Assembly: GCF_001625445.1 (NCBI RefSeq) | Contig: NZ_LWHG01000011.1 | Span: 558,001-622,000, forward strand | Reading direction: 5' to 3' | From: Haladaptatus sp. R4 | GTDB lineage: Archaea; Halobacteriota; Halobacteria; Halobacteriales; Haladaptataceae | Length of the DNA stretch: 64,000 nucleotides | Shown here: positions 1-64,000 of the stretch, one piece after another | How the letters are laid out: every line of letters begins with the position of its first letter | How positions within the stretch are numbered: the stretch's first letter is position 1 | Position numbers and translations under genes: made by a program | Notes under the pieces: model-generated | Told to the model about the DNA's origin: nothing | The model's input: only the letters and a program-made list of their open reading frames with translations | Database searches by the model: none

Positions 1-87
1 CTAGCGGTCGGCCGACGGGTGGTTGCCTATCGCGCGAGGGATGAGTGGAACGACTGGAATTCCCGTGAGCGAAGCGAACGGGAGCAC

Positions 88-106
88 GGAAGAGCGAAGC
101 TCTTCC
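88..106. repeat. triloop palindrome
   Basis: Perfect 8-bp arms GGAAGAGC and GCTCTTCC are separated by a 3-nt centre, GAA. The same architecture (perfect arms, 3-nt centre, unrelated arm sequence) recurs at 2684-2722, 22072-22220, 26349-26367 and 58587-58605. Confidence 0.8.
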
Positions 107-210
107 CGTACGAGTCAAGGAGAGATGTTGGCGAGCGTCACGTGAATGCAGTGAGGGTGACCACGGAAGTCGCAGCCCGCGAACGAATGTGAGCCGGAAC
201 GTCTTCCGGA

Positions 211-236
211 GGACCGCGAGCGGGCGGGGGCTTTTG
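211..236 (+). repeat. copy of the dispersed G-rich motif
   Basis: Contains GCGGGCGGGGGCTTT preceded by GACCGCGA. Close copies lie at 26138-26163 (reverse), 26672-26697 and 26747-26772. Confidence 0.7.
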
Positions 237-318
237 AAGTGGTCTGCGTCTCGGTTACTGCAATCGAAAAAGTGCAAACACGTTTCGTAACGAACCGATA
301 AACACGAACGGGTCCGTA

Positions 319-858
319 TCACTCCCGCTCGATCAACCAGTCGGCGAACTTCGCCAGCGCGCGGCCGCGGTGTGAGATGGCGTTTTTCTCCTCGGTGCTC
401 ATCTCCGCGAGCGTCTTCCCTTCGTGTTCGAAGATGGGGTCGTAGCCGAATCCGCCGTCGCCGCGGGGCGCGACGAGCGTACCCGGAACCGCGCCGGAGA
501 ACGTCTCGGCGGTCTCGCCGTCGTAGTACGCGACGACGCAGCGGAAGTGCGCGCGGCGGTTCTCCTCCCTCTCCGCGAGTTGCCAGACGCGCTCGACGCC
601 GAGGGTGTCCTCGACGTAGGCCGAGTATGGTCCCGGAAACCCGCCGACGGCGTCGATGAACAACCCTGCGTCGTCCACGATTATCGGGTCGTCGTCGCCC
701 GTCTCCTCGAACGCCTCGCGCGCGCCGTGGAGCGCGATTTCGGCGAGGTCGTCGCTCTGGACTTCCGTGTAGTCGTAGTCTATCTGGCGAACCTCGTCGT
801 TCAGATACTCGCGTGCCTCCCGCACCTTTCCCTCGTTGCCGGTGACGAATCGAATCAT
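319..858 (-). CDS. rdgB: XTP/dITP diphosphatase (HAM1/RdgB family)
   Basis: House-cleaning pyrophosphatase that hydrolyses non-canonical purine nucleoside triphosphates (ITP, dITP, XTP) to monophosphates, keeping deaminated bases out of nucleic acids. The 179-residue length is normal. Visible family motifs are the N-terminal substrate loop TGNEGKVREA, the metal/active-site segment DDAGLFIDAVGGFPGPYSAY (about 62-81), FGYDPIF and the C-terminal SHRGRA. It lies 39 bp after the DUF5808 gene on the same strand and near kae1, a common haloarchaeal neighbourhood. Confidence 0.95.
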   Translation of the reverse strand: MIRFVTGNEGKVREAREYLNDEVRQIDYDYTEVQSDDLAEIALHGAREAFEETGDDDPIIVDDAGLFIDAVGGFPGPYSAYVEDTLGVERVWQLAEREENRRAHFRCVVAYYDGETAETFSGAVPGTLVAPRGDGGFGYDPIFEHEGKTLAEMSTEEKNAISHRGRALAKFADWLIERE

Positions 859-897
859 ACGCGAGAGAGGGATGTGCGGGGAAAAAGAAGCGTCGAA

Positions 898-1170
898 TCA
901 GTCGTCGTCGACGATGACTTCGACGGGTTCGTTCTCGGCTTCTGACTCGCCACCCTTCTCGCTCTCCAGGTAGAACATCACGCCAGCGACGGCGAGGATG
1001 ACCCACGAGCGCCAGTTGGCGAGGTTGAGCGTGTAGCCGACGCCGAACGGTTTCTCGACGAGCATCCCCTCGCCGGGCTTCCAGTACGCCGAGAGCATTC
1101 GCCCGACGCTGGGGCGTTCGAAGTTGTACGGGACACCGAAGAGCGTTCCTGACGTTTCTTTGTCGGACAT
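898..1170 (-). CDS. DUF5808 family small membrane protein
   Basis: Ninety-residue haloarchaeal protein of unknown function. The N-terminal half has the family signature TLFGVPYNFERPS and a GYTLNLAN segment, followed by one membrane helix (WVILAVAGVMFYL, about 65-77) and an acidic tail. The ATG at 1170 is chosen over a longer in-frame extension because the family signature begins just after it and a TATA element lies about 25 nt upstream, fitting leaderless transcription. Confidence 0.8.
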   Translation of the reverse strand: MSDKETSGTLFGVPYNFERPSVGRMLSAYWKPGEGMLVEKPFGVGYTLNLANWRSWVILAVAGVMFYLESEKGGESEAENEPVEVIVDDD

Positions 1171-1190
1171 GTGATAGACATTGTCCGCAC

Positions 1191-1199
1191 CTATTATAG
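1191..1199 (-). promoter_or_regulatory. TATA element of the DUF5808 gene
   Basis: On the minus strand this reads CTATAATAG and ends about 21 nt before the ATG at 1170, the spacing of a leaderless haloarchaeal promoter. It could also serve the ITPase gene downstream. Confidence 0.55.
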
Positions 1200-1309
1200 C
1201 GTTTGGGGCATCGGATTGCAAGGCGACGGCGGGTCCGTTTCGGATGTCGTTCGGGAGTCGTTTACGGGTCGGTACGGACGAAGAAGCGGATTCGAAAACG
1301 AGTTCGTTC

Positions 1310-2929
1310 TCACTGATACCGGCCGCGGCCTTCGATCTCACGGAGTTGGTCGAGAACGAGGTCGTCGCCGGTCTCCTCGTAGGCGGATTCGAACTCGCGC
1401 TGGAGGTCCCCCGCGTCGTCGGCGGTTCCGGCGAGGCTCTGGCTGAAGACGTGCAGGTCCATCGCGTAGTCCTCCACGTCGTCCGAGTAGTAGCCCAGTC
1501 CGAAGTCGATGGCGTAGGTTCGGTCGGGCGAACATCGGAAGTTCCGCGTCGTCGGGTCGCCGTGGACGATGCCCTCGTGGTGGAGCGTGCCGAGGTGACA
1601 GCCCACGTCGCGCACGCGGTCGGCGGTGAGTTCGTCGCGCAAATCCGCCTCGCCGACGCGTTCGAACTCGATGGCGAACTCGGCGAGGTCGATGTCGTAG
1701 ACGACCGGCGTCGGGACGCCAGCGCGTCGGGCGTCGCTCGTCAGGCGCGCTTCGAGCGTCGTGCGCTCCTTTCGAAGCGTCGCGTCGAGTGCGGGATGAC
1801 GATAGGATTTTGGCGTCCGGCGCTTTTCCACGCGCTCGGGACCGATGTCCACCGTCGCTTCCGCGCCGCGAACCTCGCGCTCGTCGGGGTGCCGAAGCAC
1901 GTCGGGGGCTTCCGTCCCGCGCCACGACACGGCGACTTGGTCGGGGCGGAAATTCGAATTCACCGCGGATTCGGCCACCGGAATCGTGTCGCCCGCCGCG
2001 ACCATCTCCGCGCCGAGCACCGCGATCATTCCGGCGTTGTCGCTCAAAAAGCGCGGTTCCGGCGCGTAGAACTTCGCCCCGCGCTGGTCGCACATCTCGG
2101 CGAGCATCTCGCGGAGGCGGGCGTTGTTTCCGACACCGCCGCCGAGGACGAGTTCGTCCCGGCCGGTCAGCGAGAGGGCGCGCTCGGCCACTTCGGTCAG
2201 CATGGCGAAGATGTTCTCCTGCATGGAAAAACAGACGTCCGGAATTTCGTGACCGTCGTCGACGGCTTGCTTCGCCGCGCTCATGATTCCCGAAAACGAG
2301 AAATCCATTCCCTTCACGACGTACGGCATGTCGATGTACTCGCCGTCCGTGGCGGCCTGCTCGACTTTCGGCCCACCGGGGTGTGACCACCCGACGTGGC
2401 GCGTGAACTTGTCGATGGCGTTGCCGACGCCCGTGTCCATCGTCTCCCCGAGGACGCGGTACCGGCCGTTTCGGTAGCCCAGCACGTGGGCGTTGGCACC
2501 GCTCGCGTTCAGACAGACGGGCGAGTCGAACCCGGATCGTTGTCTCCCGATTTCGAGGTGGGCGACCATGTGATTCACGCCGACCAGCGGCACGTCCAAC
2601 GTCTGTGAGAGCGCGCGGGCCGCCGTCCCGACGATGCGCAGACACGGACCGAGGCCCGGGCCGCGCGAGAAGGCGACGGCATCAACGGGCGACGCCCGTT
2701 TGCTCGATGAGCTTCGCTCATCGGTGTCGATATCACCGTCGGCCTCGGAGAGTGCCGTTTCGACGACGCGCGGAATCGCCTCGCTCATGTGCTCGGCAGC
2801 TTCGCGCGGATGAATGCCGCCGCTCTCCGGTTGGTAGGCGTCGGTTTCGATAAAAACGGAATCGGTGTTCGAATCGTAGACGGACGCGCTGGCCGCCCAC
2901 GCGGTACCCTCAACGCCGAGGATTCGCAT
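1310..2929 (-). CDS. kae1-bud32: Kae1-Bud32 fusion, KEOPS tRNA threonylcarbamoyl transferase/kinase
   Basis: Core of the KEOPS complex, which transfers threonylcarbamoyl to A37 of ANN-decoding tRNAs. Residues about 1-330 are the Kae1 ASKHA domain: metal ligands in HMVAHLE, the signature FSFSGIMSAAKQ, and GGGVGNNARLREML. Residues about 345-539 are the Bud32 kinase/ATPase with catalytic HGDPTTRN and metal-binding IDFGLG. The fusion is usual in euryarchaea. Oddly, a linker DERSSSSKRASPVD (near residue 70) is encoded by two back-to-back perfect palindromes, just before the conserved AVAFSRGPGLGP. The gene is last in the S24e-S27ae-Kae1 block; its ATG directly abuts the S27ae stop. Confidence 0.97.
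   Translation of the reverse strand: MRILGVEGTAWAASASVYDSNTDSVFIETDAYQPESGGIHPREAAEHMSEAIPRVVETALSEADGDIDTDERSSSSKRASPVDAVAFSRGPGLGPCLRIVGTAARALSQTLDVPLVGVNHMVAHLEIGRQRSGFDSPVCLNASGANAHVLGYRNGRYRVLGETMDTGVGNAIDKFTRHVGWSHPGGPKVEQAATDGEYIDMPYVVKGMDFSFSGIMSAAKQAVDDGHEIPDVCFSMQENIFAMLTEVAERALSLTGRDELVLGGGVGNNARLREMLAEMCDQRGAKFYAPEPRFLSDNAGMIAVLGAEMVAAGDTIPVAESAVNSNFRPDQVAVSWRGTEAPDVLRHPDEREVRGAEATVDIGPERVEKRRTPKSYRHPALDATLRKERTTLEARLTSDARRAGVPTPVVYDIDLAEFAIEFERVGEADLRDELTADRVRDVGCHLGTLHHEGIVHGDPTTRNFRCSPDRTYAIDFGLGYYSDDVEDYAMDLHVFSQSLAGTADDAGDLQREFESAYEETGDDLVLDQLREIEGRGRYQ
2684..2722. repeat. two triloop palindromes inside kae1
   Basis: AACGGGC-GAC-GCCCGTT (2684-2700) and GATGAGC-TTC-GCTCATC (2706-2722) are perfect 7-bp palindromes with 3-nt centres, separated by 5 nt. 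Read on the minus strand they are in frame and encode a Ser-rich linker in Kae1. Confidence 0.85.
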
Positions 2930-3064
2930 TTACTTCCACTCGGTGTAGCTGCACTTGCCGCAGTGAAGCCGGTCGCCGTGGTCCGCGAGGAACGTGTCGC
3001 CACAGCGCGGGCACATCTCTCGCTCGCTCGTGCCGTCGTCGTTGTAGAGTTCGTTTCGCGCCAT
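2930..3064 (-). CDS. rps27ae: 30S ribosomal protein S27ae (eS31)
   Basis: Forty-four-residue zinc-ribbon ribosomal protein, matching the archaeal S27ae length with no ubiquitin fusion. It has a CPRCG...CGKC four-cysteine zinc site and an aromatic C-terminal end YTEWK. The start ATG shares one base with the S24e stop (TAATG), showing tight translational coupling, and the stop abuts the kae1 start. Confidence 0.95.
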
Positions 3065-3387
3065 TATTCAGCCTCCTCGGCTTCCGGTTCCGCCTCGCCT
3101 TCGGAGTCGGCCGTGATCTTGTTTCGTTCGAGCATGTACTCCTGCTCGACGTCACGGGCGTGTTCGGAGCTGTCGTAGACCTTCGCGTAGCCGACGGTCT
3201 TTCGCATGCCGAACTTCGTGTTCATCTCGTGAACGACGACTTCGTCCGCGTTCTTGTCGAGTTTCGCCGCGAGGCTGTCGCGCACCGAGAGGCGCGAGGG
3301 CGTTGCCTCGTCGTGAACGATCTGGAACCGCACTTCAGTCCGGTGGAGCATTGGATTTTGCTCCTGTGAGAGGATTTCGACTTCCAT
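3064..3387 (-). CDS. rps24e: 30S ribosomal protein S24e (eS24)
   Basis: Small-subunit protein of 107 residues beginning [16 protein letters not shown], the normal archaeal start. An alternative ATG three codons upstream (3396) is less likely. The core has [19 protein letters not shown] and [15 protein letters not shown], with a very acidic haloarchaeal tail. It is first in the S24e-S27ae-kae1 operon; a T-rich stretch about 40 nt upstream may carry its promoter now that a DUF7504 gene separates it from the upstream superoperon. Confidence 0.95.
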
Positions 3388-3466
3388 GTGTAACACTCAG
3401 TTATAGTGTTCTTCTCCCCGAAGCGTGTAAAAGGATTTCGAAGTGGGCGATTCCACTGGAACGCGA

Positions 3467-4123
3467 TTACAGCGGAAGCCACGGCGAACGGAGGTCGTGA
3501 TGGGGAAAATGCCACCGCTCCTCCCGTCCTGCCTCGACGCGATATTCGATGACGCCGTCGAACAGCGGTTCGAGGGCCGTCACGAGTTCGTGGTCGTACG
3601 GTCGCGGCAGGACGTAGTGACCCATCCCGTTCGCACCACGGACTTGCCCACCGACGATGCCGAGAAACTGCCGAACGAGCGTCGGATCGTACCGGGTCAA
3701 CATCGACCCAAGCGAGTCGAGGCCGAATCGGAGTTCGCCCGGCTGAAAGTTCCTCGAACCCTCGAACGAGGTTATCGTCTCCGAAATAGAACTCGTGAGT
3801 TCCCGAATACCAGAATCGACGTCGACGACCGGCGCGGAAATGTGGGGCGGTATCGACACACCGTCGTGTGAGATGACGGTGGCGGTCTCGTCCAACGCCG
3901 CCGTCGGCAATCGTTCGTATACCACTGTCCGTGGCGTCCCCGAGAGGACGGCGACGCGAAATCGGCGCTCTTCAGGGTCGCCGAACAGCTTCCGACTTGC
4001 CGCCGAGAGCACGGAATCCGGAACGGAACCGACGAGCAGGAGGTTACACCCCTCCCGTTTCAACCGCTGGAGTGTTCGCTCGAACTCCAGCGCACCCGTC
4101 TCGTCGGTTTCACTCCTCCGCAT
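3467..4123 (-). CDS. DUF7504 family protein (degenerate RecA/KaiC-like), stand-alone
   Basis: A 218-residue protein of a haloarchaeal family with no established function. It begins with a Rossmann/RecA-like strand, CNLLLVGSVPDSVLSAASRK, where a P-loop would be expected, but no GxxxxGK is present, so ATP binding is doubtful. The C-terminal half has ELRFGLDSLGSML and NGMGHYVLPRPYD, shared almost position by position with the C-terminal part of the protein at 55079-56002. Its own TATA element lies at about -28. It sits between the dephospho-CoA kinase gene and rps24e, interrupting an otherwise conserved archaeal superoperon. The family name is from memory of haloarchaeal annotations. Confidence 0.7.
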   Translation of the reverse strand: MRRSETDETGALEFERTLQRLKREGCNLLLVGSVPDSVLSAASRKLFGDPEERRFRVAVLSGTPRTVVYERLPTAALDETATVISHDGVSIPPHISAPVVDVDSGIRELTSSISETITSFEGSRNFQPGELRFGLDSLGSMLTRYDPTLVRQFLGIVGGQVRGANGMGHYVLPRPYDHELVTALEPLFDGVIEYRVEAGREERWHFPHHDLRSPWLPL

Positions 4124-4147
4124 CGTGATGCAATTGCGAAACCAGCC

Positions 4148-4154
4148 TAATAAA
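4148..4154 (-). promoter_or_regulatory. TATA element of the DUF7504 gene
   Basis: TTTATTA on the minus strand, 25-31 nt before the ATG at 4123. This supports independent, leaderless transcription of the inserted gene. Confidence 0.55.
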
Positions 4155-4169
4155 CTGTTTCACCTCCTG

Positions 4170-4721
4170 TTAGCGGCGGTCGGCGTAACCGACGAGCGAG
4201 AACAACCGCTCGACGTCGCCGTCCATGCGCGCCAACAGGTCGGCAACGTCGGCTTGCAGGTCGGACGTGACGCTCGTGAGAACCATCCCTTCGTTCGGCT
4301 GTCCGTAGACGACGCTTCCACCGACCGGCGCGGCGAGCACCGCCGGAAGCGCGGCGAGGTCCTCCTCCCCATCCACGACGAGAACGGTCGATGCGTCCGC
4401 CCCGATAGCGTCGGCGAGCGCCGTAAGGAGGTCGTCCGTGAGGACGCCGGCCGGGTTCTCCACCCGAACGCGTCGCGCGTCGTCGCTGACGGCGTCCCGG
4501 ATTTCGGGGTCGACGGCGTCGCGTTTGGTGATCCCGTCCACGAGCGCGACGTCCGGCGTGACGCCAGCCGATTCGAGGTGATACGTGACCACGTCGCCGA
4601 CGGCAATCAGCGGTCGCTCGGCCGATTCGAGAAGCGTCTCCGCGTCGGTGAAAATCGGCCCGAGCGGTTCCTTTAGCTCTCCACGCAACGCGCGGGGAAG
4701 CGAGACGACTGTTTCTGACAC
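4170..4721 (-). CDS. GTP-dependent dephospho-CoA kinase (DUF359 family)
   Basis: Last step of archaeal coenzyme A synthesis: phosphorylates dephospho-CoA, using GTP in the characterised archaeal enzyme. The 183-residue length is typical. Conserved DUF359 segments are visible: VGDVVTYHLESAGVTPDVALVDG (given here as VGDVVTYHL and PDVALVDG), RVENPAGVLTDDLL, VLVVDGEEDLAALPAVL and YGQPNEGMVL. It follows spt4 by four bases in the rpo7-spt4 block, as in many archaea including the Methanocaldococcus order. Confidence 0.9.
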   Translation of the reverse strand: MSETVVSLPRALRGELKEPLGPIFTDAETLLESAERPLIAVGDVVTYHLESAGVTPDVALVDGITKRDAVDPEIRDAVSDDARRVRVENPAGVLTDDLLTALADAIGADASTVLVVDGEEDLAALPAVLAAPVGGSVVYGQPNEGMVLTSVTSDLQADVADLLARMDGDVERLFSLVGYADRR

Positions 4722-4725
4722 GTCT

Positions 4726-4923
4726 CTATCTGACTTTCAGCGCGTAGCTTCCCGGCTCCGTGACTTCCATCTCCCGCCCTATTTCGCTCTCCTCGGGGTG
4801 GGCGATGGAGACGTAGCCACTCCAGTCCTCGGTGAGGCTGGTGGAGTTACAGACGGGACAGATTTCCTCGTCCGGCTCCACGACGGCGTGGCAGTCTCGG
4901 CAGGCGAGTCGATTGCTCGCCAT
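4726..4923 (-). CDS. spt4: transcription elongation factor Spt4
   Basis: Sixty-five-residue zinc-finger partner of Spt5, forming the processivity clamp on RNA polymerase. The four-cysteine site is CRDCHAVV...CPVCNS, followed by the DWSGYVSIAHPEES dimer region and a YALKVR end. It is directly downstream of rpo7 (2-nt gap), the conserved archaeal arrangement. Older annotations call it RpoE2 or rpoE double-prime. Confidence 0.95.
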   Translation of the reverse strand: MASNRLACRDCHAVVEPDEEICPVCNSTSLTEDWSGYVSIAHPEESEIGREMEVTEPGSYALKVR

Positions 4924-4925
4924 CG

Positions 4926-5498
4926 TTATTCGCTCTCCGTCGTCGCGTGGCGCTTTTGACGGTCTTCCTTCAGCCAGCCGTGTTTACCGAGGCCGACCTG
5001 CTTCGCCGTGAGACCGATCTTGCTTTCACGCGGGTTGCGTTCGTCGATACTCTTGGTCACGATACGCGTGCGAACGGAGTCGCCGACGCCGAGCGTGCGG
5101 TTGGACTCGCGGGAGGCGAGCGCTTGGCCCTCCTCGTCGAACGCGAGGTATTCGTCCGAAATCTGGGAGACGTGGAGCAGGCCGTCCACCGGCCCGATAC
5201 CGACGAACGCCCCGAAGTTGACGACTTCGACGACTTCGCCGTCCACGACTTCCTGCATCTGCGGGTCGAACGTCAGCGCGTCGAACTCCGCTTCGTAGTA
5301 GACGCCGGGACGGTTCGGCAGTACGGCACCTTCGCCGATGTCGTGAACTTCGGTGACGCTGACGACGCTTCCGACGTCCTCGTCCATCCGTCCTTCGAGT
5401 TTGTCCTGTAGTAACCGTTTCACCAGGTCCGGCGTAACGTCTGCGAGGAACTGGGGAGGTACTTCGACCGTGTCCTTCAATCTGGCCCGTTTATACAT
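4926..5498 (-). CDS. rpo7: RNA polymerase subunit Rpo7 (RpoE1)
   Basis: Stalk subunit pairing with Rpo4 and binding nascent RNA. The 190 residues comprise the N-terminal tip domain (MYKRARLKDTVEVPPQFL) and a C-terminal S1/OB fold (DGEVVEVVNFGAFVGIGPVDGLLHVSQISDEYL, in shorter pieces VVEVVNFGAFVGIGP and GLLHVSQISDEYL). The tail is basic-acidic with GLGKHGWL. It lies between the PIN-domain gene and spt4 with 1-2 nt gaps. Confidence 0.96.
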   Translation of the reverse strand: MYKRARLKDTVEVPPQFLADVTPDLVKRLLQDKLEGRMDEDVGSVVSVTEVHDIGEGAVLPNRPGVYYEAEFDALTFDPQMQEVVDGEVVEVVNFGAFVGIGPVDGLLHVSQISDEYLAFDEEGQALASRESNRTLGVGDSVRTRIVTKSIDERNPRESKIGLTAKQVGLGKHGWLKEDRQKRHATTESE

Positions 5499-5499
5499 G

Positions 5500-5877
5500 C
5501 TATGGTTGAGTGATTGCGAGTTTGTTCTTCCCCCTTATATGGATTACCGATACGCCAGCGTCGAGCAGGCGTGTACGAAGGGGTGCGTCGTTCGTGACGA
5601 CGAAGTCGAACTCGGGTCCGAGTTCGACCAATGCGTCGTCGGCGTACGATTCCTCGTGGTCGATGGTTCGACATCGCGTCGCCAAATCGGCTCCCACACT
5701 CGCGGCGGTCGCCTCCTTGCCGTTGCCCTGTGACAGTCCGTCGAGTTCGGTGACGACGGCGCGAGGGGTGACACACTCGAACTGGCCCAATAGCCGGTCG
5801 AGTTCGTCGAACACCCTGACGCCACATTCGACGGGCATCATGAGGGCACTGGTATCCATGACGACGGTGTGAACCAT
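5500..5877 (-). CDS. PIN-domain ribonuclease-like protein
   Basis: A 125-residue single PIN domain: N-terminal MDTSALMMPVE with the first acidic residue, VVTELDGLS with the second, a DDALVEL segment and VVTNDAPLR with the last acidic cluster, all Mg-binding positions of the fold. Its ATG overlaps the aIF2 gamma stop (TGATG) and it precedes rpo7. This conserved place in the archaeal translation operon suggests an rRNA-processing or housekeeping role rather than a VapC toxin; no antitoxin gene is next to it. Confidence 0.88.
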   Translation of the reverse strand: MVHTVVMDTSALMMPVECGVRVFDELDRLLGQFECVTPRAVVTELDGLSQGNGKEATAASVGADLATRCRTIDHEESYADDALVELGPEFDFVVTNDAPLRTRLLDAGVSVIHIRGKNKLAITQP

Positions 5878-7115
5878 CAGTTCTGGGTCGTGAGGGTTCC
5901 GATGCCGATGAGCCGCCAGCGTGCGCCGATACGGCGGTTGATGGCGATTTTCGCCCCTTCAGCCGCACAGACGGGACGCTTGAGCGAGACTTCACACTCG
6001 TCGTCGCGCGCGCTGGTGACGGCACCGACCGTCGTCGCCGTTCCGACCGTCAGCATGAGCGGTTCGCCCGTGCTGATTTCGTCCACGTTCTGCTCGTCCA
6101 TGCCGACGAGGCGTTCGAGCAGATCGACTTTCATCGTGAACTGCTCCCACGTCGGCGGGAGACTGCCGGGGGTCCCCGCGACCTGTCCGGCCAGCGCGTC
6201 ACCCTTGGTGAGGCTCGGGTCGAGACCCGTTCCGACGCCGAGTAGGCCGCCGGGCGTGGCTTCGTCCACCATCTCGCCACCCGCTTGGAGGGACCGCACG
6301 TCGGTCTGGATGGGTTCCCACTGCGTCTGGCCGCCTTCTTCCACTTCGCGTCCGGGACGGAGTTCGAGTTCGTCGCCCGCGTTGAGCTTTCCTTGAACGA
6401 GACTGCCGCCGAGCACGCCGCCAGTGAGACTGTCCCACGTCGTGCCGGGACGGTTGATGTCGAAACTGCGAGCGACGTACATCTGTGGGTCGTCGTTCGG
6501 GTCCTGTTCCGGCGTCGGGATCTCCTCCTCGATGGCCTGAATCAGCAGGTCGATGTTGACCTCCTGTTGGGCGCTGATCGGGACGACTGGCGCGTCCTCC
6601 GCGACCGTCCCTTCCACGAACTCCTGAATCTGTTCGTAGTTACGTCGCGCGCGGTCGGGACTGACGAGGTCGATCTTGTTCTGTGCGATGACGATGTTCT
6701 CGATGCCGATGATGTCGAGCGCCATCAGGTGCTCTTCGGTCTGGGCCTGCGGAACGTTCTCCGTGGCCGAGACGACGAGCACCGCGCCGTCCATCAGCGA
6801 CGCTCCCGAGAGCATTGTCGCCATGAGCGTTTCGTGGCCGGGCGCGTCCACGAACGATACCGTTCGAATCGGTTCGCTTTCGCTCCCGTCGTCGCACGTT
6901 TCATCGACCGTGTAGCACTCCGGTGCGTCCACGCCAGGGCACTGCCTGAACGTCGCGTCCGCGTATCCGAGTCTGATAGAAATCCCCCGCTTCATCTCCT
7001 CGGAGTGCTGGTCGGTCCATTCCCCGGAAAGAGCCTGCACGAGCGTTGTCTTTCCGTGGTCTACGTGGCCGACGAGTCCGATATTCACCTCCGGTTGGTT
7101 GTGTGTTCCTGTCAA
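5877..7115 (-). CDS. eif2g: translation initiation factor aIF2 subunit gamma
   Basis: GTPase of the aIF2 trimer that carries Met-tRNAi to the small subunit. Of 412 residues, the G domain shows GHVDHGKTT (P-loop), the switch II element DAPGHE and the NKID guanine-specificity motif. A cysteine knuckle CPG...CY...C lies at about 58-72; domains II and III follow. The start codon is TTG (7113-7115): the family start lines up here and a strong Shine-Dalgarno AGGAGGT lies five bases upstream, unlike the leaderless genes nearby. It is first in the operon with PIN, rpo7, spt4 and dephospho-CoA kinase. Confidence 0.96.
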
Positions 7116-7232
7116 CGTTGACCTCCTGAAGTAATCTTGTCGTAGATTCGGCCCGAACGACTGATAAACCTACTGTTCTCGCATCGCGCGCATTCCTGAC
7201 AAGGACGTTACAAAAATGTAATTCACATAACG

Positions 7233-7238
7233 TTTTAT
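7233..7238 (+). promoter_or_regulatory. TATA element of the zinc-ribbon regulator gene
   Basis: TTTTAT centred about 27 nt before the ATG at 7263, suggesting a leaderless transcript. The preceding A/T-rich stretch (7205-7232) would suit an upstream BRE. Confidence 0.55.
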
Positions 7239-7262
7239 CCGCTACCCGACGAAACTACCCCC

Positions 7263-8174
7263 ATGAGCAGCGACACCGAGTTGCAGGAGTGTGAGGACTG
7301 TCTCGCTCCGGCGAAGGCGTTCTCGGTCATCGCCAACGAGACGCGCCTCTCGATTTTAGAGGCGCTTTGGCAGGCCCCGGAACGACCAGTCGGCTTCTCC
7401 GAACTTCGAAAGGAGGTCGGGATGCGCGACAGCGCCCAGTTCAACTACCATCTGAAACAGCTGACCGACCACTTCGTCGTCCGAACCGACGAGGGCTACG
7501 ACTTCCGCCAGGCCGGAAAGAAGGTCGTGAGCGCGGTGCTGGCGGGTTCGTTCAACGAACATCCGCACCTCGACCCCATCGAACTGGACGAGACGTGCGC
7601 CGCCTGTGGTTCCCACCTCCGAGCGACGTACGAGGAGGAGACGCTGACGGTGGCCTGCCCCGACTGCGGGAAGGCTCACGGCAACTATCCGTTCCCACCG
7701 GGCGGTCTGAACGACCGTACCAGCGACGAAATCATGGACGCGTTCAACCAGCGCGTGCGCCACCTCCACTGTCTCGCCGCCGACGGCGTGTGCCCTGAGT
7801 GCAACGGGAAGATGGGAACGACGGTGAAGAAGGATACGGAGAACGTCCTCGGAACGAAGGTCAGGGTGGACCACCACTGCGAACAGTGCCATCACCAACT
7901 CCATTCGACGGTGGGGCTGTCGCTTCTGGACCAGTCGCGGGTCGTCACGTTCTACAGCGACCACGGCATCGACCTCTGTACGAAGCCGTTCTGGTCGCTC
8001 ACGTGGTGTGTGGGCGACGAAACCACGACGGTTCTCTCCGAGGACCCGTGGCGAATCCGCGTCTCGATAACGCTTTCCGACGAAACTCTCAACATCACCC
8101 TCGACGCCGACATGAACGTCGTCGAAATCGATCAGGGCTGTCCGTCGGCAACCGACGCCGAGAGCGCCGCCTGA
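7263..8174 (+). CDS. ArsR-type winged-helix regulator with zinc-ribbon region
   Basis: A 303-residue predicted transcription regulator. Residues about 20-100 form a winged helix (AFSVIANETRLSILEALWQ, then a recognition region around QFNYHLKQL). The remainder has three CxxC pairs (CAACGSH...CPDCGK, CPECNGK, CEQCHH), suggesting zinc-ribbon or rubredoxin-like folds. The ArsR/HTH_20 assignment is firm; the effector is unknown. It is divergent from the aIF2 gamma operon across 147 bp and has its own leaderless promoter. Confidence 0.85.
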   Translation: MSSDTELQECEDCLAPAKAFSVIANETRLSILEALWQAPERPVGFSELRKEVGMRDSAQFNYHLKQLTDHFVVRTDEGYDFRQAGKKVVSAVLAGSFNEHPHLDPIELDETCAACGSHLRATYEEETLTVACPDCGKAHGNYPFPPGGLNDRTSDEIMDAFNQRVRHLHCLAADGVCPECNGKMGTTVKKDTENVLGTKVRVDHHCEQCHHQLHSTVGLSLLDQSRVVTFYSDHGIDLCTKPFWSLTWCVGDETTTVLSEDPWRIRVSITLSDETLNITLDADMNVVEIDQGCPSATDAESAA

Positions 8175-8278
8175 CATCGAGATTACAGGAACGCGTTTCA
8201 GTATCGGATCCTACAGAAGTGTTCTTCAGCTAACATATTTGTCGGTAGCTCCCCTTCGTTCAAACGAGGAGAGCCACC

Positions 8279-8545
8279 ATGAAGTACGAAACCACCGTCG
8301 GATTCGCCGACCAATCTCCACGAACCGCCTTCGCCCGCCGAGCGCTCGCCGCGTTGTCCGCGCTCGTGCTCGGCACCGCCGTCGCACTCGTCCTCGGAAT
8401 CGCCGTCGTGAACGGTGTGGCGATGGTCGGAACGGGAGTTCCCGTTCTGCTCGTCGCGTGGGCGGCCAGCATCGGTCTCATCGTCCTGTTGCCGTTCCTC
8501 GTCGTTCGGGTTATGGCGAGCGTGTTCACGACGCTGAAGTTCTGA
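8279..8545 (+). CDS. small two-helix membrane protein
   Basis: An 88-residue protein not recognised beyond its membrane character. A short N-terminus is followed by two long hydrophobic helices (about 25-50 and 54-80), the first rich in Ala, Leu, Gly and Val (LSALVLGTAVALVLGIAVV). A run of six T residues follows the stop. Confidence 0.7.
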   Translation: MKYETTVGFADQSPRTAFARRALAALSALVLGTAVALVLGIAVVNGVAMVGTGVPVLLVAWAASIGLIVLLPFLVVRVMASVFTTLKF

Positions 8546-8550
8546 ACGAG

Positions 8551-8556
8551 TTTTTT
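8551..8556 (+). terminator. poly-T terminator
   Basis: Six T residues begin six bases after the stop of the membrane protein gene, typical of archaeal U-tract termination. Confidence 0.5.
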
Positions 8557-8690
8557 GATCGTCGTGTCGCACGGTGAGAGATTGATCCAACCCGACTACG
8601 ACTCACAGCGATCGAACGATCCGGTTCGAAATCCCACCCTGATCTAGTCGTTCCCGAACAGTTATCGCCGCTCGAACAGACCACGAAACC

Positions 8691-10289
8691 ATGACAGCGC
8701 CAGCGGATCTGATCCTCACGAACGCGGAGGTGCACACCCTCGCGGACGACCCGGCGGGGAACGACGACGCGGACGACAGACCTGAAGCGGTCGCGATCCG
8801 GGACGGGGAAATCGTTCGCGTCGATTCGGCGTACGAGGTGAACTTCCTGAACGGAGTCGAAACCGAGGTCATCGACCTCGGCGGACGCGTCCTCCTACCG
8901 GGATTCATCGACGCCCACACCCACATGCAGACCGTGGGGAGCTATCTGGTGAACGCCGACCTCTCGGACGCCGATTCGCCCGCCGACTGCGTCGACCTGC
9001 TGGCCGAGTTGGACGAGGACCGCGATTCGAGCGACCACGAGTGGGTCCTGGGCTACGGGTTCGACGAGAGCATGTGGGACGAGTCGCGCTATCTCACCCG
9101 CGAGGACCTCGATTCGGTGAGCGAAACCCGTCCCGTCGCCGCGTTCCGCGAGGACCTGCACGTCGCCTCGGTCAACGGCGTGGTGCTCGACCGACTGGGC
9201 GACGAGATGCCCGATGAGGACGTCGAAACCGAGGACGGCGAACCGACCGGCGTCATCGTGGAGGACGCGGTGAACGCCGTCTACGAGGCCATCGAACCCG
9301 ACGCCGAGACGACCCGCGAACTCCTGCTGGCGGCCCAGCGCGACGCCCACGAGAAGGGCGTCACCGGAGTCCACGACATGTGTCGGCAATCCCGTGCGCC
9401 GGAGGTGTACCGCCGACTCGAACTGGAGGACGACCTGACCATGCGCGTCCGCATCAACTACTGGAGCGACCACATCGAGGCCGCGGAGGAGGTCGGTCTC
9501 GTGACGAACCACGGCAGTTCGTTGGTGACGACGGGCGCGATAAAGTCGTTCACCGACGGCAGCTTCGGCGGTCGGACGGCGAAGCTCTCGGAACCGTACG
9601 CCGACGCGGACGAGGTTGCCGATACGGACGCCGAGGACGACGTGACCGGCCAGTGGGTCGTCTCCCCCGACGAACTGGACGACATCGTCGCGCGGGCGGA
9701 CGGCGCTGGCTTTCAGGTGACGGCCCACGCCATCGGCGACGAGGCGATCGAGGCCGTGCTGGACGCCTTCGACGAGACCGGGGACGCGGGCGAGAAGCGC
9801 CACCGGGTCGAGCACGTCGAACTCGTGACGGACGAACAGATCGAGCGGTTCGCGGAGTCGGGCGTGATCGCATCCGTGCAGCCGAACTTCCTGAAATGGG
9901 CGCAGTCAGGAGGTTTGTACGACGCTCGACTGGGCGAGGAGCGCCGGAAGCAAACGAATCGCTACCGCACTCTACTCGACGCGGGTGCACATCTCGCGTT
10001 CGGCAGCGACTGCATGCCCCTCGACCCGCTGCTCGGGATTCATCAAACCGTCAACGCGCCCGTCGAGGAACAGCGACTCTCCGTGACGGAAGCACTCCGC
10101 GCGTACACGCTCGGGGCGGCCTACGCCGGATTCGACGAGGACGACCTCGGCACCGTCGAGGTCGGCAAGAAGGCCGACTTCACCGTCCTCGACCGTTCGC
10201 CGTGGGAACACGCCGACGACATCGAAAACATCGACGTGGCGATGACCGTCGTGGACGGTAGCGTCGCCTTCGACGGACGGAACGATTAA
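8691..10289 (+). CDS. amidohydrolase (YtcJ/LAF3-like metal-dependent hydrolase)
   Basis: A 532-residue metallohydrolase of the amidohydrolase superfamily. It has the N-terminal beta-sandwich and first metal motif GFIDAHTHMQ (about 77-86), a central IKSFTDGSFGGRTA, histidines in VTAHAIGDEAIEAV and HRVEHVEL, and the last metal-site aspartate in LAFGSDCMPLDPL, close to the C-terminal ADFTVLDRSPW. Substrate cannot be deduced; relatives act on amide or N-formyl compounds. It is apparently transcribed alone. Confidence 0.9.
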   Translation: MTAPADLILTNAEVHTLADDPAGNDDADDRPEAVAIRDGEIVRVDSAYEVNFLNGVETEVIDLGGRVLLPGFIDAHTHMQTVGSYLVNADLSDADSPADCVDLLAELDEDRDSSDHEWVLGYGFDESMWDESRYLTREDLDSVSETRPVAAFREDLHVASVNGVVLDRLGDEMPDEDVETEDGEPTGVIVEDAVNAVYEAIEPDAETTRELLLAAQRDAHEKGVTGVHDMCRQSRAPEVYRRLELEDDLTMRVRINYWSDHIEAAEEVGLVTNHGSSLVTTGAIKSFTDGSFGGRTAKLSEPYADADEVADTDAEDDVTGQWVVSPDELDDIVARADGAGFQVTAHAIGDEAIEAVLDAFDETGDAGEKRHRVEHVELVTDEQIERFAESGVIASVQPNFLKWAQSGGLYDARLGEERRKQTNRYRTLLDAGAHLAFGSDCMPLDPLLGIHQTVNAPVEEQRLSVTEALRAYTLGAAYAGFDEDDLGTVEVGKKADFTVLDRSPWEHADDIENIDVAMTVVDGSVAFDGRND

Positions 10290-10313
10290 GCCGTTTCCAG
10301 ACAGCTATCGATC

Positions 10314-10520
10314 ATGTCCTTCGTCCTCCATGCCCTCCCCGTCCTCCTCGCCGCCGAACTCGGCGGTGTCTTCGCCCTCTTCCTTCTCTTCGCCATCGGT
10401 GGCCCGCTCGTCCTCTGGTGGCTCATCGACACGGAATCGGACCGCGAGGAGACCGAACATCACGACTGGTCGAGCGCCGAACGCGCCGCCCGCCGCGACA
10501 CGCGCGACGACAGGCGATAA
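10314..10520 (+). CDS. small single-helix membrane protein
   Basis: A 68-residue protein of unknown role: one or two hydrophobic segments (about 5-38, with VFALFLLFAIGGPLVLWWL), then a charged cytoplasmic-type tail (DREETEHHDWSSAERAARRD). It is 24 nt downstream of the amidohydrolase gene and may be cotranscribed. Confidence 0.6.
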   Translation: MSFVLHALPVLLAAELGGVFALFLLFAIGGPLVLWWLIDTESDREETEHHDWSSAERAARRDTRDDRR

Positions 10521-10640
10521 CGGGAACTGAACCCATTTGATTCCGGGAACTGACCCCGTTTTTCGAGTCGTATTCCGCGGTGGATAGCGAACAGCACGCG
10601 CTATCAATCACCGAAACAATCGGAAAGCGTGTTTTGAAGA

Positions 10641-10652
10641 GAAAATATTTTC
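10641..10652. promoter_or_regulatory. palindrome upstream of nadA
   Basis: Perfect 12-bp palindrome GAAAATATTTTC, 53 nt before the nadA ATG and the most A/T-rich point in the spacer. It may be the TATA/BRE element, an operator for the nad operon, or both. Confidence 0.45.
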
Positions 10653-10704
10653 AATACTGGCTGTTGTTGGCTAGTGCAACCACAGGTGGACCAACGTGCC
10701 AAAA

Positions 10705-11828
10705 ATGGAGACCGCAAACCTCGAAACCGAATTGAGTCTGTTCAAATACGATAATCTAGAACAGCTTCCATCGGAATATCGAGGGTTGAGTGAAGAAGAA
10801 CGAACGGAACGTATCGAGCGGGCGCTCGATACGCTGGGCGACGACGTTGTCGTCCTCGGCCACAACTATCAGCGGCGGGAGATCGTCGAACACGCGGATT
10901 TCATCGGCGATTCCTACCAACTGAGCGTAAAGGCGGCCGAGGCGACGCGAAGTACGTCGTCTTCGGCGGCGTCACGTTCATGGCCGAATCGGCGGACATC
11001 ATCACGGACGACGATCAGACCGTCATCCTGCCGTCGATGGAGGCGTCCTGTCCGATGGCCGGGATGGCCGAGGCGTTGCAGGTCGATTCCGCGTGGGCGA
11101 AAATCGAGGCGGCCGCGCCCGACGCGAACATCATCCCGATCACGTACATGAACTCCTACGCCGACTTGAAGGCGTTCTGCGCCGAGCAGGGTGGCGCGGT
11201 CTGCACCTCATCGAACGCCCACCGCGTCTTCGAGTGGGCGCTGGAACAGGGCGACAAGGTGCTCTTCCTGCCGGACAAACACCTCGGCGAGAACACGGCC
11301 CATCGTCTCGGTTTGGAGGACGAGACGGCGATGTGGAACCCGTGGGACCCCGAGGAACAGGACGCCGCTGCTATCGCGGATTCGAAGATCGTTCTCTGGG
11401 ACGGCTACTGCCAAGTCCACGAGCGTTTCGGCGTGGAACACATCGACCGAGTTCGCGCGGACCACCCCGACGCGAAGGTCGTCGTCCACCCCGAATGCCG
11501 CCGCGAGGTCGTGGAGGCGGCGGACGTCGTCGGCAGCACGGCGACGATCTGCGAGTCCATCGCCGAGGCCGACCCCGGCGAGACGTGGGCCATCGGAACG
11601 GAGATCCACCTCGTCAACCATCTCGAACGCTGGCATCCCGAGGTGAACGTCCTCCCGCTCTGCGGCGACGCCTGCATGGACTGCAACGCGATGCGCCAAA
11701 TCGACCCGAACTACCTGACGTGGGTGCTCGAAGAACTGGTCGAAGGACGGGAACGGAACGTCATCGAAGTCGCGCCGGAGGAAAAGGACCTCGCCATGCT
11801 GGCGCTGGAGAGGATGCTGGAGCTATGA
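10705..11828 (+). CDS. nadA: quinolinate synthase NadA (one-base frameshift near 10945)
   Basis: [4Fe-4S] enzyme condensing iminoaspartate with dihydroxyacetone phosphate to quinolinate in NAD synthesis. Cluster-ligand cysteines are visible in [19 protein letters not shown] and DACMDCNAM. The N-terminal part through [12 protein letters not shown] and the rest from [16 protein letters not shown] are in different frames; one base is missing at about 10940-10952 (expected GCG GAC GCG AAG). Corrected length is about 374 residues, normal. ATG 10705 fits the family start; an in-frame GTG lies at 10696. The gene overlaps nadB by ATGA. Confidence 0.93.
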
Positions 11829-13303
11829 GCGGGGAAGAAATCGATATCCTCGTTATCGGAAGCGGTATCGCGGGCTGTAGCGCCGCGCTCGGCGCGGCGC
11901 GTGCGGGTGCGAACGTGCTCGTCGCCACGAAGGCGACTCGCCCGGAAAACGCCTCGACGCACTGGGCGCAGGGCGGCATCGCCGTCACCCGGGACGACCC
12001 GAAGGCGTTCCACGCCGACGTGTTGGCGGCGAGCGCGGACACGGCCGACGCCGAAGCGGTCGACGTGCTGGTCGAGAACGCGAACGACGCCGTCGAGGAC
12101 GTGCTCATAGACACGCTCGGCGTCACCTTCGACTCGGACGGCGAGGAGTACGATTACGGGCGGGAGGCCGCCCACTCCGAGGAGCGAATCCTCCACATCG
12201 ACGCCAGCACGGGCCAGCACGTCCTCGGTCCGTTCCTCTCCCACCTCGATTCCCATCCGCGCGTGACCGTCGCGGAGGACACCGCCGCGCTCACGCTCGT
12301 GACTCACGAAGGCCGCGTTCACGGCGCGATGCTCGAACGAGACGGCGAAATTTGGCCCGCCTTCGCCGGAAGTACGATACTCGCGACCGGCGGGGTCGGC
12401 GCGCTGTACGACCACACGACGAACCCCGATTCCGCGACGGGCGACGGCATCGCCATGGCCGCGCTGGCGGGAGCGAAGACGAGGGATATGGCGTACGTGC
12501 AGTTCCATCCGACGGCGTACAGTGGAAACGACCCCTTCCTCGTCAGCGAAGCCGTTCGCGGCGAGGGCGCGGTCCTCCGGAACGCCGACGGCGAGCGGTT
12601 CATGGTCGACGAACATCCGGACGCCGAACTCGCGCCCCGCGACGTGGTCGCCCGCGCGGTCCAGCGCGAACGCGACCGAACCGGCGAGGTCGTCCTCGAT
12701 ACGACGCCGTTGGATTTCGCGGGAACGTTCCCCGACCTCGCCGAGAAATGCGACGAGCGCGACGTATCCCACGACTCGATTCCGGTCGCGCCGAGCGAGC
12801 ACTTCCTCTGCGGCGGCATCGAGGTGGACGACCACGGAACGACGAGCCTCGACCGCTTGTTCGCGGTCGGCGAATGTGCGCGGACCGGCGTTCACGGCGC
12901 GAACCGCCTCGCCTCGACCAGCCTTCTCGAAGGGTTGGTCTGGGGTCTCCGCGCGGGGCAGCGCGCGGCGGACGTTTCGACCGGTTCCGGGCCGGTCGAA
13001 ACCCCGGAATTACTGAACAGCGACCCGGCGCTTCCCGCCGGGTTCGCCCGCGACAAGTTCACCCGCCTTCGACAGGTGATGGACGAGTACGTCGGCCTCT
13101 CGCGGAATCCCGACGACCTCCGACGGGCGACCGCCGCGATTCGGCGGCTGAAAGGGGAGGTGGACGCCTACGCCAGAACCCGAACCGCACGGGACCTGTA
13201 CGAACTCCGAAACGCGAGCGTCGTCGCCCTGCTCATCGCTCGGGACGCGATGGACGCCGAATCCGTGGGCTGTCACCACGTGGAGGAAGTCCGTGCTGAC
13301 TGA
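11825..13303 (+). CDS. nadB: L-aspartate oxidase NadB
   Basis: FAD enzyme oxidising L-aspartate to iminoaspartate, the NadA substrate. The 492 residues include the N-terminal FAD-binding [13 protein letters not shown], the substrate-region [27 protein letters not shown], and the second FAD-contact region [23 protein letters not shown] (pieces [16 protein letters not shown] and LLEGL). The C-terminal helical domain follows from about 400. It starts within the nadA stop (ATGA) and overlaps nadC by 11 nt, so nadABC is one operon. Confidence 0.96.
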
Positions 13304-14100
13304 TAGCGACGTCGAGCGATGGCTCCGCGAGGACGTGGGCCATCGCGACGTGACCAACCACGTTCCCGGGAAGACCGTCGGGCGACTCGTCGCGCGGGAG
13401 TCCGGCGTCGTCGCCGGGTTGGACGCCGCGCTGTCCGTGTTCGACTACCTCGACTGCGAGACGAACCCGCTGGTCGAGAACGGCGCGAACGTGGACGTGG
13501 GCGAGACCGTCTTCGAGGTCCACGGCCCGGCGACCGACGTCCTTCGCGGGGAACGAATCGCGGTCAACCTCGTCGGTCACGCCTCCGGAATCGCCACGAA
13601 GACGGCCGAAGCGGTGTCCGCCGCGCGACTCGTCAGCGACGACGTGGCGATTGCAGGAACACGAAAAACCACGCCCGGCCTGCGCGGCATCGAAAAGCGG
13701 GCGGTCGCCGCCGGTGGCGGCGACACGCATCGCCTCACGCTGTCGGGCATGGTCATGGTCAAGGACAACCACATCGAGGAGATGGGGATGGTCGGCGCGA
13801 TCGAGCACTTCCGGGAGTTGGCGTCGTTCGCCACGAAAATCGAGGTGGAGGTCGAACGACCGGAGGACGGTCGTCGCGCGGCGGAGGCGGGCGCGGACAT
13901 CGTCATGTTCGACAACCTTCCCCCCGAAGCAGTCGAAACGGGCGTCGAACTCCTTCCCGACGGCGTCCTCTCCGAAGCCAGCGGCGGTATCGACCTCGAA
14001 ACTGTCCCCGACTACGCCGGAACCGACGTGGACGTGATTTCCATCGGCAGCGCTGACCCACAGCGCGCCGTCGCTGGACTTCTCGTTCCGAACCGGGTAA
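13293..14100 (+). CDS. nadC: nicotinate-nucleotide pyrophosphorylase NadC (frameshift near 14051)
   Basis: Quinolinate phosphoribosyltransferase: quinolinate plus PRPP to nicotinate mononucleotide. A GTG start lies inside the nadB end. Motifs are TRKTTPGLRGIEKRAV, GGGDTHRLTLSGMVMVKDNH and EVEVE, and the barrel end has DIVMFDN and EASGGI. At about 14051 an extra base breaks the frame; in the +1 frame the family C-terminus LTHSAPSLDFSFRTG and a TAA at 14098-14100 follow at once. The corrected protein is 268 residues. Read without correction, the frame runs on into the IMPase gene and mimics a fusion. Confidence 0.93.
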
Positions 14101-14129
14101 ACTGGACTTCTCGTTCCGAATCGGATAAA
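14074..14129 (+). repeat. 28-bp tandem duplication across the nadC stop
   Basis: Two adjacent 28-bp copies (14074-14101 and 14102-14129) begin CTGGACTTCTCGTTCCGAA and end in TAAA; they differ at two positions. The first encodes the last residues and stop of NadC, the second is extra. Confidence 0.85.
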
Positions 14130-14181
14130 ATCGGGCGACGGGGACCGGGACGGATTTTACCGCTCGATGACAACTACTACT

Positions 14182-14963
14182 ATGGAAAACGATCTTCCGG
14201 ACGAGCGCGCCTCGATTCGTTCGAGGCGGCGGGCGTTCGGGCGTGTGAACTCGCGGGCGAGTATCTCGTGTCCGAGTTCGAGACCGAATCCCTCGCCGCG
14301 GAGTACGGCCCCGACGACGTGAAAGCGCTCGCCGACAGGGAAGCGGAGACGCGGATTTTGGACGTGCTGACTGACGAGTTCCCGGATCACGCGATTTACG
14401 CCGAGGAGTCCGGACGGCGCTCGGGGTCGGGCGCGTACCGCTGGGTCGTGGACCCACTCGATGGGACGAACAATTTCTGTTCGGGGATTCCGTACTTCGG
14501 GACCGCGCTCGCGCTCCTCCGTGGGGACGTTCCCGTGCTGTCGGTGGTGTGCGACCCGCTCCACGATCACACGTACGTCGCTCGACGGGACGGCGGTGCC
14601 ACCCTGAACGGCGAGCCGATTCGGGCCGAAAGCGCCGTTGCGAGCGACAACGCGACGGTGTCGTTCGTCCTCGGGTTGGACGCGCTACGGGACGACGAAC
14701 TGCGGGGGACGGCCGACCGGTTGGAGGCCGAGGTCGGAACTCGTTGTAAACGGGTGTGGCGCAGTTGGGCACCCGCGCTGGATTGGGGACTGCTCGCGCG
14801 CGGCAAACTGGAAGCCGTCGTCTGTTTCCACCCCGACGCGGTGGAACAGCACGCGGGGTGGTTGCTCGCGGACGAAAGCGGTGCGAGCCTGATGCGGGAG
14901 GATGGACTGTACCTCGCGGCGGCCAACGACGATGTGTTCGAAGCGTTGGAATCCCTCTTCTGA
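14182..14963 (+). CDS. inositol monophosphatase family protein (frameshift near 14208)
   Basis: Metal-dependent sugar-phosphatase of the IMPase/FBPase/CysQ superfamily. The core shows VKALADREAETRI, the metal site YAEESG, WVVDPLDGTNNFCSGIPYF and the later ALDWGLLARGKLEAV. The expected N-terminus MENDLPDERA is in a different frame from LDSFEAAGVRACELAGEYL; one base appears lost at about 14205-14211. ATG 14182 is about 25 nt after a TTTTAC element; an in-frame ATG also lies at 14167. Corrected length is about 260 residues. Substrate unknown; its place after nadC may only be transcriptional. Confidence 0.85.
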
Positions 14964-14991
14964 TTCGATTCCCTGTTTCCGATTCGATTCC
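14962..14991 (+). repeat. short direct repeat at the IMPase stop
   Basis: GATTCGATTCCC occurs at 14962-14973 and 14980-14991 (period 18); the first copy overlaps the TGA stop. The rest of the spacer to 15178 shows no gene. Confidence 0.6.
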
Positions 14992-15178
14992 CGGTCGGCA
15001 GCGGCGTCGTCACGGCCGCTATCGTCCCCGTTCGGACGTTCCCATCGCCGAAACCCTCTTCGTCGGGTCGCTCGCGCCTCGATTGCGGGAACACCGACCG
15101 AAACCGGTGTTCGACCGCAGTGACCGATATCGACCCCGGCGGATTCGGGGGTGACACTCGACGGGAGACACTGTTATG

Positions 15179-15201
15179 GTTTATCGTGACAAATGGTAAC
15201 A
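15179..15201 (+). promoter_or_regulatory. promoter with shared GACAA-TAACA motif
   Basis: A TTTAT element is followed by GACAAATGGTAACA (from 15188), ending just before the ATG at 15203. The same motif, consensus GACAANYGRTARCA, lies in the promoters at about 32873 and 33176. Confidence 0.5.
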
Positions 15202-15202
15202 C

Positions 15203-15400
15203 ATGAAAACGTACGCCAACCGCTCGCCGTTCGACAGGCTCCGGCAGCATTACGAAAGGAAGGAACGAGCGTGCGTCGAATGTGGTTATGTGGACCTCGA
15301 TGCTCGGTGGAGCGTGACCAAGCGCGGCCACGAAATCCATTACCAACACGTCTGCCCACGCTGTGATAGCATCGAGACACACGTGCTCCGGTACGACTAG
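15203..15400 (+). CDS. small zinc-finger protein (HVO_0649-like)
   Basis: A 65-residue protein with two CxxC pairs, CVECGYVD (about 24-31) and CPRCDSIETHVL, enclosing a basic-aromatic segment GHEIHYQHV. It resembles the haloarchaeal two-CPxCG small proteins; I recall HVO_0649 as similar but could not compare. No function is assigned. Its stop and that of the convergent gpmI gene share one CTAG. Confidence 0.75.
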   Translation: MKTYANRSPFDRLRQHYERKERACVECGYVDLDARWSVTKRGHEIHYQHVCPRCDSIETHVLRYD

Positions 15401-16915
15401 TTTTCCAGCAGCGATTCGCCGGTCATCGCGTCAGGCTGTTCGACGCCGATGAGCGACAGGAGCGTCGGCGCGAGGTCACAGAGCGACCCGCCGCCCCGGA
15501 CCGTCTTTCCGTCGTCGTCGCCGTTCGGGGAGACGTAGACGAGCGGGACCGGGTTGTAGGTGTGTGCCGTGTGCGGGTCGTCCGGCGTTCCCATGTCGTC
15601 GGCGTTGCCGTGGTCCGCCGTGATGAGGACGTGTGCCCCGTGCGATTCGAGCGTTTCCACGAGTCGCCCGAGTTGTTCGTCCACCGCCTCGACGGCTTCG
15701 ACGGCGGCGTCGAAATCGCCGGTGTGGCCCACCATGTCCGGGTTCGCGTAGTTCAACACGAGCACGTCGGGGTCGTCCGAGTCGATGACCGAGATGGCCG
15801 TGTCCGTCACTTCCTCGGCGCTCATCTCCGGTTGCTGGTCGTAGGTCGGTACGTCCGGGCTCTGGATGATGCGCCGGATTTCGCCGTCGAATTCTATCTC
15901 CCGCCCGCCGTTCAAGAAGTAGGTCACGTGGGCGTACTTCTCCGATTCCGCGAGACGAAGCTGCGTCAGGCCGTGCTCCGAGAGCACCTCGCCTAGCGTG
16001 TCCTCCGGTTGATGCGGCGGGAACGCGACCGGCAGGTCAAAATCGGGGTCGTACTGGGTCATCATGACGAACTCCACGTCCGGGGGATGCGTGTCGAACG
16101 TCCACACCGGGTCGATGTCCGCGATCATCCGCGTCAGTTGCCGGGCGCGGTCCGAGCGATAGTTGAAGAAGACGACCGCATCGCCGTCCGCCAGTGCGGG
16201 GCCGTCCGCCACCAGCGTCGGTTTCACGAACTCGTCCGTGTCGCCGCGGTCGTAGGAGTCCTCGACGGCCTCCACTGCGGTTTCGGCTTCGAACTCCGCG
16301 TCCCGGTTGACGATGGCGTCGTAGACTCGGTTCGTCCGCTCCCAGTTTTGGTCGCGGTCCATCGCGTAGTAACGCCCGGAGACGGTGGCGACCTCGCCGG
16401 TTTCCTGCTCGTCGATGACCTCCTGCAACTCGCCGAGGAAGTCCACCCCGCTCTCCGGTGACGTATCCCGTCCGTCCGTAAAGGCGTGGGTGACGGCCTC
16501 GACGCCGTGGTCCGCCGCGAGTTCGATGAGCGAGTACAGGTGTTTCTGGTCGGAGTGGACACCGCCCTCGCTGACCAAGCCCATGAAGTGGACCCGGCCG
16601 TCGTGCTCGTCGGCGTAATCGAGCGCGCCGATGATGGCCTCGTTTTCGTCCAACTCACCGTCCGCGATGGCGTCGCTGATTCGCGTGTACTCCTGTCTGA
16701 CCACCCGCCCCGCGCCGATGTTCAGGTGTCCGACCTCGCTGTTCCCCATCTGGCCGTCGGGTAGTCCGACCCGCCGCCCCGTCACGTCGAGCGTGCCGTA
16801 CGCGCCCGACTTGGCGAGATGGTCAAAATTCGGCGTGTCCGCCGCCTCGATAGCGTCCGCCGCCGTCTTCGCTTCCCAATCCCCAACCGTCGAGGACGAT
16901 GAGTCCCGCTTTCAT
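15397..16915 (-). CDS. gpmI: 2,3-bisphosphoglycerate-independent phosphoglycerate mutase (frameshift at 16861)
   Basis: Interconverts 3- and 2-phosphoglycerate using two Mn ions and a phosphoserine intermediate. The N-terminus MKAGLIVLDGWGLGSEDG starts at 16915; at 16861 one surplus base (or two missing) shifts the frame to ADAIEAADTPNFDHLAKSG. The catalytic serine lies in GQMGNSEVGHLN. Further motifs are FTDGRDTSP, FFNYRSDRARQ, YANPDMVGHTG and ADHGNAD. Removing one base gives 505 residues, the expected iPGM length. Without correction the annotated protein would lack its first metal-binding strand. Confidence 0.95.
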
Positions 16916-17077
16916 ATTCGATTCGTCGTCGGGGCGGGGTAACAAGTCTTCGCCTGCGGTGGAAAATGCGACCGTGACCGTGGGATGCTTTCGTTCACTT
17001 TCACTCCACGTAAGAATTCGTTTAACTATCGAGGCGGTGGTGCTTGTACTCGCTCGTTCCAAACGACGGGTGATATC

Positions 17078-17218
17078 ATGCCCAATAGGGCACCATCGAA
17101 CGGGGTTTCCGTGGCGCTCATCACCGCTGGCGCGACGATCATCGCCAGTCGAAACGACTGCGGGTGGATACTCGTCGCCGTCGGAGTACTGATCGCAAAG
17201 CGGAACTCGGGCGGATAA
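17078..17218 (+). CDS. short hypothetical membrane protein
   Basis: A 46-residue protein from ATG 17078: MPNRAPSNG leader then one hydrophobic segment broken by SRNDCG (VSVALITAGATII ... WILVAVGVLIAKR). Start and function are uncertain. A hairpin plus T-run covers its stop codon, which supports a real transcript end here. Confidence 0.5.
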   Translation: MPNRAPSNGVSVALITAGATIIASRNDCGWILVAVGVLIAKRNSGG

Positions 17219-17260
17219 CGGCCATCAGACGTCCATCCGCCCGAAATCTACCACTTTTTT
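17208..17260 (+). terminator. hairpin plus T-run terminator
   Basis: Perfect 9-bp arms CGGGCGGAT (17208-17216) and ATCCGCCCG (17235-17243) with an 18-nt loop, then TTTTTT at 17255-17260. The stop codon begins within the left arm. It resembles an intrinsic terminator. Confidence 0.6.
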
Positions 17261-17430
17261 GTAACGCCGAGCGCGTCGCCCGACGGAACCGAGTAGGGAA
17301 CGAAGCGTTTTATTCGTTGCGACAGTAAGAAATTTTGATATTTTGACGGCGGTTCCACCGCGTCCGAACCGACTCGTTTCGATATCGAGGAACGGTATCT
17401 TTTTTCGGGTTGGACCGGGTTGGACCGAGC

Positions 17431-18684
17431 ATGACACTCGACCCCGTTCACTTCGACGGCATCGCCGAACTGGCGGACAGGATAGCGTACGAAGGGGAAG
17501 AGCGCAACCATCGGGAACTCGCACGGGAGGTCTGGGAGAACTTTCTCGACCCGCTGTACCACGACGGGACGGAGGTGCTCGCGCCGCTATCGGACTTACG
17601 ACGGCGGTGTGCGAACGTCGAGGAACTCGCGTTGGAGGAAGATCAGTTCGGGACGATGCACGGGTTGGATTCGGGGACCATCAATCCACAACCGTTCAAG
17701 AACGGACTGGTCGTGGACGTCGCCCACGCGGCGATGAGTTCGTCGCCGTCGAACCTCGACTTACACGACTCGCGGACGGTCGTGAAGGCGGTTCACACGA
17801 ACGATATGGAACCGAAGTTCGATACCGAATGGGAACAGTACGGCAAGCACAGCAAGCGCCGAATCGTTCACGCACCGCGGCAGGACGACTTCGAACAGGA
17901 CATCGTCCATGCGCTGGCGCTCTACCGTGCGGAAAGTCGGCATGCGCTCGACCACGCCGAGGACGTGACCGAGTTCCTGCTACTGGACGGCCCGATGTAT
18001 CCGAAGGGGTTGCTTCGGTGGCGCGACCGCGGGAAGATTCTCCCCGACCTCTTCGAGGAGTCGGGGCAAGTACGAACGATCCTTCAGAATTACGTCGAGT
18101 TGGTGGAGACGTTCGCCGAGCGCGAGGTACCGCTGGCCGGGTTCGTGAAGAACATCTCCGCGAAGTCGATAATCAGGACGCTCCGCGATACCGAGCGGAT
18201 AAACACGCCGTGGGTACACGACGCCGCGTTCTTCTCGCAGGTTCTCGAACGCGGCGAGGTCGTCGACGGGGAGTACGAGCGACTAACCGACGACCTGACG
18301 CTCACGAACTGGTTCGTCTCGCGCGCCGGGTCGGACGACTTTTTCGGTGGTACGGAAGCGGCGGACTATATCGACCGTCGATTCGCACCGGAACAGTACG
18401 AACTGACGTTCTGTGTTATCTACGACCCGCGACGCGATTTGTTGTTCAAAATCGAAGCCCCTCGAATCTTCACGGACGACGAGACGTGTCGTCGGCGTAT
18501 CGAGCGACAAATCCTCAAGGAAATCGCCGTTTCACGGGGGCCGCCGACGGTCATTTCGAAAGCCGATTCGCTCGCACAAATCGGGCGCAACAGCAGGGAT
18601 TCGCTCATAACGAGCTTCGAACGGTCGTTCGATACGAAACTGGACGAAAACTACAACAACGTGCGCTGGGGCCGCAACTACTGA
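17431..18684 (+). CDS. nurA: DNA repair nuclease NurA
   Basis: 5'-3' nuclease working with the HerA translocase in end resection at double-strand breaks. The 417-residue protein has the NurA-type first acidic motif in MHGLDSGTINPQPF, a second in FLLLDGPMYPKG, and conserved PLAGFVKNISAKSI, then the C-terminal SKADSLAQIGRNSRDSL. ATG 17431 is preferred to the upstream TTG codons, which lie in a repeated GGGTTGGACC. A HerA-type ATPase gene follows 500 bp downstream, matching the usual pairing. Confidence 0.88.
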   Translation: MTLDPVHFDGIAELADRIAYEGEERNHRELAREVWENFLDPLYHDGTEVLAPLSDLRRRCANVEELALEEDQFGTMHGLDSGTINPQPFKNGLVVDVAHAAMSSSPSNLDLHDSRTVVKAVHTNDMEPKFDTEWEQYGKHSKRRIVHAPRQDDFEQDIVHALALYRAESRHALDHAEDVTEFLLLDGPMYPKGLLRWRDRGKILPDLFEESGQVRTILQNYVELVETFAEREVPLAGFVKNISAKSIIRTLRDTERINTPWVHDAAFFSQVLERGEVVDGEYERLTDDLTLTNWFVSRAGSDDFFGGTEAADYIDRRFAPEQYELTFCVIYDPRRDLLFKIEAPRIFTDDETCRRRIERQILKEIAVSRGPPTVISKADSLAQIGRNSRDSLITSFERSFDTKLDENYNNVRWGRNY

Positions 18685-19013
18685 AGTTCGCCCTTCTCCA
18701 TCGAGAATTCGACTTCGTTTTCGTCCACGCCGATGCGGGCGAACTGCGTTCGGATGTGTTCTTCGGCGGCGTCGAGGGCCTGGTCACGGGTGTCGAACCC
18801 GCGCGGCATCGGGGTCTCGAACGCGACGTGGACCTCCTTGCCCGAGACCATCTGGGAGGTCCCGCCGCTCTCGACCTGATAGAACTCGTCGCAGACCCAT
18901 ACGTACGGCGCGTCTTCGTCCGGCGCGCCCTTGAACGTGGGTGAGCGTTCACCCCGCTCGTACAGCGTTCCTGTGAGGGTCGTCCCTCCCGCCTCGCCGC
19001 GAACGAGCAACAT
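18678..19013 (-). CDS. haloarchaeal conserved protein (DUF7113-like)
   Basis: A 111-residue cytosolic protein, acidic, beginning MLLVRGEAGGTTLTGTLYER, with APYVWVCDEFYQVESGG in the middle and a C-terminal helix. It lies antisense between nurA and the HerA-type gene and overlaps the nurA end by 7 nt. The family name is from memory; function unknown. Confidence 0.65.
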   Translation of the reverse strand: MLLVRGEAGGTTLTGTLYERGERSPTFKGAPDEDAPYVWVCDEFYQVESGGTSQMVSGKEVHVAFETPMPRGFDTRDQALDAAEEHIRTQFARIGVDENEVEFSMEKGELQ

Positions 19014-19183
19014 AGCACTCAGTAGGACTCGGGAGGATAAAAGGGAAGTGGGAAACGGGGTATGGAATGACACGGTGGTAGTAGTGAAATATAATTTACA
19101 TGGGCGTGTTTTCCGTGTGAAACGCTCCCGGTCAACGTCACCCGTGCGAAACACGTTTCTATCACGCGCGAGATGGCAGGTCC

Positions 19184-21022
19184 ATGAGCGATTTGGGCGA
19201 CTTCTCGGATTTCGGGAGCGACTCCGGCGATTCGTCGGCGTCGGAACCGACGGAAACGGACGGGGAGACTGCCGAAAACCGGGAAGGACGGCGTACGACG
19301 ACGGAGCAGAGCGACGATTTCGATCGGATGGAACTCGACCCGGTCGGCGACGATCACGGTATCGGCAGTCTCGCCGTCTCCGAGGGACTCTCCATCGGCG
19401 AGGAGAGCGACGATACCTGCCTACGGGCGTACATCACCGCGCCGAACCGGGGCGACGTGCGGATCGGGAAGTACCTGCTCGTCCCCTACCCGGACGGCGA
19501 AAAGCTGTTCTGTCGCATCACGACGCTCGAATACGCACAGGAGTTCCACAGCGACGACGCCACCGAGATTCACGCCCGGCGCGCGATGCGCAACGGGTCG
19601 ATAGACGAGACGGACTACAAGTTCATGGCGACGTTGGAGCCCATCGCGGTGCTCTTCGCGGACGGCGACGACCTGAAGCGGCGGATGACCGACCGCGTGC
19701 CGAAACCCGAGACGGTGGTTCGACAGGCCAGCGAGAAGGGAGAGATCAAGACGGGATTGAAGATTCCCGAGGACGGCGTCTTTCTGGGCCACCTCTCGGT
19801 CGGGGGCGAAAAGGTTCGGACGGCCGCCCAACCGCCGACCATCGACTACCGCGTGAAGGACGATTACGACTCGGGCGACCCGCTCGTCTTCCGGCACTCG
19901 CTCGTGGCGGGTGGCACCGGGTCGGGGAAGACCCACGGCGCGAAGAACATCCTCCGGCAGTACCTCGCCGAGGAACGGACGTATCCGATGGACGACGGGC
20001 GAAACGCCCGGATGGCTGTCGTGCAGTTCGACCCGCAGGACGAGTACGCCCAGATGCACGACGACAACCCGGACGTGACGGCCGAGGACGAACGCGCGTG
20101 GGAACGCGAGGGCGTCGCCCACGGCGGCCACGACGAGACGGTGGCGTTCGTCCCGAAAGTCGGCGGCGAGACGTATGCCGCGAGCCACCACGACGCCGAG
20201 CAGGTCGAGTTCACGATTCCGTTCTCGATGGTGCGGGGCAACCAGTGGCTCGTCGCGGGCGCGAGCCTCAACGACAACCAGTACGGCGCGCTGACACACC
20301 TGCTCAATCGATTCTTCCGAGAGCGCGGCGACGGCGGGACGTACCAGGAGTTCCTGAGTTTCCTCGACGACCCGGCGCTCCGCGAGGAACTGGACGAGAG
20401 CGGACGCGTGCACGAAGCGACGTTCGACGCCGTGAAGCGCCGCGCCCGTTCCGTTCCGAGCAGCGTGTTCGACCAAGCGGCGGACCCCATCACCGACCTC
20501 GTCCCGCAGTTCGTTCGCTCGGGACGGCTGTCGGTCGTGCCGACCTACCACCTGCCGTCGAGTCGGGCGAAGGAGATGGTCGTCCTCGCCGTGTCGAGCC
20601 TGCTCATCGACGAGAAGCTCTCGAACGCGCCGGAGTACCCGACCATCAAGGAGACCCCGCTCCTCGTCGGAATGGACGAGGCGCACAACTTCCTCTCGGA
20701 CGCCGATAGTGTGCAGGCCCGGAAAGTCATCGGGAAGTTCACCGACGCGGCCAAACAGGGCCGCAAGGAGCGACTCGGGCTGTTCCTCATCACGCAGGAC
20801 CCGCAGGACATCCACGACGCGGTGTTCAAGCAGATCAACACGACCGTCGTCCTGAACCTCGGCGACGAGGACGCCATCAAGAGCGTGAACATCCCGACAA
20901 CGCTGGAGAAGAAGGTGCCGTACATGGAGAAGGGCCAGATGGTCGTCTACTCGCCGGACAACTCCGAACCCGTCGAAATCACCGGCCTGCCGAAGTGCGT
21001 CACCCGCCACGGCAGGGATTGA
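19184..21022 (+). CDS. herA: HerA-type ATPase (DNA translocase)
   Basis: A 612-residue hexameric ATPase of the HerA/FtsK class. An acidic low-complexity N-terminus (1-45) precedes a HAS-barrel-like domain (about 60-200). Walker A is VAGGTGSGKTHGAKN (about 240), Walker B GMDEAHNFLSDAD, and the arginine-finger region TQDPQDIHDAVFKQINT. It probably partners NurA upstream in resection. The GKTH variant in Walker A and the HAS barrel favour HerA over VirB4. Confidence 0.88.
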   Translation: MSDLGDFSDFGSDSGDSSASEPTETDGETAENREGRRTTTEQSDDFDRMELDPVGDDHGIGSLAVSEGLSIGEESDDTCLRAYITAPNRGDVRIGKYLLVPYPDGEKLFCRITTLEYAQEFHSDDATEIHARRAMRNGSIDETDYKFMATLEPIAVLFADGDDLKRRMTDRVPKPETVVRQASEKGEIKTGLKIPEDGVFLGHLSVGGEKVRTAAQPPTIDYRVKDDYDSGDPLVFRHSLVAGGTGSGKTHGAKNILRQYLAEERTYPMDDGRNARMAVVQFDPQDEYAQMHDDNPDVTAEDERAWEREGVAHGGHDETVAFVPKVGGETYAASHHDAEQVEFTIPFSMVRGNQWLVAGASLNDNQYGALTHLLNRFFRERGDGGTYQEFLSFLDDPALREELDESGRVHEATFDAVKRRARSVPSSVFDQAADPITDLVPQFVRSGRLSVVPTYHLPSSRAKEMVVLAVSSLLIDEKLSNAPEYPTIKETPLLVGMDEAHNFLSDADSVQARKVIGKFTDAAKQGRKERLGLFLITQDPQDIHDAVFKQINTTVVLNLGDEDAIKSVNIPTTLEKKVPYMEKGQMVVYSPDNSEPVEITGLPKCVTRHGRD

Positions 21023-21080
21023 GTCTCACGAGAGGAGAATTGGATAAAACGCTATGTGATGGCGATGTGTATCTCCAACC

Positions 21081-21503
21081 ATGGTAGAGAAAATACTCGT
21101 TCCGATAGACGGTTCGGAGCACGCGACGAAGGCACTGTCGTACACGTTCGAGGAGTTCCCGGACGCGGAGGTCACCGTCATCAACGTCATCGACCCCATC
21201 GACGTCGGCTACACGTCGACGGTCGGAATGCCCGGTTACTCCGAGGAGTGGTACGAGGACTCGAAGGAGAACGCGGAGGAGTTGTTCGCGGAGGCACAGG
21301 AGAAGGCCGACGAGTACGGTACGACCCTCTCGACGATAACCGACGTCGGGCAACCCGCCCAAACCATCGTCACTGCCGCCGAGGACTTCGACCACGTCGT
21401 GATGGGCAGTCACGGCCGTTCGGGCGTCTCCAGAATCCTTCTCGGAAGCGTCGCGGAAACGGTCGTCCGACGGTCGCCGGTTCCCGTGACCGTCGTTCGG
21501 TAA
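21081..21503 (+). CDS. universal stress protein (UspA family)
   Basis: A 140-residue single Usp domain: MVEKILVPIDGSEHATKAL at the N-terminus and the ATP-binding VMGSHGRSGVSRILLGSVAETVVRRSPVPV (pieces GSHGRSGVSRILLGS and VRRSPVPV), so likely ATP-binding. A second Usp lies at 30366. Confidence 0.92.
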   Translation: MVEKILVPIDGSEHATKALSYTFEEFPDAEVTVINVIDPIDVGYTSTVGMPGYSEEWYEDSKENAEELFAEAQEKADEYGTTLSTITDVGQPAQTIVTAAEDFDHVVMGSHGRSGVSRILLGSVAETVVRRSPVPVTVVR

Positions 21504-21612
21504 TTCAGCGACGAGATTTTCACGATTGCCGGAAACGGCCAGCGATGCAACCGTCGGACGGGATTTCGGTTCTTTTCAGAAAACTCATAACCACAACTCA
21601 CTACCGTGGGAT

Positions 21613-21954
21613 ATGGAACGAAATACGCTCGCCTCTGCTCTCCTCGCGTACACCGTCGTTGCAGCGGGTGTGACGGTCGTTCCGCTCGCGTATTTCTTGG
21701 GCCGAGCCATCGTCCTACTGCTAATCGTGTCCCTGTTCGTGTTCTCCCTTCTCCATGCACGGACCGGAAGCGGTCCGACCATGCAGATGGATGGCGATGG
21801 TGGTGGTGGAGAAGACTATACAGAAATGGACGCCGCACCATCCCAGGTCCATATCGGGTCCTCACTCCCCACGAACAATCGAGCGATTCTCACGTTTTAC
21901 CTCCTCGGAATCGTCCTCTGGAGCTTCGTTGGGACTATCATCGTCGTCATCTGA
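21613..21954 (+). CDS. three-helix membrane protein
   Basis: A 113-residue unrecognised protein with hydrophobic helices at about 7-28, 31-48 and 92-113. Between them is a Gly/Asp-rich loop (MDGDGGGGEDYTEMD). ATG 21613 places the first helix at the N-terminus; the longer in-frame start would add an unlikely polar extension. Confidence 0.6.
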   Translation: MERNTLASALLAYTVVAAGVTVVPLAYFLGRAIVLLLIVSLFVFSLLHARTGSGPTMQMDGDGGGGEDYTEMDAAPSQVHIGSSLPTNNRAILTFYLLGIVLWSFVGTIIVVI

Positions 21955-22071
21955 GATTCTACTTGGTTCTCTCCACTTCCGTCACGCTCCAGGGTGTTTT
22001 AAAGAGAATTGGAGTTTTCACAACCGACAGAGACGGCCTACGACACAACCACTAGTCGCTAGCAATTCCAC

Positions 22072-22220
22072 CGAAAGACCTGCGGTCTTTCGAGCCATCA
22101 AAATCGCGGCGCGATTTGAGACGCCGAAAATCTTTGATTTTCCGGGCCGACGAACCCCCCAACGGGGGTGAGGAGCGCTTTTGGTGCAGATTTTTATCGA
22201 GGGTCGCGGAGCGACCCTCG
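22072..22220. repeat. array of five triloop palindromes
   Basis: Between convergent gene ends lie five perfect palindromes, each with a 3-nt centre. Arms are: CGAAAGACC/GGTCTTTCG (22072-22092, centre TGC); AAATCGC/GCGATTT (22101-22117, GGC); GAAAATC/GATTTTC (22126-22142, TTT); CCCCC/GGGGG (22156-22168, AAC); CGAGGGTCGC/GCGACCCTCG (22198-22220, GGA). Arm sequences are unrelated. The rest of the 280-bp spacer has no gene. Confidence 0.85.
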
Positions 22221-22235
22221 CAATAAAAAGGTGCG

Positions 22236-23480
22236 CTAGAACAGATTGGCCTGCTGGTAGACGCTGATTCCCTCGTCCGTGATGTCGTAGGGTTTGATGT
22301 CGCGGGAGTGGTTGGCGTCGCGGATCTTTTGGATTTCGATGGCGAGTCGGGTTTCGATGAATTCGTCCTCGCTTCGGACGTAGCGGAGGACGAACACGGC
22401 GTCGGTGAGGTACTCGATGATGCCGTGGCGTGAGGCGTAGGGGTTGTCGTCGCTGGCCTCGCTCGTGAGCATGGTGGTGACGCCCGCTTCCTTGAGACTG
22501 CGGGTGAAGTCGTAAATCTCGTTGCGGCGGGTGGCCTGCTCCTCGTACATCATTTCGAGGAGCGAGACGGAGTCGAGGACGAGGCGCGTGGCGCCGAAAT
22601 CGCGGACGAGTTCCGGTAACTCGCTGCGGATGCTCGACAGCGAGTTGGCCATCTCGATGGGGTCCAAGTCCACGACTGCGAGCGTTCCATCTTCGACGTA
22701 CTCGTCGTAGGGCCAGCCTTTCTCGGTCGCGCTGTCCACGATTCGTTGGTGGCTTTCCTCCAGCGTGACGTAGACCGCCTTCTCGCCGCGTTCGAGGGCG
22801 TGGTTCAGGAACTGAAGCCCGAACGTGGTTTTTCCGGTCCCCGCGTTGCCGATCGCGACCATCAGGGTGTGCTGGGGGACGCCGCCCTGGATCATCCTGT
22901 CGAGACCGTCGATCCCGATGTCGATGCGTGGAATCGCGGACTCGAACTCCTCGTTGTCGAAGTCGGTACTGGACGGGCCGCCGCCGAATCCGCCGCTCCC
23001 GCCATCGAAGCCACTGCCGCCACCGAATTCGTCTGCGTCGAATCCACCGGCACCGGCGTTGCCGCCCGCCGCGCCGTCGAAGTCACCTCCGTCGTCACCG
23101 AAATCCGGTTCGCTTCCGCCCATGCTTGGAGCCGAGGCGAACGCACTGGCGAAGTCGTCGTCGAACAGGGGTCTATCGCCTGACTCCGCCTCCGGCGACG
23201 TTGCAGGATGCGAGTCGGCAGCACCGTCCGTCGAGTCGGTCACCGCCCCCGTTCCCGGTTCGGCAGCGACGTCCGATTCGTCGGGGTCGTCCGCATCCGG
23301 TTCATCCGCGTTCGTCTCGTCCGCGTTCGGTTCCTCCGCGTCCGGTTCATCCGCGTCCGCCCCGTCCACGTTTGCTTCGTCTGCGTCCGGTTTATCCGCG
23401 TTTGCCTCATCCACTTCATCCGCATCGTCCGCCTCCTCATCTCGGAGTGCGGCCTCGAACCAATCGTCGTCGTCGCTCAC
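22236..23480 (-). CDS. KaiC-like RecA-superfamily ATPase with acidic repeat N-terminus
   Basis: A 414-residue protein. Residues about 20-65 are degenerate acidic repeats (DADEPNADE-type), about 105-165 a Gly-rich region, and about 178-414 a single KaiC/RadA-type domain: RIDIGIDGLDRMIQGGVP, Walker A AIGNAGTGKTTFGLQF, VYVTLEE, Walker B LVLDSVSLLEMMYEE and the C-terminal RLAIEIQKIRDANHSRDIKPY. Single-domain KaiC proteins are common in haloarchaea, with roles in signalling or archaellum (ArlH); no arl or kaiA/B genes are nearby. The repeats suggest a flexible, highly charged linker. Confidence 0.88.
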   Translation of the reverse strand: MSDDDDWFEAALRDEEADDADEVDEANADKPDADEANVDGADADEPDAEEPNADETNADEPDADDPDESDVAAEPGTGAVTDSTDGAADSHPATSPEAESGDRPLFDDDFASAFASAPSMGGSEPDFGDDGGDFDGAAGGNAGAGGFDADEFGGGSGFDGGSGGFGGGPSSTDFDNEEFESAIPRIDIGIDGLDRMIQGGVPQHTLMVAIGNAGTGKTTFGLQFLNHALERGEKAVYVTLEESHQRIVDSATEKGWPYDEYVEDGTLAVVDLDPIEMANSLSSIRSELPELVRDFGATRLVLDSVSLLEMMYEEQATRRNEIYDFTRSLKEAGVTTMLTSEASDDNPYASRHGIIEYLTDAVFVLRYVRSEDEFIETRLAIEIQKIRDANHSRDIKPYDITDEGISVYQQANLF

Positions 23481-23647
23481 GCCGCTTCCTCCCGGCCGTT
23501 CGTGGTTTGGCGTGGCCCGTGACGCGGTGGTTCGGTCGTCCGCGTCCGTATCCGAGCGACAGCTATCATCGTCCTGTCACTGGCACTCTGCGTAAATTAA
23601 TGTTCGTGTCGGCGGCTTTTTGAGCACCGAGGGAGAACGAGGGCGTG

Positions 23648-24471
23648 ATGAACGTCGGCATCGTCGCGCAGCGAGGAAACGAGCGGGCCGCGACACTTGC
23701 GGGGAAACTACGTGAGACACTCCGAGACGATACCGTGACGGTTCACCTCGACACGGCAACTGCCGAGCACTTGGGTATCGACGGCGTCGATGTGAGCCGA
23801 ATGGCGGAAAACGACCTCGTCGTCAGCATCGGCGGCGACGGCACGTTTCTCTTCTCCGCGAGCGTGCGGGTGGGACGCCGATACTCGGTGTGAACCTCGG
23901 CGAAGTCGGATTTCTGAACGCCGTCGCCCCGGAAGACGCCGTCCGTGAAGTCCGCGAGGTCGTCAGCGAATATCTGGACTCGGGCGAGATTCCGTCGCGC
24001 GAAGTACCACGACTGGAAGCGACCGGCGAGGGCGACTGGTCGGTCCATCCCGCGTTGAACGAGATCGTCGTGCAGGGCGCACAGCGTGGCCACGGACAGG
24101 GGATCGACTACGAGATTCACGTCGACGACGTGGAGTACGGCAGCGGCCACGCCGACGGCATATTGGTTTCGACGCCGACCGGGAGCACGGCGTACAACCT
24201 CAGCGAGGGCGGACCGTTGGTCCACCCGAGCGTGAACGGTCTCATTCTCACCGAGATGTGCGCATCGCACCCGATGCCGCCGCTGGTGTTCGAGCCGAAT
24301 CACGACGTGGAGATCCGCGTGACGAATGCACCCTCCGCGGTCGTCGGAAGTGACGGGAAACAGGCCCGCATCGACCTTCCGGAGACCATCACCGTCTCCG
24401 CGTCCTCCGAACCTGCCAGAATCGCCGGGCCGTCGCCGACGTTCTTCGAAGCGCTCGGAAAACTCGACTAG
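23648..24471 (+). CDS. nadK: NAD kinase NadK (frameshift near 23867)
   Basis: Phosphorylates NAD to NADP. The N-terminal segment has the GGDGT motif ([14 protein letters not shown]); the C-terminal segment, in another frame, begins [19 protein letters not shown] and contains [22 protein letters not shown] missing base at about 23862-23870 separates them. Corrected length about 274 residues, normal. ATG 23648 is preferred over the GTG one codon upstream. It provides the NADP step after nadABC. Confidence 0.92.
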
Positions 24472-24519
24472 CTGCCGGAAGCGGAAGCCTCTAATTCTGC
24501 CTCCCGTAAGGAAACCACA

Positions 24520-25458
24520 ATGAAAGGGCAACTTCCCGACGTACAGGCGACTGAGCCTGACGTGACCGTCGGGTTGAACCGAGTGGGAGTAACCGGAGTC
24601 GAGAAACTGGTCGAGGTCGCCCGACCGGACAAACGACCGTACGTTCTCACCGCCGAATTCGACGTGCTGGTGGACCTGCCGAGTTGGCGCAAGGGCGCGG
24701 ACATGAGCCGAAACATGGAGGTCGTGGACGAGGTCCTCGAAGACGCCGTCGAGGAGCCGACCTACCGCCTCGAAGACGTCTGTGGTGACGCCGCCGAACG
24801 ACTGCTCGAAAAGCACGACTACACCTCGAAGGCCGAAGTCAGCATGGAAGCGGAGTTCATGGTGCGCGACAGGACCCCCGAGAGCGAACGACCCACCCAA
24901 GCCATGGTGGACGTCATCGCCAGTGCGACGGCGACCGAGGAGGAGACCACGGAAGAGATCGGCGCGCGCGTCACGGGCATGACCGTCTGCCCCTGCTCGC
25001 AGGGCATGATGTCCGGCCGTGCGGAGGAGAAACTGCTCGACCTCGGCGTCGGCGAGCGCGAAGTCAAGGAGTTTCTGCGCGAGATTCCGCAGGCGGGTCA
25101 CTCCCAGCGCGGCCACGCGACGCTCACCGTCGAGAGCGCAGGTGCGCCGGAGGTGGACCTCCACGAACTCATCGAGGTCGCCCGCGATTCGATGAGCGCG
25201 CGGATATACAACCTCGCAAAGCGCCCCGACGAGGACCACATGACGTTTCAGGCCCACGCCGACGCGAAGTTCGTCGAGGACTGCGTGCGCGACATGGCCC
25301 ACGGCGTGGTCGATACCTTCCCCGACTTGCCTGACGACGCCGTCGTGACCATGAAACAGAGCAACGACGAGTCCATCCACCAGCACAACGCCCACGCCGA
25401 GCGCGTGGCCGAGGTGGGAACCCTGCGCGAGGAAGTCGCCGAATCGGACCGCGAATAA
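24520..25458 (+). CDS. mptA: GTP cyclohydrolase MptA (FolE2 type)
   Basis: Converts GTP to a dihydroneopterin cyclic phosphate, the first step to pterins; in haloarchaea it is also linked to archaeosine precursors. The 312-residue length fits. Motifs are [47 protein letters not shown] with the catalytic cysteine, [11 protein letters not shown] and [16 protein letters not shown]. It is 48 nt after nadK and probably cotranscribed. Confidence 0.95.
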
Positions 25459-25506
25459 GTCGGCGAAACAGTTTATTTTATATCATTTCGTGGACATCGA
25501 CCGAGC

Positions 25507-25683
25507 ATGATCGGTCGAGACGTGATTCTGTTCGGAATTCTGGTCGTCCTCTTCGGTGGGTTCAACTCGATCATGGATGGGAGACCGCTCGGTCCGAACG
25601 CCGGTTTCTCGATAATGATTCTCGGACTGCTCATCGGCCTGTTGGGCCTCACCAACAGCGTTTCGAACGAATTCTCGGAATGA
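25507..25683 (+). CDS. small two-helix membrane protein
   Basis: A 58-residue hydrophobic protein: MIGRDVILFGILVVLFGG, a short loop DGRPLGPN, then GFSIMILGLLIGLLGLTN. No family recognised. The ATG follows a TTTATTTTATA element at about 25472-25485, giving good promoter spacing. Confidence 0.6.
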   Translation: MIGRDVILFGILVVLFGGFNSIMDGRPLGPNAGFSIMILGLLIGLLGLTNSVSNEFSE

Positions 25684-25724
25684 TCCACGATCCGCATCGG
25701 TTTCCTGCGGAAAACGTGTGCTCG

Positions 25725-25958
25725 CTATCGAATCCGAACGCCGCCGACGTACAGTCCGTTACCGAGGATGAACAGGCCGATGGCACCGTAGAGGACGGCC
25801 GAGGCGGGGACGGTGTGCGGGTCGATGGCCCAGTCGATGATTTCGACCGCGATGAACGCGAGGAGGAGACCGAACAGTTGCCGGGAGAGAGACCGAGGGA
25901 GGACGTGAACGGGGCCGAAGAGGCGGCGAGGCCGGGACGGGGACGTATCGGAGGACAT
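25725..25958 (-). CDS. small membrane protein
   Basis: A 77-residue protein with a basic N-terminus (RPRRLFGPVHVLPRSLSRQ) and two hydrophobic helices (LFGLLLAFIAVEIIDWAI, about 29-46, and ASAVLYGAIGLFILGNGLYV, about 52-71). Unrecognised. It is convergent with the preceding small membrane gene. Confidence 0.6.
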   Translation of the reverse strand: MSSDTSPSRPRRLFGPVHVLPRSLSRQLFGLLLAFIAVEIIDWAIDPHTVPASAVLYGAIGLFILGNGLYVGGVRIR

Positions 25959-26130
25959 CGTGTGATACTCTATTCGTCAGTAACAAATACGTTCTGTGTC
26001 CGGTCTGATTTTTCGTGGCCGTTTGATACGAAGGGGCTCCAACTTTGGAGCGACGAGAAAGGTCTCGAAAGTCCTGTTCGCTACGAAGAGCGGTGATTGG
26101 TGGTTTTTTCGATTGCAGTTCTGGGAAGAC

Positions 26131-26156
26131 GACCTCGAAAGCCCCCGCCCGCTCGC
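26131..26156 (+). repeat. outer left arm of the 26-kb inverted repeat
   Basis: This 26-bp arm, GACCTCGAAAGCCCCCGCCC plus GCTCGC, is the exact reverse complement of 26750-26775. It contains the dispersed G-rich motif in reverse. Confidence 0.85.
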
Positions 26157-26237
26157 GGTCGCTGTGCAGGATATCCGCGCTCTCCGCCCAGCCCGCGCGG
26201 ATAGTTGCCTGCACAGCAACTACGATAAACGCCGAAG

Positions 26238-26255
26238 GTCGGCCCCTTTCAATCC
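26238..26255 (+). repeat. inner left arm of the 26-kb inverted repeat
   Basis: GTCGGCCCCTTTCAATCC is exactly complementary to 26577-26594; CCTCCCCAACCGA at 26288-26300 likewise pairs with 26520-26532. Confidence 0.8.
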
Positions 26256-26348
26256 ACCCACACCACCGCAACCGTACCGCACCACAGCCTCCCCAACCGA
26301 CTGCGCTTCTCGCTCGCGTTGCTCACTGTGATGCTCACCCCTCGCGCG

Positions 26349-26367
26349 GGCGCACCGACGGTGCGCC
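26349..26367. repeat. triloop palindrome at the centre of the 26-kb repeat
   Basis: Perfect arms GGCGCACC and GGTGCGCC around a GAC centre, lying inside the inner inverted repeat. Confidence 0.75.
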
Positions 26368-26749
26368 ATCGCGCGCCGTGTGGTTGGTCCGTATCGGACA
26401 CTCCATCCAGCGGGGCGGCGCGCGCTGGCACAGCCCCGAGGCCAGCGGCCCGGCCGAAGGGGTGTGCCGATAGCGTGCGAGGGATGACGACCGAGGAGCG
26501 TCAGCGACGAGTGGAGGAATCGGTTGGGGAGGCGTGTGGCGCTGTGCGGAGGCTGTGCGGTGCGGTCGTTTGGGTGGGATTGAAAGGGGCCGACGTTCGC
26601 GTTCAGTTCAGTCGTCTGCACGGGCTACTATTTTGGCCGTGTGTTGTGGGAAGGCCAAAATATCCCGTGCAGCGACCGCGAACGGACGGGGGCTTTCTGG
26701 GCCTTCTTCGTAGTCGCTGGAGTCGCAAAACCTTCAAATTCGTCTCAGA

Positions 26750-26775
26750 GCGAGCGGGCGGGGGCTTTCGAGGTC
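26750..26775 (-). repeat. outer right arm of the 26-kb inverted repeat
   Basis: Exact reverse complement of 26131-26156. Just upstream, 26672-26697 is another copy of the dispersed motif, preceded by a hairpin with arms ATTTTGGCC and GGCCAAAAT. Confidence 0.85.
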
Positions 26776-26926
26776 TTTCTCACAGTTGCTGCAGTCGCAA
26801 ACCGATCAAAATCTATTCTAACTCATCGTAGCGAGCAGACACGCGTTTTCGCAACCACTTTTCGTTCGAACCTGTCCGATTGCTGGGTCGTAACACGTAT
26901 TCCACGGGACCACGAACCAACGGGCT

Positions 26927-28321
26927 ATGATAGGTATCGTTGGTGGGGGAATCGCCGGATTGGCCGCCGCCTACCGCCTCCAACAGCACGGCTACGACGT
27001 GCAGGTATTCGAAGCGAGCGACGACCTCGGTGGACTCGCCGCGACCTACGAGACGAACGGAGACCGCATCGAGAAGTTCTACCACCACCTCTCCGCCTCG
27101 GAGGAGACCATCATCGACCTCATGGGTGAACTCGGATTGGCCGACGACTTGGAGTGGCCCATCGGGAAGAACGCCTACTACGTCGATGGGGTCGTCCACC
27201 CGCTCGACAAGCCGTGGGAAATCCTCGCCTACCCGCACATGAGCGCCTACGACAAGTTCCGGTTGGCGCTCCTCACGCAGGAAATCGACATCCGCGGCGG
27301 GATTCCAAAGTTCGATTCCTACGAACGACTGGAGGACTACGAGGACGTCCCGATAGACGAGTTCCTAATCGAGCACACCTCGCGCGGTGTCTACGAGAAC
27401 TTCTTCGGGCCGCTTCTGGACGCGAAGTTCGGCAGCAGAAAGGAGGACGTGAGCGCGGCGTGGCTCCTCGGTCGCATCAAGTTCCGCGGCGAGCGCGACC
27501 TCCTGCGCGGCGAACCGCTGGGCTACCTCAGCGGCGGGTTCGGCCGTCTCATCGACGCCCTTGTCGAGGAAGTCGGCAGGGAGAACATCACGACCGGCGT
27601 GTACGTCACCGACCTCGACAGCGAGGACGGACAGGTCACGTCGCTCACGAAGAAACCGGCGGAGAGCGCGGAAGTCGCCGCCGCGGACGGCGGAAGTTCG
27701 GAGGACGACACTGCGACCGAGACGCACGACGTGGACGACGTCGTCGTCGCCGCGATGCCGAACGTCCTCGAAGAGTTGACGGGATACGAGTGCACCATCG
27801 ACTTCCAGGGGGCGGTCTGTGCGCTCGTGACGATGGACGAACCGCTGACCGACACCTACTGGCTCAACATCGGACACGACGCGCCCTTCGGCGCGCTCAT
27901 CGAGCACACCAACTACATCCCGCCGGAGCGCTACGGCGGCGACCACCTGCTGTACGTCGCCAGCTACATTCAGGACTACGAGGAGGAGTTGTGGGGGATG
28001 AACGACGAGGAAGTCGAGGACCTGTGGTTGGGTCACATCGAGGAGATGTTCCCCGACTGGGACCGCTCGTCGGTGTCCGAGTTCCGACTCGCCCGCAACG
28101 CGCGCGCCGCGCCGGTGTACGAACGCGGCTATCTCGACATGGTCGTCCCGTACGACCTCGGAGACGACATCGCGGACGGCATCTACTACGCCGGAATGGC
28201 GAGCAAGGCCCAGTACCCCGAGCGTAGCCTGAACGGCGGCATCGTCGCGGGATACGAATGTGCGGACAGAATCGCGGGCCAGAAAGTCGTCGTCGATCCG
28301 AACGACTGGCAGAAAGAGTAA
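26927..28321 (+). CDS. NAD(P)/FAD-dependent oxidoreductase (amine oxidase/protoporphyrinogen oxidase-like)
   Basis: A 464-residue flavoprotein. The N-terminal Rossmann motif is IGIVGGGIAGLAAAYRLQ, then EASDDLGGLAATYE contacting FAD. A central GYLSGGFGRLIDAL and a C-terminal GIYYAGMASKAQYPERSLNGGIVAG close the FAD site. An acidic insert lies near residues 245-275. The fold resembles protoporphyrinogen oxidase, carotenoid desaturase and UDP-galactopyranose mutase relatives; substrate unknown. Confidence 0.85.
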   Translation: MIGIVGGGIAGLAAAYRLQQHGYDVQVFEASDDLGGLAATYETNGDRIEKFYHHLSASEETIIDLMGELGLADDLEWPIGKNAYYVDGVVHPLDKPWEILAYPHMSAYDKFRLALLTQEIDIRGGIPKFDSYERLEDYEDVPIDEFLIEHTSRGVYENFFGPLLDAKFGSRKEDVSAAWLLGRIKFRGERDLLRGEPLGYLSGGFGRLIDALVEEVGRENITTGVYVTDLDSEDGQVTSLTKKPAESAEVAAADGGSSEDDTATETHDVDDVVVAAMPNVLEELTGYECTIDFQGAVCALVTMDEPLTDTYWLNIGHDAPFGALIEHTNYIPPERYGGDHLLYVASYIQDYEEELWGMNDEEVEDLWLGHIEEMFPDWDRSSVSEFRLARNARAAPVYERGYLDMVVPYDLGDDIADGIYYAGMASKAQYPERSLNGGIVAGYECADRIAGQKVVVDPNDWQKE

Positions 28322-28381
28322 TAACCACCTCGAATACGCCACGAGCAGGGTTTTGCCCGCTCGTCGCTTCCATTATACATC

Positions 28382-29551
28382 ATGGTTGGGGTGGGGCAGT
28401 TGGGAATCATCGGTATCGGCGCAGTGGCGAGTTTCTTCATGGCGTGGACGGTCGGCGCGGGGTGGACGCCGTACGCGCCCGGCGTCGGCGCTCGTCGGAT
28501 GACGGTCATGCGAGCGGCCTTCTTCACCGGTTTGTTCGGGATTCTGGGCGCGGTGGTTCAGGGACAGAACGTCACGGAAGCGATTTCCGCCGGACTCATC
28601 AACGGCGTGACGCTCTCGCCGGTCGCGGCCGTCATCGCGCTCGTCGTCGCCGCCGGACTCGTCGCGATCGGAATCTTCGCGGGCTATCCGCTCGCCACGG
28701 CCTTTACCGCGACTGGTGCGGTCATCGGCGTCGGGTTGGCGCTCGGCGGCGCACCGGCGTACGCGAAGTATCAGCAAATCCTGCTCCTGTGGGTGCTGAC
28801 ACCGGTCTTCTGCGGCGGAATCGCGTATGGACTCGCCCGCCTGATCCGGCGTGACGACGTACCGGACGAGTACTCGATTCCGCTGTTCGGGGTCCTCGTC
28901 GGCCTCATCCTCGCCAACTCGCCGTTCACCTTCCTCGCGCCGGAATCGGGGGGCGCGTCGGTCGCCGCGGTGGCGGCCGAAAGCCTCCCCGTTCCGTCGT
29001 TCGTCGGTCTCGTCGCGGCGACCCTGTTCGTCGCGCTCGTCTTCGGCGCGATACTCCTGATCGAGGTGCGTACCGACGTCAAGACGGGACAGCGACACCT
29101 GCTGTTCGGCATCGGTGCGCTCGTCTCGTTCTCGGCAGGCGGGAGTCAAGTCGGTCTCGCCGTCGGGCCGCTCGCTCCGATGACGATTCCGATAGGACTC
29201 TCGCTCGCCGTCGTCCTGCTGTTCGGCGGTATCGGCGTCATGCTCGGCGCGTGGATGGGTGCGCCGCGGATGATCAAGGCGCTCGCGCGGGACTTCTCGT
29301 CGCTCGGGCCGCGACGGGCGACCGCCGCGCTGATCCCGGCGTTCGCCATCGCGCAGACGGCGGTACTGTTCGGCATACCCGTCTCGTTCAACGAAATCGT
29401 CGTCAGTGCCATCATCGGGAGCGGTTACGCGGCGGGGGCCGGACGCGTCAGCAAGAAGAAGATGTTCTACACCGTCCTCGGGTGGGTCGTCTCGTTGCTC
29501 CTCTCGTTCGTGTTGGCCTACGGCGCGTTCGTCGGCGTCGGACTGATTTAG
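28382..29551 (+). CDS. PiT-like inorganic phosphate permease
   Basis: A 389-residue membrane protein with about ten hydrophobic helices. The N-terminal repeat shows AWTVGAGWTPYAPGVGARRMTVMRA and NVTEAISAGLINGVTLSP (given as AWTVGAGWTPYAPGVG and NVTEAISAGL); the second repeat has SFSAGGSQVGLAVGPL and PVSFNEIVVSAIIGSGY, equivalent positions of the PiT/Pho4 inverted repeat. The canonical GxNDxxN is degenerate, so it may transport another anion. A universal stress gene lies 0.8 kb downstream. Confidence 0.78.
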   Translation: MVGVGQLGIIGIGAVASFFMAWTVGAGWTPYAPGVGARRMTVMRAAFFTGLFGILGAVVQGQNVTEAISAGLINGVTLSPVAAVIALVVAAGLVAIGIFAGYPLATAFTATGAVIGVGLALGGAPAYAKYQQILLLWVLTPVFCGGIAYGLARLIRRDDVPDEYSIPLFGVLVGLILANSPFTFLAPESGGASVAAVAAESLPVPSFVGLVAATLFVALVFGAILLIEVRTDVKTGQRHLLFGIGALVSFSAGGSQVGLAVGPLAPMTIPIGLSLAVVLLFGGIGVMLGAWMGAPRMIKALARDFSSLGPRRATAALIPAFAIAQTAVLFGIPVSFNEIVVSAIIGSGYAAGAGRVSKKKMFYTVLGWVVSLLLSFVLAYGAFVGVGLI

Positions 29552-29656
29552 TCACGTCTCGCGATGCTAACGATTCACCGCGGTTCGTTACCGTAACACC
29601 GCAACTCCGGGTATTTGTCAAAAATCTAGATATCCGTCGCGAGCGTACCACACGAC

Positions 29657-30301
29657 ATGGAGGAGAGCGTTGCTGGCTTCAAGGAGACGGGGGACTGGGT
29701 GACCATCGTCGAACACGGCGAGAGAATCACGACGGCGCTCGAAGCGGAATCCGTCGAAGGCGACTCGTTCGACGACTGGAACGAGTGGCGGCCGAAAGCA
29801 CACGAGCGACTGAGAGAGGACGTCAAAGAGAAGACTGCGGAGCAGGCGAGCGCGTCACGCGGGGAGGGGGAAAAGGCAGGGAAGACGCCGACGGAGGACG
29901 TGAAGACGGCGCGGGAGGAACTCGGAGACACGGTGTCGGAACTCGCCGAGGGCGACATCGACGACGCGGTCGATGAGGGGCAGGACACCATCGAATATGC
30001 GACGCGCGCGGCCGATACGGTCGGGCGGAAAGCGCTTCGAACCGTCGAGGAAACGGTGTACAAACACGTCATGACGCAGGTGTCGCCGGTGTACTTCGAC
30101 AACGAACTCGTCAGCGCGAACGTCGAACGCGATCGGAACGGAAACGAGTACTCCTTCGAGGTGAACATCAACGACGACGACCTCAAGGGTCGCGTCGGCG
30201 ACCGACTGAAGGAGTACGAGGACGTCGACCGCTGGCGCGGCGAGACCGAAAAGCGGACCGATTCCGCCGAGGCCGCCGAGGGGATGGACCCGGTGGAGTG
30301 A
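29657..30301 (+). CDS. DUF5828 family protein
   Basis: A 214-residue, highly charged haloarchaeal protein with no known function. The N-terminal globular part has FKETGDWVTIVEHGERIT and FDDWNEWRPKAHERL, a Glu/Ala-rich linker (about 60-100), and a C-terminal part with YFDNELVSANVERDRNGNEY. No membrane segment or metal motif. The family assignment is from pattern memory. Confidence 0.7.
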   Translation: MEESVAGFKETGDWVTIVEHGERITTALEAESVEGDSFDDWNEWRPKAHERLREDVKEKTAEQASASRGEGEKAGKTPTEDVKTAREELGDTVSELAEGDIDDAVDEGQDTIEYATRAADTVGRKALRTVEETVYKHVMTQVSPVYFDNELVSANVERDRNGNEYSFEVNINDDDLKGRVGDRLKEYEDVDRWRGETEKRTDSAEAAEGMDPVE

Positions 30302-30365
30302 CGACGGTTTTGGACGACGTGAATCGCCGCCATCGATATTCGCGTGGAACACGTTTTAACTCACT

Positions 30366-30806
30366 ATGTACGACCGAATTCTCATCCCCATCGACGGCAG
30401 CGATGCCGCGGAGAACGCGATTCCGTACGCGCTCGACCTCGCAAAGACCTACGACGCCAGCCTGTACACCGTCTCCGTTGTGGACGCGGAGGACGCCGAT
30501 GACGAGGGAGAAAAGCGCGAGGCGATGTACGAGGAGTTCGAGACGGAATCGAAACGGATGGTCGAGGACTTGGTTCGTCGTGCGGAAGAGGAGGATATTC
30601 GGACGACGGCGGGGTCCATCGCGGAGGGAAAACCACACCGTGCGATTCGCCAGTACGCCGAGGAGCAGGACATCGACTGCATCGTGATGGGAACGCACGG
30701 GCGGCGGGGAATTCTGTATCCGCTTCGTCGAAGCGTCACTGAAAAGGTCGCACGTCGGGCGAACGTGCCCGTGTTGATGGTCCGATTGGGAAAAGACGAG
30801 AGTTGA
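30366..30806 (+). CDS. universal stress protein (UspA family)
   Basis: A 146-residue Usp domain: MYDRILIPIDGSDAAENAI and the nucleotide loop VMGTHGRRGILYPLRRSVTEKV, which departs from GxxGxxxGS, so ATP binding may be altered. The spacer has a TTTTAACTC element just before the ATG. Confidence 0.92.
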   Translation: MYDRILIPIDGSDAAENAIPYALDLAKTYDASLYTVSVVDAEDADDEGEKREAMYEEFETESKRMVEDLVRRAEEEDIRTTAGSIAEGKPHRAIRQYAEEQDIDCIVMGTHGRRGILYPLRRSVTEKVARRANVPVLMVRLGKDES

Positions 30807-30812
30807 ACGGAC

Positions 30813-31397
30813 TCAGGCTTCGCCCTCGTCCACGCCGACCGCGTCCGAGATGTCCACGTCCTCGGGTTCGTCGAACCCGCCCACGCGAATCTCGCCGTCG
30901 TCACCTTCGACGTACACGTCGTCGGCAAAGCCGCCCTCCGCGTGCGGGTGGACCGGATCGTCCAGTTTTTCGGGCGTCGATGGCGCTTCCGGCATCTCGT
31001 CGGGCGCGAAGTCGCCGAGCGGGTCGGCGATGGTGATGTCGTGGTTCGAGAAGAACGTCTCGTAGCGCTCGTAATGTTCCTCCAGTTCGTCGCTCGGGAA
31101 CTCCATCATCTCCGTCCAGCCGTGATTGTAGAAGTCGAAGTTGGACTGGATGTGCGTGATTTCGCGGGCTTCCTCCTCCGGCGCGCCCGCTTGGAGCGCG
31201 GCGAGATACGAATCCATCGTCGCATCGAAGAACGCGTCCAAACGTTCCTTCCGCTCCTCCCGGTGCTCCGGGTCGGCCTTCTCCAGAAAGATTCCGGTGT
31301 GCATTCTCACCAATCCGGCCTTCGTTACGTCCCTGACGACCGGCAGTTCGAGTGCCTTCTTCGACGCGAAGTGTCGCGCGTTCTGGTGGATTTTCAT
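30813..31397 (-). CDS. DUF6149 family protein
   Basis: A 194-residue haloarchaeal protein of unknown function, largely helical: MKIHQNARHFASKKALELPV, AFFDATMDSYLAALQAG, IQSNFDFYNHGWTEMMEFP. An acidic C-terminal tail (about 140-194) is rich in Asp, Glu and Gly. ATG 31397 is used because the conserved helix starts there. It is convergent with the Usp gene (6-nt gap) and divergent from the flavoprotein gene. Confidence 0.75.
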   Translation of the reverse strand: MKIHQNARHFASKKALELPVVRDVTKAGLVRMHTGIFLEKADPEHREERKERLDAFFDATMDSYLAALQAGAPEEEAREITHIQSNFDFYNHGWTEMMEFPSDELEEHYERYETFFSNHDITIADPLGDFAPDEMPEAPSTPEKLDDPVHPHAEGGFADDVYVEGDDGEIRVGGFDEPEDVDISDAVGVDEGEA

Positions 31398-31513
31398 GCT
31401 CGTGGCTTGGGACGCGAAGGTCTTCAACGTCCCGACTACCCCCTCTATGTGGTCGTTTGATACCGACTTCCAGATAGCAACCCACTTTAATCCCGACGAA
31501 GAACGTCTCAGAC

Positions 31514-32755
31514 ATGACCGAATCGTACGTGATTATCGGGGATGGTATCGCGGGTAGTTCCGCGGCCGAAACCATCCGTGAAGAGAAGCCAGACGCCGAC
31601 ATCGCAGTCATCACCGACGAAGGTGAAGCGCTGTACAACCGCATTCTCATCAAGGAGTTCGCCAAAGGAAAACTTCCGGAAGCGCCGATCTCCATTCACG
31701 AACCCGACTGGTACGACGAGCGCGACATCGACCTCGAACTGAACACGTTCGTCACCGATATCGACCCGGACGCGCACGAGGTCCACACGCACGCGAGCGG
31801 GACGTACGACTACGACAAACTGCTCGTCGCCACCGGCGGGACGCCGACACAGCTCCCCGTCGATAACAGCGACGCGGACGGCATCCACCACTTCTGGACG
31901 TTCCAGGACGCCCGGCGCATCGCCGAACACGCGGAAGCGGCGGACACCGGAACCGTCATCGGTGCGGGACTGCTCGGCATCGACCTCGCCGCCATCTGCG
32001 CCGCACAGGACGTGGACGCCAAGTACATCATGCGCGGTAACCGCTGGTGGCGCTACGGCCTGAGCCTCGACGGCGCGGAGATCATCCACGACGCACTCGA
32101 AGAGAAGGGCCTCGATATCGTCCTCGAAAGCGGCGTCAACGGCTTCAAGACCGACGACGACGGCAACGTCGTCGCCACCATCGACGCGGACGACAACGAG
32201 TACGAGAGCGACTTCGTCGGCGTCGCCATCGGTCTGAACTTCAACACGGAGTACCTACAGGGCAGCGGCGTCGAGACGGACAACGGTGTCGTCGTCGACC
32301 AGTTCATGCAGACGAGCGTGGACGACATCTACGCAGCGGGGGACATCACACGGTTCTACGACACGATTCTGGACGAGTACGCCCAGAACGGATCGTGGGG
32401 CAGCGCGAAGGAACAGGGTGTCGTCGCCGCAAAGAACATGGTGGCCGACGACGAGGCCGAGGAGTTCCGCTGGGTCTCCTCGTACTCCATCACTCACTTC
32501 GACTTCCCGTTCCTCTCCTTCGGGTTCCCGACGCTGGGCGACGACGAGTGCGAACGGAAGTACAGCGACACCGAGTGGCGGCGTCTCTCGTTCAAGGACG
32601 GCAAACTCGTCGGCGGCGTCCTGATCGGCGACCTCGCCCCGCAGGGCAAGTACAAAGACCTCATCCGCAACGAAGTCGAGTGTGCGGACCAGAAGGAGGT
32701 CCTCCTCGAAAAGCAGTTCGACCCCGAGAAGCTCGCACAGCCACAGGAACAGTAA
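31514..32755 (+). CDS. FAD-dependent pyridine nucleotide-disulphide oxidoreductase
   Basis: A 413-residue two-dinucleotide-fold flavoprotein. FAD-binding YVIIGDGIAGSSAAETI starts at residue 5; the NAD(P)-binding motif VIGAGLLGIDLAAI is near 155; the second FAD contact is DDIYAAGDITRF. No redox-active CxxC is seen, so it resembles rubredoxin/ferredoxin or nitrite-reductase-type NADH oxidoreductases. A TTTAAT element lies 23-30 nt before the ATG, in the divergent spacer. Confidence 0.87.
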   Translation: MTESYVIIGDGIAGSSAAETIREEKPDADIAVITDEGEALYNRILIKEFAKGKLPEAPISIHEPDWYDERDIDLELNTFVTDIDPDAHEVHTHASGTYDYDKLLVATGGTPTQLPVDNSDADGIHHFWTFQDARRIAEHAEAADTGTVIGAGLLGIDLAAICAAQDVDAKYIMRGNRWWRYGLSLDGAEIIHDALEEKGLDIVLESGVNGFKTDDDGNVVATIDADDNEYESDFVGVAIGLNFNTEYLQGSGVETDNGVVVDQFMQTSVDDIYAAGDITRFYDTILDEYAQNGSWGSAKEQGVVAAKNMVADDEAEEFRWVSSYSITHFDFPFLSFGFPTLGDDECERKYSDTEWRRLSFKDGKLVGGVLIGDLAPQGKYKDLIRNEVECADQKEVLLEKQFDPEKLAQPQEQ

Positions 32756-32776
32756 GATCGTCGTGCGATGCGGTGG

Positions 32777-32783
32777 TTTTTTT
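32777..32783 (+). terminator. poly-T terminator
   Basis: Seven T residues about 20 nt after the flavoprotein stop. Confidence 0.5.
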
Positions 32784-32857
32784 GTCGTAGTTTCGAGAGC
32801 GATTGCCCCGGTGACGGGTCGCCACAACAATCGGCTCCGATTGTCTCGACGTGAAGG

Positions 32858-32887
32858 TTTAAGTTCTACCACGACAATCGGTAGCAC
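32858..32887 (+). promoter_or_regulatory. promoter with shared GACAA motif (first small paralogue)
   Basis: TTTAAG at 32858-32863, then GACAATCGGTAGCA from 32873. Spacing between the two elements matches the promoter at 33161. Confidence 0.5.
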
Positions 32888-32911
32888 TGACCACATCGGT
32901 CGGGTGACTTC

Positions 32912-33121
32912 GTGAAATACAAAATCGCTCTCGAACCAGTGGAAACGGTCCCTGACGACGCACGCGTCCGTCACTACGACGAACTCGACTACGGTGCGAA
33001 GGGGCACTTCCCCGACGTCGTCGAGCGTGGCGAACGACTCATCGACCCGGAGACGGCACGCCAGTTCAGCGACGGCGAGTTCGTCAAATACACCGGCTAT
33101 TTCCGCGTCCTGCTCGCGTAG
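32912..33121 (+). CDS. small haloarchaeal protein, paralogue of the next gene
   Basis: A 69-residue protein starting at GTG. The core VETVPDDARVRHYDELDYGAK aligns with TETVPAGVPVRSYDELSDTAQ of the gene at 33197, and both end in a short beta-rich YFRVLLA/YLRVDVA, so they are tandem paralogues. Function unknown. Both carry the same promoter motif and may be co-regulated. Confidence 0.65.
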   Translation: MKYKIALEPVETVPDDARVRHYDELDYGAKGHFPDVVERGERLIDPETARQFSDGEFVKYTGYFRVLLA

Positions 33122-33160
33122 CTTCTATTCTTCACGTTTGTTCACCTTTCAGCCGCAAGC

Positions 33161-33190
33161 TTTAACACTCACTGCGACAATTGATAACAT
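33161..33190 (+). promoter_or_regulatory. promoter with shared GACAA motif (second small paralogue)
   Basis: TTTAAC at 33161-33166 and GACAATTGATAACA from 33176, ending 7 nt before the ATG at 33197. Confidence 0.5.
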
Positions 33191-33196
33191 ATACCA

Positions 33197-33454
33197 ATGG
33201 CATCGAACAGCACGAGTAGTCTGGGGTCTGCATCGACCGGAGAATCGGCGGCGCTCGTCGTCACCCGAACCGAAACCGTGCCAGCGGGCGTTCCGGTGCG
33301 AAGTTACGACGAACTGTCGGACACCGCTCAGGGGTTCTTGGCGGAGTTCGACGGTCACGAGAAGGTCGTCCGGATGACCAGCGACGTGTCCGAGGAGTTC
33401 ACCGAGGACACCGTCATCGTGTTCAACGACTACCTCCGGGTCGACGTGGCGTGA
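33197..33454 (+). CDS. small haloarchaeal protein, paralogue of the previous gene
   Basis: An 85-residue protein. After a Ser-rich leader (1-15) it carries the same SYDELSDTAQGFLAEFDG core and a C-terminal VIVFNDYLRVDVA. No recognised function. The pair probably arose by local duplication including the promoter. Confidence 0.65.
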   Translation: MASNSTSSLGSASTGESAALVVTRTETVPAGVPVRSYDELSDTAQGFLAEFDGHEKVVRMTSDVSEEFTEDTVIVFNDYLRVDVA

Positions 33455-33503
33455 GGAACCAACAACCGAAGCCGTTTTCTCCGGCAGGACGGCATGTAGG
33501 GAT

Positions 33504-33922
33504 ATGAGCATGAGCGGAAGCGGTGAGATGACGCTGGCCTTCGAACTGTCGGCGCTCAAAGAGCTTGCGAGCCCCGGCACCGTCTTCGAGGACGCCCGGC
33601 GCTGGACGCGCTACGTCGGCGTCATCTCCGACCAACCGACATACGTGGTGACGAACTTCACCCGAAAGAATCGCATCCGACAGGATTTCTTCTCCGGTCC
33701 GAAGGGACGGGCCGAAAGCCTCGACAGCGTGAAATCGCAGTTCGACACCGACCGACACGTCTTCGTCGGTACGACCGACGACGACCGTGAACTCGCCGAG
33801 GACCACGGCTGGGAGTTCCTGCACGTCGAAAACGCGCCGAGGCGGCCGAGTGGGACCTGGCGTCCGACGCCGACGAGGACGACGAAGGGAAAGAAGAGGA
33901 CGTGCGCGACGACTGGCCGTAA
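33504..33922 (+). CDS. DUF7124-like protein (frameshift near 33838)
   Basis: An acidic, cytosolic haloarchaeal protein: MSMSGSGEMTLAFELSALKE, VGVISDQPTYVVTNFTRKN, DFFSGPKGRAESLDSVKSQF, DRELAEDHGWEFLHVENA. At about 33836-33840 a base is missing; in the restored frame the tail reads AEAAEWDLASDADEDDEGK then an acidic end and stops at TAA 33920-33922, a plausible haloarchaeal tail, whereas the uncorrected frame becomes Arg/Pro-rich. Corrected length 139 residues. The family name is from memory. Confidence 0.7.
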
Positions 33923-34041
33923 TCCCCCATCGAACGTTCGACCTCGATGCCGTTCGATTTTCACGACGCTGGTGCCGACCGCACGCCACGTGCTACCGTG
34001 GTTCGATAAATTATACCTTCCTGTCATGATTCGGTACGGGT

Positions 34042-34569
34042 ATGCCTGGACCGATTTTCACGGAGGGACACAGCGTTTCACTCCACCCCATCGAGAAAGG
34101 GGATCACGAGTTCGTACAGTACGGCCGCAACCACGACGGAATTCGGGTGCCGTTTTCCAGCGTCGCCATCGAAACGAGCGACGACATCTCGGAGTTGCTC
34201 GACGACGACGAGTACCGACTGCTCATCTGTCGAACCGGCGACGATCCTGAACCGGTCGGCGTCGTCGGGTTCGGGTGGGTCGCGGAGGAGACGAAAATCG
34301 GCTGGTTGCTGTACTGGGTGATCCCCGAACACCACGGCAACGGCTACGCCACGGAGGCGACGACGCTCTTTCTGGACTACGCGTTCCGGGAGTGTGGCTT
34401 CCACAAAGTCAATGCCGAAGTGAACGCGTCGAACGCCGCGTCCGCGGCGGTGTTGGAAAACCTCGGGTTCGAGCGCGAGGGAATCGACCGACAGGAGAGC
34501 TTCGTGGACGGGAACTGGATGGATCAGTACAAGTACGGTCTGCTCGCCGACGAGTGGCTGGACGAGTGA
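34042..34569 (+). CDS. GNAT-family N-acetyltransferase (RimJ/RimL type)
   Basis: A 175-residue acetyltransferase. The acetyl-CoA loop lies in YWVIPEHHGNGYATEATTLF (about 92-111), followed by NAEVNASNAASAAVLENLGF, the RimJ/RimL signature. The substrate may be a protein N-terminus or a small amine. Probably monocistronic, with a TAAATTATA element about 30 nt before the start. Confidence 0.9.
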   Translation: MPGPIFTEGHSVSLHPIEKGDHEFVQYGRNHDGIRVPFSSVAIETSDDISELLDDDEYRLLICRTGDDPEPVGVVGFGWVAEETKIGWLLYWVIPEHHGNGYATEATTLFLDYAFRECGFHKVNAEVNASNAASAAVLENLGFEREGIDRQESFVDGNWMDQYKYGLLADEWLDE

Positions 34570-34605
34570 ACGGCCGGATCCAGTGCTCCGGGGGACACCG
34601 ATCCG

Positions 34606-34844
34606 TCAGCACTCCGCCCGCAGGCGCTGTTTTCCCCGCTCGGTGATCTCGTAACAACACCAGTTCGTGTTTCGCACGAGGTTACGCTCGGCGAGGGAGC
34701 GACAGCGCTCGCGGTGACGCAGTTCGACAGGGCGAGTCGCCGTTCGATGTCGAGTCGAACCTGTATGCCGTCGGCCGCGAGCAATCGGAGGATTCGTTCG
34801 TCTATCGGGCGCAGTCGGTCGGGAACCCCGCTGGCCTGTGCCAT
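34606..34844 (-). CDS. small winged-helix DNA-binding protein (frameshift near 34735)
   Basis: Two overlapping frames join into one 79-residue protein: DRLRPIDERILRLLAADG and QVRLDIERRLA from one, then PVELRHRERCRSLAERNLV and CCYEITERGKQRLRAEC from the other. The join requires one extra C at about 34733-34738 (run GCCC). The result is a complete winged helix of the haloarchaeal phage-repressor-like type, with the wing YEITERGKQRL. ATG 34844. Alternatively it is a decaying gene. Confidence 0.65.
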
Positions 34845-35026
34845 ACGCCACCTCTTTTTTCCGGGGATAAGTAGCTCGCTAAGAGGGGTATTGAGGGGGG
34901 ACGGTCGGTGGGGAGTGCTATTGAGAACTATCCCTACACTGGCGACACCTGTCGGAATTCGTTCGTATCCTCGCACGGCGATACCCGATCACGCCGTTTA
35001 AAATCGTCAGGACCGAACGGACCGGT

Positions 35027-35560
35027 ATGGCAGAACCGCGCGTCCCGGGAGGGAACGGTGCGACGCTCGAACTCCCCTGTGGCGAGACGGTAGCGACCGG
35101 ACGACTCGACATGGGGATGCGCGAGTACGACTGTGACTGTGGCGAATCGCACGCGGTCGTCATGGACGTGCACCCGCCGTCACGCTTCGTTCCCGAATTT
35201 CTCGTGGACATCCTCCGCGAAACCATCGATACGACCGACGAGAACGTCGAGTTCGGCACGCTTCACATCATGGGCGTCGTCATGGAGGAGTTCCCCGAGG
35301 ACGTCGCCAGCGAGGACGTGGCCGACAATCCCGACCTCGGCTATTCGATGGTCTGGGTGACGGACTTCGACTCCCGACGGCTCCACGAAATCGTCGTCGA
35401 ACTCATCGTCGAACTGATGGAACACGCCATCAGCCACGCCGAGGACGACGAGGCGATGAGCCAGTTCGAAGCGGACATGCTGAACTTCGACGTGCCGACC
35501 TTCGTCGATCAGTATCGAGCCGAACGGGACTTCTCCGGCCCACACGACCGCCCCGCGTGA
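35027..35560 (+). CDS. DUF5815 family protein
   Basis: A 177-residue acidic protein of haloarchaea with no assigned function. A CDCGESHAVV cysteine pair with an earlier LPCGETVATG suggests a small metal site. Then FVPEFLVDILRETIDT and a helical C-terminus ELIVELMEHAISHAEDDEAM. Family assignment from pattern memory. Confidence 0.75.
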   Translation: MAEPRVPGGNGATLELPCGETVATGRLDMGMREYDCDCGESHAVVMDVHPPSRFVPEFLVDILRETIDTTDENVEFGTLHIMGVVMEEFPEDVASEDVADNPDLGYSMVWVTDFDSRRLHEIVVELIVELMEHAISHAEDDEAMSQFEADMLNFDVPTFVDQYRAERDFSGPHDRPA

Positions 35561-35641
35561 GGATACTTCCGCCGAACTGACCTCGCCGAGCAGACACTTG
35601 TCTGACAGAGGTTTAAGTGGTGGGCAGCCAACCCTGCTCAT

Positions 35642-35866
35642 ATGTCAGCTCGGGAAGAAACGTTCGAATCCATCCGGCAGGCCGTTACCGAGCACGACGC
35701 TGGTGAACCGCTCACCGCGCGCGAGATTCTCGAACTCCTCGACGAAACGGACGACAGCGGTGGGGAGTTCGGGAGCACACACGAAATCGCGACCGTTCTC
35801 GGACGGCGAGCACGGGCGGGTGACGTACGGGTGATTCGCTCCTCCCCGTACCGGTACGAACTCTAG
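35642..35866 (+). CDS. small helix-turn-helix protein
   Basis: A 74-residue protein with a winged-helix pattern: ESIRQAVTEHDAGEPLTARE, ILELLDE, then STHEIATVLGRRARAGDVRV (recognition helix and wing) and YRYEL. Likely a DNA-binding regulator of unknown target. A TTTAAG TATA element lies about 30 nt before the ATG. Confidence 0.7.
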   Translation: MSAREETFESIRQAVTEHDAGEPLTAREILELLDETDDSGGEFGSTHEIATVLGRRARAGDVRVIRSSPYRYEL

Positions 35867-35916
35867 ATTTTTCCACATACCAAACTACAAGACCCCGGGA
35901 CACGCGCTTCGAGTCG

Positions 35917-36804
35917 ATGCTGGACGAGTTGCTCGGGCGCGCCGAGTTGAAAGAGCGAATCGACGAACTCGAAGACGAGAACCATCATCTCGAACGACGA
36001 GCACAAGCCGAGGAGGAACGCCGCTCCGAGGCCGTGACGGAGCGTCAGAACGCCGAGGAGCAGATCAATCGCCTCGAAAGCCGTATCGTCGAACTCGAAG
36101 ACAGGGTCGAACGGCTAGGGGACGACGAGGAGTCAGTGGAGTTTCGAGGCACCGAGTCGCTTCACGGGAAGCGACTGGACGAGGTGCTGGCCCGTCTCGA
36201 ACGTATCGAGACGGAACCCGAAGGGGCGCTGACCGCGATGGTGATCGACGACCTGCCGGAGACGGTCCGCGACGCGTTCGGCGACCACGCGCCGCTCGTC
36301 GCCCGCGCCGCGCCGTGTTTGGCGCTGACCGACGACGCGGGACTGGTCAGCGCGGCGCTCTCCCCGCCGAATCCCCCGGAGGAGTTCGTCTCGTGGACCG
36401 ATTCGTTCGATTTCGATTCGGCGTGGTTCCGCCCGGAGGGACGCTTTACCTTCGCGCTCGTCCGCTCCGACCTGTTCGCCATCGCGGAGTACGACGGTCG
36501 GGAGCGACTATCGGTTTCGGGCTTCGAAAGCGACGTGAAGGGCGACCACTCGAAAGGCGGCTTCTCGCAGGCCCGGTTCGAGCGGATTCGGGAGGGACAG
36601 ATCGACGACCATCTCGACCGCTGTCGGGAGAAAATCGACTCGCGCGACGCGGACCGACTGTACGTCGTCGGCCAGCGGACGCTCCTCGCGGAGTTCCGCG
36701 ACGTCGCCGACCGAACGAAACCGGTCGACGCGACCGGAAAACCGAAAGAGGCGCTGGACGACGCGTTCTACGAATTCTGGACGACGCGGCTGTTTCGGAT
36801 CTAA
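35917..36804 (+). CDS. archaeal Vms1/ANKZF1-type peptidyl-tRNA endonuclease
   Basis: A 295-residue protein. Residues 10-70 form a charged coiled coil (ERIDELEDENHHLERR). About 110-290 is a VLRF1/eRF1-like domain with the hallmark GDHSKGGFSQARFERIREGQ (about 210-229), whose GxxQ region carries the catalytic glutamine of Vms1 in eukaryotic ribosome quality control. Vms1 cleaves the tRNA CCA end to free nascent chains from stalled 60S. The archaeal function is inferred; coiled coil plus VLRF1 matches the archaeal form. No RqcH gene is nearby. Confidence 0.85.
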   Translation: MLDELLGRAELKERIDELEDENHHLERRAQAEEERRSEAVTERQNAEEQINRLESRIVELEDRVERLGDDEESVEFRGTESLHGKRLDEVLARLERIETEPEGALTAMVIDDLPETVRDAFGDHAPLVARAAPCLALTDDAGLVSAALSPPNPPEEFVSWTDSFDFDSAWFRPEGRFTFALVRSDLFAIAEYDGRERLSVSGFESDVKGDHSKGGFSQARFERIREGQIDDHLDRCREKIDSRDADRLYVVGQRTLLAEFRDVADRTKPVDATGKPKEALDDAFYEFWTTRLFRI

Positions 36805-36855
36805 CCGATTCGGCTATTCCGGATCAAGCCGATTCGGCCGTTCCGGATCTAATCC
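36787..36855. repeat. 24-bp imperfect tandem repeat across both stop codons
   Basis: Units at 36787-36810, 36811-36834 and 36835-36855 share CGGCTRTTYCGGATC. Unit 1 contains the TAA of the Vms1 gene; unit 3 contains the stop of the convergent zinc-ribbon gene (36849-36851). The duplication therefore forms the whole spacer between convergent genes. Confidence 0.85.
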
Positions 36856-37055
36856 AACTTCGCGTGAAACAGCAGTCGGCCGCATTCCGGACACATCGCC
36901 GTCTCGACTTCCTTTCGCTCGTTCATCCCGAGCGACCCGAGAAGCCCGCCTCGTCGTTCGCTCGTCTTGACGTACGGTTTCCACGCGTCGTTCATGCCGA
37001 ACTTGACCGGTTCGAGCGAAACGCCACAGTCGGGACAGCGATCACTGCTCGTCAT
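36849..37055 (-). CDS. small zinc-ribbon protein
   Basis: A 68-residue protein with two zinc-type pairs, CPDCGVSLEPVKFG (about 7-20) and CPECGRLLFHAKLD at the C-terminus, with an intervening Gly/Leu loop RRGGLLGSLGMNERK. Function unknown; such proteins often bind nucleic acid. Its last codons lie in the 24-bp repeat. Confidence 0.75.
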   Translation of the reverse strand: MTSSDRCPDCGVSLEPVKFGMNDAWKPYVKTSERRGGLLGSLGMNERKEVETAMCPECGRLLFHAKLD

Positions 37056-37098
37056 GGGTGATTCGTCGCGGAGAAGCCTCGTGGTCGTTACGATCCGC

Positions 37099-37977
37099 TC
37101 ATCCTTCTATCGTCGCGCCGCCACCGACCGCGGTCGGATACGCACGGGCCTCGACGCCCTCGTCGTAGAAGGCGTCGAGCATCGCGCTCGCGATGGCGTT
37201 CCGTTTCCCGTCGTGACAGACGGCGAGGACGCTCGGTCCGGCCCCGCTCACGGCGACACCGGTCGCACCCGCGTCGAGTGCGGCGGTTCGGACCTCGTCG
37301 AACCCGTCGATGAGCGCCGCCCGCGACCCCGTGACCGACCCGTCTTCGAGTCCCTTCCCGACCAGTTCCGGGTCGTCGCGGAACATCCCGGCGGTCAGCG
37401 TCGCGGCGTTGCCCACGGTGCTGACGAGTTCGTCGACTTCGACCGATTGGGGGACGACACGCCTCGCGTCCCGCGTCGAGACGACGGTTTCCGGCAGGCA
37501 GGCGACGACCGGAATCGACGCGTCCACCTGCGTGATTTCGTCCTCCGTAACGATCGTGAATCCGCCGAGAATCGAGGGTGCGACGTTGTCCGCGTGGGCT
37601 TCGCCCGAGACGGCCGCTTCCCCCTCCGCCGCGACGCGAACGAGTTCCTTTCGCGTGAGACCGCAGTCGTACAGTTCGTTCAGCGCGACGGCGGCGGCGG
37701 CGGCGCTGGCGGCCGACGACCCGAGTCCCGACGAGGGTCGGACCCCTTTGTTGATCCGAATGTGTGCGGGCGCGCCGAGTTCCTGGGCGACGACGCCCGC
37801 CGTGTTCTTCGCCGGTTCTTCGGGGATGTACTGCCGCCCGACACCCGTTACCTCTATCGTCGTCTCCTCGGCGCGTTCGACCCGCACGATATCCGCGGGT
37901 CGTTCCAACGCCAACCCGAACACATCGAACCCACACCCGAGATTGGCACTCGTGGCCGGTGCCCGCACTGTGACCAT
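37099..37977 (-). CDS. thrB: homoserine kinase
   Basis: GHMP kinase phosphorylating homoserine in threonine synthesis. The 292 residues include APATSANLGCGFDVFGLAL at the N-terminus, the ATP-binding RPSSGLGSSAASAAAAAVAL (about 90-109), GFTIVTED and the C-terminal VSGAGPSVLAV. ATG 37977 gives the standard start. It is divergent from dgcN across 174 bp. Confidence 0.95.
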   Translation of the reverse strand: MVTVRAPATSANLGCGFDVFGLALERPADIVRVERAEETTIEVTGVGRQYIPEEPAKNTAGVVAQELGAPAHIRINKGVRPSSGLGSSAASAAAAAVALNELYDCGLTRKELVRVAAEGEAAVSGEAHADNVAPSILGGFTIVTEDEITQVDASIPVVACLPETVVSTRDARRVVPQSVEVDELVSTVGNAATLTAGMFRDDPELVGKGLEDGSVTGSRAALIDGFDEVRTAALDAGATGVAVSGAGPSVLAVCHDGKRNAIASAMLDAFYDEGVEARAYPTAVGGGATIEG

Positions 37978-38151
37978 GCAACACGTATCGAAAGCACGGA
38001 CAAAAACCTTCGCCTCCGGTCGAAAATTGTCCGACGCTGGCGGGGGTGTATCGAAACGAGATAGGTCGGTTCTATGATTCCGGTTCGGTGCGACGACTTC
38101 CACGTTACCGGGAGAGTCGGCTTTAAGATACCGTGCCACCACCGCACATCC

Positions 38152-39165
38152 ATGCAGGTTGCGATACTGGCGCACGAAAAGTTCCCCGGTCGCGCGAAAA
38201 CGGCGGTCGGAATTCTACGATATGCGGACTACGATGTTGCAGCGGTGCTCGACCGAGACCACCCCGGCGAACGCGTCAACGACCACGTTCCCGACGTACA
38301 GGACGCGCCCATCGTCGCCGGAATGGACGACGTGCCGGAGGTGGACGCGCTCATCATCGGCATCGCGCCCATCGGCGGCGGATTCGACGAGTCGTGGCGG
38401 TCGGACGTGACGACCGCGCTCTCCCGCGGTTGTGACGTAATCTCCGGACTCCACTACTTCCTCGAAGACGACGAGGAGTTCGCCCGACTCGCCGCGGCGA
38501 ACGACTGTGAACTCTGGGACGTTCGAAAACCACACGACGACCTCACCGTCAGCCAAGGCATCGCGAAGGACGTGGACGCCGAAATCATCCTCACGGTCGG
38601 CACGGACTGCTCGGTCGGCAAGATGACCGCGACGCTTGAACTCGTGCAGGCGGCCCGCGACCGCGGCGTGAACGCCGGATTCGTCCCGACGGGACAGACC
38701 GGCATCATGATCGACGGCGGCGGCAACCCCATCGACCGCGTGGTGAGCGACTTCACCGCGGGCGCGGTCGAGGAGACGATTTTGGAACGCGCCGACGAGT
38801 ACGACTACCTGTTCGTGGAGGGCCAGGGGAGCATCGTCCATCCGGCCTACTCCGCGGTGACGTGCGGAATCCTCCACGGGTCGATGCCCGACAAACTCGT
38901 CCTCTGCCACGAGGCGGGCAAGGAGGCCATTCACGGCTACGAATCCGTCTCCCTGCCGCCGATTTCCGAGTACGTCTCGCTCTACGAGGGACTCGCCCGA
39001 CCGGTCCACGAAACAGAAATCGTCGCCGGAGCCATCAACACCTCCGGAATCGCGGACGACGGGGACGCCCGCGCGGCCGTCGCGGAGTACGGGTCCGAAC
39101 TCGACGCACCCGCGGCCGACCTCGTCCGTTTCGACGCGGACGCGGTACTGGAGGAAATTCTATGA
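38152..39165 (+). CDS. dgcN: DUF1611 family, D-glutamate N-acetyltransferase DgcN
   Basis: A 337-residue DUF1611 protein. The P-loop-like GTDCSVGKMTATLELV (about 148-163), PTGQTGIMIDGGG and FVEGQGSIVHPAYS are the family hallmarks. In a pathway described in marine Proteobacteria and halophilic archaea, DgcN acetylates D-glutamate to N-acetyl-D-glutamate and DgcA isomerises it. It overlaps the epimerase gene by ATGA, so they act together. A TTTAAG element at 38122-38127 gives a leaderless start. The DgcN function rests on family plus context. Confidence 0.85.
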   Translation: MQVAILAHEKFPGRAKTAVGILRYADYDVAAVLDRDHPGERVNDHVPDVQDAPIVAGMDDVPEVDALIIGIAPIGGGFDESWRSDVTTALSRGCDVISGLHYFLEDDEEFARLAAANDCELWDVRKPHDDLTVSQGIAKDVDAEIILTVGTDCSVGKMTATLELVQAARDRGVNAGFVPTGQTGIMIDGGGNPIDRVVSDFTAGAVEETILERADEYDYLFVEGQGSIVHPAYSAVTCGILHGSMPDKLVLCHEAGKEAIHGYESVSLPPISEYVSLYEGLARPVHETEIVAGAINTSGIADDGDARAAVAEYGSELDAPAADLVRFDADAVLEEIL

Positions 39166-40198
39166 GTCTCACGACGGCGTTCGAACGGATTTCGCTCCCG
39201 CTCGAACACGCCTTCACCATCTCTCGCGGAACGCAGACGACGGCCGAGAACGTCGTCGTCAGGATCGAGGACGACGACGGCAACGTCGGTATCGGCGGGG
39301 CCGCACCCTCCGAACACTACGGCGAGACGGCGGCGACGGTCGAGGCGGTCATGCCGGACCTGCTCGACGTCGTGGAGCGGGTGGACGACCCGCACGCGCT
39401 CGGCCGCATCGAACGCGAGATGCGCGAGACGGTAAACCGAAATCCGGCGGCGCGCTGTGCGGTGAGCATCGCGCTGCACGACCTCGCCGCGAAACGCACC
39501 GGACTGCCGCTGTATCGCTACTGGGGACTGGACCCCGAGGACACGCTCGAAACGTCGTTCACGGTCGGCATCGACACGACCGACGTCATGGCCGAGAAGA
39601 CGCGGGAGGCCGTCGATGCGGATACGGCACGCTGAAAGTCAAAGTCGGCACCGACCGCGACGAGGAAATCGTCGGCGCGATTCGTGAGGAGGCCCCGGAC
39701 GCGACGATTCGCGTGGACGCGAATCAGGCGTGGAGTCCGCGCGAGGCGGTACGGAAAATCGAGGCGCTCGCCGAGTTCGACGTGGAATTCGTCGAACAGC
39801 CGATTCCCGCCGAGAACCCCGAGGGGATGCGGTTCGTGCGCGAGCGCGCCGCACTCCCCATCGCGGCCGACGAATCCTGCGTCACGCTGGAGGACATCCC
39901 GCGAATCGCGGACAAGGCCGACATCGCCAACCTGAAACTGATGAAATGCGGCGGCCTTCGGGAAGCGATGCGGATGATTCACGCCGCGCGGGCGGAAGGC
40001 CTGGAACTCATGCTCGGATGTATGATCGAGAGCAACGCCAGCATCGCGGCCGCGTGCCACCTCGTCCCGCTGCTCGACTACGCCGACTTGGACGGCTCGC
40101 TCCTCCTCGCGGAGGACGACTACGAGGGCGTTCCCATGCCGAACGGCGTCATCGACCTCGAAACGGGATTGGCTGGAACCGGCGCGCGGAAACGCTAA
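39162..40198 (+). CDS. dgcA: enolase-superfamily epimerase DgcA (dipeptide-epimerase type; frameshift near 39618)
   Basis: Muconate-lactonising/dipeptide-epimerase subgroup. The N-terminal capping region ends with ARCAVSIALHDLAAK and SFTVGIDTTD. The second half, in another frame, begins LKVKVGTDRDEEIVGAIREE with the KxK acid/base lysines, then the metal ligands DANQAW, EQPIPAEN and AADESC, and LKLMKCGGL. One G is missing at about 39616-39621 (expected GCG GGA TAC GGC). Corrected length 345 residues. It likely converts N-acetyl-D-Glu to N-acetyl-L-Glu; L-Ala-D/L-Glu epimerase remains possible. Confidence 0.88.
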
Positions 40199-40206
40199 CC
40201 CTACTC

Positions 40207-40986
40207 TTACTCGCTCAGTTTTCCGACCCGTTCGGCTCGAAACCCGACCATCTCGTCGTAACCGTCGGTGGACATCAGGACGGGATAGAACGGCCGGTCG
40301 GCGCGGAGTTCGTTGGCCCGGTCGTCCTCTCTTCGGGCGAACACCTCTCCGTCCGCGACGCGGACGAAGTTCTCGCCGACGAACTCGTAGTTCGCGCCCT
40401 CCACGGCGTCGAACACCCGGTACAGTTCGGGGGAGCCGGCGTCCGAAAGGGTATCCAGTGCGTCCATCTCGCCGAGGAAGTTCCGGAGGACGCGCTCGGC
40501 GTTTCGCTCCGCTCGTTCGCTTCCCCGGTACCCGCACTCGACTGCCACGCCGTCGACGTAGTCGATGAGGCCGCCAGCGAGGTAGCTGATGTCCACGACG
40601 CGCCCTACGCCGGTCGCCCGCGCCAGCCGTTTCGTTCGGTCGTTCAGCCGCGTGACGAGCGCGAACGGCTCGGGTTGTGATTCCGTCGAGTGTAAGTCGA
40701 GGACGCCACAGCCGTCGAGTTCCGGCAGGAGTTCCGCCGCGAGCCGGGATTCGTGTGTTTTCCCGTTCGGGTCTCCCGGAAAGGCACGGTTCAAATCCTC
40801 GTCGATGAATCGGACGTTCTCCGCGATGGCCTCCTCGTTTGCGAGGACGAAGCGAACCGCGCGGGAGAAAGAGGGTTTCTCCGCCAGCACGCGCTCGACG
40901 GCCGTCTTTCCGCAGCGTTCGTTGCCGTGCAGGCAGGCGACGACGGCGAGGTCAGGGGTCCCGGCACCGAGGGTCTGGACGCGCAT
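40207..40986 (-). CDS. succinylglutamate desuccinylase/aspartoacylase family protein
   Basis: A 259-residue zinc carboxypeptidase-fold deacylase. Zinc ligands are visible in CLHGNERCGKTAVERVL (HxxE) and LDLHSTESQPEPFAL (His); DEDLNRAFPGD carries the substrate-binding NR pair. ATG 40986 is preferred to 41001. Convergent with dgcA (8-nt gap). Families act on N-acyl-aspartate or N-succinylglutamate, so N-acetyl-L-glutamate from DgcA is an attractive but unproven substrate. Confidence 0.85.
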   Translation of the reverse strand: MRVQTLGAGTPDLAVVACLHGNERCGKTAVERVLAEKPSFSRAVRFVLANEEAIAENVRFIDEDLNRAFPGDPNGKTHESRLAAELLPELDGCGVLDLHSTESQPEPFALVTRLNDRTKRLARATGVGRVVDISYLAGGLIDYVDGVAVECGYRGSERAERNAERVLRNFLGEMDALDTLSDAGSPELYRVFDAVEGANYEFVGENFVRVADGEVFARREDDRANELRADRPFYPVLMSTDGYDEMVGFRAERVGKLSE

Positions 40987-41062
40987 CGATAATCGTGCCA
41001 CGCAGACCCACGACTTGAGGCTGTGGATTCCCGCACGACGTTGCCTCCTATTCTCGCTTTCG

Positions 41063-41138
41063 TTCGGTGTCGTTCTCGTCTATTCCCGCTTTTTCTCGTG
41101 TTCGGTGTCGTTCTCGTCTATTCCCGCTTTTTCTCGTG
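41063..41138 (+). repeat. 38-bp exact tandem repeat
   Basis: Two identical 38-bp copies (41063-41100, 41101-41138), starting TTCGGTGTCGTTCTCGTCTA and ending CTTTTTCTCGTG, then an 11-nt partial third. The second copy includes the stop of the 91-residue protein gene and encodes its Lys/Glu/Arg-rich end. Confidence 0.9.
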
Positions 41139-41393
41139 TTCGGTGTCGTGGGTTCGGAGTTGAACCTCCTTGTCCGTTATCCCGTGGATGGCCTCGTGCG
41201 GAAGCGGGTAGATGTCCTTCGCCTCGTCCTTCCACCCGAGCAGCATCTTGTACTCGTCGAGGAGGCTCGGATGCGGATCGACGTAGGCGATACCGTCCTC
41301 GACTTTGGTGACGATGCCGACCTTCTGCTCGTCCACGTTGAACACCGGCTTGTCCACGTCCTCGGGCTTCGGTGATTTTCGCATACGGGTCAT
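41118..41393 (-). CDS. conserved hypothetical protein (PRC-barrel-like)
   Basis: A 91-residue cytosolic protein. The core PVFNVDEQKVGIVTKVEDGI then AYVDPHPSLLDEYKMLLGWK has the look of a PRC-barrel-type beta fold, followed by IYPLPHEAIHGITDKEVQL. The C-terminus EHEKKRE is encoded by the tandem repeat. No function can be given. Confidence 0.65.
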   Translation of the reverse strand: MTRMRKSPKPEDVDKPVFNVDEQKVGIVTKVEDGIAYVDPHPSLLDEYKMLLGWKDEAKDIYPLPHEAIHGITDKEVQLRTHDTEHEKKRE

Positions 41394-41439
41394 ACTACTG
41401 TCAGCACCTTCATATTATCCGTCGAACGGGGTGCCGTCG

Positions 41440-42048
41440 TCACCGACCACCTGTCGTGTGAACGTCGTCGCTCGGGTCGTACTCCATCTCTTCGGCGACG
41501 GTGCGAACGATTTCGGTCCCGAACTCGCGCTCGACGATGTGGAACGCGAGGTCGATACCCGACGTGACACCGCCAGCGGTCAGGATATCGCCGTCGTCGA
41601 CGACGCGTGCGTCGACGACGTGTGCCGCTGAGTTCCGGAGGTCGGGGAGTGCCCCGGCGTGGGTGACTGCGGGACGACCGTCGAGAAGTCCCGCACTGGA
41701 GAGCAACATTCCGCCGGTGCAGACCGCGGCGATCATCGTTCCCCGTTCGTGGTGCGTCGCCAAAGCGTCGGGAAGGTCGCCTCGTTCCGCTTCCGTCCGC
41801 GCTCCCGCCTCGCTCCGGTCGTTCCATCCACCGCCCGGAACGACGATGAGGTCGGGTGAGCGGTCGTCGAGCGTCGCGTCGGGTTCGACACGGAGACCGT
41901 GGCTCGCCGTGATTCGTTCCGTTTCCGCGAGCGTACAGAGCGAGACCGTGAGGTCCGAACCGGCATCGCCCGCGTTCTCGAACACTTCGTACGGGCCGAT
42001 GGCGTCCAACTCGTCGAATCCCTCGAAGAGGACGATAGCGATTTCCAT
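41440..42048 (-). CDS. DJ-1/PfpI family protein
   Basis: A 202-residue flavodoxin-like glutamine-amidotransferase fold. N-terminal [20 protein letters not shown] supplies the conserved Glu; the nucleophile elbow is [20 protein letters not shown] with the catalytic Cys; PAVTHAGAL and [16 protein letters not shown] follow. It resembles the transcription-factor-associated or isonitrile-hydratase-like branch more than the intracellular protease. Function open. Confidence 0.9.
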
Positions 42049-42118
42049 GTTTCGACTATCGATAGGGGGTTTCGGGATAGTAAACCCGCTGGTGAACCGG
42101 ATATCGAACCCCTGCCAG

Positions 42119-42166
42119 TCGTGGTTCCTCGTGCCGTCTCAATCGTCGTTCCTCGTGCCGTCTCAA
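42119..42166 (+). repeat. 24-bp tandem repeat upstream of thrS
   Basis: Two 24-bp copies, each containing GTTCCTCGTGCCGTCTCAA (42124-42142 and 42148-42166), in the 153-bp divergent spacer between the DJ-1 family gene and thrS, 36 nt before the thrS ATG. Confidence 0.85.
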
Positions 42167-42201
42167 CACACTTATCTGGCGCGTGGCGCGTACCCAACCG
42201 C

Positions 42202-44124
42202 ATGAGCGATATCGTTGTCACGCTCCCGGACGGTGCCGAACTCCAGATGGAGGACGGTTCGACCGTGGAGGACGTGGCGTACGAAATCGGCCCCGGACTG
42301 GGCAAGGACACGGTGGCAGGTGTCGTGGACGGCGAACTCGTGGACAAAGCGACGCCGCTGTCGGCGGACTGCCGACTCGTCATCGTCACCGACCAGAGCG
42401 ACGAGTACCTGAGCGTCCTCCGTCACTCCGCCGCCCACGTCTTCGCACAGGCGCTGAAACGACTTCACCCGGAAGCGAAACTCACCATCGGCCCGTGGAC
42501 CGACGAGGGCTTCTACTACGACATCGCGAACGTGGAACTCGACAGCGACGACCTCGCCGCAATCGAGGACGAGGCCCACGACATCATCGCCGAGGACCTC
42601 GACATCGAGCGCACCGAGAAGTCCCGCGAGGAAGCGTTCGACTTCTACGAGGACAACGAGTACAAACAGGACATCCTCGACACCGAGGCGGCCGACGACG
42701 ACTCGATATCCTTCTACGAACAGGGCGAGTTCACCGACCTCTGTAAGGGTCCGCACGTCTCCTCGACGGGCGAAATCGGCGGCTTCAAACTCCTCGAAAC
42801 CTCCGCGGCTTACTGGCGCGGCGACGAGGAGAACGACACGCTGACCCGCGTCTACGGCACGGCGTTCCCCTCCGAGAAGGACCTCGAACAGTACCTCACG
42901 AGAGTCGAGGAAGCCGAGGAGCGCGACCACCGCAAACTCGGCAAGGAACTCGACCTGTTCTCCATCGACGAGACGACCGGCCCCGGCCTCCCGTTGTATC
43001 ACCCCAACGGGAAGACCATCCTGCGCGAACTGTCGGACTACGCGGGCGAACTCAACCGCGGCGCGGGCTACGACGAGGTCGAGACGCCCCACCTGTTCCG
43101 CACTGAACTGTGGAAGAAGTCGGGCCACTACGACAACTACGTGGACGACATGTTCCTCCTCGACGTGAACGACGAGGAGTACGGCCTGAAGCCGATGAAC
43201 TGCCCCGGCCACGCGACCATCTTCGACCAACACAGTTGGAGTTACCGCGACCTGCCGATCCGCTACTTCGAGAACGGCAAGGTCTATCGGAAGGAACAGC
43301 GCGGGGAACTCTCCGGCCTCTCCCGCGTCTGGTCGTTCACCATCGACGACGGCCACCTGTTCGTGCGCCCTGACCAGATCGAACGCGAGATTCGCCAAGT
43401 GATGGACCTCATCTTCGAGGTCATCGAGACGTTCGACTTGGACGTGGAAGTCGCGCTCGCCACCCGCCCAGAGAAGTCCGTCGGCAGCGACGAACTCTGG
43501 GAGCACGCCGAGGAGCAACTCCGCTCCGTCCTCGAATCCAGCGGCATGGACTACGACATCGAAGCGGGCGACGGCGCGTTCTACGGCCCGAAGATCGACT
43601 TCGGCTTCGAGGACGCTCTTGGTAGGGTTTGGGACGGCCCAACGGTCCAACTCGACTTCAACATGCCCGAGCGCTTCGACCTGAGCTACGTCACCGAGGA
43701 CAACGAGGAGGAGCGCCCGGTCATGATCCACCGCGCGCTGTACGGTAGCTACGAGCGCTTCTTCATGGTGCTCATCGAGCACTTCGACGGCAAGTTCCCG
43801 CTCTGGCTCTCGCCGGAACAGGTCCGCGTGCTCCCCGTCAGCGACGACAACCTCGGCTACGCCCACCGCGTCGCCAACCAACTCGGTGACTTCCGTGTGG
43901 AAGTCGAGGACCGCTCGTGGACCGTCGGCCGAAAGATCCAGCAGGCCCACGACGACCGCGTCCCGTACATGATCGTCGTCGGCGGCGACGAGGAGGAAGC
44001 AGGCACGATTTCGGTTCGTGACCGTCTGGAACGCGAGGAAAAGGACGTTTCGTTGGAGGAGTTCCGCGAGCATCTGGAAGAAGAACGCGACGAGAAGAGT
44101 ACGGACCTCGCGTTCTTGGACTGA
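42202..44124 (+). CDS. thrS: threonyl-tRNA synthetase
   Basis: Class II synthetase of 640 residues with the bacterial-type layout: TGS domain (about 1-60), editing domain with [14 protein letters not shown] (about 76-89), class II catalytic core with [10 protein letters not shown] and [16 protein letters not shown], and the anticodon-binding domain (about 530-640, [20 protein letters not shown]). Archaeal-type ThrRS uses a different editing domain, so this gene is of bacterial type, as in many haloarchaea. ATG 42202 is correct; the reading frame is open further upstream. Confidence 0.96.
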
Positions 44125-44184
44125 ACCCCTGTGGTATTTCCCTAAGCGAGTTTTTCACGTGGAATCGACCGTCACGTCGTCCAA

Positions 44185-44472
44185 TCACTCGATTTCTAGC
44201 TGGCCACTCCCACTATCTCCCTCTCCGCTGTTCTCGTCCCATTCGAGTTCGAACTCGATACTCAATTCACCGGGTCCGTCCGTCGGTCCCTCACGTTCGG
44301 CTTTGACCTCGAACGTCGGACGAGTTGGTGGCTCCATCGTCACGGACTCGGACCCCGATTTGAGCGTAATCGCGTCGCCTTGTTCCAACTTCTCGGCTAC
44401 ACGGCGAAGGTACGTTGCGATTTCTTCTCGACTCTGATCGCTCTCCGATTTGAACAGAACTTCTTCGGGCAT
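44185..44472 (-). CDS. amphi-Trp domain protein
   Basis: A 95-residue protein from ATG 44472: MPEEVLFKSESDQSREEIAT, LRRVAEKLEQGDAITLKSG, then FEVKAEREG and LSIEFELEWDE, the amphi-Trp signature, and an acidic tail. The domain is common in haloarchaea, function not established. An in-frame start at 44589 is unlikely. Confidence 0.85.
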   Translation of the reverse strand: MPEEVLFKSESDQSREEIATYLRRVAEKLEQGDAITLKSGSESVTMEPPTRPTFEVKAEREGPTDGPGELSIEFELEWDENSGEGDSGSGQLEIE

Positions 44473-44587
44473 GTAGACGTATACACAGCCCATACTGATA
44501 ACTGCACCCTCTGCTTGGACCGCTCTGCTGAACTCATCCTCTGCACTGACACCATACTGCCCCGAACAAATCTCGAACGAACCACTC

Positions 44588-44656
44588 ACCCAACCGACCC
44601 ACTTTCCCGTCCACCTCGTCGCTTCCGCTCGTCTCCCGTCGAACGAACGGCCAGAT
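44588..44656 (-). pseudogene. degenerate copy of a membrane-protein gene 3' end
   Basis: On the minus strand this reads IWPFVRRETSGSDEV, matching IGPFILRETKRSDELE at the C-terminus of the protein at 45831-46871. The DNA aligns over about 65 bp. The matching sequence flanks the dehydrogenase gene on both sides in direct orientation. Confidence 0.55.
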
Positions 44657-45716
44657 TCACTCTATCCGCGCACGGAGGTCGTTCGCTACCTGTTCGGTCC
44701 CCGAATCGCCGCCGATATCGGGGGTTCGCCGCGGCGCTCGTCTCGGCCAGTTGGTTCGCGACGGCGGTCCGCAGCGCCCGTGCGACCGCCTGTTCGTCGA
44801 GGTGGCCCCAGAGGAGCTCCCACGAAAGCACCGTTCCAATCGGGTTCGCGATACCCTCGCCCATGATGTCGAAGGCGCTCCCGTGAACCGGTTCGAACAT
44901 CGACGGGTACTCTCCTGTCGGGTCGATGTTCGTCGACGGAGCGAGACCCATGCTTCCGGAGATACCCGCGCCGAGGTCGGTGAGGATGTCTCCGAAGAGG
45001 TTCGAGGCGACGATAACGTCGAACTCCTCCGGTCGCCTGACGAAGTCCATGCTGGCCGCGTCTACGAGCAGCCGTTCGACGTCGACTTCGGGATAGTCCC
45101 GATGAACTTCGGTTACGATCTCGTCCCAGAAGACCATCCCGTGCGCCTGTGCGTTGGATTTCGTGATGCTGGTGAGTCGTCCTTCGCGCTCGACCGCGGC
45201 GGCGAACGCCGCGCGGACGATACTCTCGGTGCCTTCGCGAGTGTAAAGGGCACTCTGGATCGCGACTTCGTTCTCGAAGCCCTGGTATTCCCTGCCGCCC
45301 ACGTCGGCGTACTCTCCCTCCGTGTTCTGTCTGTAGACGACGAAGTCGATATCCCCGTCGGCGTAGTTTCGCAGCGGACTGGTAACGCCCTCGAACAGGT
45401 AGGTGGGACGTTTGCAGACGTGTTGCTTGAATCCCTTCGTGATCTCTAGTCTGAGCCCACGCAAGGTCACGTGGTCGGGGACGTCGGGGTGTCCGACTGC
45501 ACCGAGAAAGATGGCGTCGTAATCACGGAGTTCGTCGAGTCCGTCCTCCGGCATCATCGTCCCCTCTTCGAGGTATCGCTCGGATCCCCAATCGTACAGG
45601 GTCGTCTCGAACGAGACGTCGCATGCGTTGGCCGCGGCCTCGACGACCGGCATCGAGCACTCGACGACTTCGGTTCCGACACCGTCACCCGGAATCACCG
45701 CTATCTCATATGACAT
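44657..45716 (-). CDS. isocitrate/isopropylmalate dehydrogenase family, D-malate/tartrate type (frameshift near 44728)
   Basis: NAD-dependent beta-decarboxylating dehydrogenase. N-terminal IAVIPGDGVGTEVV, then WGSERYLEEGTMMPEDGLDE and GAVGHPDVPDHVTLRGLRL resemble tartrate/D-malate dehydrogenase (DmlA) more than LeuB. Further motifs are YRQNTEGEYADVGG, TKSNAQAHGM, SNLFGDILTDLGAGISGSMG and the NAD-binding EPVHGSAFDIMGEGIANP. A surplus base at about 44723-44735 shifts the last part; corrected, it ends AARTPDIGGDSGTEQVANDL plus RARIE and stops at 44657, about 352 residues. Confidence 0.85.
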
Positions 45717-45830
45717 TAGCTACCATAAAACAGGCCATCACAAGGGTGTTATGAATCTCGACGTGTCGTGAATCCCGGTGTACCGTGGTGTTCGCAATGT
45801 CGAAATCCGTACTTCCAACCGACCCACTTC

Positions 45831-46871
45831 TCACTCCAACTCGTCGCTCCGCTTCGTCTCCCGCAGGATGAACGGTCCGATCGAAAGCGTCCGCTTGGCC
45901 ACCGTCGCAATCCTGAGAATAAACGCCAGCAGGATCATGAACGGCGTGATCGCAATCGTGGACGCCAGACTCACGGTCAGCACGTCGTTGCTGATGCCGA
46001 ACGTGTAGCCCGGAATCGCCCTCGCGTCGAAGTAGATTATCATCGAGATGGTGACCACGAGCGCGGGGACCGCCGTGTACAGCATGGCCCGCGAGAGGTT
46101 GACGAGTTCCCACTGGAAGTAGAGCGTCTTGAAGTGCTCGCGCGCCGGTCCGAAGAAGGTGAGCGATTCGATGATGTCCTCGAAGGCGTCGTTCGCCTCC
46201 TCGGAGAGCGCATCGGCGTGTTTGTGGCGGATCTTTCGCGCGAGGAAGACCTTCCACGAGTAGTTGAAGTTGAGGATGGCCGAGAGAACGTCGAACGTCC
46301 CAAACTGCGTGTCTTCGAGCGAGTCGCTCACCTCGTCCGCGTTGCCCGTCAGGCCGTCGACGTAGCTCCGAATCTCCTCTTTGAGGTCCTCGTCGCGGCT
46401 CTCGTCCACGGCGTCGGCGAGCGTGTTCGCCCGCGATGCGGTTTCGTCGAGGAGCGCTTTCATGAACGACGCCGGTTCGGGCGGTGCGGCCGGAACGTCG
46501 AGCGCGTCTTCGATTTCCCGGCGGAACTCCATCGCCCCCTCCATCCGACTCTGTTGGTCGCCGACCGGCCCGAGTTCCTGCGAGAGGACGAGTTGGTTCA
46601 GCGTCACGACGAGGGTCACGCCCGTGATGATCGCGCCGACGAAGCCCTGAAACACCGTATCCACTGCGTCGTCGCTCGGGCCGATGTACTGTTGCAGCGG
46701 CGACGGGTCGAGCACGCCCAACACGACCAGCGCCACGAAGACGGCTATCAGAGTACCACCCGCGACGAACCATCGGTTCGCCTCCATCAAAATCCACAGC
46801 TTCACCCGGCTCTCGTTCGCTCGCTCGCGCATCGTGTCCCCGGGTTGTGCGCTCCCACCAGAATCGCTCAT
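45831..46871 (-). CDS. four-helix haloarchaeal membrane protein
   Basis: A 346-residue membrane protein of unknown function. Helices are at about 33-53 (WFVAGGTLIAVFVALVVLGVL in part: AGGTLIAVFVALVVLGV), 75-97, 265-285 and 300-328, with a large cytosolic, charged domain in between (about 100-260, ETASRANTLADAVDESRDED). The C-terminus IGPFILRETKRSDELE is duplicated downstream at 44588-44656. Confidence 0.7.
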   Translation of the reverse strand: MSDSGGSAQPGDTMRERANESRVKLWILMEANRWFVAGGTLIAVFVALVVLGVLDPSPLQQYIGPSDDAVDTVFQGFVGAIITGVTLVVTLNQLVLSQELGPVGDQQSRMEGAMEFRREIEDALDVPAAPPEPASFMKALLDETASRANTLADAVDESRDEDLKEEIRSYVDGLTGNADEVSDSLEDTQFGTFDVLSAILNFNYSWKVFLARKIRHKHADALSEEANDAFEDIIESLTFFGPAREHFKTLYFQWELVNLSRAMLYTAVPALVVTISMIIYFDARAIPGYTFGISNDVLTVSLASTIAITPFMILLAFILRIATVAKRTLSIGPFILRETKRSDELE

Positions 46872-46937
46872 GGGAAACGAAAAGTCGAGTACGTTGAAAT
46901 AGACTCTTGCCGAATACGGTTGTTTTTGCCGGAGGGA

Positions 46938-47783
46938 TTACGAATTGTTTTGTTCGGTCTCGCTCTCGGCGTCCGATTCCGATTCCGATTCCGATTCTTC
47001 CGCGGCGACTTCCGCTTCGATATCCGAGAGGTCGATTTCGTCGCCATCGGAGGACGTGGATGCCGGTTCTTCTTCGGGTTCGTCCTCGATTCCCATGTCG
47101 GCTTTCAGCGTCTCCAGTTCGGAATCGACTTCGCCGCTCGTGCGCATCTCTTCGAGTTCGCGGTCGAGGCTGCTTTTATCCGAAAGCGCATCCTCGAACG
47201 CGCCGGTGTCCTGCAGTTCGTCCATCGCTTCCGCACGGGCTTCCATGTCCTCCGTCTTCTCCTCGGCACGCTCGATGGCCATCCCGACGTCTTGCATCTC
47301 GTCGCCGACGCCGGTCATCGCCTCGGAGACACGGCTGTTGGCTTCCGCGGCCTCGTAGCGGGCTTTCATGCTCTCCTTCTTCGTACGGAACTCCTCGATG
47401 CGGTTCTGGAGTTCGTTCTTCTTCTCCACGAGGTTGTCCTGCGTGTTCTGGAGTTGCGCGATCTGACTCTCCAGGTCCTCGATCTGGTTCATCTTCTGCT
47501 TTTTCTTTTCGAGGGCCTGTCGGGCCAAATCCTCGCGGTCCTGCTTGACCGCTTGGCGCGCCTGATCGTTGTGCTTCTCGACGTTCTCTTCGAGGCGGCG
47601 CTTCTGGATTTCGAGGCGCTTTTTCTGCGTCGTGAGGTCCGCGATGCCCTGTTTGACGTCCTGTAGTTCATCGCGCATCTGCTCGTAGGAGTAATCGAGC
47701 GTCTCGGTCGGGTCTTCTGCCCTGTTGAGGACGGCGTTTACCTTCGAGCGGACGACGTACGACATGCGTGAGAGTACTCCCAT
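46938..47783 (-). CDS. pspA: PspA/IM30 family membrane-stress protein
   Basis: A 281-residue ESCRT-III-related protein. The coiled-coil region (about 10-200) starts with GVLSRMSYVVRSKVNAVLNR and continues with PTETLDYSYEQMRDEL, typical of PspA/Vipp1, then a long acidic Ser/Glu tail (about 235-281, ESESESESDAESE). PspA protects membrane integrity in bacteria; haloarchaeal homologues respond to stress. No pspBC partners are present. Confidence 0.9.
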   Translation of the reverse strand: MGVLSRMSYVVRSKVNAVLNRAEDPTETLDYSYEQMRDELQDVKQGIADLTTQKKRLEIQKRRLEENVEKHNDQARQAVKQDREDLARQALEKKKQKMNQIEDLESQIAQLQNTQDNLVEKKNELQNRIEEFRTKKESMKARYEAAEANSRVSEAMTGVGDEMQDVGMAIERAEEKTEDMEARAEAMDELQDTGAFEDALSDKSSLDRELEEMRTSGEVDSELETLKADMGIEDEPEEEPASTSSDGDEIDLSDIEAEVAAEESESESESDAESETEQNNS

Positions 47784-47837
47784 ACCACTATATTCAGAAC
47801 CCGACCTTTAAAATCCTCACCAAGCTAACACGCCAGT

Positions 47838-48446
47838 GTGACTTCGAACAAAGTCGTCGTCCCCGGCGTCCGGGACGTACGGGGGTCGTTGGACGTGCCT
47901 GATGGGGAGACGGACGGGGTAATAGTCGCCTGTCCACCCCATCCGCAGTTCGACGGCAACCGAAACGACAACCGACTCGTCGCACTGTCGGAGTACCTCA
48001 CGGACCACGGTGTCGCCTGTCTGCGCTTCGATTACGGCGATTGGGACGAAGGCTACGGCGAGCGCGAGGACGCCCGCAACGCCATGCGCTTTGCGCGCGA
48101 ACGCTACGACTCGGTCGGAATCTTCGGCTTCAGTTTCGGCGGCGCGATAGCCACCCTCGCGGGCGTGGACGAGAACGCGGATGTCATCGCACTTCTCGCA
48201 CCCGCCTCCCGACTCACCGACGATTTGGACGCCGCGGCCGCGCTGGACGACGTCGAAGTCCCGCTGAAAGTCCTCTACGGCACGCGGGACGATTTGGCGG
48301 ACTGGGAACCGCTCGTCGAGCGCGCGGACGAACTCGGCTTCGAGACCGAGGAGTTCCCCGCCGACCACTTCTTCATCGGACAGGAACAGAAGGTAGCGAA
48401 TCGACTCGGAGAATTTCTCGTTGCGCGACTCGAAAGCCCCGCGTAG
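47838..48446 (+). CDS. alpha/beta hydrolase (dienelactone hydrolase-like)
   Basis: A 202-residue hydrolase starting at GTG. The nucleophile elbow is GIFGFSFGGAIATLAG (GxSxG; Ser near 103); the acid Asp lies in VLYGTRDDLADW and the catalytic His in EFPADHFFIGQEQKV. N-terminal ACPPHPQFDG and CLRFDYGDWDEG are characteristic of the KANL3/Tex30-like group. Substrate unknown; cytosolic. Confidence 0.88.
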   Translation: MTSNKVVVPGVRDVRGSLDVPDGETDGVIVACPPHPQFDGNRNDNRLVALSEYLTDHGVACLRFDYGDWDEGYGEREDARNAMRFARERYDSVGIFGFSFGGAIATLAGVDENADVIALLAPASRLTDDLDAAAALDDVEVPLKVLYGTRDDLADWEPLVERADELGFETEEFPADHFFIGQEQKVANRLGEFLVARLESPA

Positions 48447-48510
48447 ACGCGACGACACGCCGTTTGACTCGATGGAAACCGAATCGTAAGCGGCGGCACG
48501 CGAACCGACG

Positions 48511-49182
48511 TTACAGCGATTCGGCGAGTTCGGTCAGTCGGTCGCTCCCGTCGCGGTAGAACGGCACACCGTGGCCCATCGCGGCGATTTCGAAGTCAGG
48601 TGCGCGGGACTGGAGGGAAAGGATGCTGTCGTGTACCGCTTCGGTGTCGTAGCTCATCGCCCACGCGGAGGCGGTCAGTTTTCCGTGATCCTCGAAAACG
48701 AGGTCCCCGAGGAAGGCGGTGCTCAGCGATTCGCTGACGTAGGCGAGGTGCCCGGGCGAGTGCCCCGGCGTGGCGTAGGCCGTGAAACTCCCGATTTCGT
48801 CGCCGTCCGCTACGGGATGGACTTCGGTGTCGGGTCGGGAAAGGAGCGCGCCTGCCACGCGTTGGACCGCTCCCTTGTGGTTGTGCCAGTCGGGCGCGTC
48901 CGCACCGGTGACGAGCGGAGCGTCCGCTTCGCCGACGTATATCGGCGCTTGGAGCGGCAGGCGGGCGAGCGCCCCGACGTGATCGAAATCGTAGTGCGTG
49001 ATGAGAACGCGGTCGACGTCGTTGATGGAGTAGCCCGCGTCCCGCACCTCGCGCATGATGTCGCCGCTGTCGAAGGGCGTCCCGGCGTCGACGAGGGTCA
49101 GATCGCCGTCGTCGTCTGCGAGATAGCAGTTGACGCCGCCGAGGTCGAGCCACCACACGTCGTCCGAGAGTTGTGTCACCAT
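48511..49182 (-). CDS. metallo-beta-lactamase fold hydrolase
   Basis: A 223-residue MBL-fold enzyme. Metal motifs are THYDFDHVGA (HxxxDH, with Tyr after the first His), TPGHSPGHLAYV and FLGDLVFED, and the final His in GHGVPF. It resembles glyoxalase II/quorum-type hydrolases. The motif has HYDFDHVG where most have HxHxDH, so the first metal site lacks one histidine. ATG 49182 is supported by the family start MVTQLSDDVWWLDLGG. Confidence 0.88.
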   Translation of the reverse strand: MVTQLSDDVWWLDLGGVNCYLADDDGDLTLVDAGTPFDSGDIMREVRDAGYSINDVDRVLITHYDFDHVGALARLPLQAPIYVGEADAPLVTGADAPDWHNHKGAVQRVAGALLSRPDTEVHPVADGDEIGSFTAYATPGHSPGHLAYVSESLSTAFLGDLVFEDHGKLTASAWAMSYDTEAVHDSILSLQSRAPDFEIAAMGHGVPFYRDGSDRLTELAESL

Positions 49183-49226
49183 GCGAGGTGGTACGACGGC
49201 TAGCCACTTGAGCATGAACGGGTGAT

Positions 49227-49272
49227 TCTTCCAACGTACGGACGAACGGTCTTCCAACGCACGGACGAACGG
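49227..49272 (+). repeat. 23-bp tandem repeat in a divergent spacer
   Basis: TCTTCCAACGTACGGACGAA plus CGG (49227-49249) and the same with one change (49250-49272); a looser third unit follows. It lies between the MBL gene and the membrane gene at 49331. Confidence 0.8.
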
Positions 49273-49330
49273 TTGCCACCGCGTGGGCACGAACGGACGG
49301 TTTTTGGTCGTCCGCCACGCAACAGGTGGT

Positions 49331-49573
49331 ATGGGAACGCCACTACCAACCGAAACCGGTGAAGTAGATCGGTGGCGGGCGATGAAAGCAGTCGTTCCGT
49401 TTCTGGCGCTCGGGTTGATAGACTTGGTGCTCATTCTCGGTTGGGGACTCAACCCGCTCTGGGGGTTCGCCATCCTCCCGCCGATGATCTTCATCAGCGT
49501 GCTGGCGTGGATCAGCTTCAAATCCGGATTCATCGACGAGAACGCGAGCGCGGAGTACTACGAGGGGGAGTAG
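49331..49573 (+). CDS. small two-helix membrane protein
   Basis: An 80-residue protein: polar start GTPLPTETGEVDRWRAM, two helices (VVPFLALGLIDLVLILGW, about 20-37, and WGFAILPPMIFISVLAWISF, about 42-61) and an acidic tail ENASAEYYEGE. Haloarchaeal, unknown role. It is one base ahead of the cupin gene and likely cotranscribed. Confidence 0.65.
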   Translation: MGTPLPTETGEVDRWRAMKAVVPFLALGLIDLVLILGWGLNPLWGFAILPPMIFISVLAWISFKSGFIDENASAEYYEGE

Positions 49574-49574
49574 C

Positions 49575-49886
49575 GTGCGCGACCGCTATCCCGACCTCGA
49601 CCCGGACGATGGAGAGGTACTAACCGAGGAACTGGTCGTCACCGACGACGTGCTCGTGAAGACCTTCGCGCTCGGCCCCGGCGCGGAACTCAGCCCGCAC
49701 GAACACGGCGACAGCACGAACGTCTTCCACGTCCTCTCCGGCGAGGTGACCGTGATTCAGGACGGCGAGGAGGAGACGGTGTCGGCACCCGGAGTGATTC
49801 TGCACGAGCGCGGTGTGAGCCACGGCGCGCGAAACGATTCGGACGAGCGTGCGATTCTGACGGCCAGCCTCTGTCCGCTTCCGTGA
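49575..49886 (+). CDS. cupin domain protein
   Basis: A 103-residue single cupin starting at GTG. Metal-binding motif 1 is SPHEHGDSTNVFHVLSGEVTV (part: HEHGDSTNVFHVLSGEV); motif 2 is PGVILHERGVSHGARN with the final His. No function can be fixed. The one-base spacing from the membrane gene suggests coupling. Confidence 0.88.
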   Translation: MRDRYPDLDPDDGEVLTEELVVTDDVLVKTFALGPGAELSPHEHGDSTNVFHVLSGEVTVIQDGEEETVSAPGVILHERGVSHGARNDSDERAILTASLCPLP

Positions 49887-50048
49887 CGGCGAGACGGGGT
49901 CGATTTTGGACGGCGTCGCGTCCCACTGGTCGCTGCCTCACTGAAATATCGTCCCGTCGTCTGTACTTTCGTCCAACTCCACGACGGACCCCTAGCCGAG
50001 GTGACCGCTTTCGGAACGATTTTGAAACCGCGATACATCCTCGCATGC

Positions 50049-51095
50049 ATGAACCGAATCATCGGGGAGCGCGAGTTGGATGAAACCCCGTTCTCCGCGG
50101 AAGAGGCGCGAGAAACCTACCGGCAGATGGTTCTCGCCCGGCGATTCGACGAGCGCGCGATCGCGCTCCAACGACGCGGCTGGATGAGCAGTTGGCCGCC
50201 GTACCGCGGACAGGAAGCCTCGCAAGTCGGTGCCGCGCTGGCGATGGCCGACGACGATTGGCTCTTCCCGACCTACCGCTCGAATGGACTGCAGGTCGCG
50301 CGCGGCGTCCCGATCAGCGACATCCTGCTGTTCCGCCGTGGCCGACCGGAGTTCAACTCCGGCCACGACATCCCGACGTTCCCGCAGGCGGTTCCTATCG
50401 CAACACAAATCCCGCACGCGGCGGGCGCTGGCATGGCGATGAACTACCGCGGCGACGAGAACGCCGCCCTCTGTTACTTCGGCGACGGGGCGACGAGCGA
50501 GGGCGACTTCCACGAAGGGCTGAACTTTGCGGGCGTGTTCGACGCGCCGGTCGTCTTCTTCTGTGAGAACAACAACTGGGCCATCAGCCTCCCGCGACAC
50601 AAACAGACCGCGAGCGAGAGCATCGCGGTGAAAGCGCAGGCCTACGGATTCGACGGCGTGCAGGTCGACGGCAACGACCCGCTGGCGGTTCGCCAGACGG
50701 TCACCGAAGCGCTCGAATCCGCCCGACACGGCGAACCCGTCCTCGTGGAGAGTCTGACCTACCGACAGGGTGCCCACACCACGAGCGACGACCCGAGCAA
50801 GTACGAGGACGTGGAGAAGGAACTCCCGGCGTGGCGGAAGATGGACCCCCTCGAACGCTACGAGTCGTGGCTCACAGAACAGGACCTCATCACCGACGAG
50901 TTCGTGGAGGAGGTCCACGACGAGGCGGACGAACAACTCGCCGAAGCCGTCGAGGAAGCGGAGGCCGTCGAAGACGTGGACCCGCACGACGTGTTCGACC
51001 GGGTGTACGCCGACCTCCCGCCGCGACTCCGCGAGCAGCGCGGGTGGCTCGATTCGTTCCTCGAAGACCACGACGTGTACGAACTGGAACACTGA
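50049..51095 (+). CDS. thiamine-dependent 2-oxoacid dehydrogenase E1 alpha subunit
   Basis: A 348-residue TPP enzyme subunit. Motifs are YRGQEASQVGAALAM, the TPP/Mg motif FGDGATSEGDFHEGLNFAG with ENNNWAISLPR, and LTYRQGAHTTSDDPSKY, the phosphorylation-loop equivalent. It pairs with an E1 beta subunit in pyruvate or branched-chain 2-oxoacid dehydrogenase, yet no E1 beta, E2 or E3 gene follows; the next gene is a convergent Lrp-type gene. An orphan E1 alpha, perhaps served by a beta subunit elsewhere. ATG 50049. Confidence 0.9.
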   Translation: MNRIIGERELDETPFSAEEARETYRQMVLARRFDERAIALQRRGWMSSWPPYRGQEASQVGAALAMADDDWLFPTYRSNGLQVARGVPISDILLFRRGRPEFNSGHDIPTFPQAVPIATQIPHAAGAGMAMNYRGDENAALCYFGDGATSEGDFHEGLNFAGVFDAPVVFFCENNNWAISLPRHKQTASESIAVKAQAYGFDGVQVDGNDPLAVRQTVTEALESARHGEPVLVESLTYRQGAHTTSDDPSKYEDVEKELPAWRKMDPLERYESWLTEQDLITDEFVEEVHDEADEQLAEAVEEAEAVEDVDPHDVFDRVYADLPPRLREQRGWLDSFLEDHDVYELEH

Positions 51096-51129
51096 GAAAA
51101 ACGGGACCCCCGGACCCGTGTACCGAGCA

Positions 51130-51360
51130 TCAATCGATGGAGATGTACGTTTTCGTGTCCACGACGCCGTCGAGTCCCTGAATCGACGAGGAGGAAGTCT
51201 GGAGTACTTCGTACACCTCGTCCGCGTCCACCTCGACGACGATGTCGTAATCCCCGGCGACGATGTGTGCCTCCCCGACGTTCTCCAACTCGCGCACCGA
51301 ATCGAGCAATCCCTGTGACTTTCCTGCGGCCGTGTTCACCATGATAAATGCATGCACCAT
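51130..51360 (-). CDS. Lrp/AsnC ligand-binding (RAM) domain protein
   Basis: A 76-residue stand-alone RAM domain with no helix-turn-helix: MVHAFIMVNTAAGKSQGLLD, NVGEAHIVAGDYDIVVEVDA, DGVVDTKTYISID. It is almost the same length and pattern as the gene at 52218 on the other side of trkA. Such domains bind amino acids or act as modulators of HTH-bearing Lrp proteins. A palindrome covers its start codon. Confidence 0.88.
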   Translation of the reverse strand: MVHAFIMVNTAAGKSQGLLDSVRELENVGEAHIVAGDYDIVVEVDADEVYEVLQTSSSSIQGLDGVVDTKTYISID

Positions 51361-51367
51361 TATGGTG
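51355..51367. promoter_or_regulatory. palindrome over the RAM-gene start codon
   Basis: CACCATTATGGTG: 6-bp arms around one base, overlapping the ATG of the minus-strand RAM gene. It could bind a regulator that blocks initiation; its position in the start codon makes it an operator candidate. Confidence 0.45.
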
Positions 51368-51529
51368 TGTGATACTCTATCATTCGAGAAAAACCTTTGC
51401 CCGGCGACGGTAGCTACCGCCGGTTCATCGGTGCTATCACGGACGGAGAGCGGCCAACTCCGGAGGAAAATTTGACGGGGGTTCGTCTCCGGAGAAAGCT
51501 TATTTACCCCCTCTGCCGTACAACCGTTC

Positions 51530-52216
51530 ATGCGATTCGTTATCATAGGTGCCGGGAGGGTCGGCCTACGAACCGCTCGTGTCCTCCGCGAGGAGGGACA
51601 CGAGGTGACGTTGGTCGAAAACGACACGACGAAGGCAAAGCGTGCGCGCACCGACGGTTTCGAGGTCATCGAAGGGGATGGGTCGCGTGAGGCGGTGCTC
51701 CAACAGGCGAATCTCGATGATGCGGACGCGCTGGGTGGGTTGACGGGTGATCTGAACGTCAACTTCGCGGCTTGTTTGATCGGTAAACACCACGGCTGTC
51801 GGACCATCCTCCGGATCGACGAGGATTACCGCGAGGACATCTACCGGAAGTACGCGAGCGACGTGGACGAGGTCGTCTATCCGGAACGCCTCGGCGCGAT
51901 CGGCGCGAAGAACGCGCTCCTCGGCGGAAACATCCGTGCGATCGCCGATATCGCACAGAACTTGCAGGTGGTCGAACTCACCATCACCGAGGAATCTCCC
52001 ATGCGCGGGTACTCCATCAGCGAACTCGAACTCCCCGCGAACTCGCGCGTTCTCGCGTTCGGCAAGCGCGACGAACGGATGGGGATTCCGCTCTCCGACG
52101 ACTCGCTCGAAGTCGGTGACAGGGTCGCCGTCCTCGCCGACTTCGACGTCCTGGGTGACGTCCGCAAAATCCTCGTCGGCGACGGTAGTCGAGCGACTCC
52201 GGCAGGAGGTATTTAA
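51530..52216 (+). CDS. trkA: TrkA-type K+ uptake regulatory protein
   Basis: A 228-residue single KTN/TrkA protein. The N-terminal NAD-binding Rossmann fold is FVIIGAGRVGLRTARVLREE with EGDGSREAVLQQANLDDAD (pieces EGDGSREAVL and DDADAL). The C-terminal TrkA_C domain has ELELPANSRVLAFGKRDERMG (part ELELPANSRVLAFGKRD) and GDRVAVLADFDVL. It gates a TrkH channel, absent here. A TATTTA element lies about 25 nt upstream. The RAM gene at 52218 starts directly after the stop. Confidence 0.92.
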   Translation: MRFVIIGAGRVGLRTARVLREEGHEVTLVENDTTKAKRARTDGFEVIEGDGSREAVLQQANLDDADALGGLTGDLNVNFAACLIGKHHGCRTILRIDEDYREDIYRKYASDVDEVVYPERLGAIGAKNALLGGNIRAIADIAQNLQVVELTITEESPMRGYSISELELPANSRVLAFGKRDERMGIPLSDDSLEVGDRVAVLADFDVLGDVRKILVGDGSRATPAGGI

Positions 52217-52217
52217 A

Positions 52218-52448
52218 ATGGTTGCCGCATACATCATGGTCAAGGCGAATACGGGCGAGGCGGACCGACTGAAGAACGCGATTCTCGACATTGAGGGGGT
52301 CGAGGACGCCCACATCGTCGCCGGGGACGTCGACATCATCGTCAAGGTCGATGTCGACAACCCCGCCGAAGTCAAGACCGTCGCTGCCGACGGTATTCAG
52401 GGCGTACAGGGCGTCGAGGACACCCAAACGTACATCTCGATGGATTGA
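52218..52448 (+). CDS. Lrp/AsnC ligand-binding (RAM) domain protein
   Basis: A 76-residue stand-alone RAM domain: MVAAYIMVKANTGEADRLKN, GVEDAHIVAGDVDIIVKVDV, VEDTQTYISMD. One base after the trkA stop and clearly paralogous to the gene at 51130, so trkA is enclosed by two RAM proteins. Stand-alone RAM next to TrkA suggests ligand-dependent control of potassium uptake. Confidence 0.88.
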   Translation: MVAAYIMVKANTGEADRLKNAILDIEGVEDAHIVAGDVDIIVKVDVDNPAEVKTVAADGIQGVQGVEDTQTYISMD

Positions 52449-52463
52449 GGTCCCGACGGAAAA

Positions 52464-52922
52464 TCAGTCGTACTGCTGGTGTGCCCGGTTCAACATTCCC
52501 GCCGCTGGCTCACCGTACTCGTAGCCCGGAACGATCCCTTGCATCCACGTCCCCTCGGCGAAATCCACGATAGCCTTGGCGTCGTCGGCCGCCTTGTCGC
52601 TCCCCGAGAACTCGACCGAGAGAACTACTTCGTCCCCGTCGCGCTCGACCGTCGGCGGCGTCGCATCGTCCGCCGAAACGACGCTGTGAGCGTCTTCCAA
52701 CCGTAGTTCGAGCGTTTCGAACCAGCCGGATTCGACCACGTCGGCGACCGGTTCGTCCGTCACGACGGCCGACAACGTCGGCATTCGTACGGTCACTTCG
52801 ATGCTATCGTCCACCGTGACAGAGCCGTCGAACGGCGTCGTGGTTACGACGTACTCCTCGTCGTCGTCTTCGAATCCGTCGTGGAGACGAAACGCCCGTT
52901 CGACCGCGTCCTTCCGATTCAT
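52464..52922 (-). CDS. DUF5813 family protein
   Basis: A 152-residue protein: MNRKDAVERAFRLHDGFEDD, EYVVTTTPFDGSVTV, IEVTVRMPTLSAVV, then the C-terminal GIVPGYEYGEPAAGMLNRAH. Only in haloarchaea as far as I know, function unknown. ATG 52922 matches the family start; the reading frame is open upstream. It lies 32 bp after the CHAT gene on the same strand and may be cotranscribed. Confidence 0.75.
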   Translation of the reverse strand: MNRKDAVERAFRLHDGFEDDDEEYVVTTTPFDGSVTVDDSIEVTVRMPTLSAVVTDEPVADVVESGWFETLELRLEDAHSVVSADDATPPTVERDGDEVVLSVEFSGSDKAADDAKAIVDFAEGTWMQGIVPGYEYGEPAAGMLNRAHQQYD

Positions 52923-52954
52923 TGGTCCCGTTAGGGAGGGGAGAGGGAAGGGCG

Positions 52955-55066
52955 TTACGAGAGGTCCCGACGGACGTCGATCTCGGACGACCACCGCATC
53001 TCGTCGTCGTACATGACCGGCGTCTCCGCGAGACCGAAACACCGTTGCAGTTCGTCTCCCGTGAGCGTGAACGTCGGGAGATCGCCGCCGACGAGGAAGT
53101 ATCGTTCTACGCCGTCGATGAACGGCATGGCGAACGATCCGATCGGGTTCCGACTCGTCGGAAACATGCGCATACGGAACTCGTACTCGTCGCCGCCCAA
53201 CGGTTCGACGAAGAAGATGGTCGGTGCACTCTCCGACTGGACGACTTGGATGCCGCCGTCACCCACGACGACGTACTGATTGCCGACGAGTCGGCGACGC
53301 TTGGCGATCGAAAGCGCCGCCCGGAGCGGGAACCCGGCGTTGAGCAGTCTGGCAATCGTCCGTCCGATGACCGTCGCGCCGGCGTTTCCTATCTCGCTGT
53401 ACGTGACGATGCCGCCGACGCTTCCCGCCTCGACGAGTCGCTTTCCGGGGACGTAGGACCGACACGCGTTCAACAGGAACATGTCCACGCCGATGTCTCC
53501 GACATCGGCGGGGTGGAGCAGTCCGTCGTGGCAGACGAACGCCTCGTTTTCGACGTGGCCGATGTAGTGGAAGAAGTCCGTCGGTTCTCGAAGATGGTTT
53601 CGAAGCTCCGCCGTCGAGCAGTTCTGTTCGACGGTCACGTCGAACGGCAGTCGGTCGCGGTTGCCGTACAGGGTATCCTGATACTCCGCCCGCATCTTCG
53701 GGTCGTTGCAGACGATGGTGATTTTGGCGTCGTCCGCCGACTCCTCGCGGTCCAACCGGTGTTCGAACCCGGACGGGAGCAATTTGTTTCCACCGACCGG
53801 TGCACCGTCCCCGAGCCACGCGTGTTCGAGCGTGTCGGTGTCCGACGGGAGGACGTACCGTTCGTTCGGAACCGGTGACGACGGATACGTCGGGTTCGTT
53901 TCCGTCGTCCGCGTGAATTCGTTGATAGCAGTCGGTGATGCGACCGCGCTTTTCGCTTCTCGGCTCCGTGTCTTCACGTCGATAACCGGCAAGTCCCTGA
54001 GGACGTACGGGAGCTGTGCTACGTTTTTGGCTTCGGCGGTAAGTTGTAGCGTGAGCCGCCACGTCGGAAGTTCGTCCTCGATGAGCGAAAACGGTACGTC
54101 GAGATACGCATCGAGTTGCTCGGCGAGCGACGCATCGTAGAGGGCTGCAAAGTCGAGATCGAGCATCGATCCGACCTGCTCGCGTTCGTGCAACTCGACT
54201 CGATACAGTCCCTCCGTTCGGGTGAGACAGTCGAGGAACAGCGTCTGTTTGAGGACCCGCGCCACTTCGCCCTCGAACCCCCGTTCGGGATGATCGAGCG
54301 AGTGGATGCCCCTGTTCGTGACGATTCGGGGTGTCTCGCCGGGAACGACGGTCGCCCCGAGATAGTACGCGAGCGGGACGACGGGGAAAACGAACTCGTA
54401 TTCGGGTGGAACTTCGATGGTGATGCCCGTCTCCGGTGGTTGCAGGTCGTCCGGAATCCGAAGTTCGTCGCCGAATTCGACCACCGGGGGATGGCCCCTG
54501 AGGGTCGGAAACGAGCGCTCGGGGGAGAACGTCTTCAACGCCGACCCGAACGTCGAGACGGCGGCCATCACGTCCGCCGGATCGGTCGTCGTCGTCACCG
54601 TTCCCGCCGGTCGGGTGTGGTCCGACCGAGCGCCGATTTCGACGGCGACTTCGTCGCCGAACGAGATGTGGAATTCGTCGCCCCGAAGCTCGAACGTGAC
54701 GGACGATTCGACGCGTAAATACGTCTTCACCTTCGTCGTCAGTTCGATGTAATACTCACTGCTGGGGAGCGTTACTTCCTTTTCGTAGTCGACAGCGGCG
54801 ATCAGTTCCCCGGATTCGTCGCGGACGTAGGCGGAGATGACGAACGGGAACTCGATCCGATCCGTCCGGATGCGAGCGACGGCACCGACCGGTGCGTCGA
54901 ACTCTTCGACCGGGACGGGTTGTGGGGTCACCGGTCGAGTCGTACCGATCGAGTACTGACTCCGTTCGAGTGGGTCGATGATGGTCAACCCGACGGGGTC
55001 GTCCCGTAGTTGGAAGAGAGGTTGGACGCTTGTTCCGACGGTATCGGAAACGGGTACGTCACTCAT
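52955..55066 (-). CDS. CHAT-domain caspase-like protease
   Basis: A 703-residue protein. The N-terminal two-thirds (about 1-440) is beta-rich and unrecognised. The C-terminal CHAT domain (about 470-650) shows the caspase-fold elements: KITIVCNDPKMRAEYQ, catalytic His in FFHYIGHVENEAFVC, catalytic Cys in MFLLNACRSYVPGKRL, and GGIVTYSEIGNAGATVIGRT with a terminal AALSIAKRR. Both dyad residues are present, so it should be active; targets are unknown. It is 12 nt downstream of the HalOD1-DUF7504 gene, which probably controls it. Bacterial CHAT proteases (TPR-CHAT/Craspase, gasdermin activators) use other sensors. Confidence 0.85.
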   Translation of the reverse strand: MSDVPVSDTVGTSVQPLFQLRDDPVGLTIIDPLERSQYSIGTTRPVTPQPVPVEEFDAPVGAVARIRTDRIEFPFVISAYVRDESGELIAAVDYEKEVTLPSSEYYIELTTKVKTYLRVESSVTFELRGDEFHISFGDEVAVEIGARSDHTRPAGTVTTTTDPADVMAAVSTFGSALKTFSPERSFPTLRGHPPVVEFGDELRIPDDLQPPETGITIEVPPEYEFVFPVVPLAYYLGATVVPGETPRIVTNRGIHSLDHPERGFEGEVARVLKQTLFLDCLTRTEGLYRVELHEREQVGSMLDLDFAALYDASLAEQLDAYLDVPFSLIEDELPTWRLTLQLTAEAKNVAQLPYVLRDLPVIDVKTRSREAKSAVASPTAINEFTRTTETNPTYPSSPVPNERYVLPSDTDTLEHAWLGDGAPVGGNKLLPSGFEHRLDREESADDAKITIVCNDPKMRAEYQDTLYGNRDRLPFDVTVEQNCSTAELRNHLREPTDFFHYIGHVENEAFVCHDGLLHPADVGDIGVDMFLLNACRSYVPGKRLVEAGSVGGIVTYSEIGNAGATVIGRTIARLLNAGFPLRAALSIAKRRRLVGNQYVVVGDGGIQVVQSESAPTIFFVEPLGGDEYEFRMRMFPTSRNPIGSFAMPFIDGVERYFLVGGDLPTFTLTGDELQRCFGLAETPVMYDDEMRWSSEIDVRRDLS

Positions 55067-55078
55067 TGTTGGATGGTT

Positions 55079-56002
55079 TCAGAGGTCGAACCACTCGGTC
55101 GTATGATTCGTTTCACGGAGATACCAGCGCTGTTCCGGGCCGCTCTCCCCCGCGCGGAGTTCGATTATCGCGTCGAACTTGTGGGCTATCGCGGTGACTT
55201 GGGGAGACTCTCGCTCGATGGGGAGAACGTAGTGGGCCATTCCGGCGACGTCCTTGATGCGCTCGCAGATCGGACCGAGGAACGCATCGACTTCGGCGTC
55301 GTCGTGGTTTTCCACCAACGGACGGAGCGTGTCGAAGCAGAATCGAAGCTCCGCAGGGGCAAAGCCCCCATGACTCTCGTCGAGTTTATCGATGGTCTCG
55401 ATGATCCTGTTTCGAAACTCACCGATATCGCCGTCGACGCGTTCGACGGTCAGGGTGTCCGACATCGTCGATTCGGTGCCAGCGGACCGCGCACCGGTAT
55501 GATAGTCCACGACGTGAGCGTTGGAACCCATGCCGTTGGCCATCGCGAGGCGACTGCGTGCCGTCGCGATGCTCCGGTCGTGGAGCGCGAAGAGTCGCGT
55601 CCGATCGTGTGCCATCTCACCGAGAAGCGGAACGCTGGCCGCGTCGATCACGGAATCCGGAACCGCCCCGACGACGAGGAGATTCCCCCCGAGTTGCTTG
55701 ATACGCGCCAAGCCGGGTTGCACCGTGATGGTTCCGTCACCACGGATGGTCACGTGATGACCGTACAGCGAAAACGAGAGTCGTCCACCCCGTCGCGCCA
55801 CGCCGTCGTCGCGTGGTTTGAAGAGCCTGTCGAGCGCCTCCGGATCGATGACGTCGTAGAGTTGTTCGGGGATGTCCGAAGGTTCGACACCCGCCACGTC
55901 CGCAACAGCCACCGTTACCGTCGTACTGAGAGACTGCGGGCCGGTAAGGTCGTGTTGCACGCGATGGACGTCGCGTTCGTCAGAGGGACCATCCTCGTTC
56001 AT
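55079..56002 (-). CDS. HalOD1 domain fused to DUF7504
   Basis: A 307-residue protein. Residues about 25-95 match the haloarchaeal output domain HalOD1: QSLSTTVTVAVADVAGVEP, LYDVIDPEALDRLFKP and a GHHVTIRGDGTITV end. The rest matches the DUF7504 gene at 3467: RIKQLGGNLLVVGAVPDSVI at the P-loop position without GKT, ELRFCFDTLRPLVENHDDAE and GMAHYVLPIERE. HalOD1 usually sits in signalling proteins, so this looks like a signal-input module. It is the promoter-proximal gene of the CHAT operon. Confidence 0.78.
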   Translation of the reverse strand: MNEDGPSDERDVHRVQHDLTGPQSLSTTVTVAVADVAGVEPSDIPEQLYDVIDPEALDRLFKPRDDGVARRGGRLSFSLYGHHVTIRGDGTITVQPGLARIKQLGGNLLVVGAVPDSVIDAASVPLLGEMAHDRTRLFALHDRSIATARSRLAMANGMGSNAHVVDYHTGARSAGTESTMSDTLTVERVDGDIGEFRNRIIETIDKLDESHGGFAPAELRFCFDTLRPLVENHDDAEVDAFLGPICERIKDVAGMAHYVLPIERESPQVTAIAHKFDAIIELRAGESGPEQRWYLRETNHTTEWFDL

Positions 56003-56325
56003 ATACTTTGTAAGCGTCGGCGAGCAACAGTCAAAAATCCATCGTCAATGACCCGACACGGGATTTGGGAAGTTCACCGGAAATCGTCGAATAGTATGGG
56101 GATTCTGACTTCAGAACCGATTAGAAATAGTTGGTGTAGGATCCCGATTGTCTTTTTATTGATACCCGCGTGAGTGCTCGGGCGGGTGCGAAGATGCCAC
56201 GGAAATACCGAGAGACGGGGCGAACGAGACGAACTAGGACGATCCTTCCGTCCTCCTGGGAGTTGTATCGAGGAGAACTTCGACGTCGTACGAGCGGACG
56301 AAGATTGGGTCAGTCGTCGGTGACA
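56003..56325. other. 323-bp spacer, promoter of the CHAT operon
   Basis: No gene seen. The stretch becomes A/T-rich (56100-56165), unlike the high-GC neighbours, and likely holds the minus-strand promoter of the HalOD1-DUF7504 gene. The plus-strand open frame here is Arg-rich and not credible. Confidence 0.55.
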
Positions 56326-57234
56326 TCACTCGACCCACGAGTACGCACGGGAGGACAACCACGGAACCACGATCAACAGCACGCCGAGACAGCCCACGAG
56401 GAGCGCCACGGTATCGCCGAGCGTCCACTCGTTCGTCGTGCTTTCACCGCCATTCGACGGCGGATTTGGTCCGCTGGAATCGCCCCCAACCGTCGAGTTC
56501 GTCGTCGCGGGTATCGTTTCCGTCCGTGTCCTCGTTCGTCGGTTGGTAGTCGCCCACGTCGTTTTTCGTCCTGCACTGGTCGTCGCAGTCTTCGTAGACG
56601 CCGGTGGTTCCGTCGTTTCGGTCGTGCTCGGAGCCGTTTTCGTCTCGGTCGTCGCTGTCGTGGCCGTCGGAACCGCGGTGGCCGTCGGTGTGGCAGTCGT
56701 CGCGGTCGTCGTCCGTGTCGTCGCTGGGACTGTCGTCGTAGTTGCCGTCGTGGTTGCCGTCGTCGTGGTGGTCGCTGTCGTCGAAGTCGAGGTTTGCGTA
56801 GTCGTTGGAACCGTCGTGGTGGCAGTGGCCGTCGTCGAAGTCGTGGTTTGTGTGGTCGTTGGAACCGTCGTCGAGGTCGCTGTCGTCGAGGTCGTGGTTT
56901 GTGCGGTCGTGGTGGTCGTCGAAGTCGTGGTCGTCGCCGTCGATGTCGTTCCAGTTGCACTCGTCGTTGTCGATGTCGGTGTCGTTGTAGCCGTTGCAGT
57001 CGCTGTCGTCGCCGTGGCTGTGGCCGTCGTCGTTCCGTTCGTCGTCGTGTTGGTTGTCGTCCCGTTCGTCGTCGTTCTGTTAGTTGTCGTCGTCCCGTTC
57101 GTCGTCGTATTACCGGCCGCGGCGGAGGCGACTTGCGGTCCGTCGGGTCCGCCAATCGTCGAACTCGATATTCCGGCGAGAAGGAGTCCCGCAATGGAGA
57201 CGAGGAGCAGCACGCGGGCTGTCGAAGTTCGCAT
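56326..57234 (-). CDS. secreted Thr-rich (mucin-like) cell-surface protein
   Basis: A 302-residue protein. Signal peptide RVLLLVSIAGLLLAGISSS with cleavage near VASAAA; residues about 40-200 are Thr/Ala/Val low complexity with recurring TTTVPTTTQT and TSTTAT units; a transition TNRRTRTRTETIPATTN; and a C-terminal helix TVALLVGCLGVLLIVVPWL (about 275-293) as anchor. Probably O-glycosylated and surface-anchored. ATG 57234 is used; an in-frame ATG lies at 57303. Confidence 0.78.
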   Translation of the reverse strand: MRTSTARVLLLVSIAGLLLAGISSSTIGGPDGPQVASAAAGNTTTNGTTTTNRTTTNGTTTNTTTNGTTTATATATTATATATTTPTSTTTSATGTTSTATTTTSTTTTTAQTTTSTTATSTTVPTTTQTTTSTTATATTTVPTTTQTSTSTTATTTTTATTTATTTTVPATTRTTTATTATPTATAVPTATTATTETKTAPSTTETTEPPASTKTATTSAGRKTTWATTNRRTRTRTETIPATTNSTVGGDSSGPNPPSNGGESTTNEWTLGDTVALLVGCLGVLLIVVPWLSSRAYSWVE

Positions 57235-57538
57235 GTGAACAGGGGACATAGATCGCTGCTCATCGATTCCCATCATCGACTGATTATTGTTACGATTATC
57301 CATGCAAAACTGCAGAATACTACGATATTTTTCGAGAAATTACCCTGTTTGTGGTCTATTTATGGAAGGGATTCTAAAACTACCAATTCATTGATAAAGG
57401 AACTCACACACCAATGATCAATAGTTGCCATCTCTCCATCGAAGGGATTCGAGCGGGTATTATTTACTCACTGAACGGATTCGATCCTCTTCCAGTATAG
57501 TTCGGTAGGGGGACAATTCGATGCTCGTTGAATTCAGA
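57235..57538. other. 304-bp A/T-rich spacer
   Basis: No gene. Marked by low GC relative to the window, for example the stretch at 57300-57420 with many T/A runs. It probably carries the promoter of the Thr-rich gene; the composition hints at recent acquisition. Confidence 0.5.
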
Positions 57539-58086
57539 TCACAGCAGCGCGGCTTCCTGTCGCTTTTTCACGACCACTGGAATCGACGTCGTATCGGTCT
57601 GACCGGCAAACGTCACGGTCACGGTCACGTGGTCGGGGAGCTTCCGCACCATCTCTTTCTGCGTCACCCCCGGCCGGTCGGTGCAGTCGAGACGAACCAA
57701 TCCCCGTCGTGAGACGACAGGCCGGACGAGGTATATGCGTCGTCGAAAATCACTTCGATGCGCCGTTGAACCCTCCGGATCGCAATCCCCCCGGCTTTCA
57801 TCTCTCCCCACTGCTCGAACGGCTCCGTCGCGTACGCAACCGCACCCGAACTGTTCCGGGCGGTCACGACCCTGACCTCGTTCGTCTTCGGGAGGTATTC
57901 GGCGTCCGTATCCTCGACGGTCGTTCGTACGTCGAGTGGCTTTCCGGTGGCTCGAACCCCGGGAAGCGGGGACAGACTGGCAGCGATTTTCTCCTTCGTG
58001 AACCCGTTCACCTGCGAGCCGACGAGGCCGAGTCCGGCCGCCGTACAACCCGCCGCGAGGAAGGCCCGTCGTGAAGAGGGGGACAT
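57539..58086 (-). CDS. Tat-exported lipoprotein (frameshift near 57670)
   Basis: N-terminus MSPSSRRAFLAAGCTAAGLG has a twin-arginine motif SRRAFL and a lipobox LAAGC, so it is probably Tat-exported and lipid-anchored. The body is unrecognised (AEYLPKTNEVRVVTARNSSG, AGGIAIRRVQRRIEVIFDDA). At about 57666-57676 a run of G has lost one base; corrected, TAPTGRGVTQKEMVRKL continues to VVVKKRQEAALL, giving 182 residues. Confidence 0.7.
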
Positions 58087-58211
58087 TGTTGTTTCCACGA
58101 ATAACGAGAATAAATGCTTTGTGCGAAAAATCCTTGCTCCCTGCTCATCGGGTGTGTCATCCCCTGTTTCGGTCGAAGCCAAAAATACGCGATCAGGAAC
58201 GCTATTCCCTC

Positions 58212-58364
58212 CTACTCGAACACCACCTCCGGCGGCACTCGATGGCCGCAGGGCCACACCCGCGCGAAGCCCGGACCCGTACCCGTGGCGATTGCGATCG
58301 GTTCCTCACAGCGTGGACACCGCTGAACGGTACCCTTTTCTTTCGCAGAATCGTTTGTGCACAT
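58212..58364 (-). CDS. small zinc-ribbon-like protein
   Basis: A 50-residue protein: an N-terminal MCTNDSAKEKGTV, then a CPRCEEPIAIATG pair and a CGHRVPPEVVFE end. The spacing CxxC...C-x-H suggests one zinc site. Haloarchaeal two-CxxC small proteins are frequent. Unknown function. It is too short for usual gene-length thresholds. Confidence 0.6.
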   Translation of the reverse strand: MCTNDSAKEKGTVQRCPRCEEPIAIATGTGPGFARVWPCGHRVPPEVVFE

Positions 58365-58495
58365 GCTTCGGTAGCGCCGAAGCAAGCGGGGTCGGAGCTC
58401 TTACCTCCGGCCTTTCGGCATAACCCGCTCGCTTCGTTGAATAAATGCCATTCTACGGGAATAATTCTATCGGTTAGGTGTTTCGATGTTGGAAA

Positions 58496-58517
58496 ATGCG
58501 AGGGATGGGATTCGAAC
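58496..58517 (-). repeat. copy of the tRNA-Leu 3' end
   Basis: A 22-bp exact duplicate of 58611-58632, holding the acceptor stem and T-loop of the tRNA-Leu gene in the same orientation, 115 bp away. Such tRNA-end duplications mark integration sites of mobile elements. Confidence 0.65.
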
Positions 58518-58586
58518 AACGACCGGACATGCTCACTGCGTTGTGCGCGCCCGGTCTAATTCGAACCCATCCGATCGATTCGCACG

Positions 58587-58605
58587 GCGCGACGGTTCGT
58601 CGCGC
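58587..58605. repeat. triloop palindrome before tRNA-Leu 3' end
   Basis: Arms GCGCGACG and CGTCGCGC around a GTT centre, between the tRNA-end copy and the tRNA gene. Confidence 0.7.
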
Positions 58606-58612
58606 GACTCAT

Positions 58613-58696
58613 GCGAGGGATGGGATTCGAACCCATGGACGTCTACACGAGCGGGTCTTAAGCCCGCCGCCGTTGGCCTGGCTTGGCAACCCTCGC
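58613..58696 (-). tRNA. tRNA-Leu (anticodon UAA)
   Basis: An 84-nt tRNA with a long variable arm as expected for Leu. Acceptor GCGAGGG pairs with CCCTCGC; anticodon stem GCGGG/CCCGC with loop CTTAAGA, anticodon TAA (58658-58660); T-arm ATGGG-TTCGAAT-CCCAT. No CCA is encoded. Confidence 0.93.
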
Positions 58697-58785
58697 GCGT
58701 CAGTCGATTGCCGCTTCCCCTGCAAGTGGGTTTCGGTTGGTACACGGCCCCCTCGTTTATTCGCGTTCCCGCCGAAATCACGTCC

Positions 58786-59193
58786 ATGCTCGTCTTCTCG
58801 CGCGAAGTGTACGATATGCTCGTCAGCCGTGCGCGTCGGGGTCGCCCCGACGAGATTTGTGGAATCCTCGCGGGATCACGCGACGAGCGGGCCGAAGTCG
58901 GGGGCGTGTATCACGCCGAAAACGTCGCGGCGGACACGCGCACGAACTACGAGATAGACCCGGAGGAGCAACTCGCTGTCATGGATCGGATCGAAACGGA
59001 CGGCTCCGAGGTGGTCGGCTTCTATCACTCCCATCCCATGGGTCCCGACGCGCCCAGCGAAACCGATGCCGCCGACGCGACGTGGGACGGCTACTCCTAC
59101 GTCATCGTCTCGCTGAACGGCTCCCATCCGTTCGTCGGGTCGTGGCGCTGGACCGGCGAGGCGTTCGAACCGGAAGTCGTCCAACTCCGATAG
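58786..59193 (+). CDS. JAMM/MPN+ metalloprotease (HvJAMM1-like desampylase)
   Basis: A 135-residue single JAMM domain with the full zinc site: Glu in DEICGILAG and HSHPMGPDAPSETD, matching HxH-x7-S-x2-D. In Haloferax the related HvJAMM1 cleaves SAMP conjugates and recovers SAMP. ATG 58786 is favoured because the domain starts MLVFSREVYDMLV there. Confidence 0.9.
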   Translation: MLVFSREVYDMLVSRARRGRPDEICGILAGSRDERAEVGGVYHAENVAADTRTNYEIDPEEQLAVMDRIETDGSEVVGFYHSHPMGPDAPSETDAADATWDGYSYVIVSLNGSHPFVGSWRWTGEAFEPEVVQLR

Positions 59194-59244
59194 CACGAGC
59201 CAACTAGGGGGTGGCTTTTTGAGGGCGCTCCGAACACAGGGGGC

Positions 59245-60270
59245 ATGGACCGGAGCGAACGAACGGGAACCGAACGGTTGGACGACGGCGAACGGTTGAA
59301 CGACGGCCACCGCGCGCTGTTGGCACTCCAACGCTGTCGAACCGTCCACGCGCCCGACGAGCGGGTTGCCGTCTTCGACGTGACCCCCGAACCGACCACT
59401 GATGGAATCGAACTTCGCGGACGCGTCTCGACGCCGCAACTCGAAGCCGAGGCGCGAGCGGCGGTCGAACGAGCAATCGGGACGGCGGTGACGAGCGACC
59501 TCGAAATTCTCGATGAACTGCGAACCGAGCGAACCGTCACCGGACCCGTCGCATCCGTGCTCGGAGACCCGGACGACGAGGCCGAACAGGTAACGCAGGT
59601 GCTCTACGGCGCGCGAGTCGAGGTGTTCGACGACGAGGGCGAAACCTGGTCTCGGGTGCGAACGCCGGACGGCTATCTGGGATGGCTCGACCGAAGCGCG
59701 CTCGCGCCGATCGAGGACGACGAAACGAACGCGGTCGTCGTCCGCGACACGCAGACGGAAGGGGGAAAGGCGGTGTACGCCGGAACCGACTGCCGAATCG
59801 AGGACGAAGGCGGGAACGAGACGACCGTTCGCTTCCACACCGGCGAGCACGCAACTGCCTCCGCGGGGGTCGTCCAGCGGCCACCCGAGAACCCGACCGG
59901 CGAGGCCGTCGTCGAAATCGCGCGGGAGTTTCTCGGTACCGACTACGACTGGGGTGGCATGACGAGCGACGGCATCGACTGCTCCGGACTGGCGTGGATC
60001 GCTTACCGAGTCAACGGAATCACCCTGCCACGCGACGCCGACCAACAGCGGGTCATGGGACGGCCCGTCGAGCGTGACGAACTGCTCCCCGGCGACCTGC
60101 TCTTCTTCCCCGGCCACGTCGCGGTCAGCCTCGGCGGCGACGAGTACGTCCACGCCTACGGCGGCGCGGAGTCGGTGGTAATCAACAGCCTCGACCCGGG
60201 GGACGACGCGTATATCGAAGATCTGGACGAGAAGTTCGAACTCGCGCGACGGGTCATCCCAGCCACGTGA
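59245..60270 (+). CDS. NlpC/P60 cysteine endopeptidase, YkfC-like
   Basis: A 341-residue protein without signal peptide. N-terminal domain (about 1-90), two SH3b-type modules (about 95-150, TVTGPVASVLGDPDDEAEQV to DGYLGWLDRSAL; about 155-205), then an NlpC/P60 domain (about 215-330) with catalytic Cys in DGIDCSGLAWIAYR and His in FFPGHVAVSLGGDEYVHAYG (part GHVAVSLGGDEYV). The SH3b-SH3b-NlpC/P60 order matches YkfC of Bacillus, which cuts L-Ala-D-Glu from imported murein peptides. An archaeon has no murein, so a scavenging role is inferred. The end overlaps the convergent beta-lactamase-like gene by 17 nt. Confidence 0.88.
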   Translation: MDRSERTGTERLDDGERLNDGHRALLALQRCRTVHAPDERVAVFDVTPEPTTDGIELRGRVSTPQLEAEARAAVERAIGTAVTSDLEILDELRTERTVTGPVASVLGDPDDEAEQVTQVLYGARVEVFDDEGETWSRVRTPDGYLGWLDRSALAPIEDDETNAVVVRDTQTEGGKAVYAGTDCRIEDEGGNETTVRFHTGEHATASAGVVQRPPENPTGEAVVEIAREFLGTDYDWGGMTSDGIDCSGLAWIAYRVNGITLPRDADQQRVMGRPVERDELLPGDLLFFPGHVAVSLGGDEYVHAYGGAESVVINSLDPGDDAYIEDLDEKFELARRVIPAT

Positions 60271-61138
60271 ACACGGCGTCGCCGATTTCCGCGATGGCGT
60301 CCGCCGCGTCGGCACCGTTCTGACGGGCGTCCCCGTTTTCGCCGTCCACCGAACCGACGCCGTCGATGAACACCGAAAACACGAGCGGTTCGTTCCGGTC
60401 GGGGACCGATAGGACTCCGGTATCCAACGCGGCGGTCGGAAGCCACCCGGTTTTGTGGGCGATTTCGGTTTCGTAGGGAAGGTACCGCGGAATCATCGAC
60501 GTGTCCTTTTGTGCACTGAGCGGGACTCGCATTCGCTCGTACGCCTCGGTCGAGAGCGTCCTCCGACGAACGAAATCGGCAAAGAACCGGGCGCAGTCGA
60601 GCGGCGTCGTGGCGTTCGTCGGTTCGTCGTCCGGAATGTCGACGTCGAACTCCTCGAAGTCCGTCTCCTCCAGCGTCGCCATCATCTTTCGCGCGAGGCG
60701 GGTTCGCTCCATGCCGAGTCGGGCCGCCTCGTCGTTCACCGATTCGATGCCGAGGTGGTCGATGAGTTGGTTCGTCGCGGCGTTGTCGCTGACCGATATC
60801 ATGGCCGCGGCGAGGTCTTCGAGGGTCGGCGTCGCGTCGAGTAAGTGCAACAATCCGCTTCCACCGACGCGGTTCTCCGAGGAGAGCGGACAGGGTCGGT
60901 CGAGTTCGTCGAGTTGGCCGTCGTATCGTTCGTAGAGGGCGTAAAGAACGGGGAGCTTGATCGTGCTCGCGCTCTGAAAGACGCGGGTCTCGTCGCGAGC
61001 GTAGACCACGTCGAACTCCCCATCGTCGGTCGGAAATCCGAGGAAGACGCCGAGTTCGCCCTCGATTTCGTCGTCGTATCGCTCGACGTATCCCGCCAGT
61101 TCGTCGCGCGTTTCGATGCTGGGCGTGTCAGGGCGCAT
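60254..61138 (-). CDS. class A beta-lactamase-like serine hydrolase
   Basis: A 294-residue protein of the serine beta-lactamase/PBP fold. All three motifs are present: SxxK in FQSASTIKLPVLYAL (Ser near 65), SDN in MISVSDNAATNQLIDHLG, and KTG in EIAHKTGWLPTAALD. No signal peptide, so it acts in the cytosol, unlike most beta-lactamases. Archaea lack murein targets; it may cleave peptides or D-amino-acid compounds. ATG 61138 is preferred over 61174. Confidence 0.88.
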   Translation of the reverse strand: MRPDTPSIETRDELAGYVERYDDEIEGELGVFLGFPTDDGEFDVVYARDETRVFQSASTIKLPVLYALYERYDGQLDELDRPCPLSSENRVGGSGLLHLLDATPTLEDLAAAMISVSDNAATNQLIDHLGIESVNDEAARLGMERTRLARKMMATLEETDFEEFDVDIPDDEPTNATTPLDCARFFADFVRRRTLSTEAYERMRVPLSAQKDTSMIPRYLPYETEIAHKTGWLPTAALDTGVLSVPDRNEPLVFSVFIDGVGSVDGENGDARQNGADAADAIAEIGDAVFTWLG

Positions 61139-61290
61139 CGGGAATCGACTCCGGTTTCGTTGCCATGCCGACACACTGGTCTCCGATTCCTACAAATAGT
61201 TTCGTGTCGGGGAAGGGGTAACGAAACGCGACGGTCGTCGCCTAGCATGGGAGGGCGAACGATTATCCTCGCGTTGTCGGATGTTTTGGC

Positions 61291-62558
61291 ATGGAACTAG
61301 CGGACAGAAAGGAGCGACTGCGCACGCACGCCGACGACCTCGTTTCGGCGTTCGGGTCGCCGCTCTACGCCTTCTTCGAGGACGACCTGCGCACGAACTA
61401 CGACACCCTCCGCGGAGCGCTGGACGAACAGTATCCGAACTCGGAGGTCCACTTCGCGGTGAAGGCCAACTACAACCTCGGCATCCTCTCGGTGCTACGG
61501 GATGCGGGCTGTAAGGCCGAAGCGTACGCCCGCTGTGAACTGACGGCCACGCAACGGGCGGGGTTCGAACCTGAAGACGTCCTCCTCACCGGCATGAACC
61601 GCACTCCGGCGGACATCGAGCGCGCGCTCGACTGGGGCGTCTCGCACCTGCTCATCGACAACGCGACGGAGTTGGAGAAGGTGGTCGTGGCCGGGAGGCG
61701 ACCGGGGTGGTTCCGGACGTGCTCATCCGCGGTAATCCCGCGATGGACGTGCCGACCCATCCGGAGGTTGCGACGGCCACGCTGGAAAGCAAGTTCGGGC
61801 TGGACATCGAGAGCGGGCGGGCGATGGCCGTCGCCGAGAAGGCGGTCGAATCCGACGCCGTCTCGCTCGCTGGCGTGCAGTTGCACGTCGGCAGTCAGGT
61901 TCGCGGCGTCGAACCGTACGGCGTCGCGGCCCGCGAGATGCTCGGCTTCGCGGCGGACGTGCGCGACGAATTGGGCGTCGAAATCGACGTCCTCGACCTC
62001 GGCGGCGGCTTCCCCGTCCCGTACGACGAGGACGTCCCCGCGACCGAGGACATCGTGTCGTACATGGCCGACACGATTCGGGAGAGCTGTGAGACACACG
62101 ACCTTTCGGAGCCGAAGTTGTTCGTCGAACCCGGACGGCGACTCGTCGGCAACGCCGGGACGTTTGTGGCGACGGTCGGCGTGATCAAGGAGACGCCGTT
62201 CGCCGACTTCGTGGTGCTCGACGGCGGGACGAACGCGGTCTCCTCCTACTGGCCGTACCCCGTTTATGCAGTGAAAGACCGCGACCCGAGACAGGAATAC
62301 CACGTCGCCGGGCCGCTTTGCTACTCGGGGGACGTGATAAGCGAGGACGTTTCCCTTCCCCAACTCGGCCCCGGTGACCTCGTGGCGGTGGACCGAATCG
62401 GCGCGTACTCGCTCGGGAGCGCGAGCCACACGAACGCCGAGCCGAAACCCCCGGTCGTGCTGGTTCGAACGGACGGTACGCACGAACTACTCCGACGGCG
62501 CGAGACGTGTGACGACGTTCTCGGGCGGGATTCGATTCCGGACGGGTTGGAACGGTGA
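61291..62558 (+). CDS. lysA: diaminopimelate decarboxylase LysA (frameshift near 61701)
   Basis: PLP enzyme converting meso-diaminopimelate to L-lysine. The N-terminal part has the PLP lysine in VHFAVKANYNLGILSVLRDA and ends at NATELEKVVVA; the rest, in another frame, begins TGVVPDVLIRGNPAMDVPTH and has LHVGSQVRGVEP, LDLGGGFPVPY and EPGRRLVGNAGTFV. One base is lost at about 61700 (after GCCG). Corrected length 422 residues. It lies next to the murein-peptide-type hydrolase genes. Confidence 0.92.
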
Positions 62559-62561
62559 ACA

Positions 62562-62608
62562 CCGTGAGAAAGATATTTCGAACGACGAATGCCGTGAGAA
62601 AGACATTT
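62562..62608 (+). repeat. 30-bp-period duplication after lysA
   Basis: CCGTGAGAAAGATATTT (62562-62578) and CCGTGAGAAAGACATTT (62592-62608) follow the lysA stop by 3 nt; the second lies 26 nt before the next start codon. Confidence 0.7.
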
Positions 62609-62633
62609 AGGCGGCGCGTTCCCTGAAAAATCC

Positions 62634-63123
62634 ATGCAACCACCGAACCCGCTGTCGCCCGATCCGGCGGGTGGAATCGACGATACGGGGAGCTTTTTCG
62701 CGGGTCTCGTACCGGACCCGGTCGCGCTCCGGTGTCTGTCGGTCGAACTCCGCGCGCCGAGGGAAATCGTCGTGGGCGAACCGACCACGTTCCTCCTTCG
62801 GATTCGCAACCGACTGCCCGCGCCCGTGAGCGTTCGATTGCCGACGAGTCGGCTATGGGGATGGGCGGTAGACGGTATTCCGGAGGCGGACGAACGGGGG
62901 GTTCGAACCGCCGGAGACCTCACGGACGGTTGCGTTTCGGACCCGTGAAACCAAACAGTTCGAGGGGGCGTGGGACGGTCATATCCGGCGCGCGGGAATC
63001 GACGGCGACGTGTGGCGGCCTGAAGCGGGAACGCACACGCTCAGCGTCCATCTCGCGACGGAGGATCCACGGCGGCAGCTATCCGATAGCGTACAAGTAA
63101 CGGTCGTATCGAGTCAATCCTAG
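62634..63123 (+). CDS. BsuPI-like hypothetical protein (frameshift near 62898)
   Basis: A cytosolic protein. The N-terminal frame gives LRCLSVELRAPREIVVGEPT and RIRNRLPAPVSVRLPTS; after one surplus G in a six-G run (62895-62900) the other frame gives FEPPETSRTVAFRTRETKQF, EGAWDGHIRRAGIDGD and EAGTHTLSVHL. Corrected length 162 residues. The Ig-like pattern with GTHTLSVHL resembles BsuPI-type proteinase inhibitor domains; this is tentative. Confidence 0.6.
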
Positions 63124-63206
63124 TATGAAAGGGCGGCGTTATATGCCCTGTTCATCTTTGCTATTAGGTATCACGAACCGGGCGACTTGTCCCGACGAAC
63201 GATATC

Positions 63207-64000
63207 ATGACAGAAAAACCAAAATATTCGTGGAACCGGCGGCGGTTTTTGACGGTGAGTGCCCTTGGCGGAGTGACGGCCATCGCAGGATGTGGCGGGA
63301 AGAGCACGACCGGAGACGGCTCAGGCGGTGCCGGGACTTCCGACGGTGGTAACACGAATACGAACAGCGGCAGCGACGACGGCAACGGCAACAGCAACGC
63401 GAAGAAGGGCGGGACGTTCGTCAACGTCGCACCCGAACAGGCGACGACCCTCGACCCGCGGATGAACGAACTCGCATGGGCGAACGGGATGATGCACTAC
63501 CTCTTCGACGGGTTGCTGGCCATGAAACCCGACGGGAGCGAACTCGTCCCGCACCTCGCAAAGGAACTCCCGAAACAGCAGGACGACACGACGTTCACCG
63601 TCCCGCTCAAAGAGGGCGTCAAGTTCCACAACGGGGCCGAACTCACCGCCGACGACGTGGAGTACTCGTTCAGTTGGGTGCTCGACTCCGACAACAAATC
63701 CACGAATCAGGAGAACCTCTCCTTTGTCGATAGCGTCGAGAAATCGGGTGACATGGAGGTTACGTTCAACCTCAAGCACCCCTACGCGTTGTTCGAACAG
63801 ACGCTGGCGGGCATGAACGCCGCCATCGTTCCGAAGAAGTACGCGAGCGACAAGGGCCAGAAGAAGTTCTCCCGGAAACCCGTCGGCACCGGGCCGTTCA
63901 AACTCAAGAACTGGCAGGCCGGGTCTTCGCTCACCCTCGAACGCTTCGACGATTACTTCATCGACGCGCCGAACCTCAAACAGCTCAAATATCGCGTCAT
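63207..64000 (+). CDS. peptide ABC transporter substrate-binding lipoprotein (partial)
   Basis: Family 5 extracellular solute-binding protein (DppA/OppA type), cut off by the window end. N-terminal Tat motif NRRRFLTVSALGG with lipobox IAGC, a Gly/Ser/Asn/Asp linker (about 30-70), then LDPRMNELAWANGMMHYLFD and PHLAKELPKQQDDTTFTVPL, HNGAELTADDVEYSFSW and KKYASDKGQKKFSRKPVGTG, typical of peptide-binding SBPs. The permease and ATPase genes presumably follow beyond the window. Confidence 0.9.
   Translation, partial: MTEKPKYSWNRRRFLTVSALGGVTAIAGCGGKSTTGDGSGGAGTSDGGNTNTNSGSDDGNGNSNAKKGGTFVNVAPEQATTLDPRMNELAWANGMMHYLFDGLLAMKPDGSELVPHLAKELPKQQDDTTFTVPLKEGVKFHNGAELTADDVEYSFSWVLDSDNKSTNQENLSFVDSVEKSGDMEVTFNLKHPYALFEQTLAGMNAAIVPKKYASDKGQKKFSRKPVGTGPFKLKNWQAGSSLTLERFDDYFIDAPNLKQLKYRV

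Follow-up and report, generated by a model that had tools for sequence, protein, structure and literature searches.

A recurrent gene pair of CHAT-family and KaiC-like DUF7504 proteins in Halobacteria, a candidate regulator-protease system

Gene organization of the locus

The window analysed here, a 64,000-nt stretch of the Haladaptatus sp. R4 genome (contig NZ_LWHG01000011.1, positions 558,001 to 622,000), encodes a HalOD1-DUF7504 protein followed by a predicted caspase-fold protein of the CHAT family. The relevant features, numbered within the window, are:

55079..56002, minus strand: HalOD1-DUF7504 protein, 307 aa, intact, putative regulator and first gene of the pair (Pfam, structure model, Foldseek)
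52955..55066, minus strand: CHAT-family protein (predicted clan CD, caspase fold), 703 aa, intact (open reading frame, structure model, Foldseek, dyad conservation)
53555..53557, minus strand: codon of the putative catalytic His504 (FFHYIGH), computed from the ORF start at 55066
53462..53464, minus strand: codon of the putative catalytic Cys535 (LLNACRS), computed from the ORF start at 55066
52464..52922, minus strand: DUF5813 gene, a neighbour judged to lie outside the system (single-copy, beside Lrp/TrkA in genera without CHAT there)

The CHAT gene starts 12 nt behind the HalOD1-DUF7504 gene on the same strand. The open reading frames bear out this spacing of two intact genes, as described in an earlier note on the sequence, as well as its placement of DUF5813 32 nt downstream of the CHAT gene. 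The neighbours of the pair are Lrp/TrkA/PDH genes. The suggestion that DUF5813 is a third member was rejected, since it is a core single-copy gene of an Lrp-TrkA-Lrp block that also occurs in other genera, where CHAT is missing from this position. The sister genus (G010, L223) has an orthologue of the HalOD1-DUF7504 gene immediately ahead of DUF5813, with CHAT absent between them. In a congener (G008, L105), CHAT is reduced to a 72-aa remnant while the HalOD1-DUF7504 gene is retained under constraint, so the partner must also act without a CHAT protein of its own.

The region from 52.47 to 56.05 kb is collinear in Haladaptatus, which places the pair outside any accessory island; only the segment from 56.05 to 58.49 kb, beside tRNA-Leu, varies. 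The 3' end of tRNA-Leu(TAA) is present as an exact 22-nt direct duplication (58496-58517 and 58611-58632, 115 nt apart; the interval is listed as 58611-58696), and the adjacent segment looks like an old integration site because it differs between Haladaptatus species. Thus, the accessory region with a tRNA-end duplication proposed in the earlier note exists at 56.05-58.49 kb but does not include the pair, which is syntenic across the genus. The variable segment also encodes a secreted-looking, 325-aa Thr-rich low-complexity repeat protein without a Pfam match (56326-57303, minus strand).

Fold and catalytic dyad of the CHAT protein

The 703-aa protein yielded no Pfam match at E<1, falling below every Pfam model including PF12770 (CHAT), and by itself matched neither NCBIfam nor PADLOC. 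PF12770 is matched by 19 of 63 relatives of the protein (best E 7.6e-5). Just one of 25 genome matches to this model exceeds the cut-off, the 703-aa family lying mostly below it, and the model is silent in the H. volcanii control genome and misses many family members. Sequence searches of the PDB with the CHAT and DUF7504 profiles returned nothing significant, with KaiC just at E 0.5. The structure model of the CHAT protein, for which 63 relatives were used, has high confidence (pLDDT 88.9, pTM 0.90), and its best Foldseek matches in the PDB are gingipain K (E 3e-7) and the SAVED-CHAT filament (4e-7), accompanied by separase, the TPR-CHAT protease of Craspase and, at 1e-2, procaspase-3. Taken together, the PF12770 matches among relatives and the clan CD peptidase matches of the model place the protein in a family that is predicted to be caspase-fold (clan CD); with the conserved dyad described below, this agrees with the CHAT caspase-like identity originally proposed from the sequence.

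The model comprises a beta-rich region (residues ~17-160), an alpha/beta region (~160-365) containing the invariant ERSFPTLRGHPP motif, the CHAT protease domain that holds H504 and C535 (~440-620) and a C-terminal tail extending to residue 703. Apart from the dyad, the most conserved stretch is RSFPTLRGHPP in the N-terminal half.

The two motifs in which the earlier note had recognized the catalytic residues, FFHYIGH and LLNACRS, correspond to residues 498-504 and 531-537. In the model, His504 closes a strand formed by residues 496-503 and Cys535 comes after a strand at 527-534, as in the clan CD arrangement. Both residues are kept in 74 of 77 aligned relatives and in all 80 members of a second relative set, the three exceptions being half of one frameshifted copy and two degenerate paralogues. 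Close to the dyad, H500, C512, N533 and S537 are almost invariant in all but pseudo-protease members. The latter form an 11-member paralogue group from other haloarchaeal families (L102, L103, L224-L232), in which His and Cys are both lost and the N-terminal half with its LRGHPP/LRGYPP motif is retained. Since these paralogues lose both residues jointly while the N-terminal motif stays, retention of the dyad elsewhere appears to be selected and points to function.

The DUF7504 partner

The 307-aa partner combines HalOD1 (residues 23-96, E 7e-24, 84 bits against a cut-off of 26) with DUF7504 (residues 105-282, E 6e-47, 161 bits against a cut-off of 27); both domains of the composition given in the earlier note are thus far above their Pfam cut-offs. 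It also matches the NCBIfam DdfA model at 1.8e-17, which is below the cut-off and involves the HalOD1 part alone. The structure model (pLDDT 87.8) assigns DUF7504 a KaiC-like fold, with the KaiC CI domain matched at a Foldseek E of ~1e-8. All 85 DUF7504 proteins encoded at CHAT loci lack the Walker A signature GxxxxGK, in keeping with the earlier reading of a RecA/KaiC-like domain without the Walker A lysine, and an active KaiC/RecA ATPase was therefore rejected despite the fold. Among DUF7504 proteins unlinked to CHAT, 7 of 20 keep the GK. These copies with intact Walker A (L206, L212, L218-L222), several of which adjoin a gene resembling those for CoA-binding proteins, likely represent the ancestral active form. 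The window itself contains a further DUF7504 gene without CHAT (3467-4123, minus strand), between genes for an S24e-like ribosomal protein and a dephospho-CoA kinase-like protein.

HalOD1 is present in 27 of 73 CHAT-linked DUF7504 proteins and lacking in most, and its distribution suggests that it is an add-on of one clade. Galperin et al. (2018; PMC5847659) had already noted proteins, termed HalOD1-iKaiC, in which HalOD1 is joined to a KaiC domain that they called 'divergent and possibly inactivated', and the fusion as such is therefore known.

Distribution of the CHAT family

The CHAT family is carried by 51 of 59 relatives searched, with numbers per genome that range from one copy to ~20 matches. 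A scan of 84,980 species identified 524 relatives, the best 80 of which all belong to Halobacteria; across the phylum, the family is found in most Halobacteria sampled plus four genomes of one other family. The distant relatives outside Halobacteria (L186-L189) adjoin dnaG and a UPF0146-like gene, and one of the four lacks both catalytic residues. On haloarchaeal plasmids, members are mostly annotated as 'hypothetical protein' and rarely as 'CHAT domain-containing' or 'caspase family'; a few members already carry a label in RefSeq. No relatives were detected in 2.9 million viral contigs.

The Haladaptatus sp. R4 genome encodes 11 CHAT loci. In one of these (L079), a frameshift divides the gene into parts of 411 and 287 aa, reflecting either decay or a sequencing error; at another (L076), a single DUF7504 gene is followed by three tandem CHAT genes. 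Exactly one CHAT copy is present in each of the 15 genomes searched from the genus to which H. marisrubri belongs, which we infer to be Haloferax from the matching gene coordinates of L139 and G281, and the copies inspected in this genus are DUF7504-CHAT pairs. A core single-copy clade, not linked to DUF7504 in the set, lies beside tbsP, ycaO and glyA. Its members (L080-L087, L089, L090, L092, L095, L097, L099-L101, L104) are mostly found just upstream of tbsP and ycaO and opposite glyA, and this clade is conserved across most haloarchaeal families sampled.

Recurrent pairing of CHAT with DUF7504

The earlier note had proposed tabulating how often CHAT genes adjoin DUF7504, and the pairing it described recurs across Halobacteria. 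In the 18 genomes in which both gene families were located, a DUF7504 gene lies within 1 kb of 33 of 77 CHAT places compared with ~0.9 expected, mostly directly upstream and on the same strand, and 42 of the 77 CHAT genes have no DUF7504 inside 3 kb. Among the best 80 of the 524 relatives, the pairing recurs across many genera. In another CHAT clade (L038, L039, L042, L044, L079), the upstream neighbour encodes a different protein of ~230-280 aa without a Pfam match, possibly a different regulator.

In a mirror-tree comparison, 72 DUF7504-CHAT pairs, mostly less than 110 bp apart, showed a correlation of r = 0.87, where null values reached 0.13 at most, a co-divergence that is also expected, at least in part, under operon co-inheritance alone. 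The DUF7504-linked state requires 16 changes on a 154-row tree compared with 51.5 when shuffled. All 27 HalOD1-fused partners fall with one CHAT clade (100% support), which spans Haladaptatus and Natrialbaceae genera such as Natronococcus, Natronorubrum and Natrialba. Both genes are under purifying selection, with dN/dS of 0.22-0.34 for CHAT and 0.08-0.24 for the partner.

No description of DUF7504 or of haloarchaeal CHAT proteases, including their pairing, was found in the open-licence literature. CHAT proteases and HalOD1-iKaiC are already known; the recurrent DUF7504-CHAT pairing was not found described. Within the papers searched, the earlier statement that no system of this composition had been described is supported.

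Proposed function and alternative explanations

We consider it probable that the two genes encode a regulator-protease pair for the signal-dependent cleavage of intracellular targets. The CHAT protein would be a cytoplasmic caspase-fold cysteine peptidase using His504 and Cys535, and its co-encoded partner would hold it in, or switch it from, an inactive state. The inactivated KaiC-like domain may serve as a binding scaffold and not as an ATPase; through the HalOD1 domain fused to it, the partner could be connected to haloarchaeal signalling. Upon a signal, the protease would cut one or few intracellular targets, resulting in regulated proteolysis in signalling or stress. CHAT-type and related proteases such as Craspase, SAVED-CHAT and separase stay inactive until a partner signals; control by the partner is proposed on the basis of this analogy and of the recurrent co-encoded dead KaiC-like protein, and we infer the roles of 'sensor' (partner) and 'effector' (CHAT). 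Sequences and models support the reading through the fold, dyad conservation, Walker A loss, recurrent pairing, co-divergence and purifying selection. The unlinked state of 42 of 77 CHAT genes, the position of a core clade beside tbsP/ycaO and the persistence of HalOD1-DUF7504 without CHAT in G008 and G010 count against it, as do the co-divergence expected under operon co-inheritance and the score of the 703-aa protein below every Pfam model. It seems improbable that the pair represents class-wide archaeal caspase signalling, in which inactive KaiC-like receptors, some with HalOD1, control CHAT and the single Haloferax copy underlies haloarchaeal caspase-like activity.

The main rival explanation, which we regard as unlikely, is an anti-virus or suicide effector: the CHAT protease would cause death or arrest of the cell once its partner has detected infection or damage, a mode of action known for CHAT proteases from some bacterial defence systems. 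In favour of this view, the CHAT effectors of Craspase and SAVED-CHAT rank with the nearest solved structures, the family is expanded, with 11 loci in the Haladaptatus sp. R4 genome, and also present on plasmids, and one congener (L105) has a decayed CHAT gene. However, defence genes are usually patchy in distribution, and this rival is weakened by the universality of the gene in Haloferax, where it is single-copy in 15 of 15 genomes, and by neighbourhoods made up largely of housekeeping genes, in which a scan run without a control set gave just a few dispersed PADLOC matches. In addition, relatives are absent from the 2.9 million viral contigs and neither protein of the pair has a PADLOC match; membership in a known anti-phage defence system was rejected, PADLOC having matched 0 families for both.

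A non-enzymatic DUF7504-CHAT signalling complex, in which the CHAT fold would provide a scaffold or a signalling domain and carry out no proteolysis, is also rather improbable. The paralogue group devoid of both catalytic residues persists, indicating that the fold can serve without catalysis, and the top conserved stretch besides the dyad lies in the N-terminal half; against this, His504, Cys535, H500, C512, N533 and S537 are almost invariant in all other members. Least probable in our view is adjacency without function, whereby an often-duplicated gene block is co-inherited and its products do not cooperate. While both families are expanded within the same genomes and unlinked copies of each exist, order and strand are fixed, adjacency occurs at many distinct genomic sites, and, in Haladaptatus as well as in Natrialbaceae genera, a single HalOD1 architecture goes together with a single CHAT clade.

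Clear homologues of caspases were considered absent from archaea (PMC3615174). In contrast, the predicted caspase-fold family described here, with its conserved dyad, is present in most of the 59 relatives and in every genome of the Haloferax genus searched. If the regulator-protease pair works as proposed, archaea would possess a regulated caspase-like protease whose regulator, a dead KaiC-like domain, is of a new kind, and the source of archaeal caspase-like activity could be tested by deleting a single gene in a tractable genus.

Comparison with known systems

The haloarchaeal proteins share the predicted clan CD fold, a His...Cys dyad and putative control by a dedicated partner with other CHAT peptidases (PF12770), including TPR-CHAT/Csx29 of Craspase and SAVED-CHAT. 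They differ from these systems in their N-terminal half, which consists of another beta plus alpha/beta region, in their archaeal host and in their partner, an inactive KaiC-like protein; a gRAMP, TPR or SAVED partner was not found at haloarchaeal CHAT. Craspase (type III-E) is characterized by gRAMP/Cas7-11 with neighbouring csx30/csx31 and by TPR repeats. Membership in this group was rejected given the Lrp/TrkA/PDH neighbours in the window and an N-terminal half that is not a TPR array, as was membership in cyclic nucleotide-activated SAVED-CHAT, SAVED being unmatched by Pfam or PADLOC.

HalOD1-iKaiC resembles the partner in joining HalOD1 to a divergent, possibly inactivated domain of the KaiC superfamily; the passages of its description considered here mention no CHAT partner (Galperin et al., 2018; PMC5847659), and most CHAT-linked DUF7504 proteins lack HalOD1. 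The disk-determining factor DdfA of Haloferax volcanii likewise shares HalOD1, and is encoded next to rdfA and sph3 and not next to CHAT (PMC10869688). Furthermore, a caspase-like (IETDase) activity, for which the gene is not known, has been reported in Haloferax volcanii (PMC3615174). This activity occurs in the same class of organisms, and a predicted caspase-fold protein is conserved across the genus Haloferax, making the haloarchaeal CHAT family a candidate, and not more, for the H. volcanii caspase-like activity.
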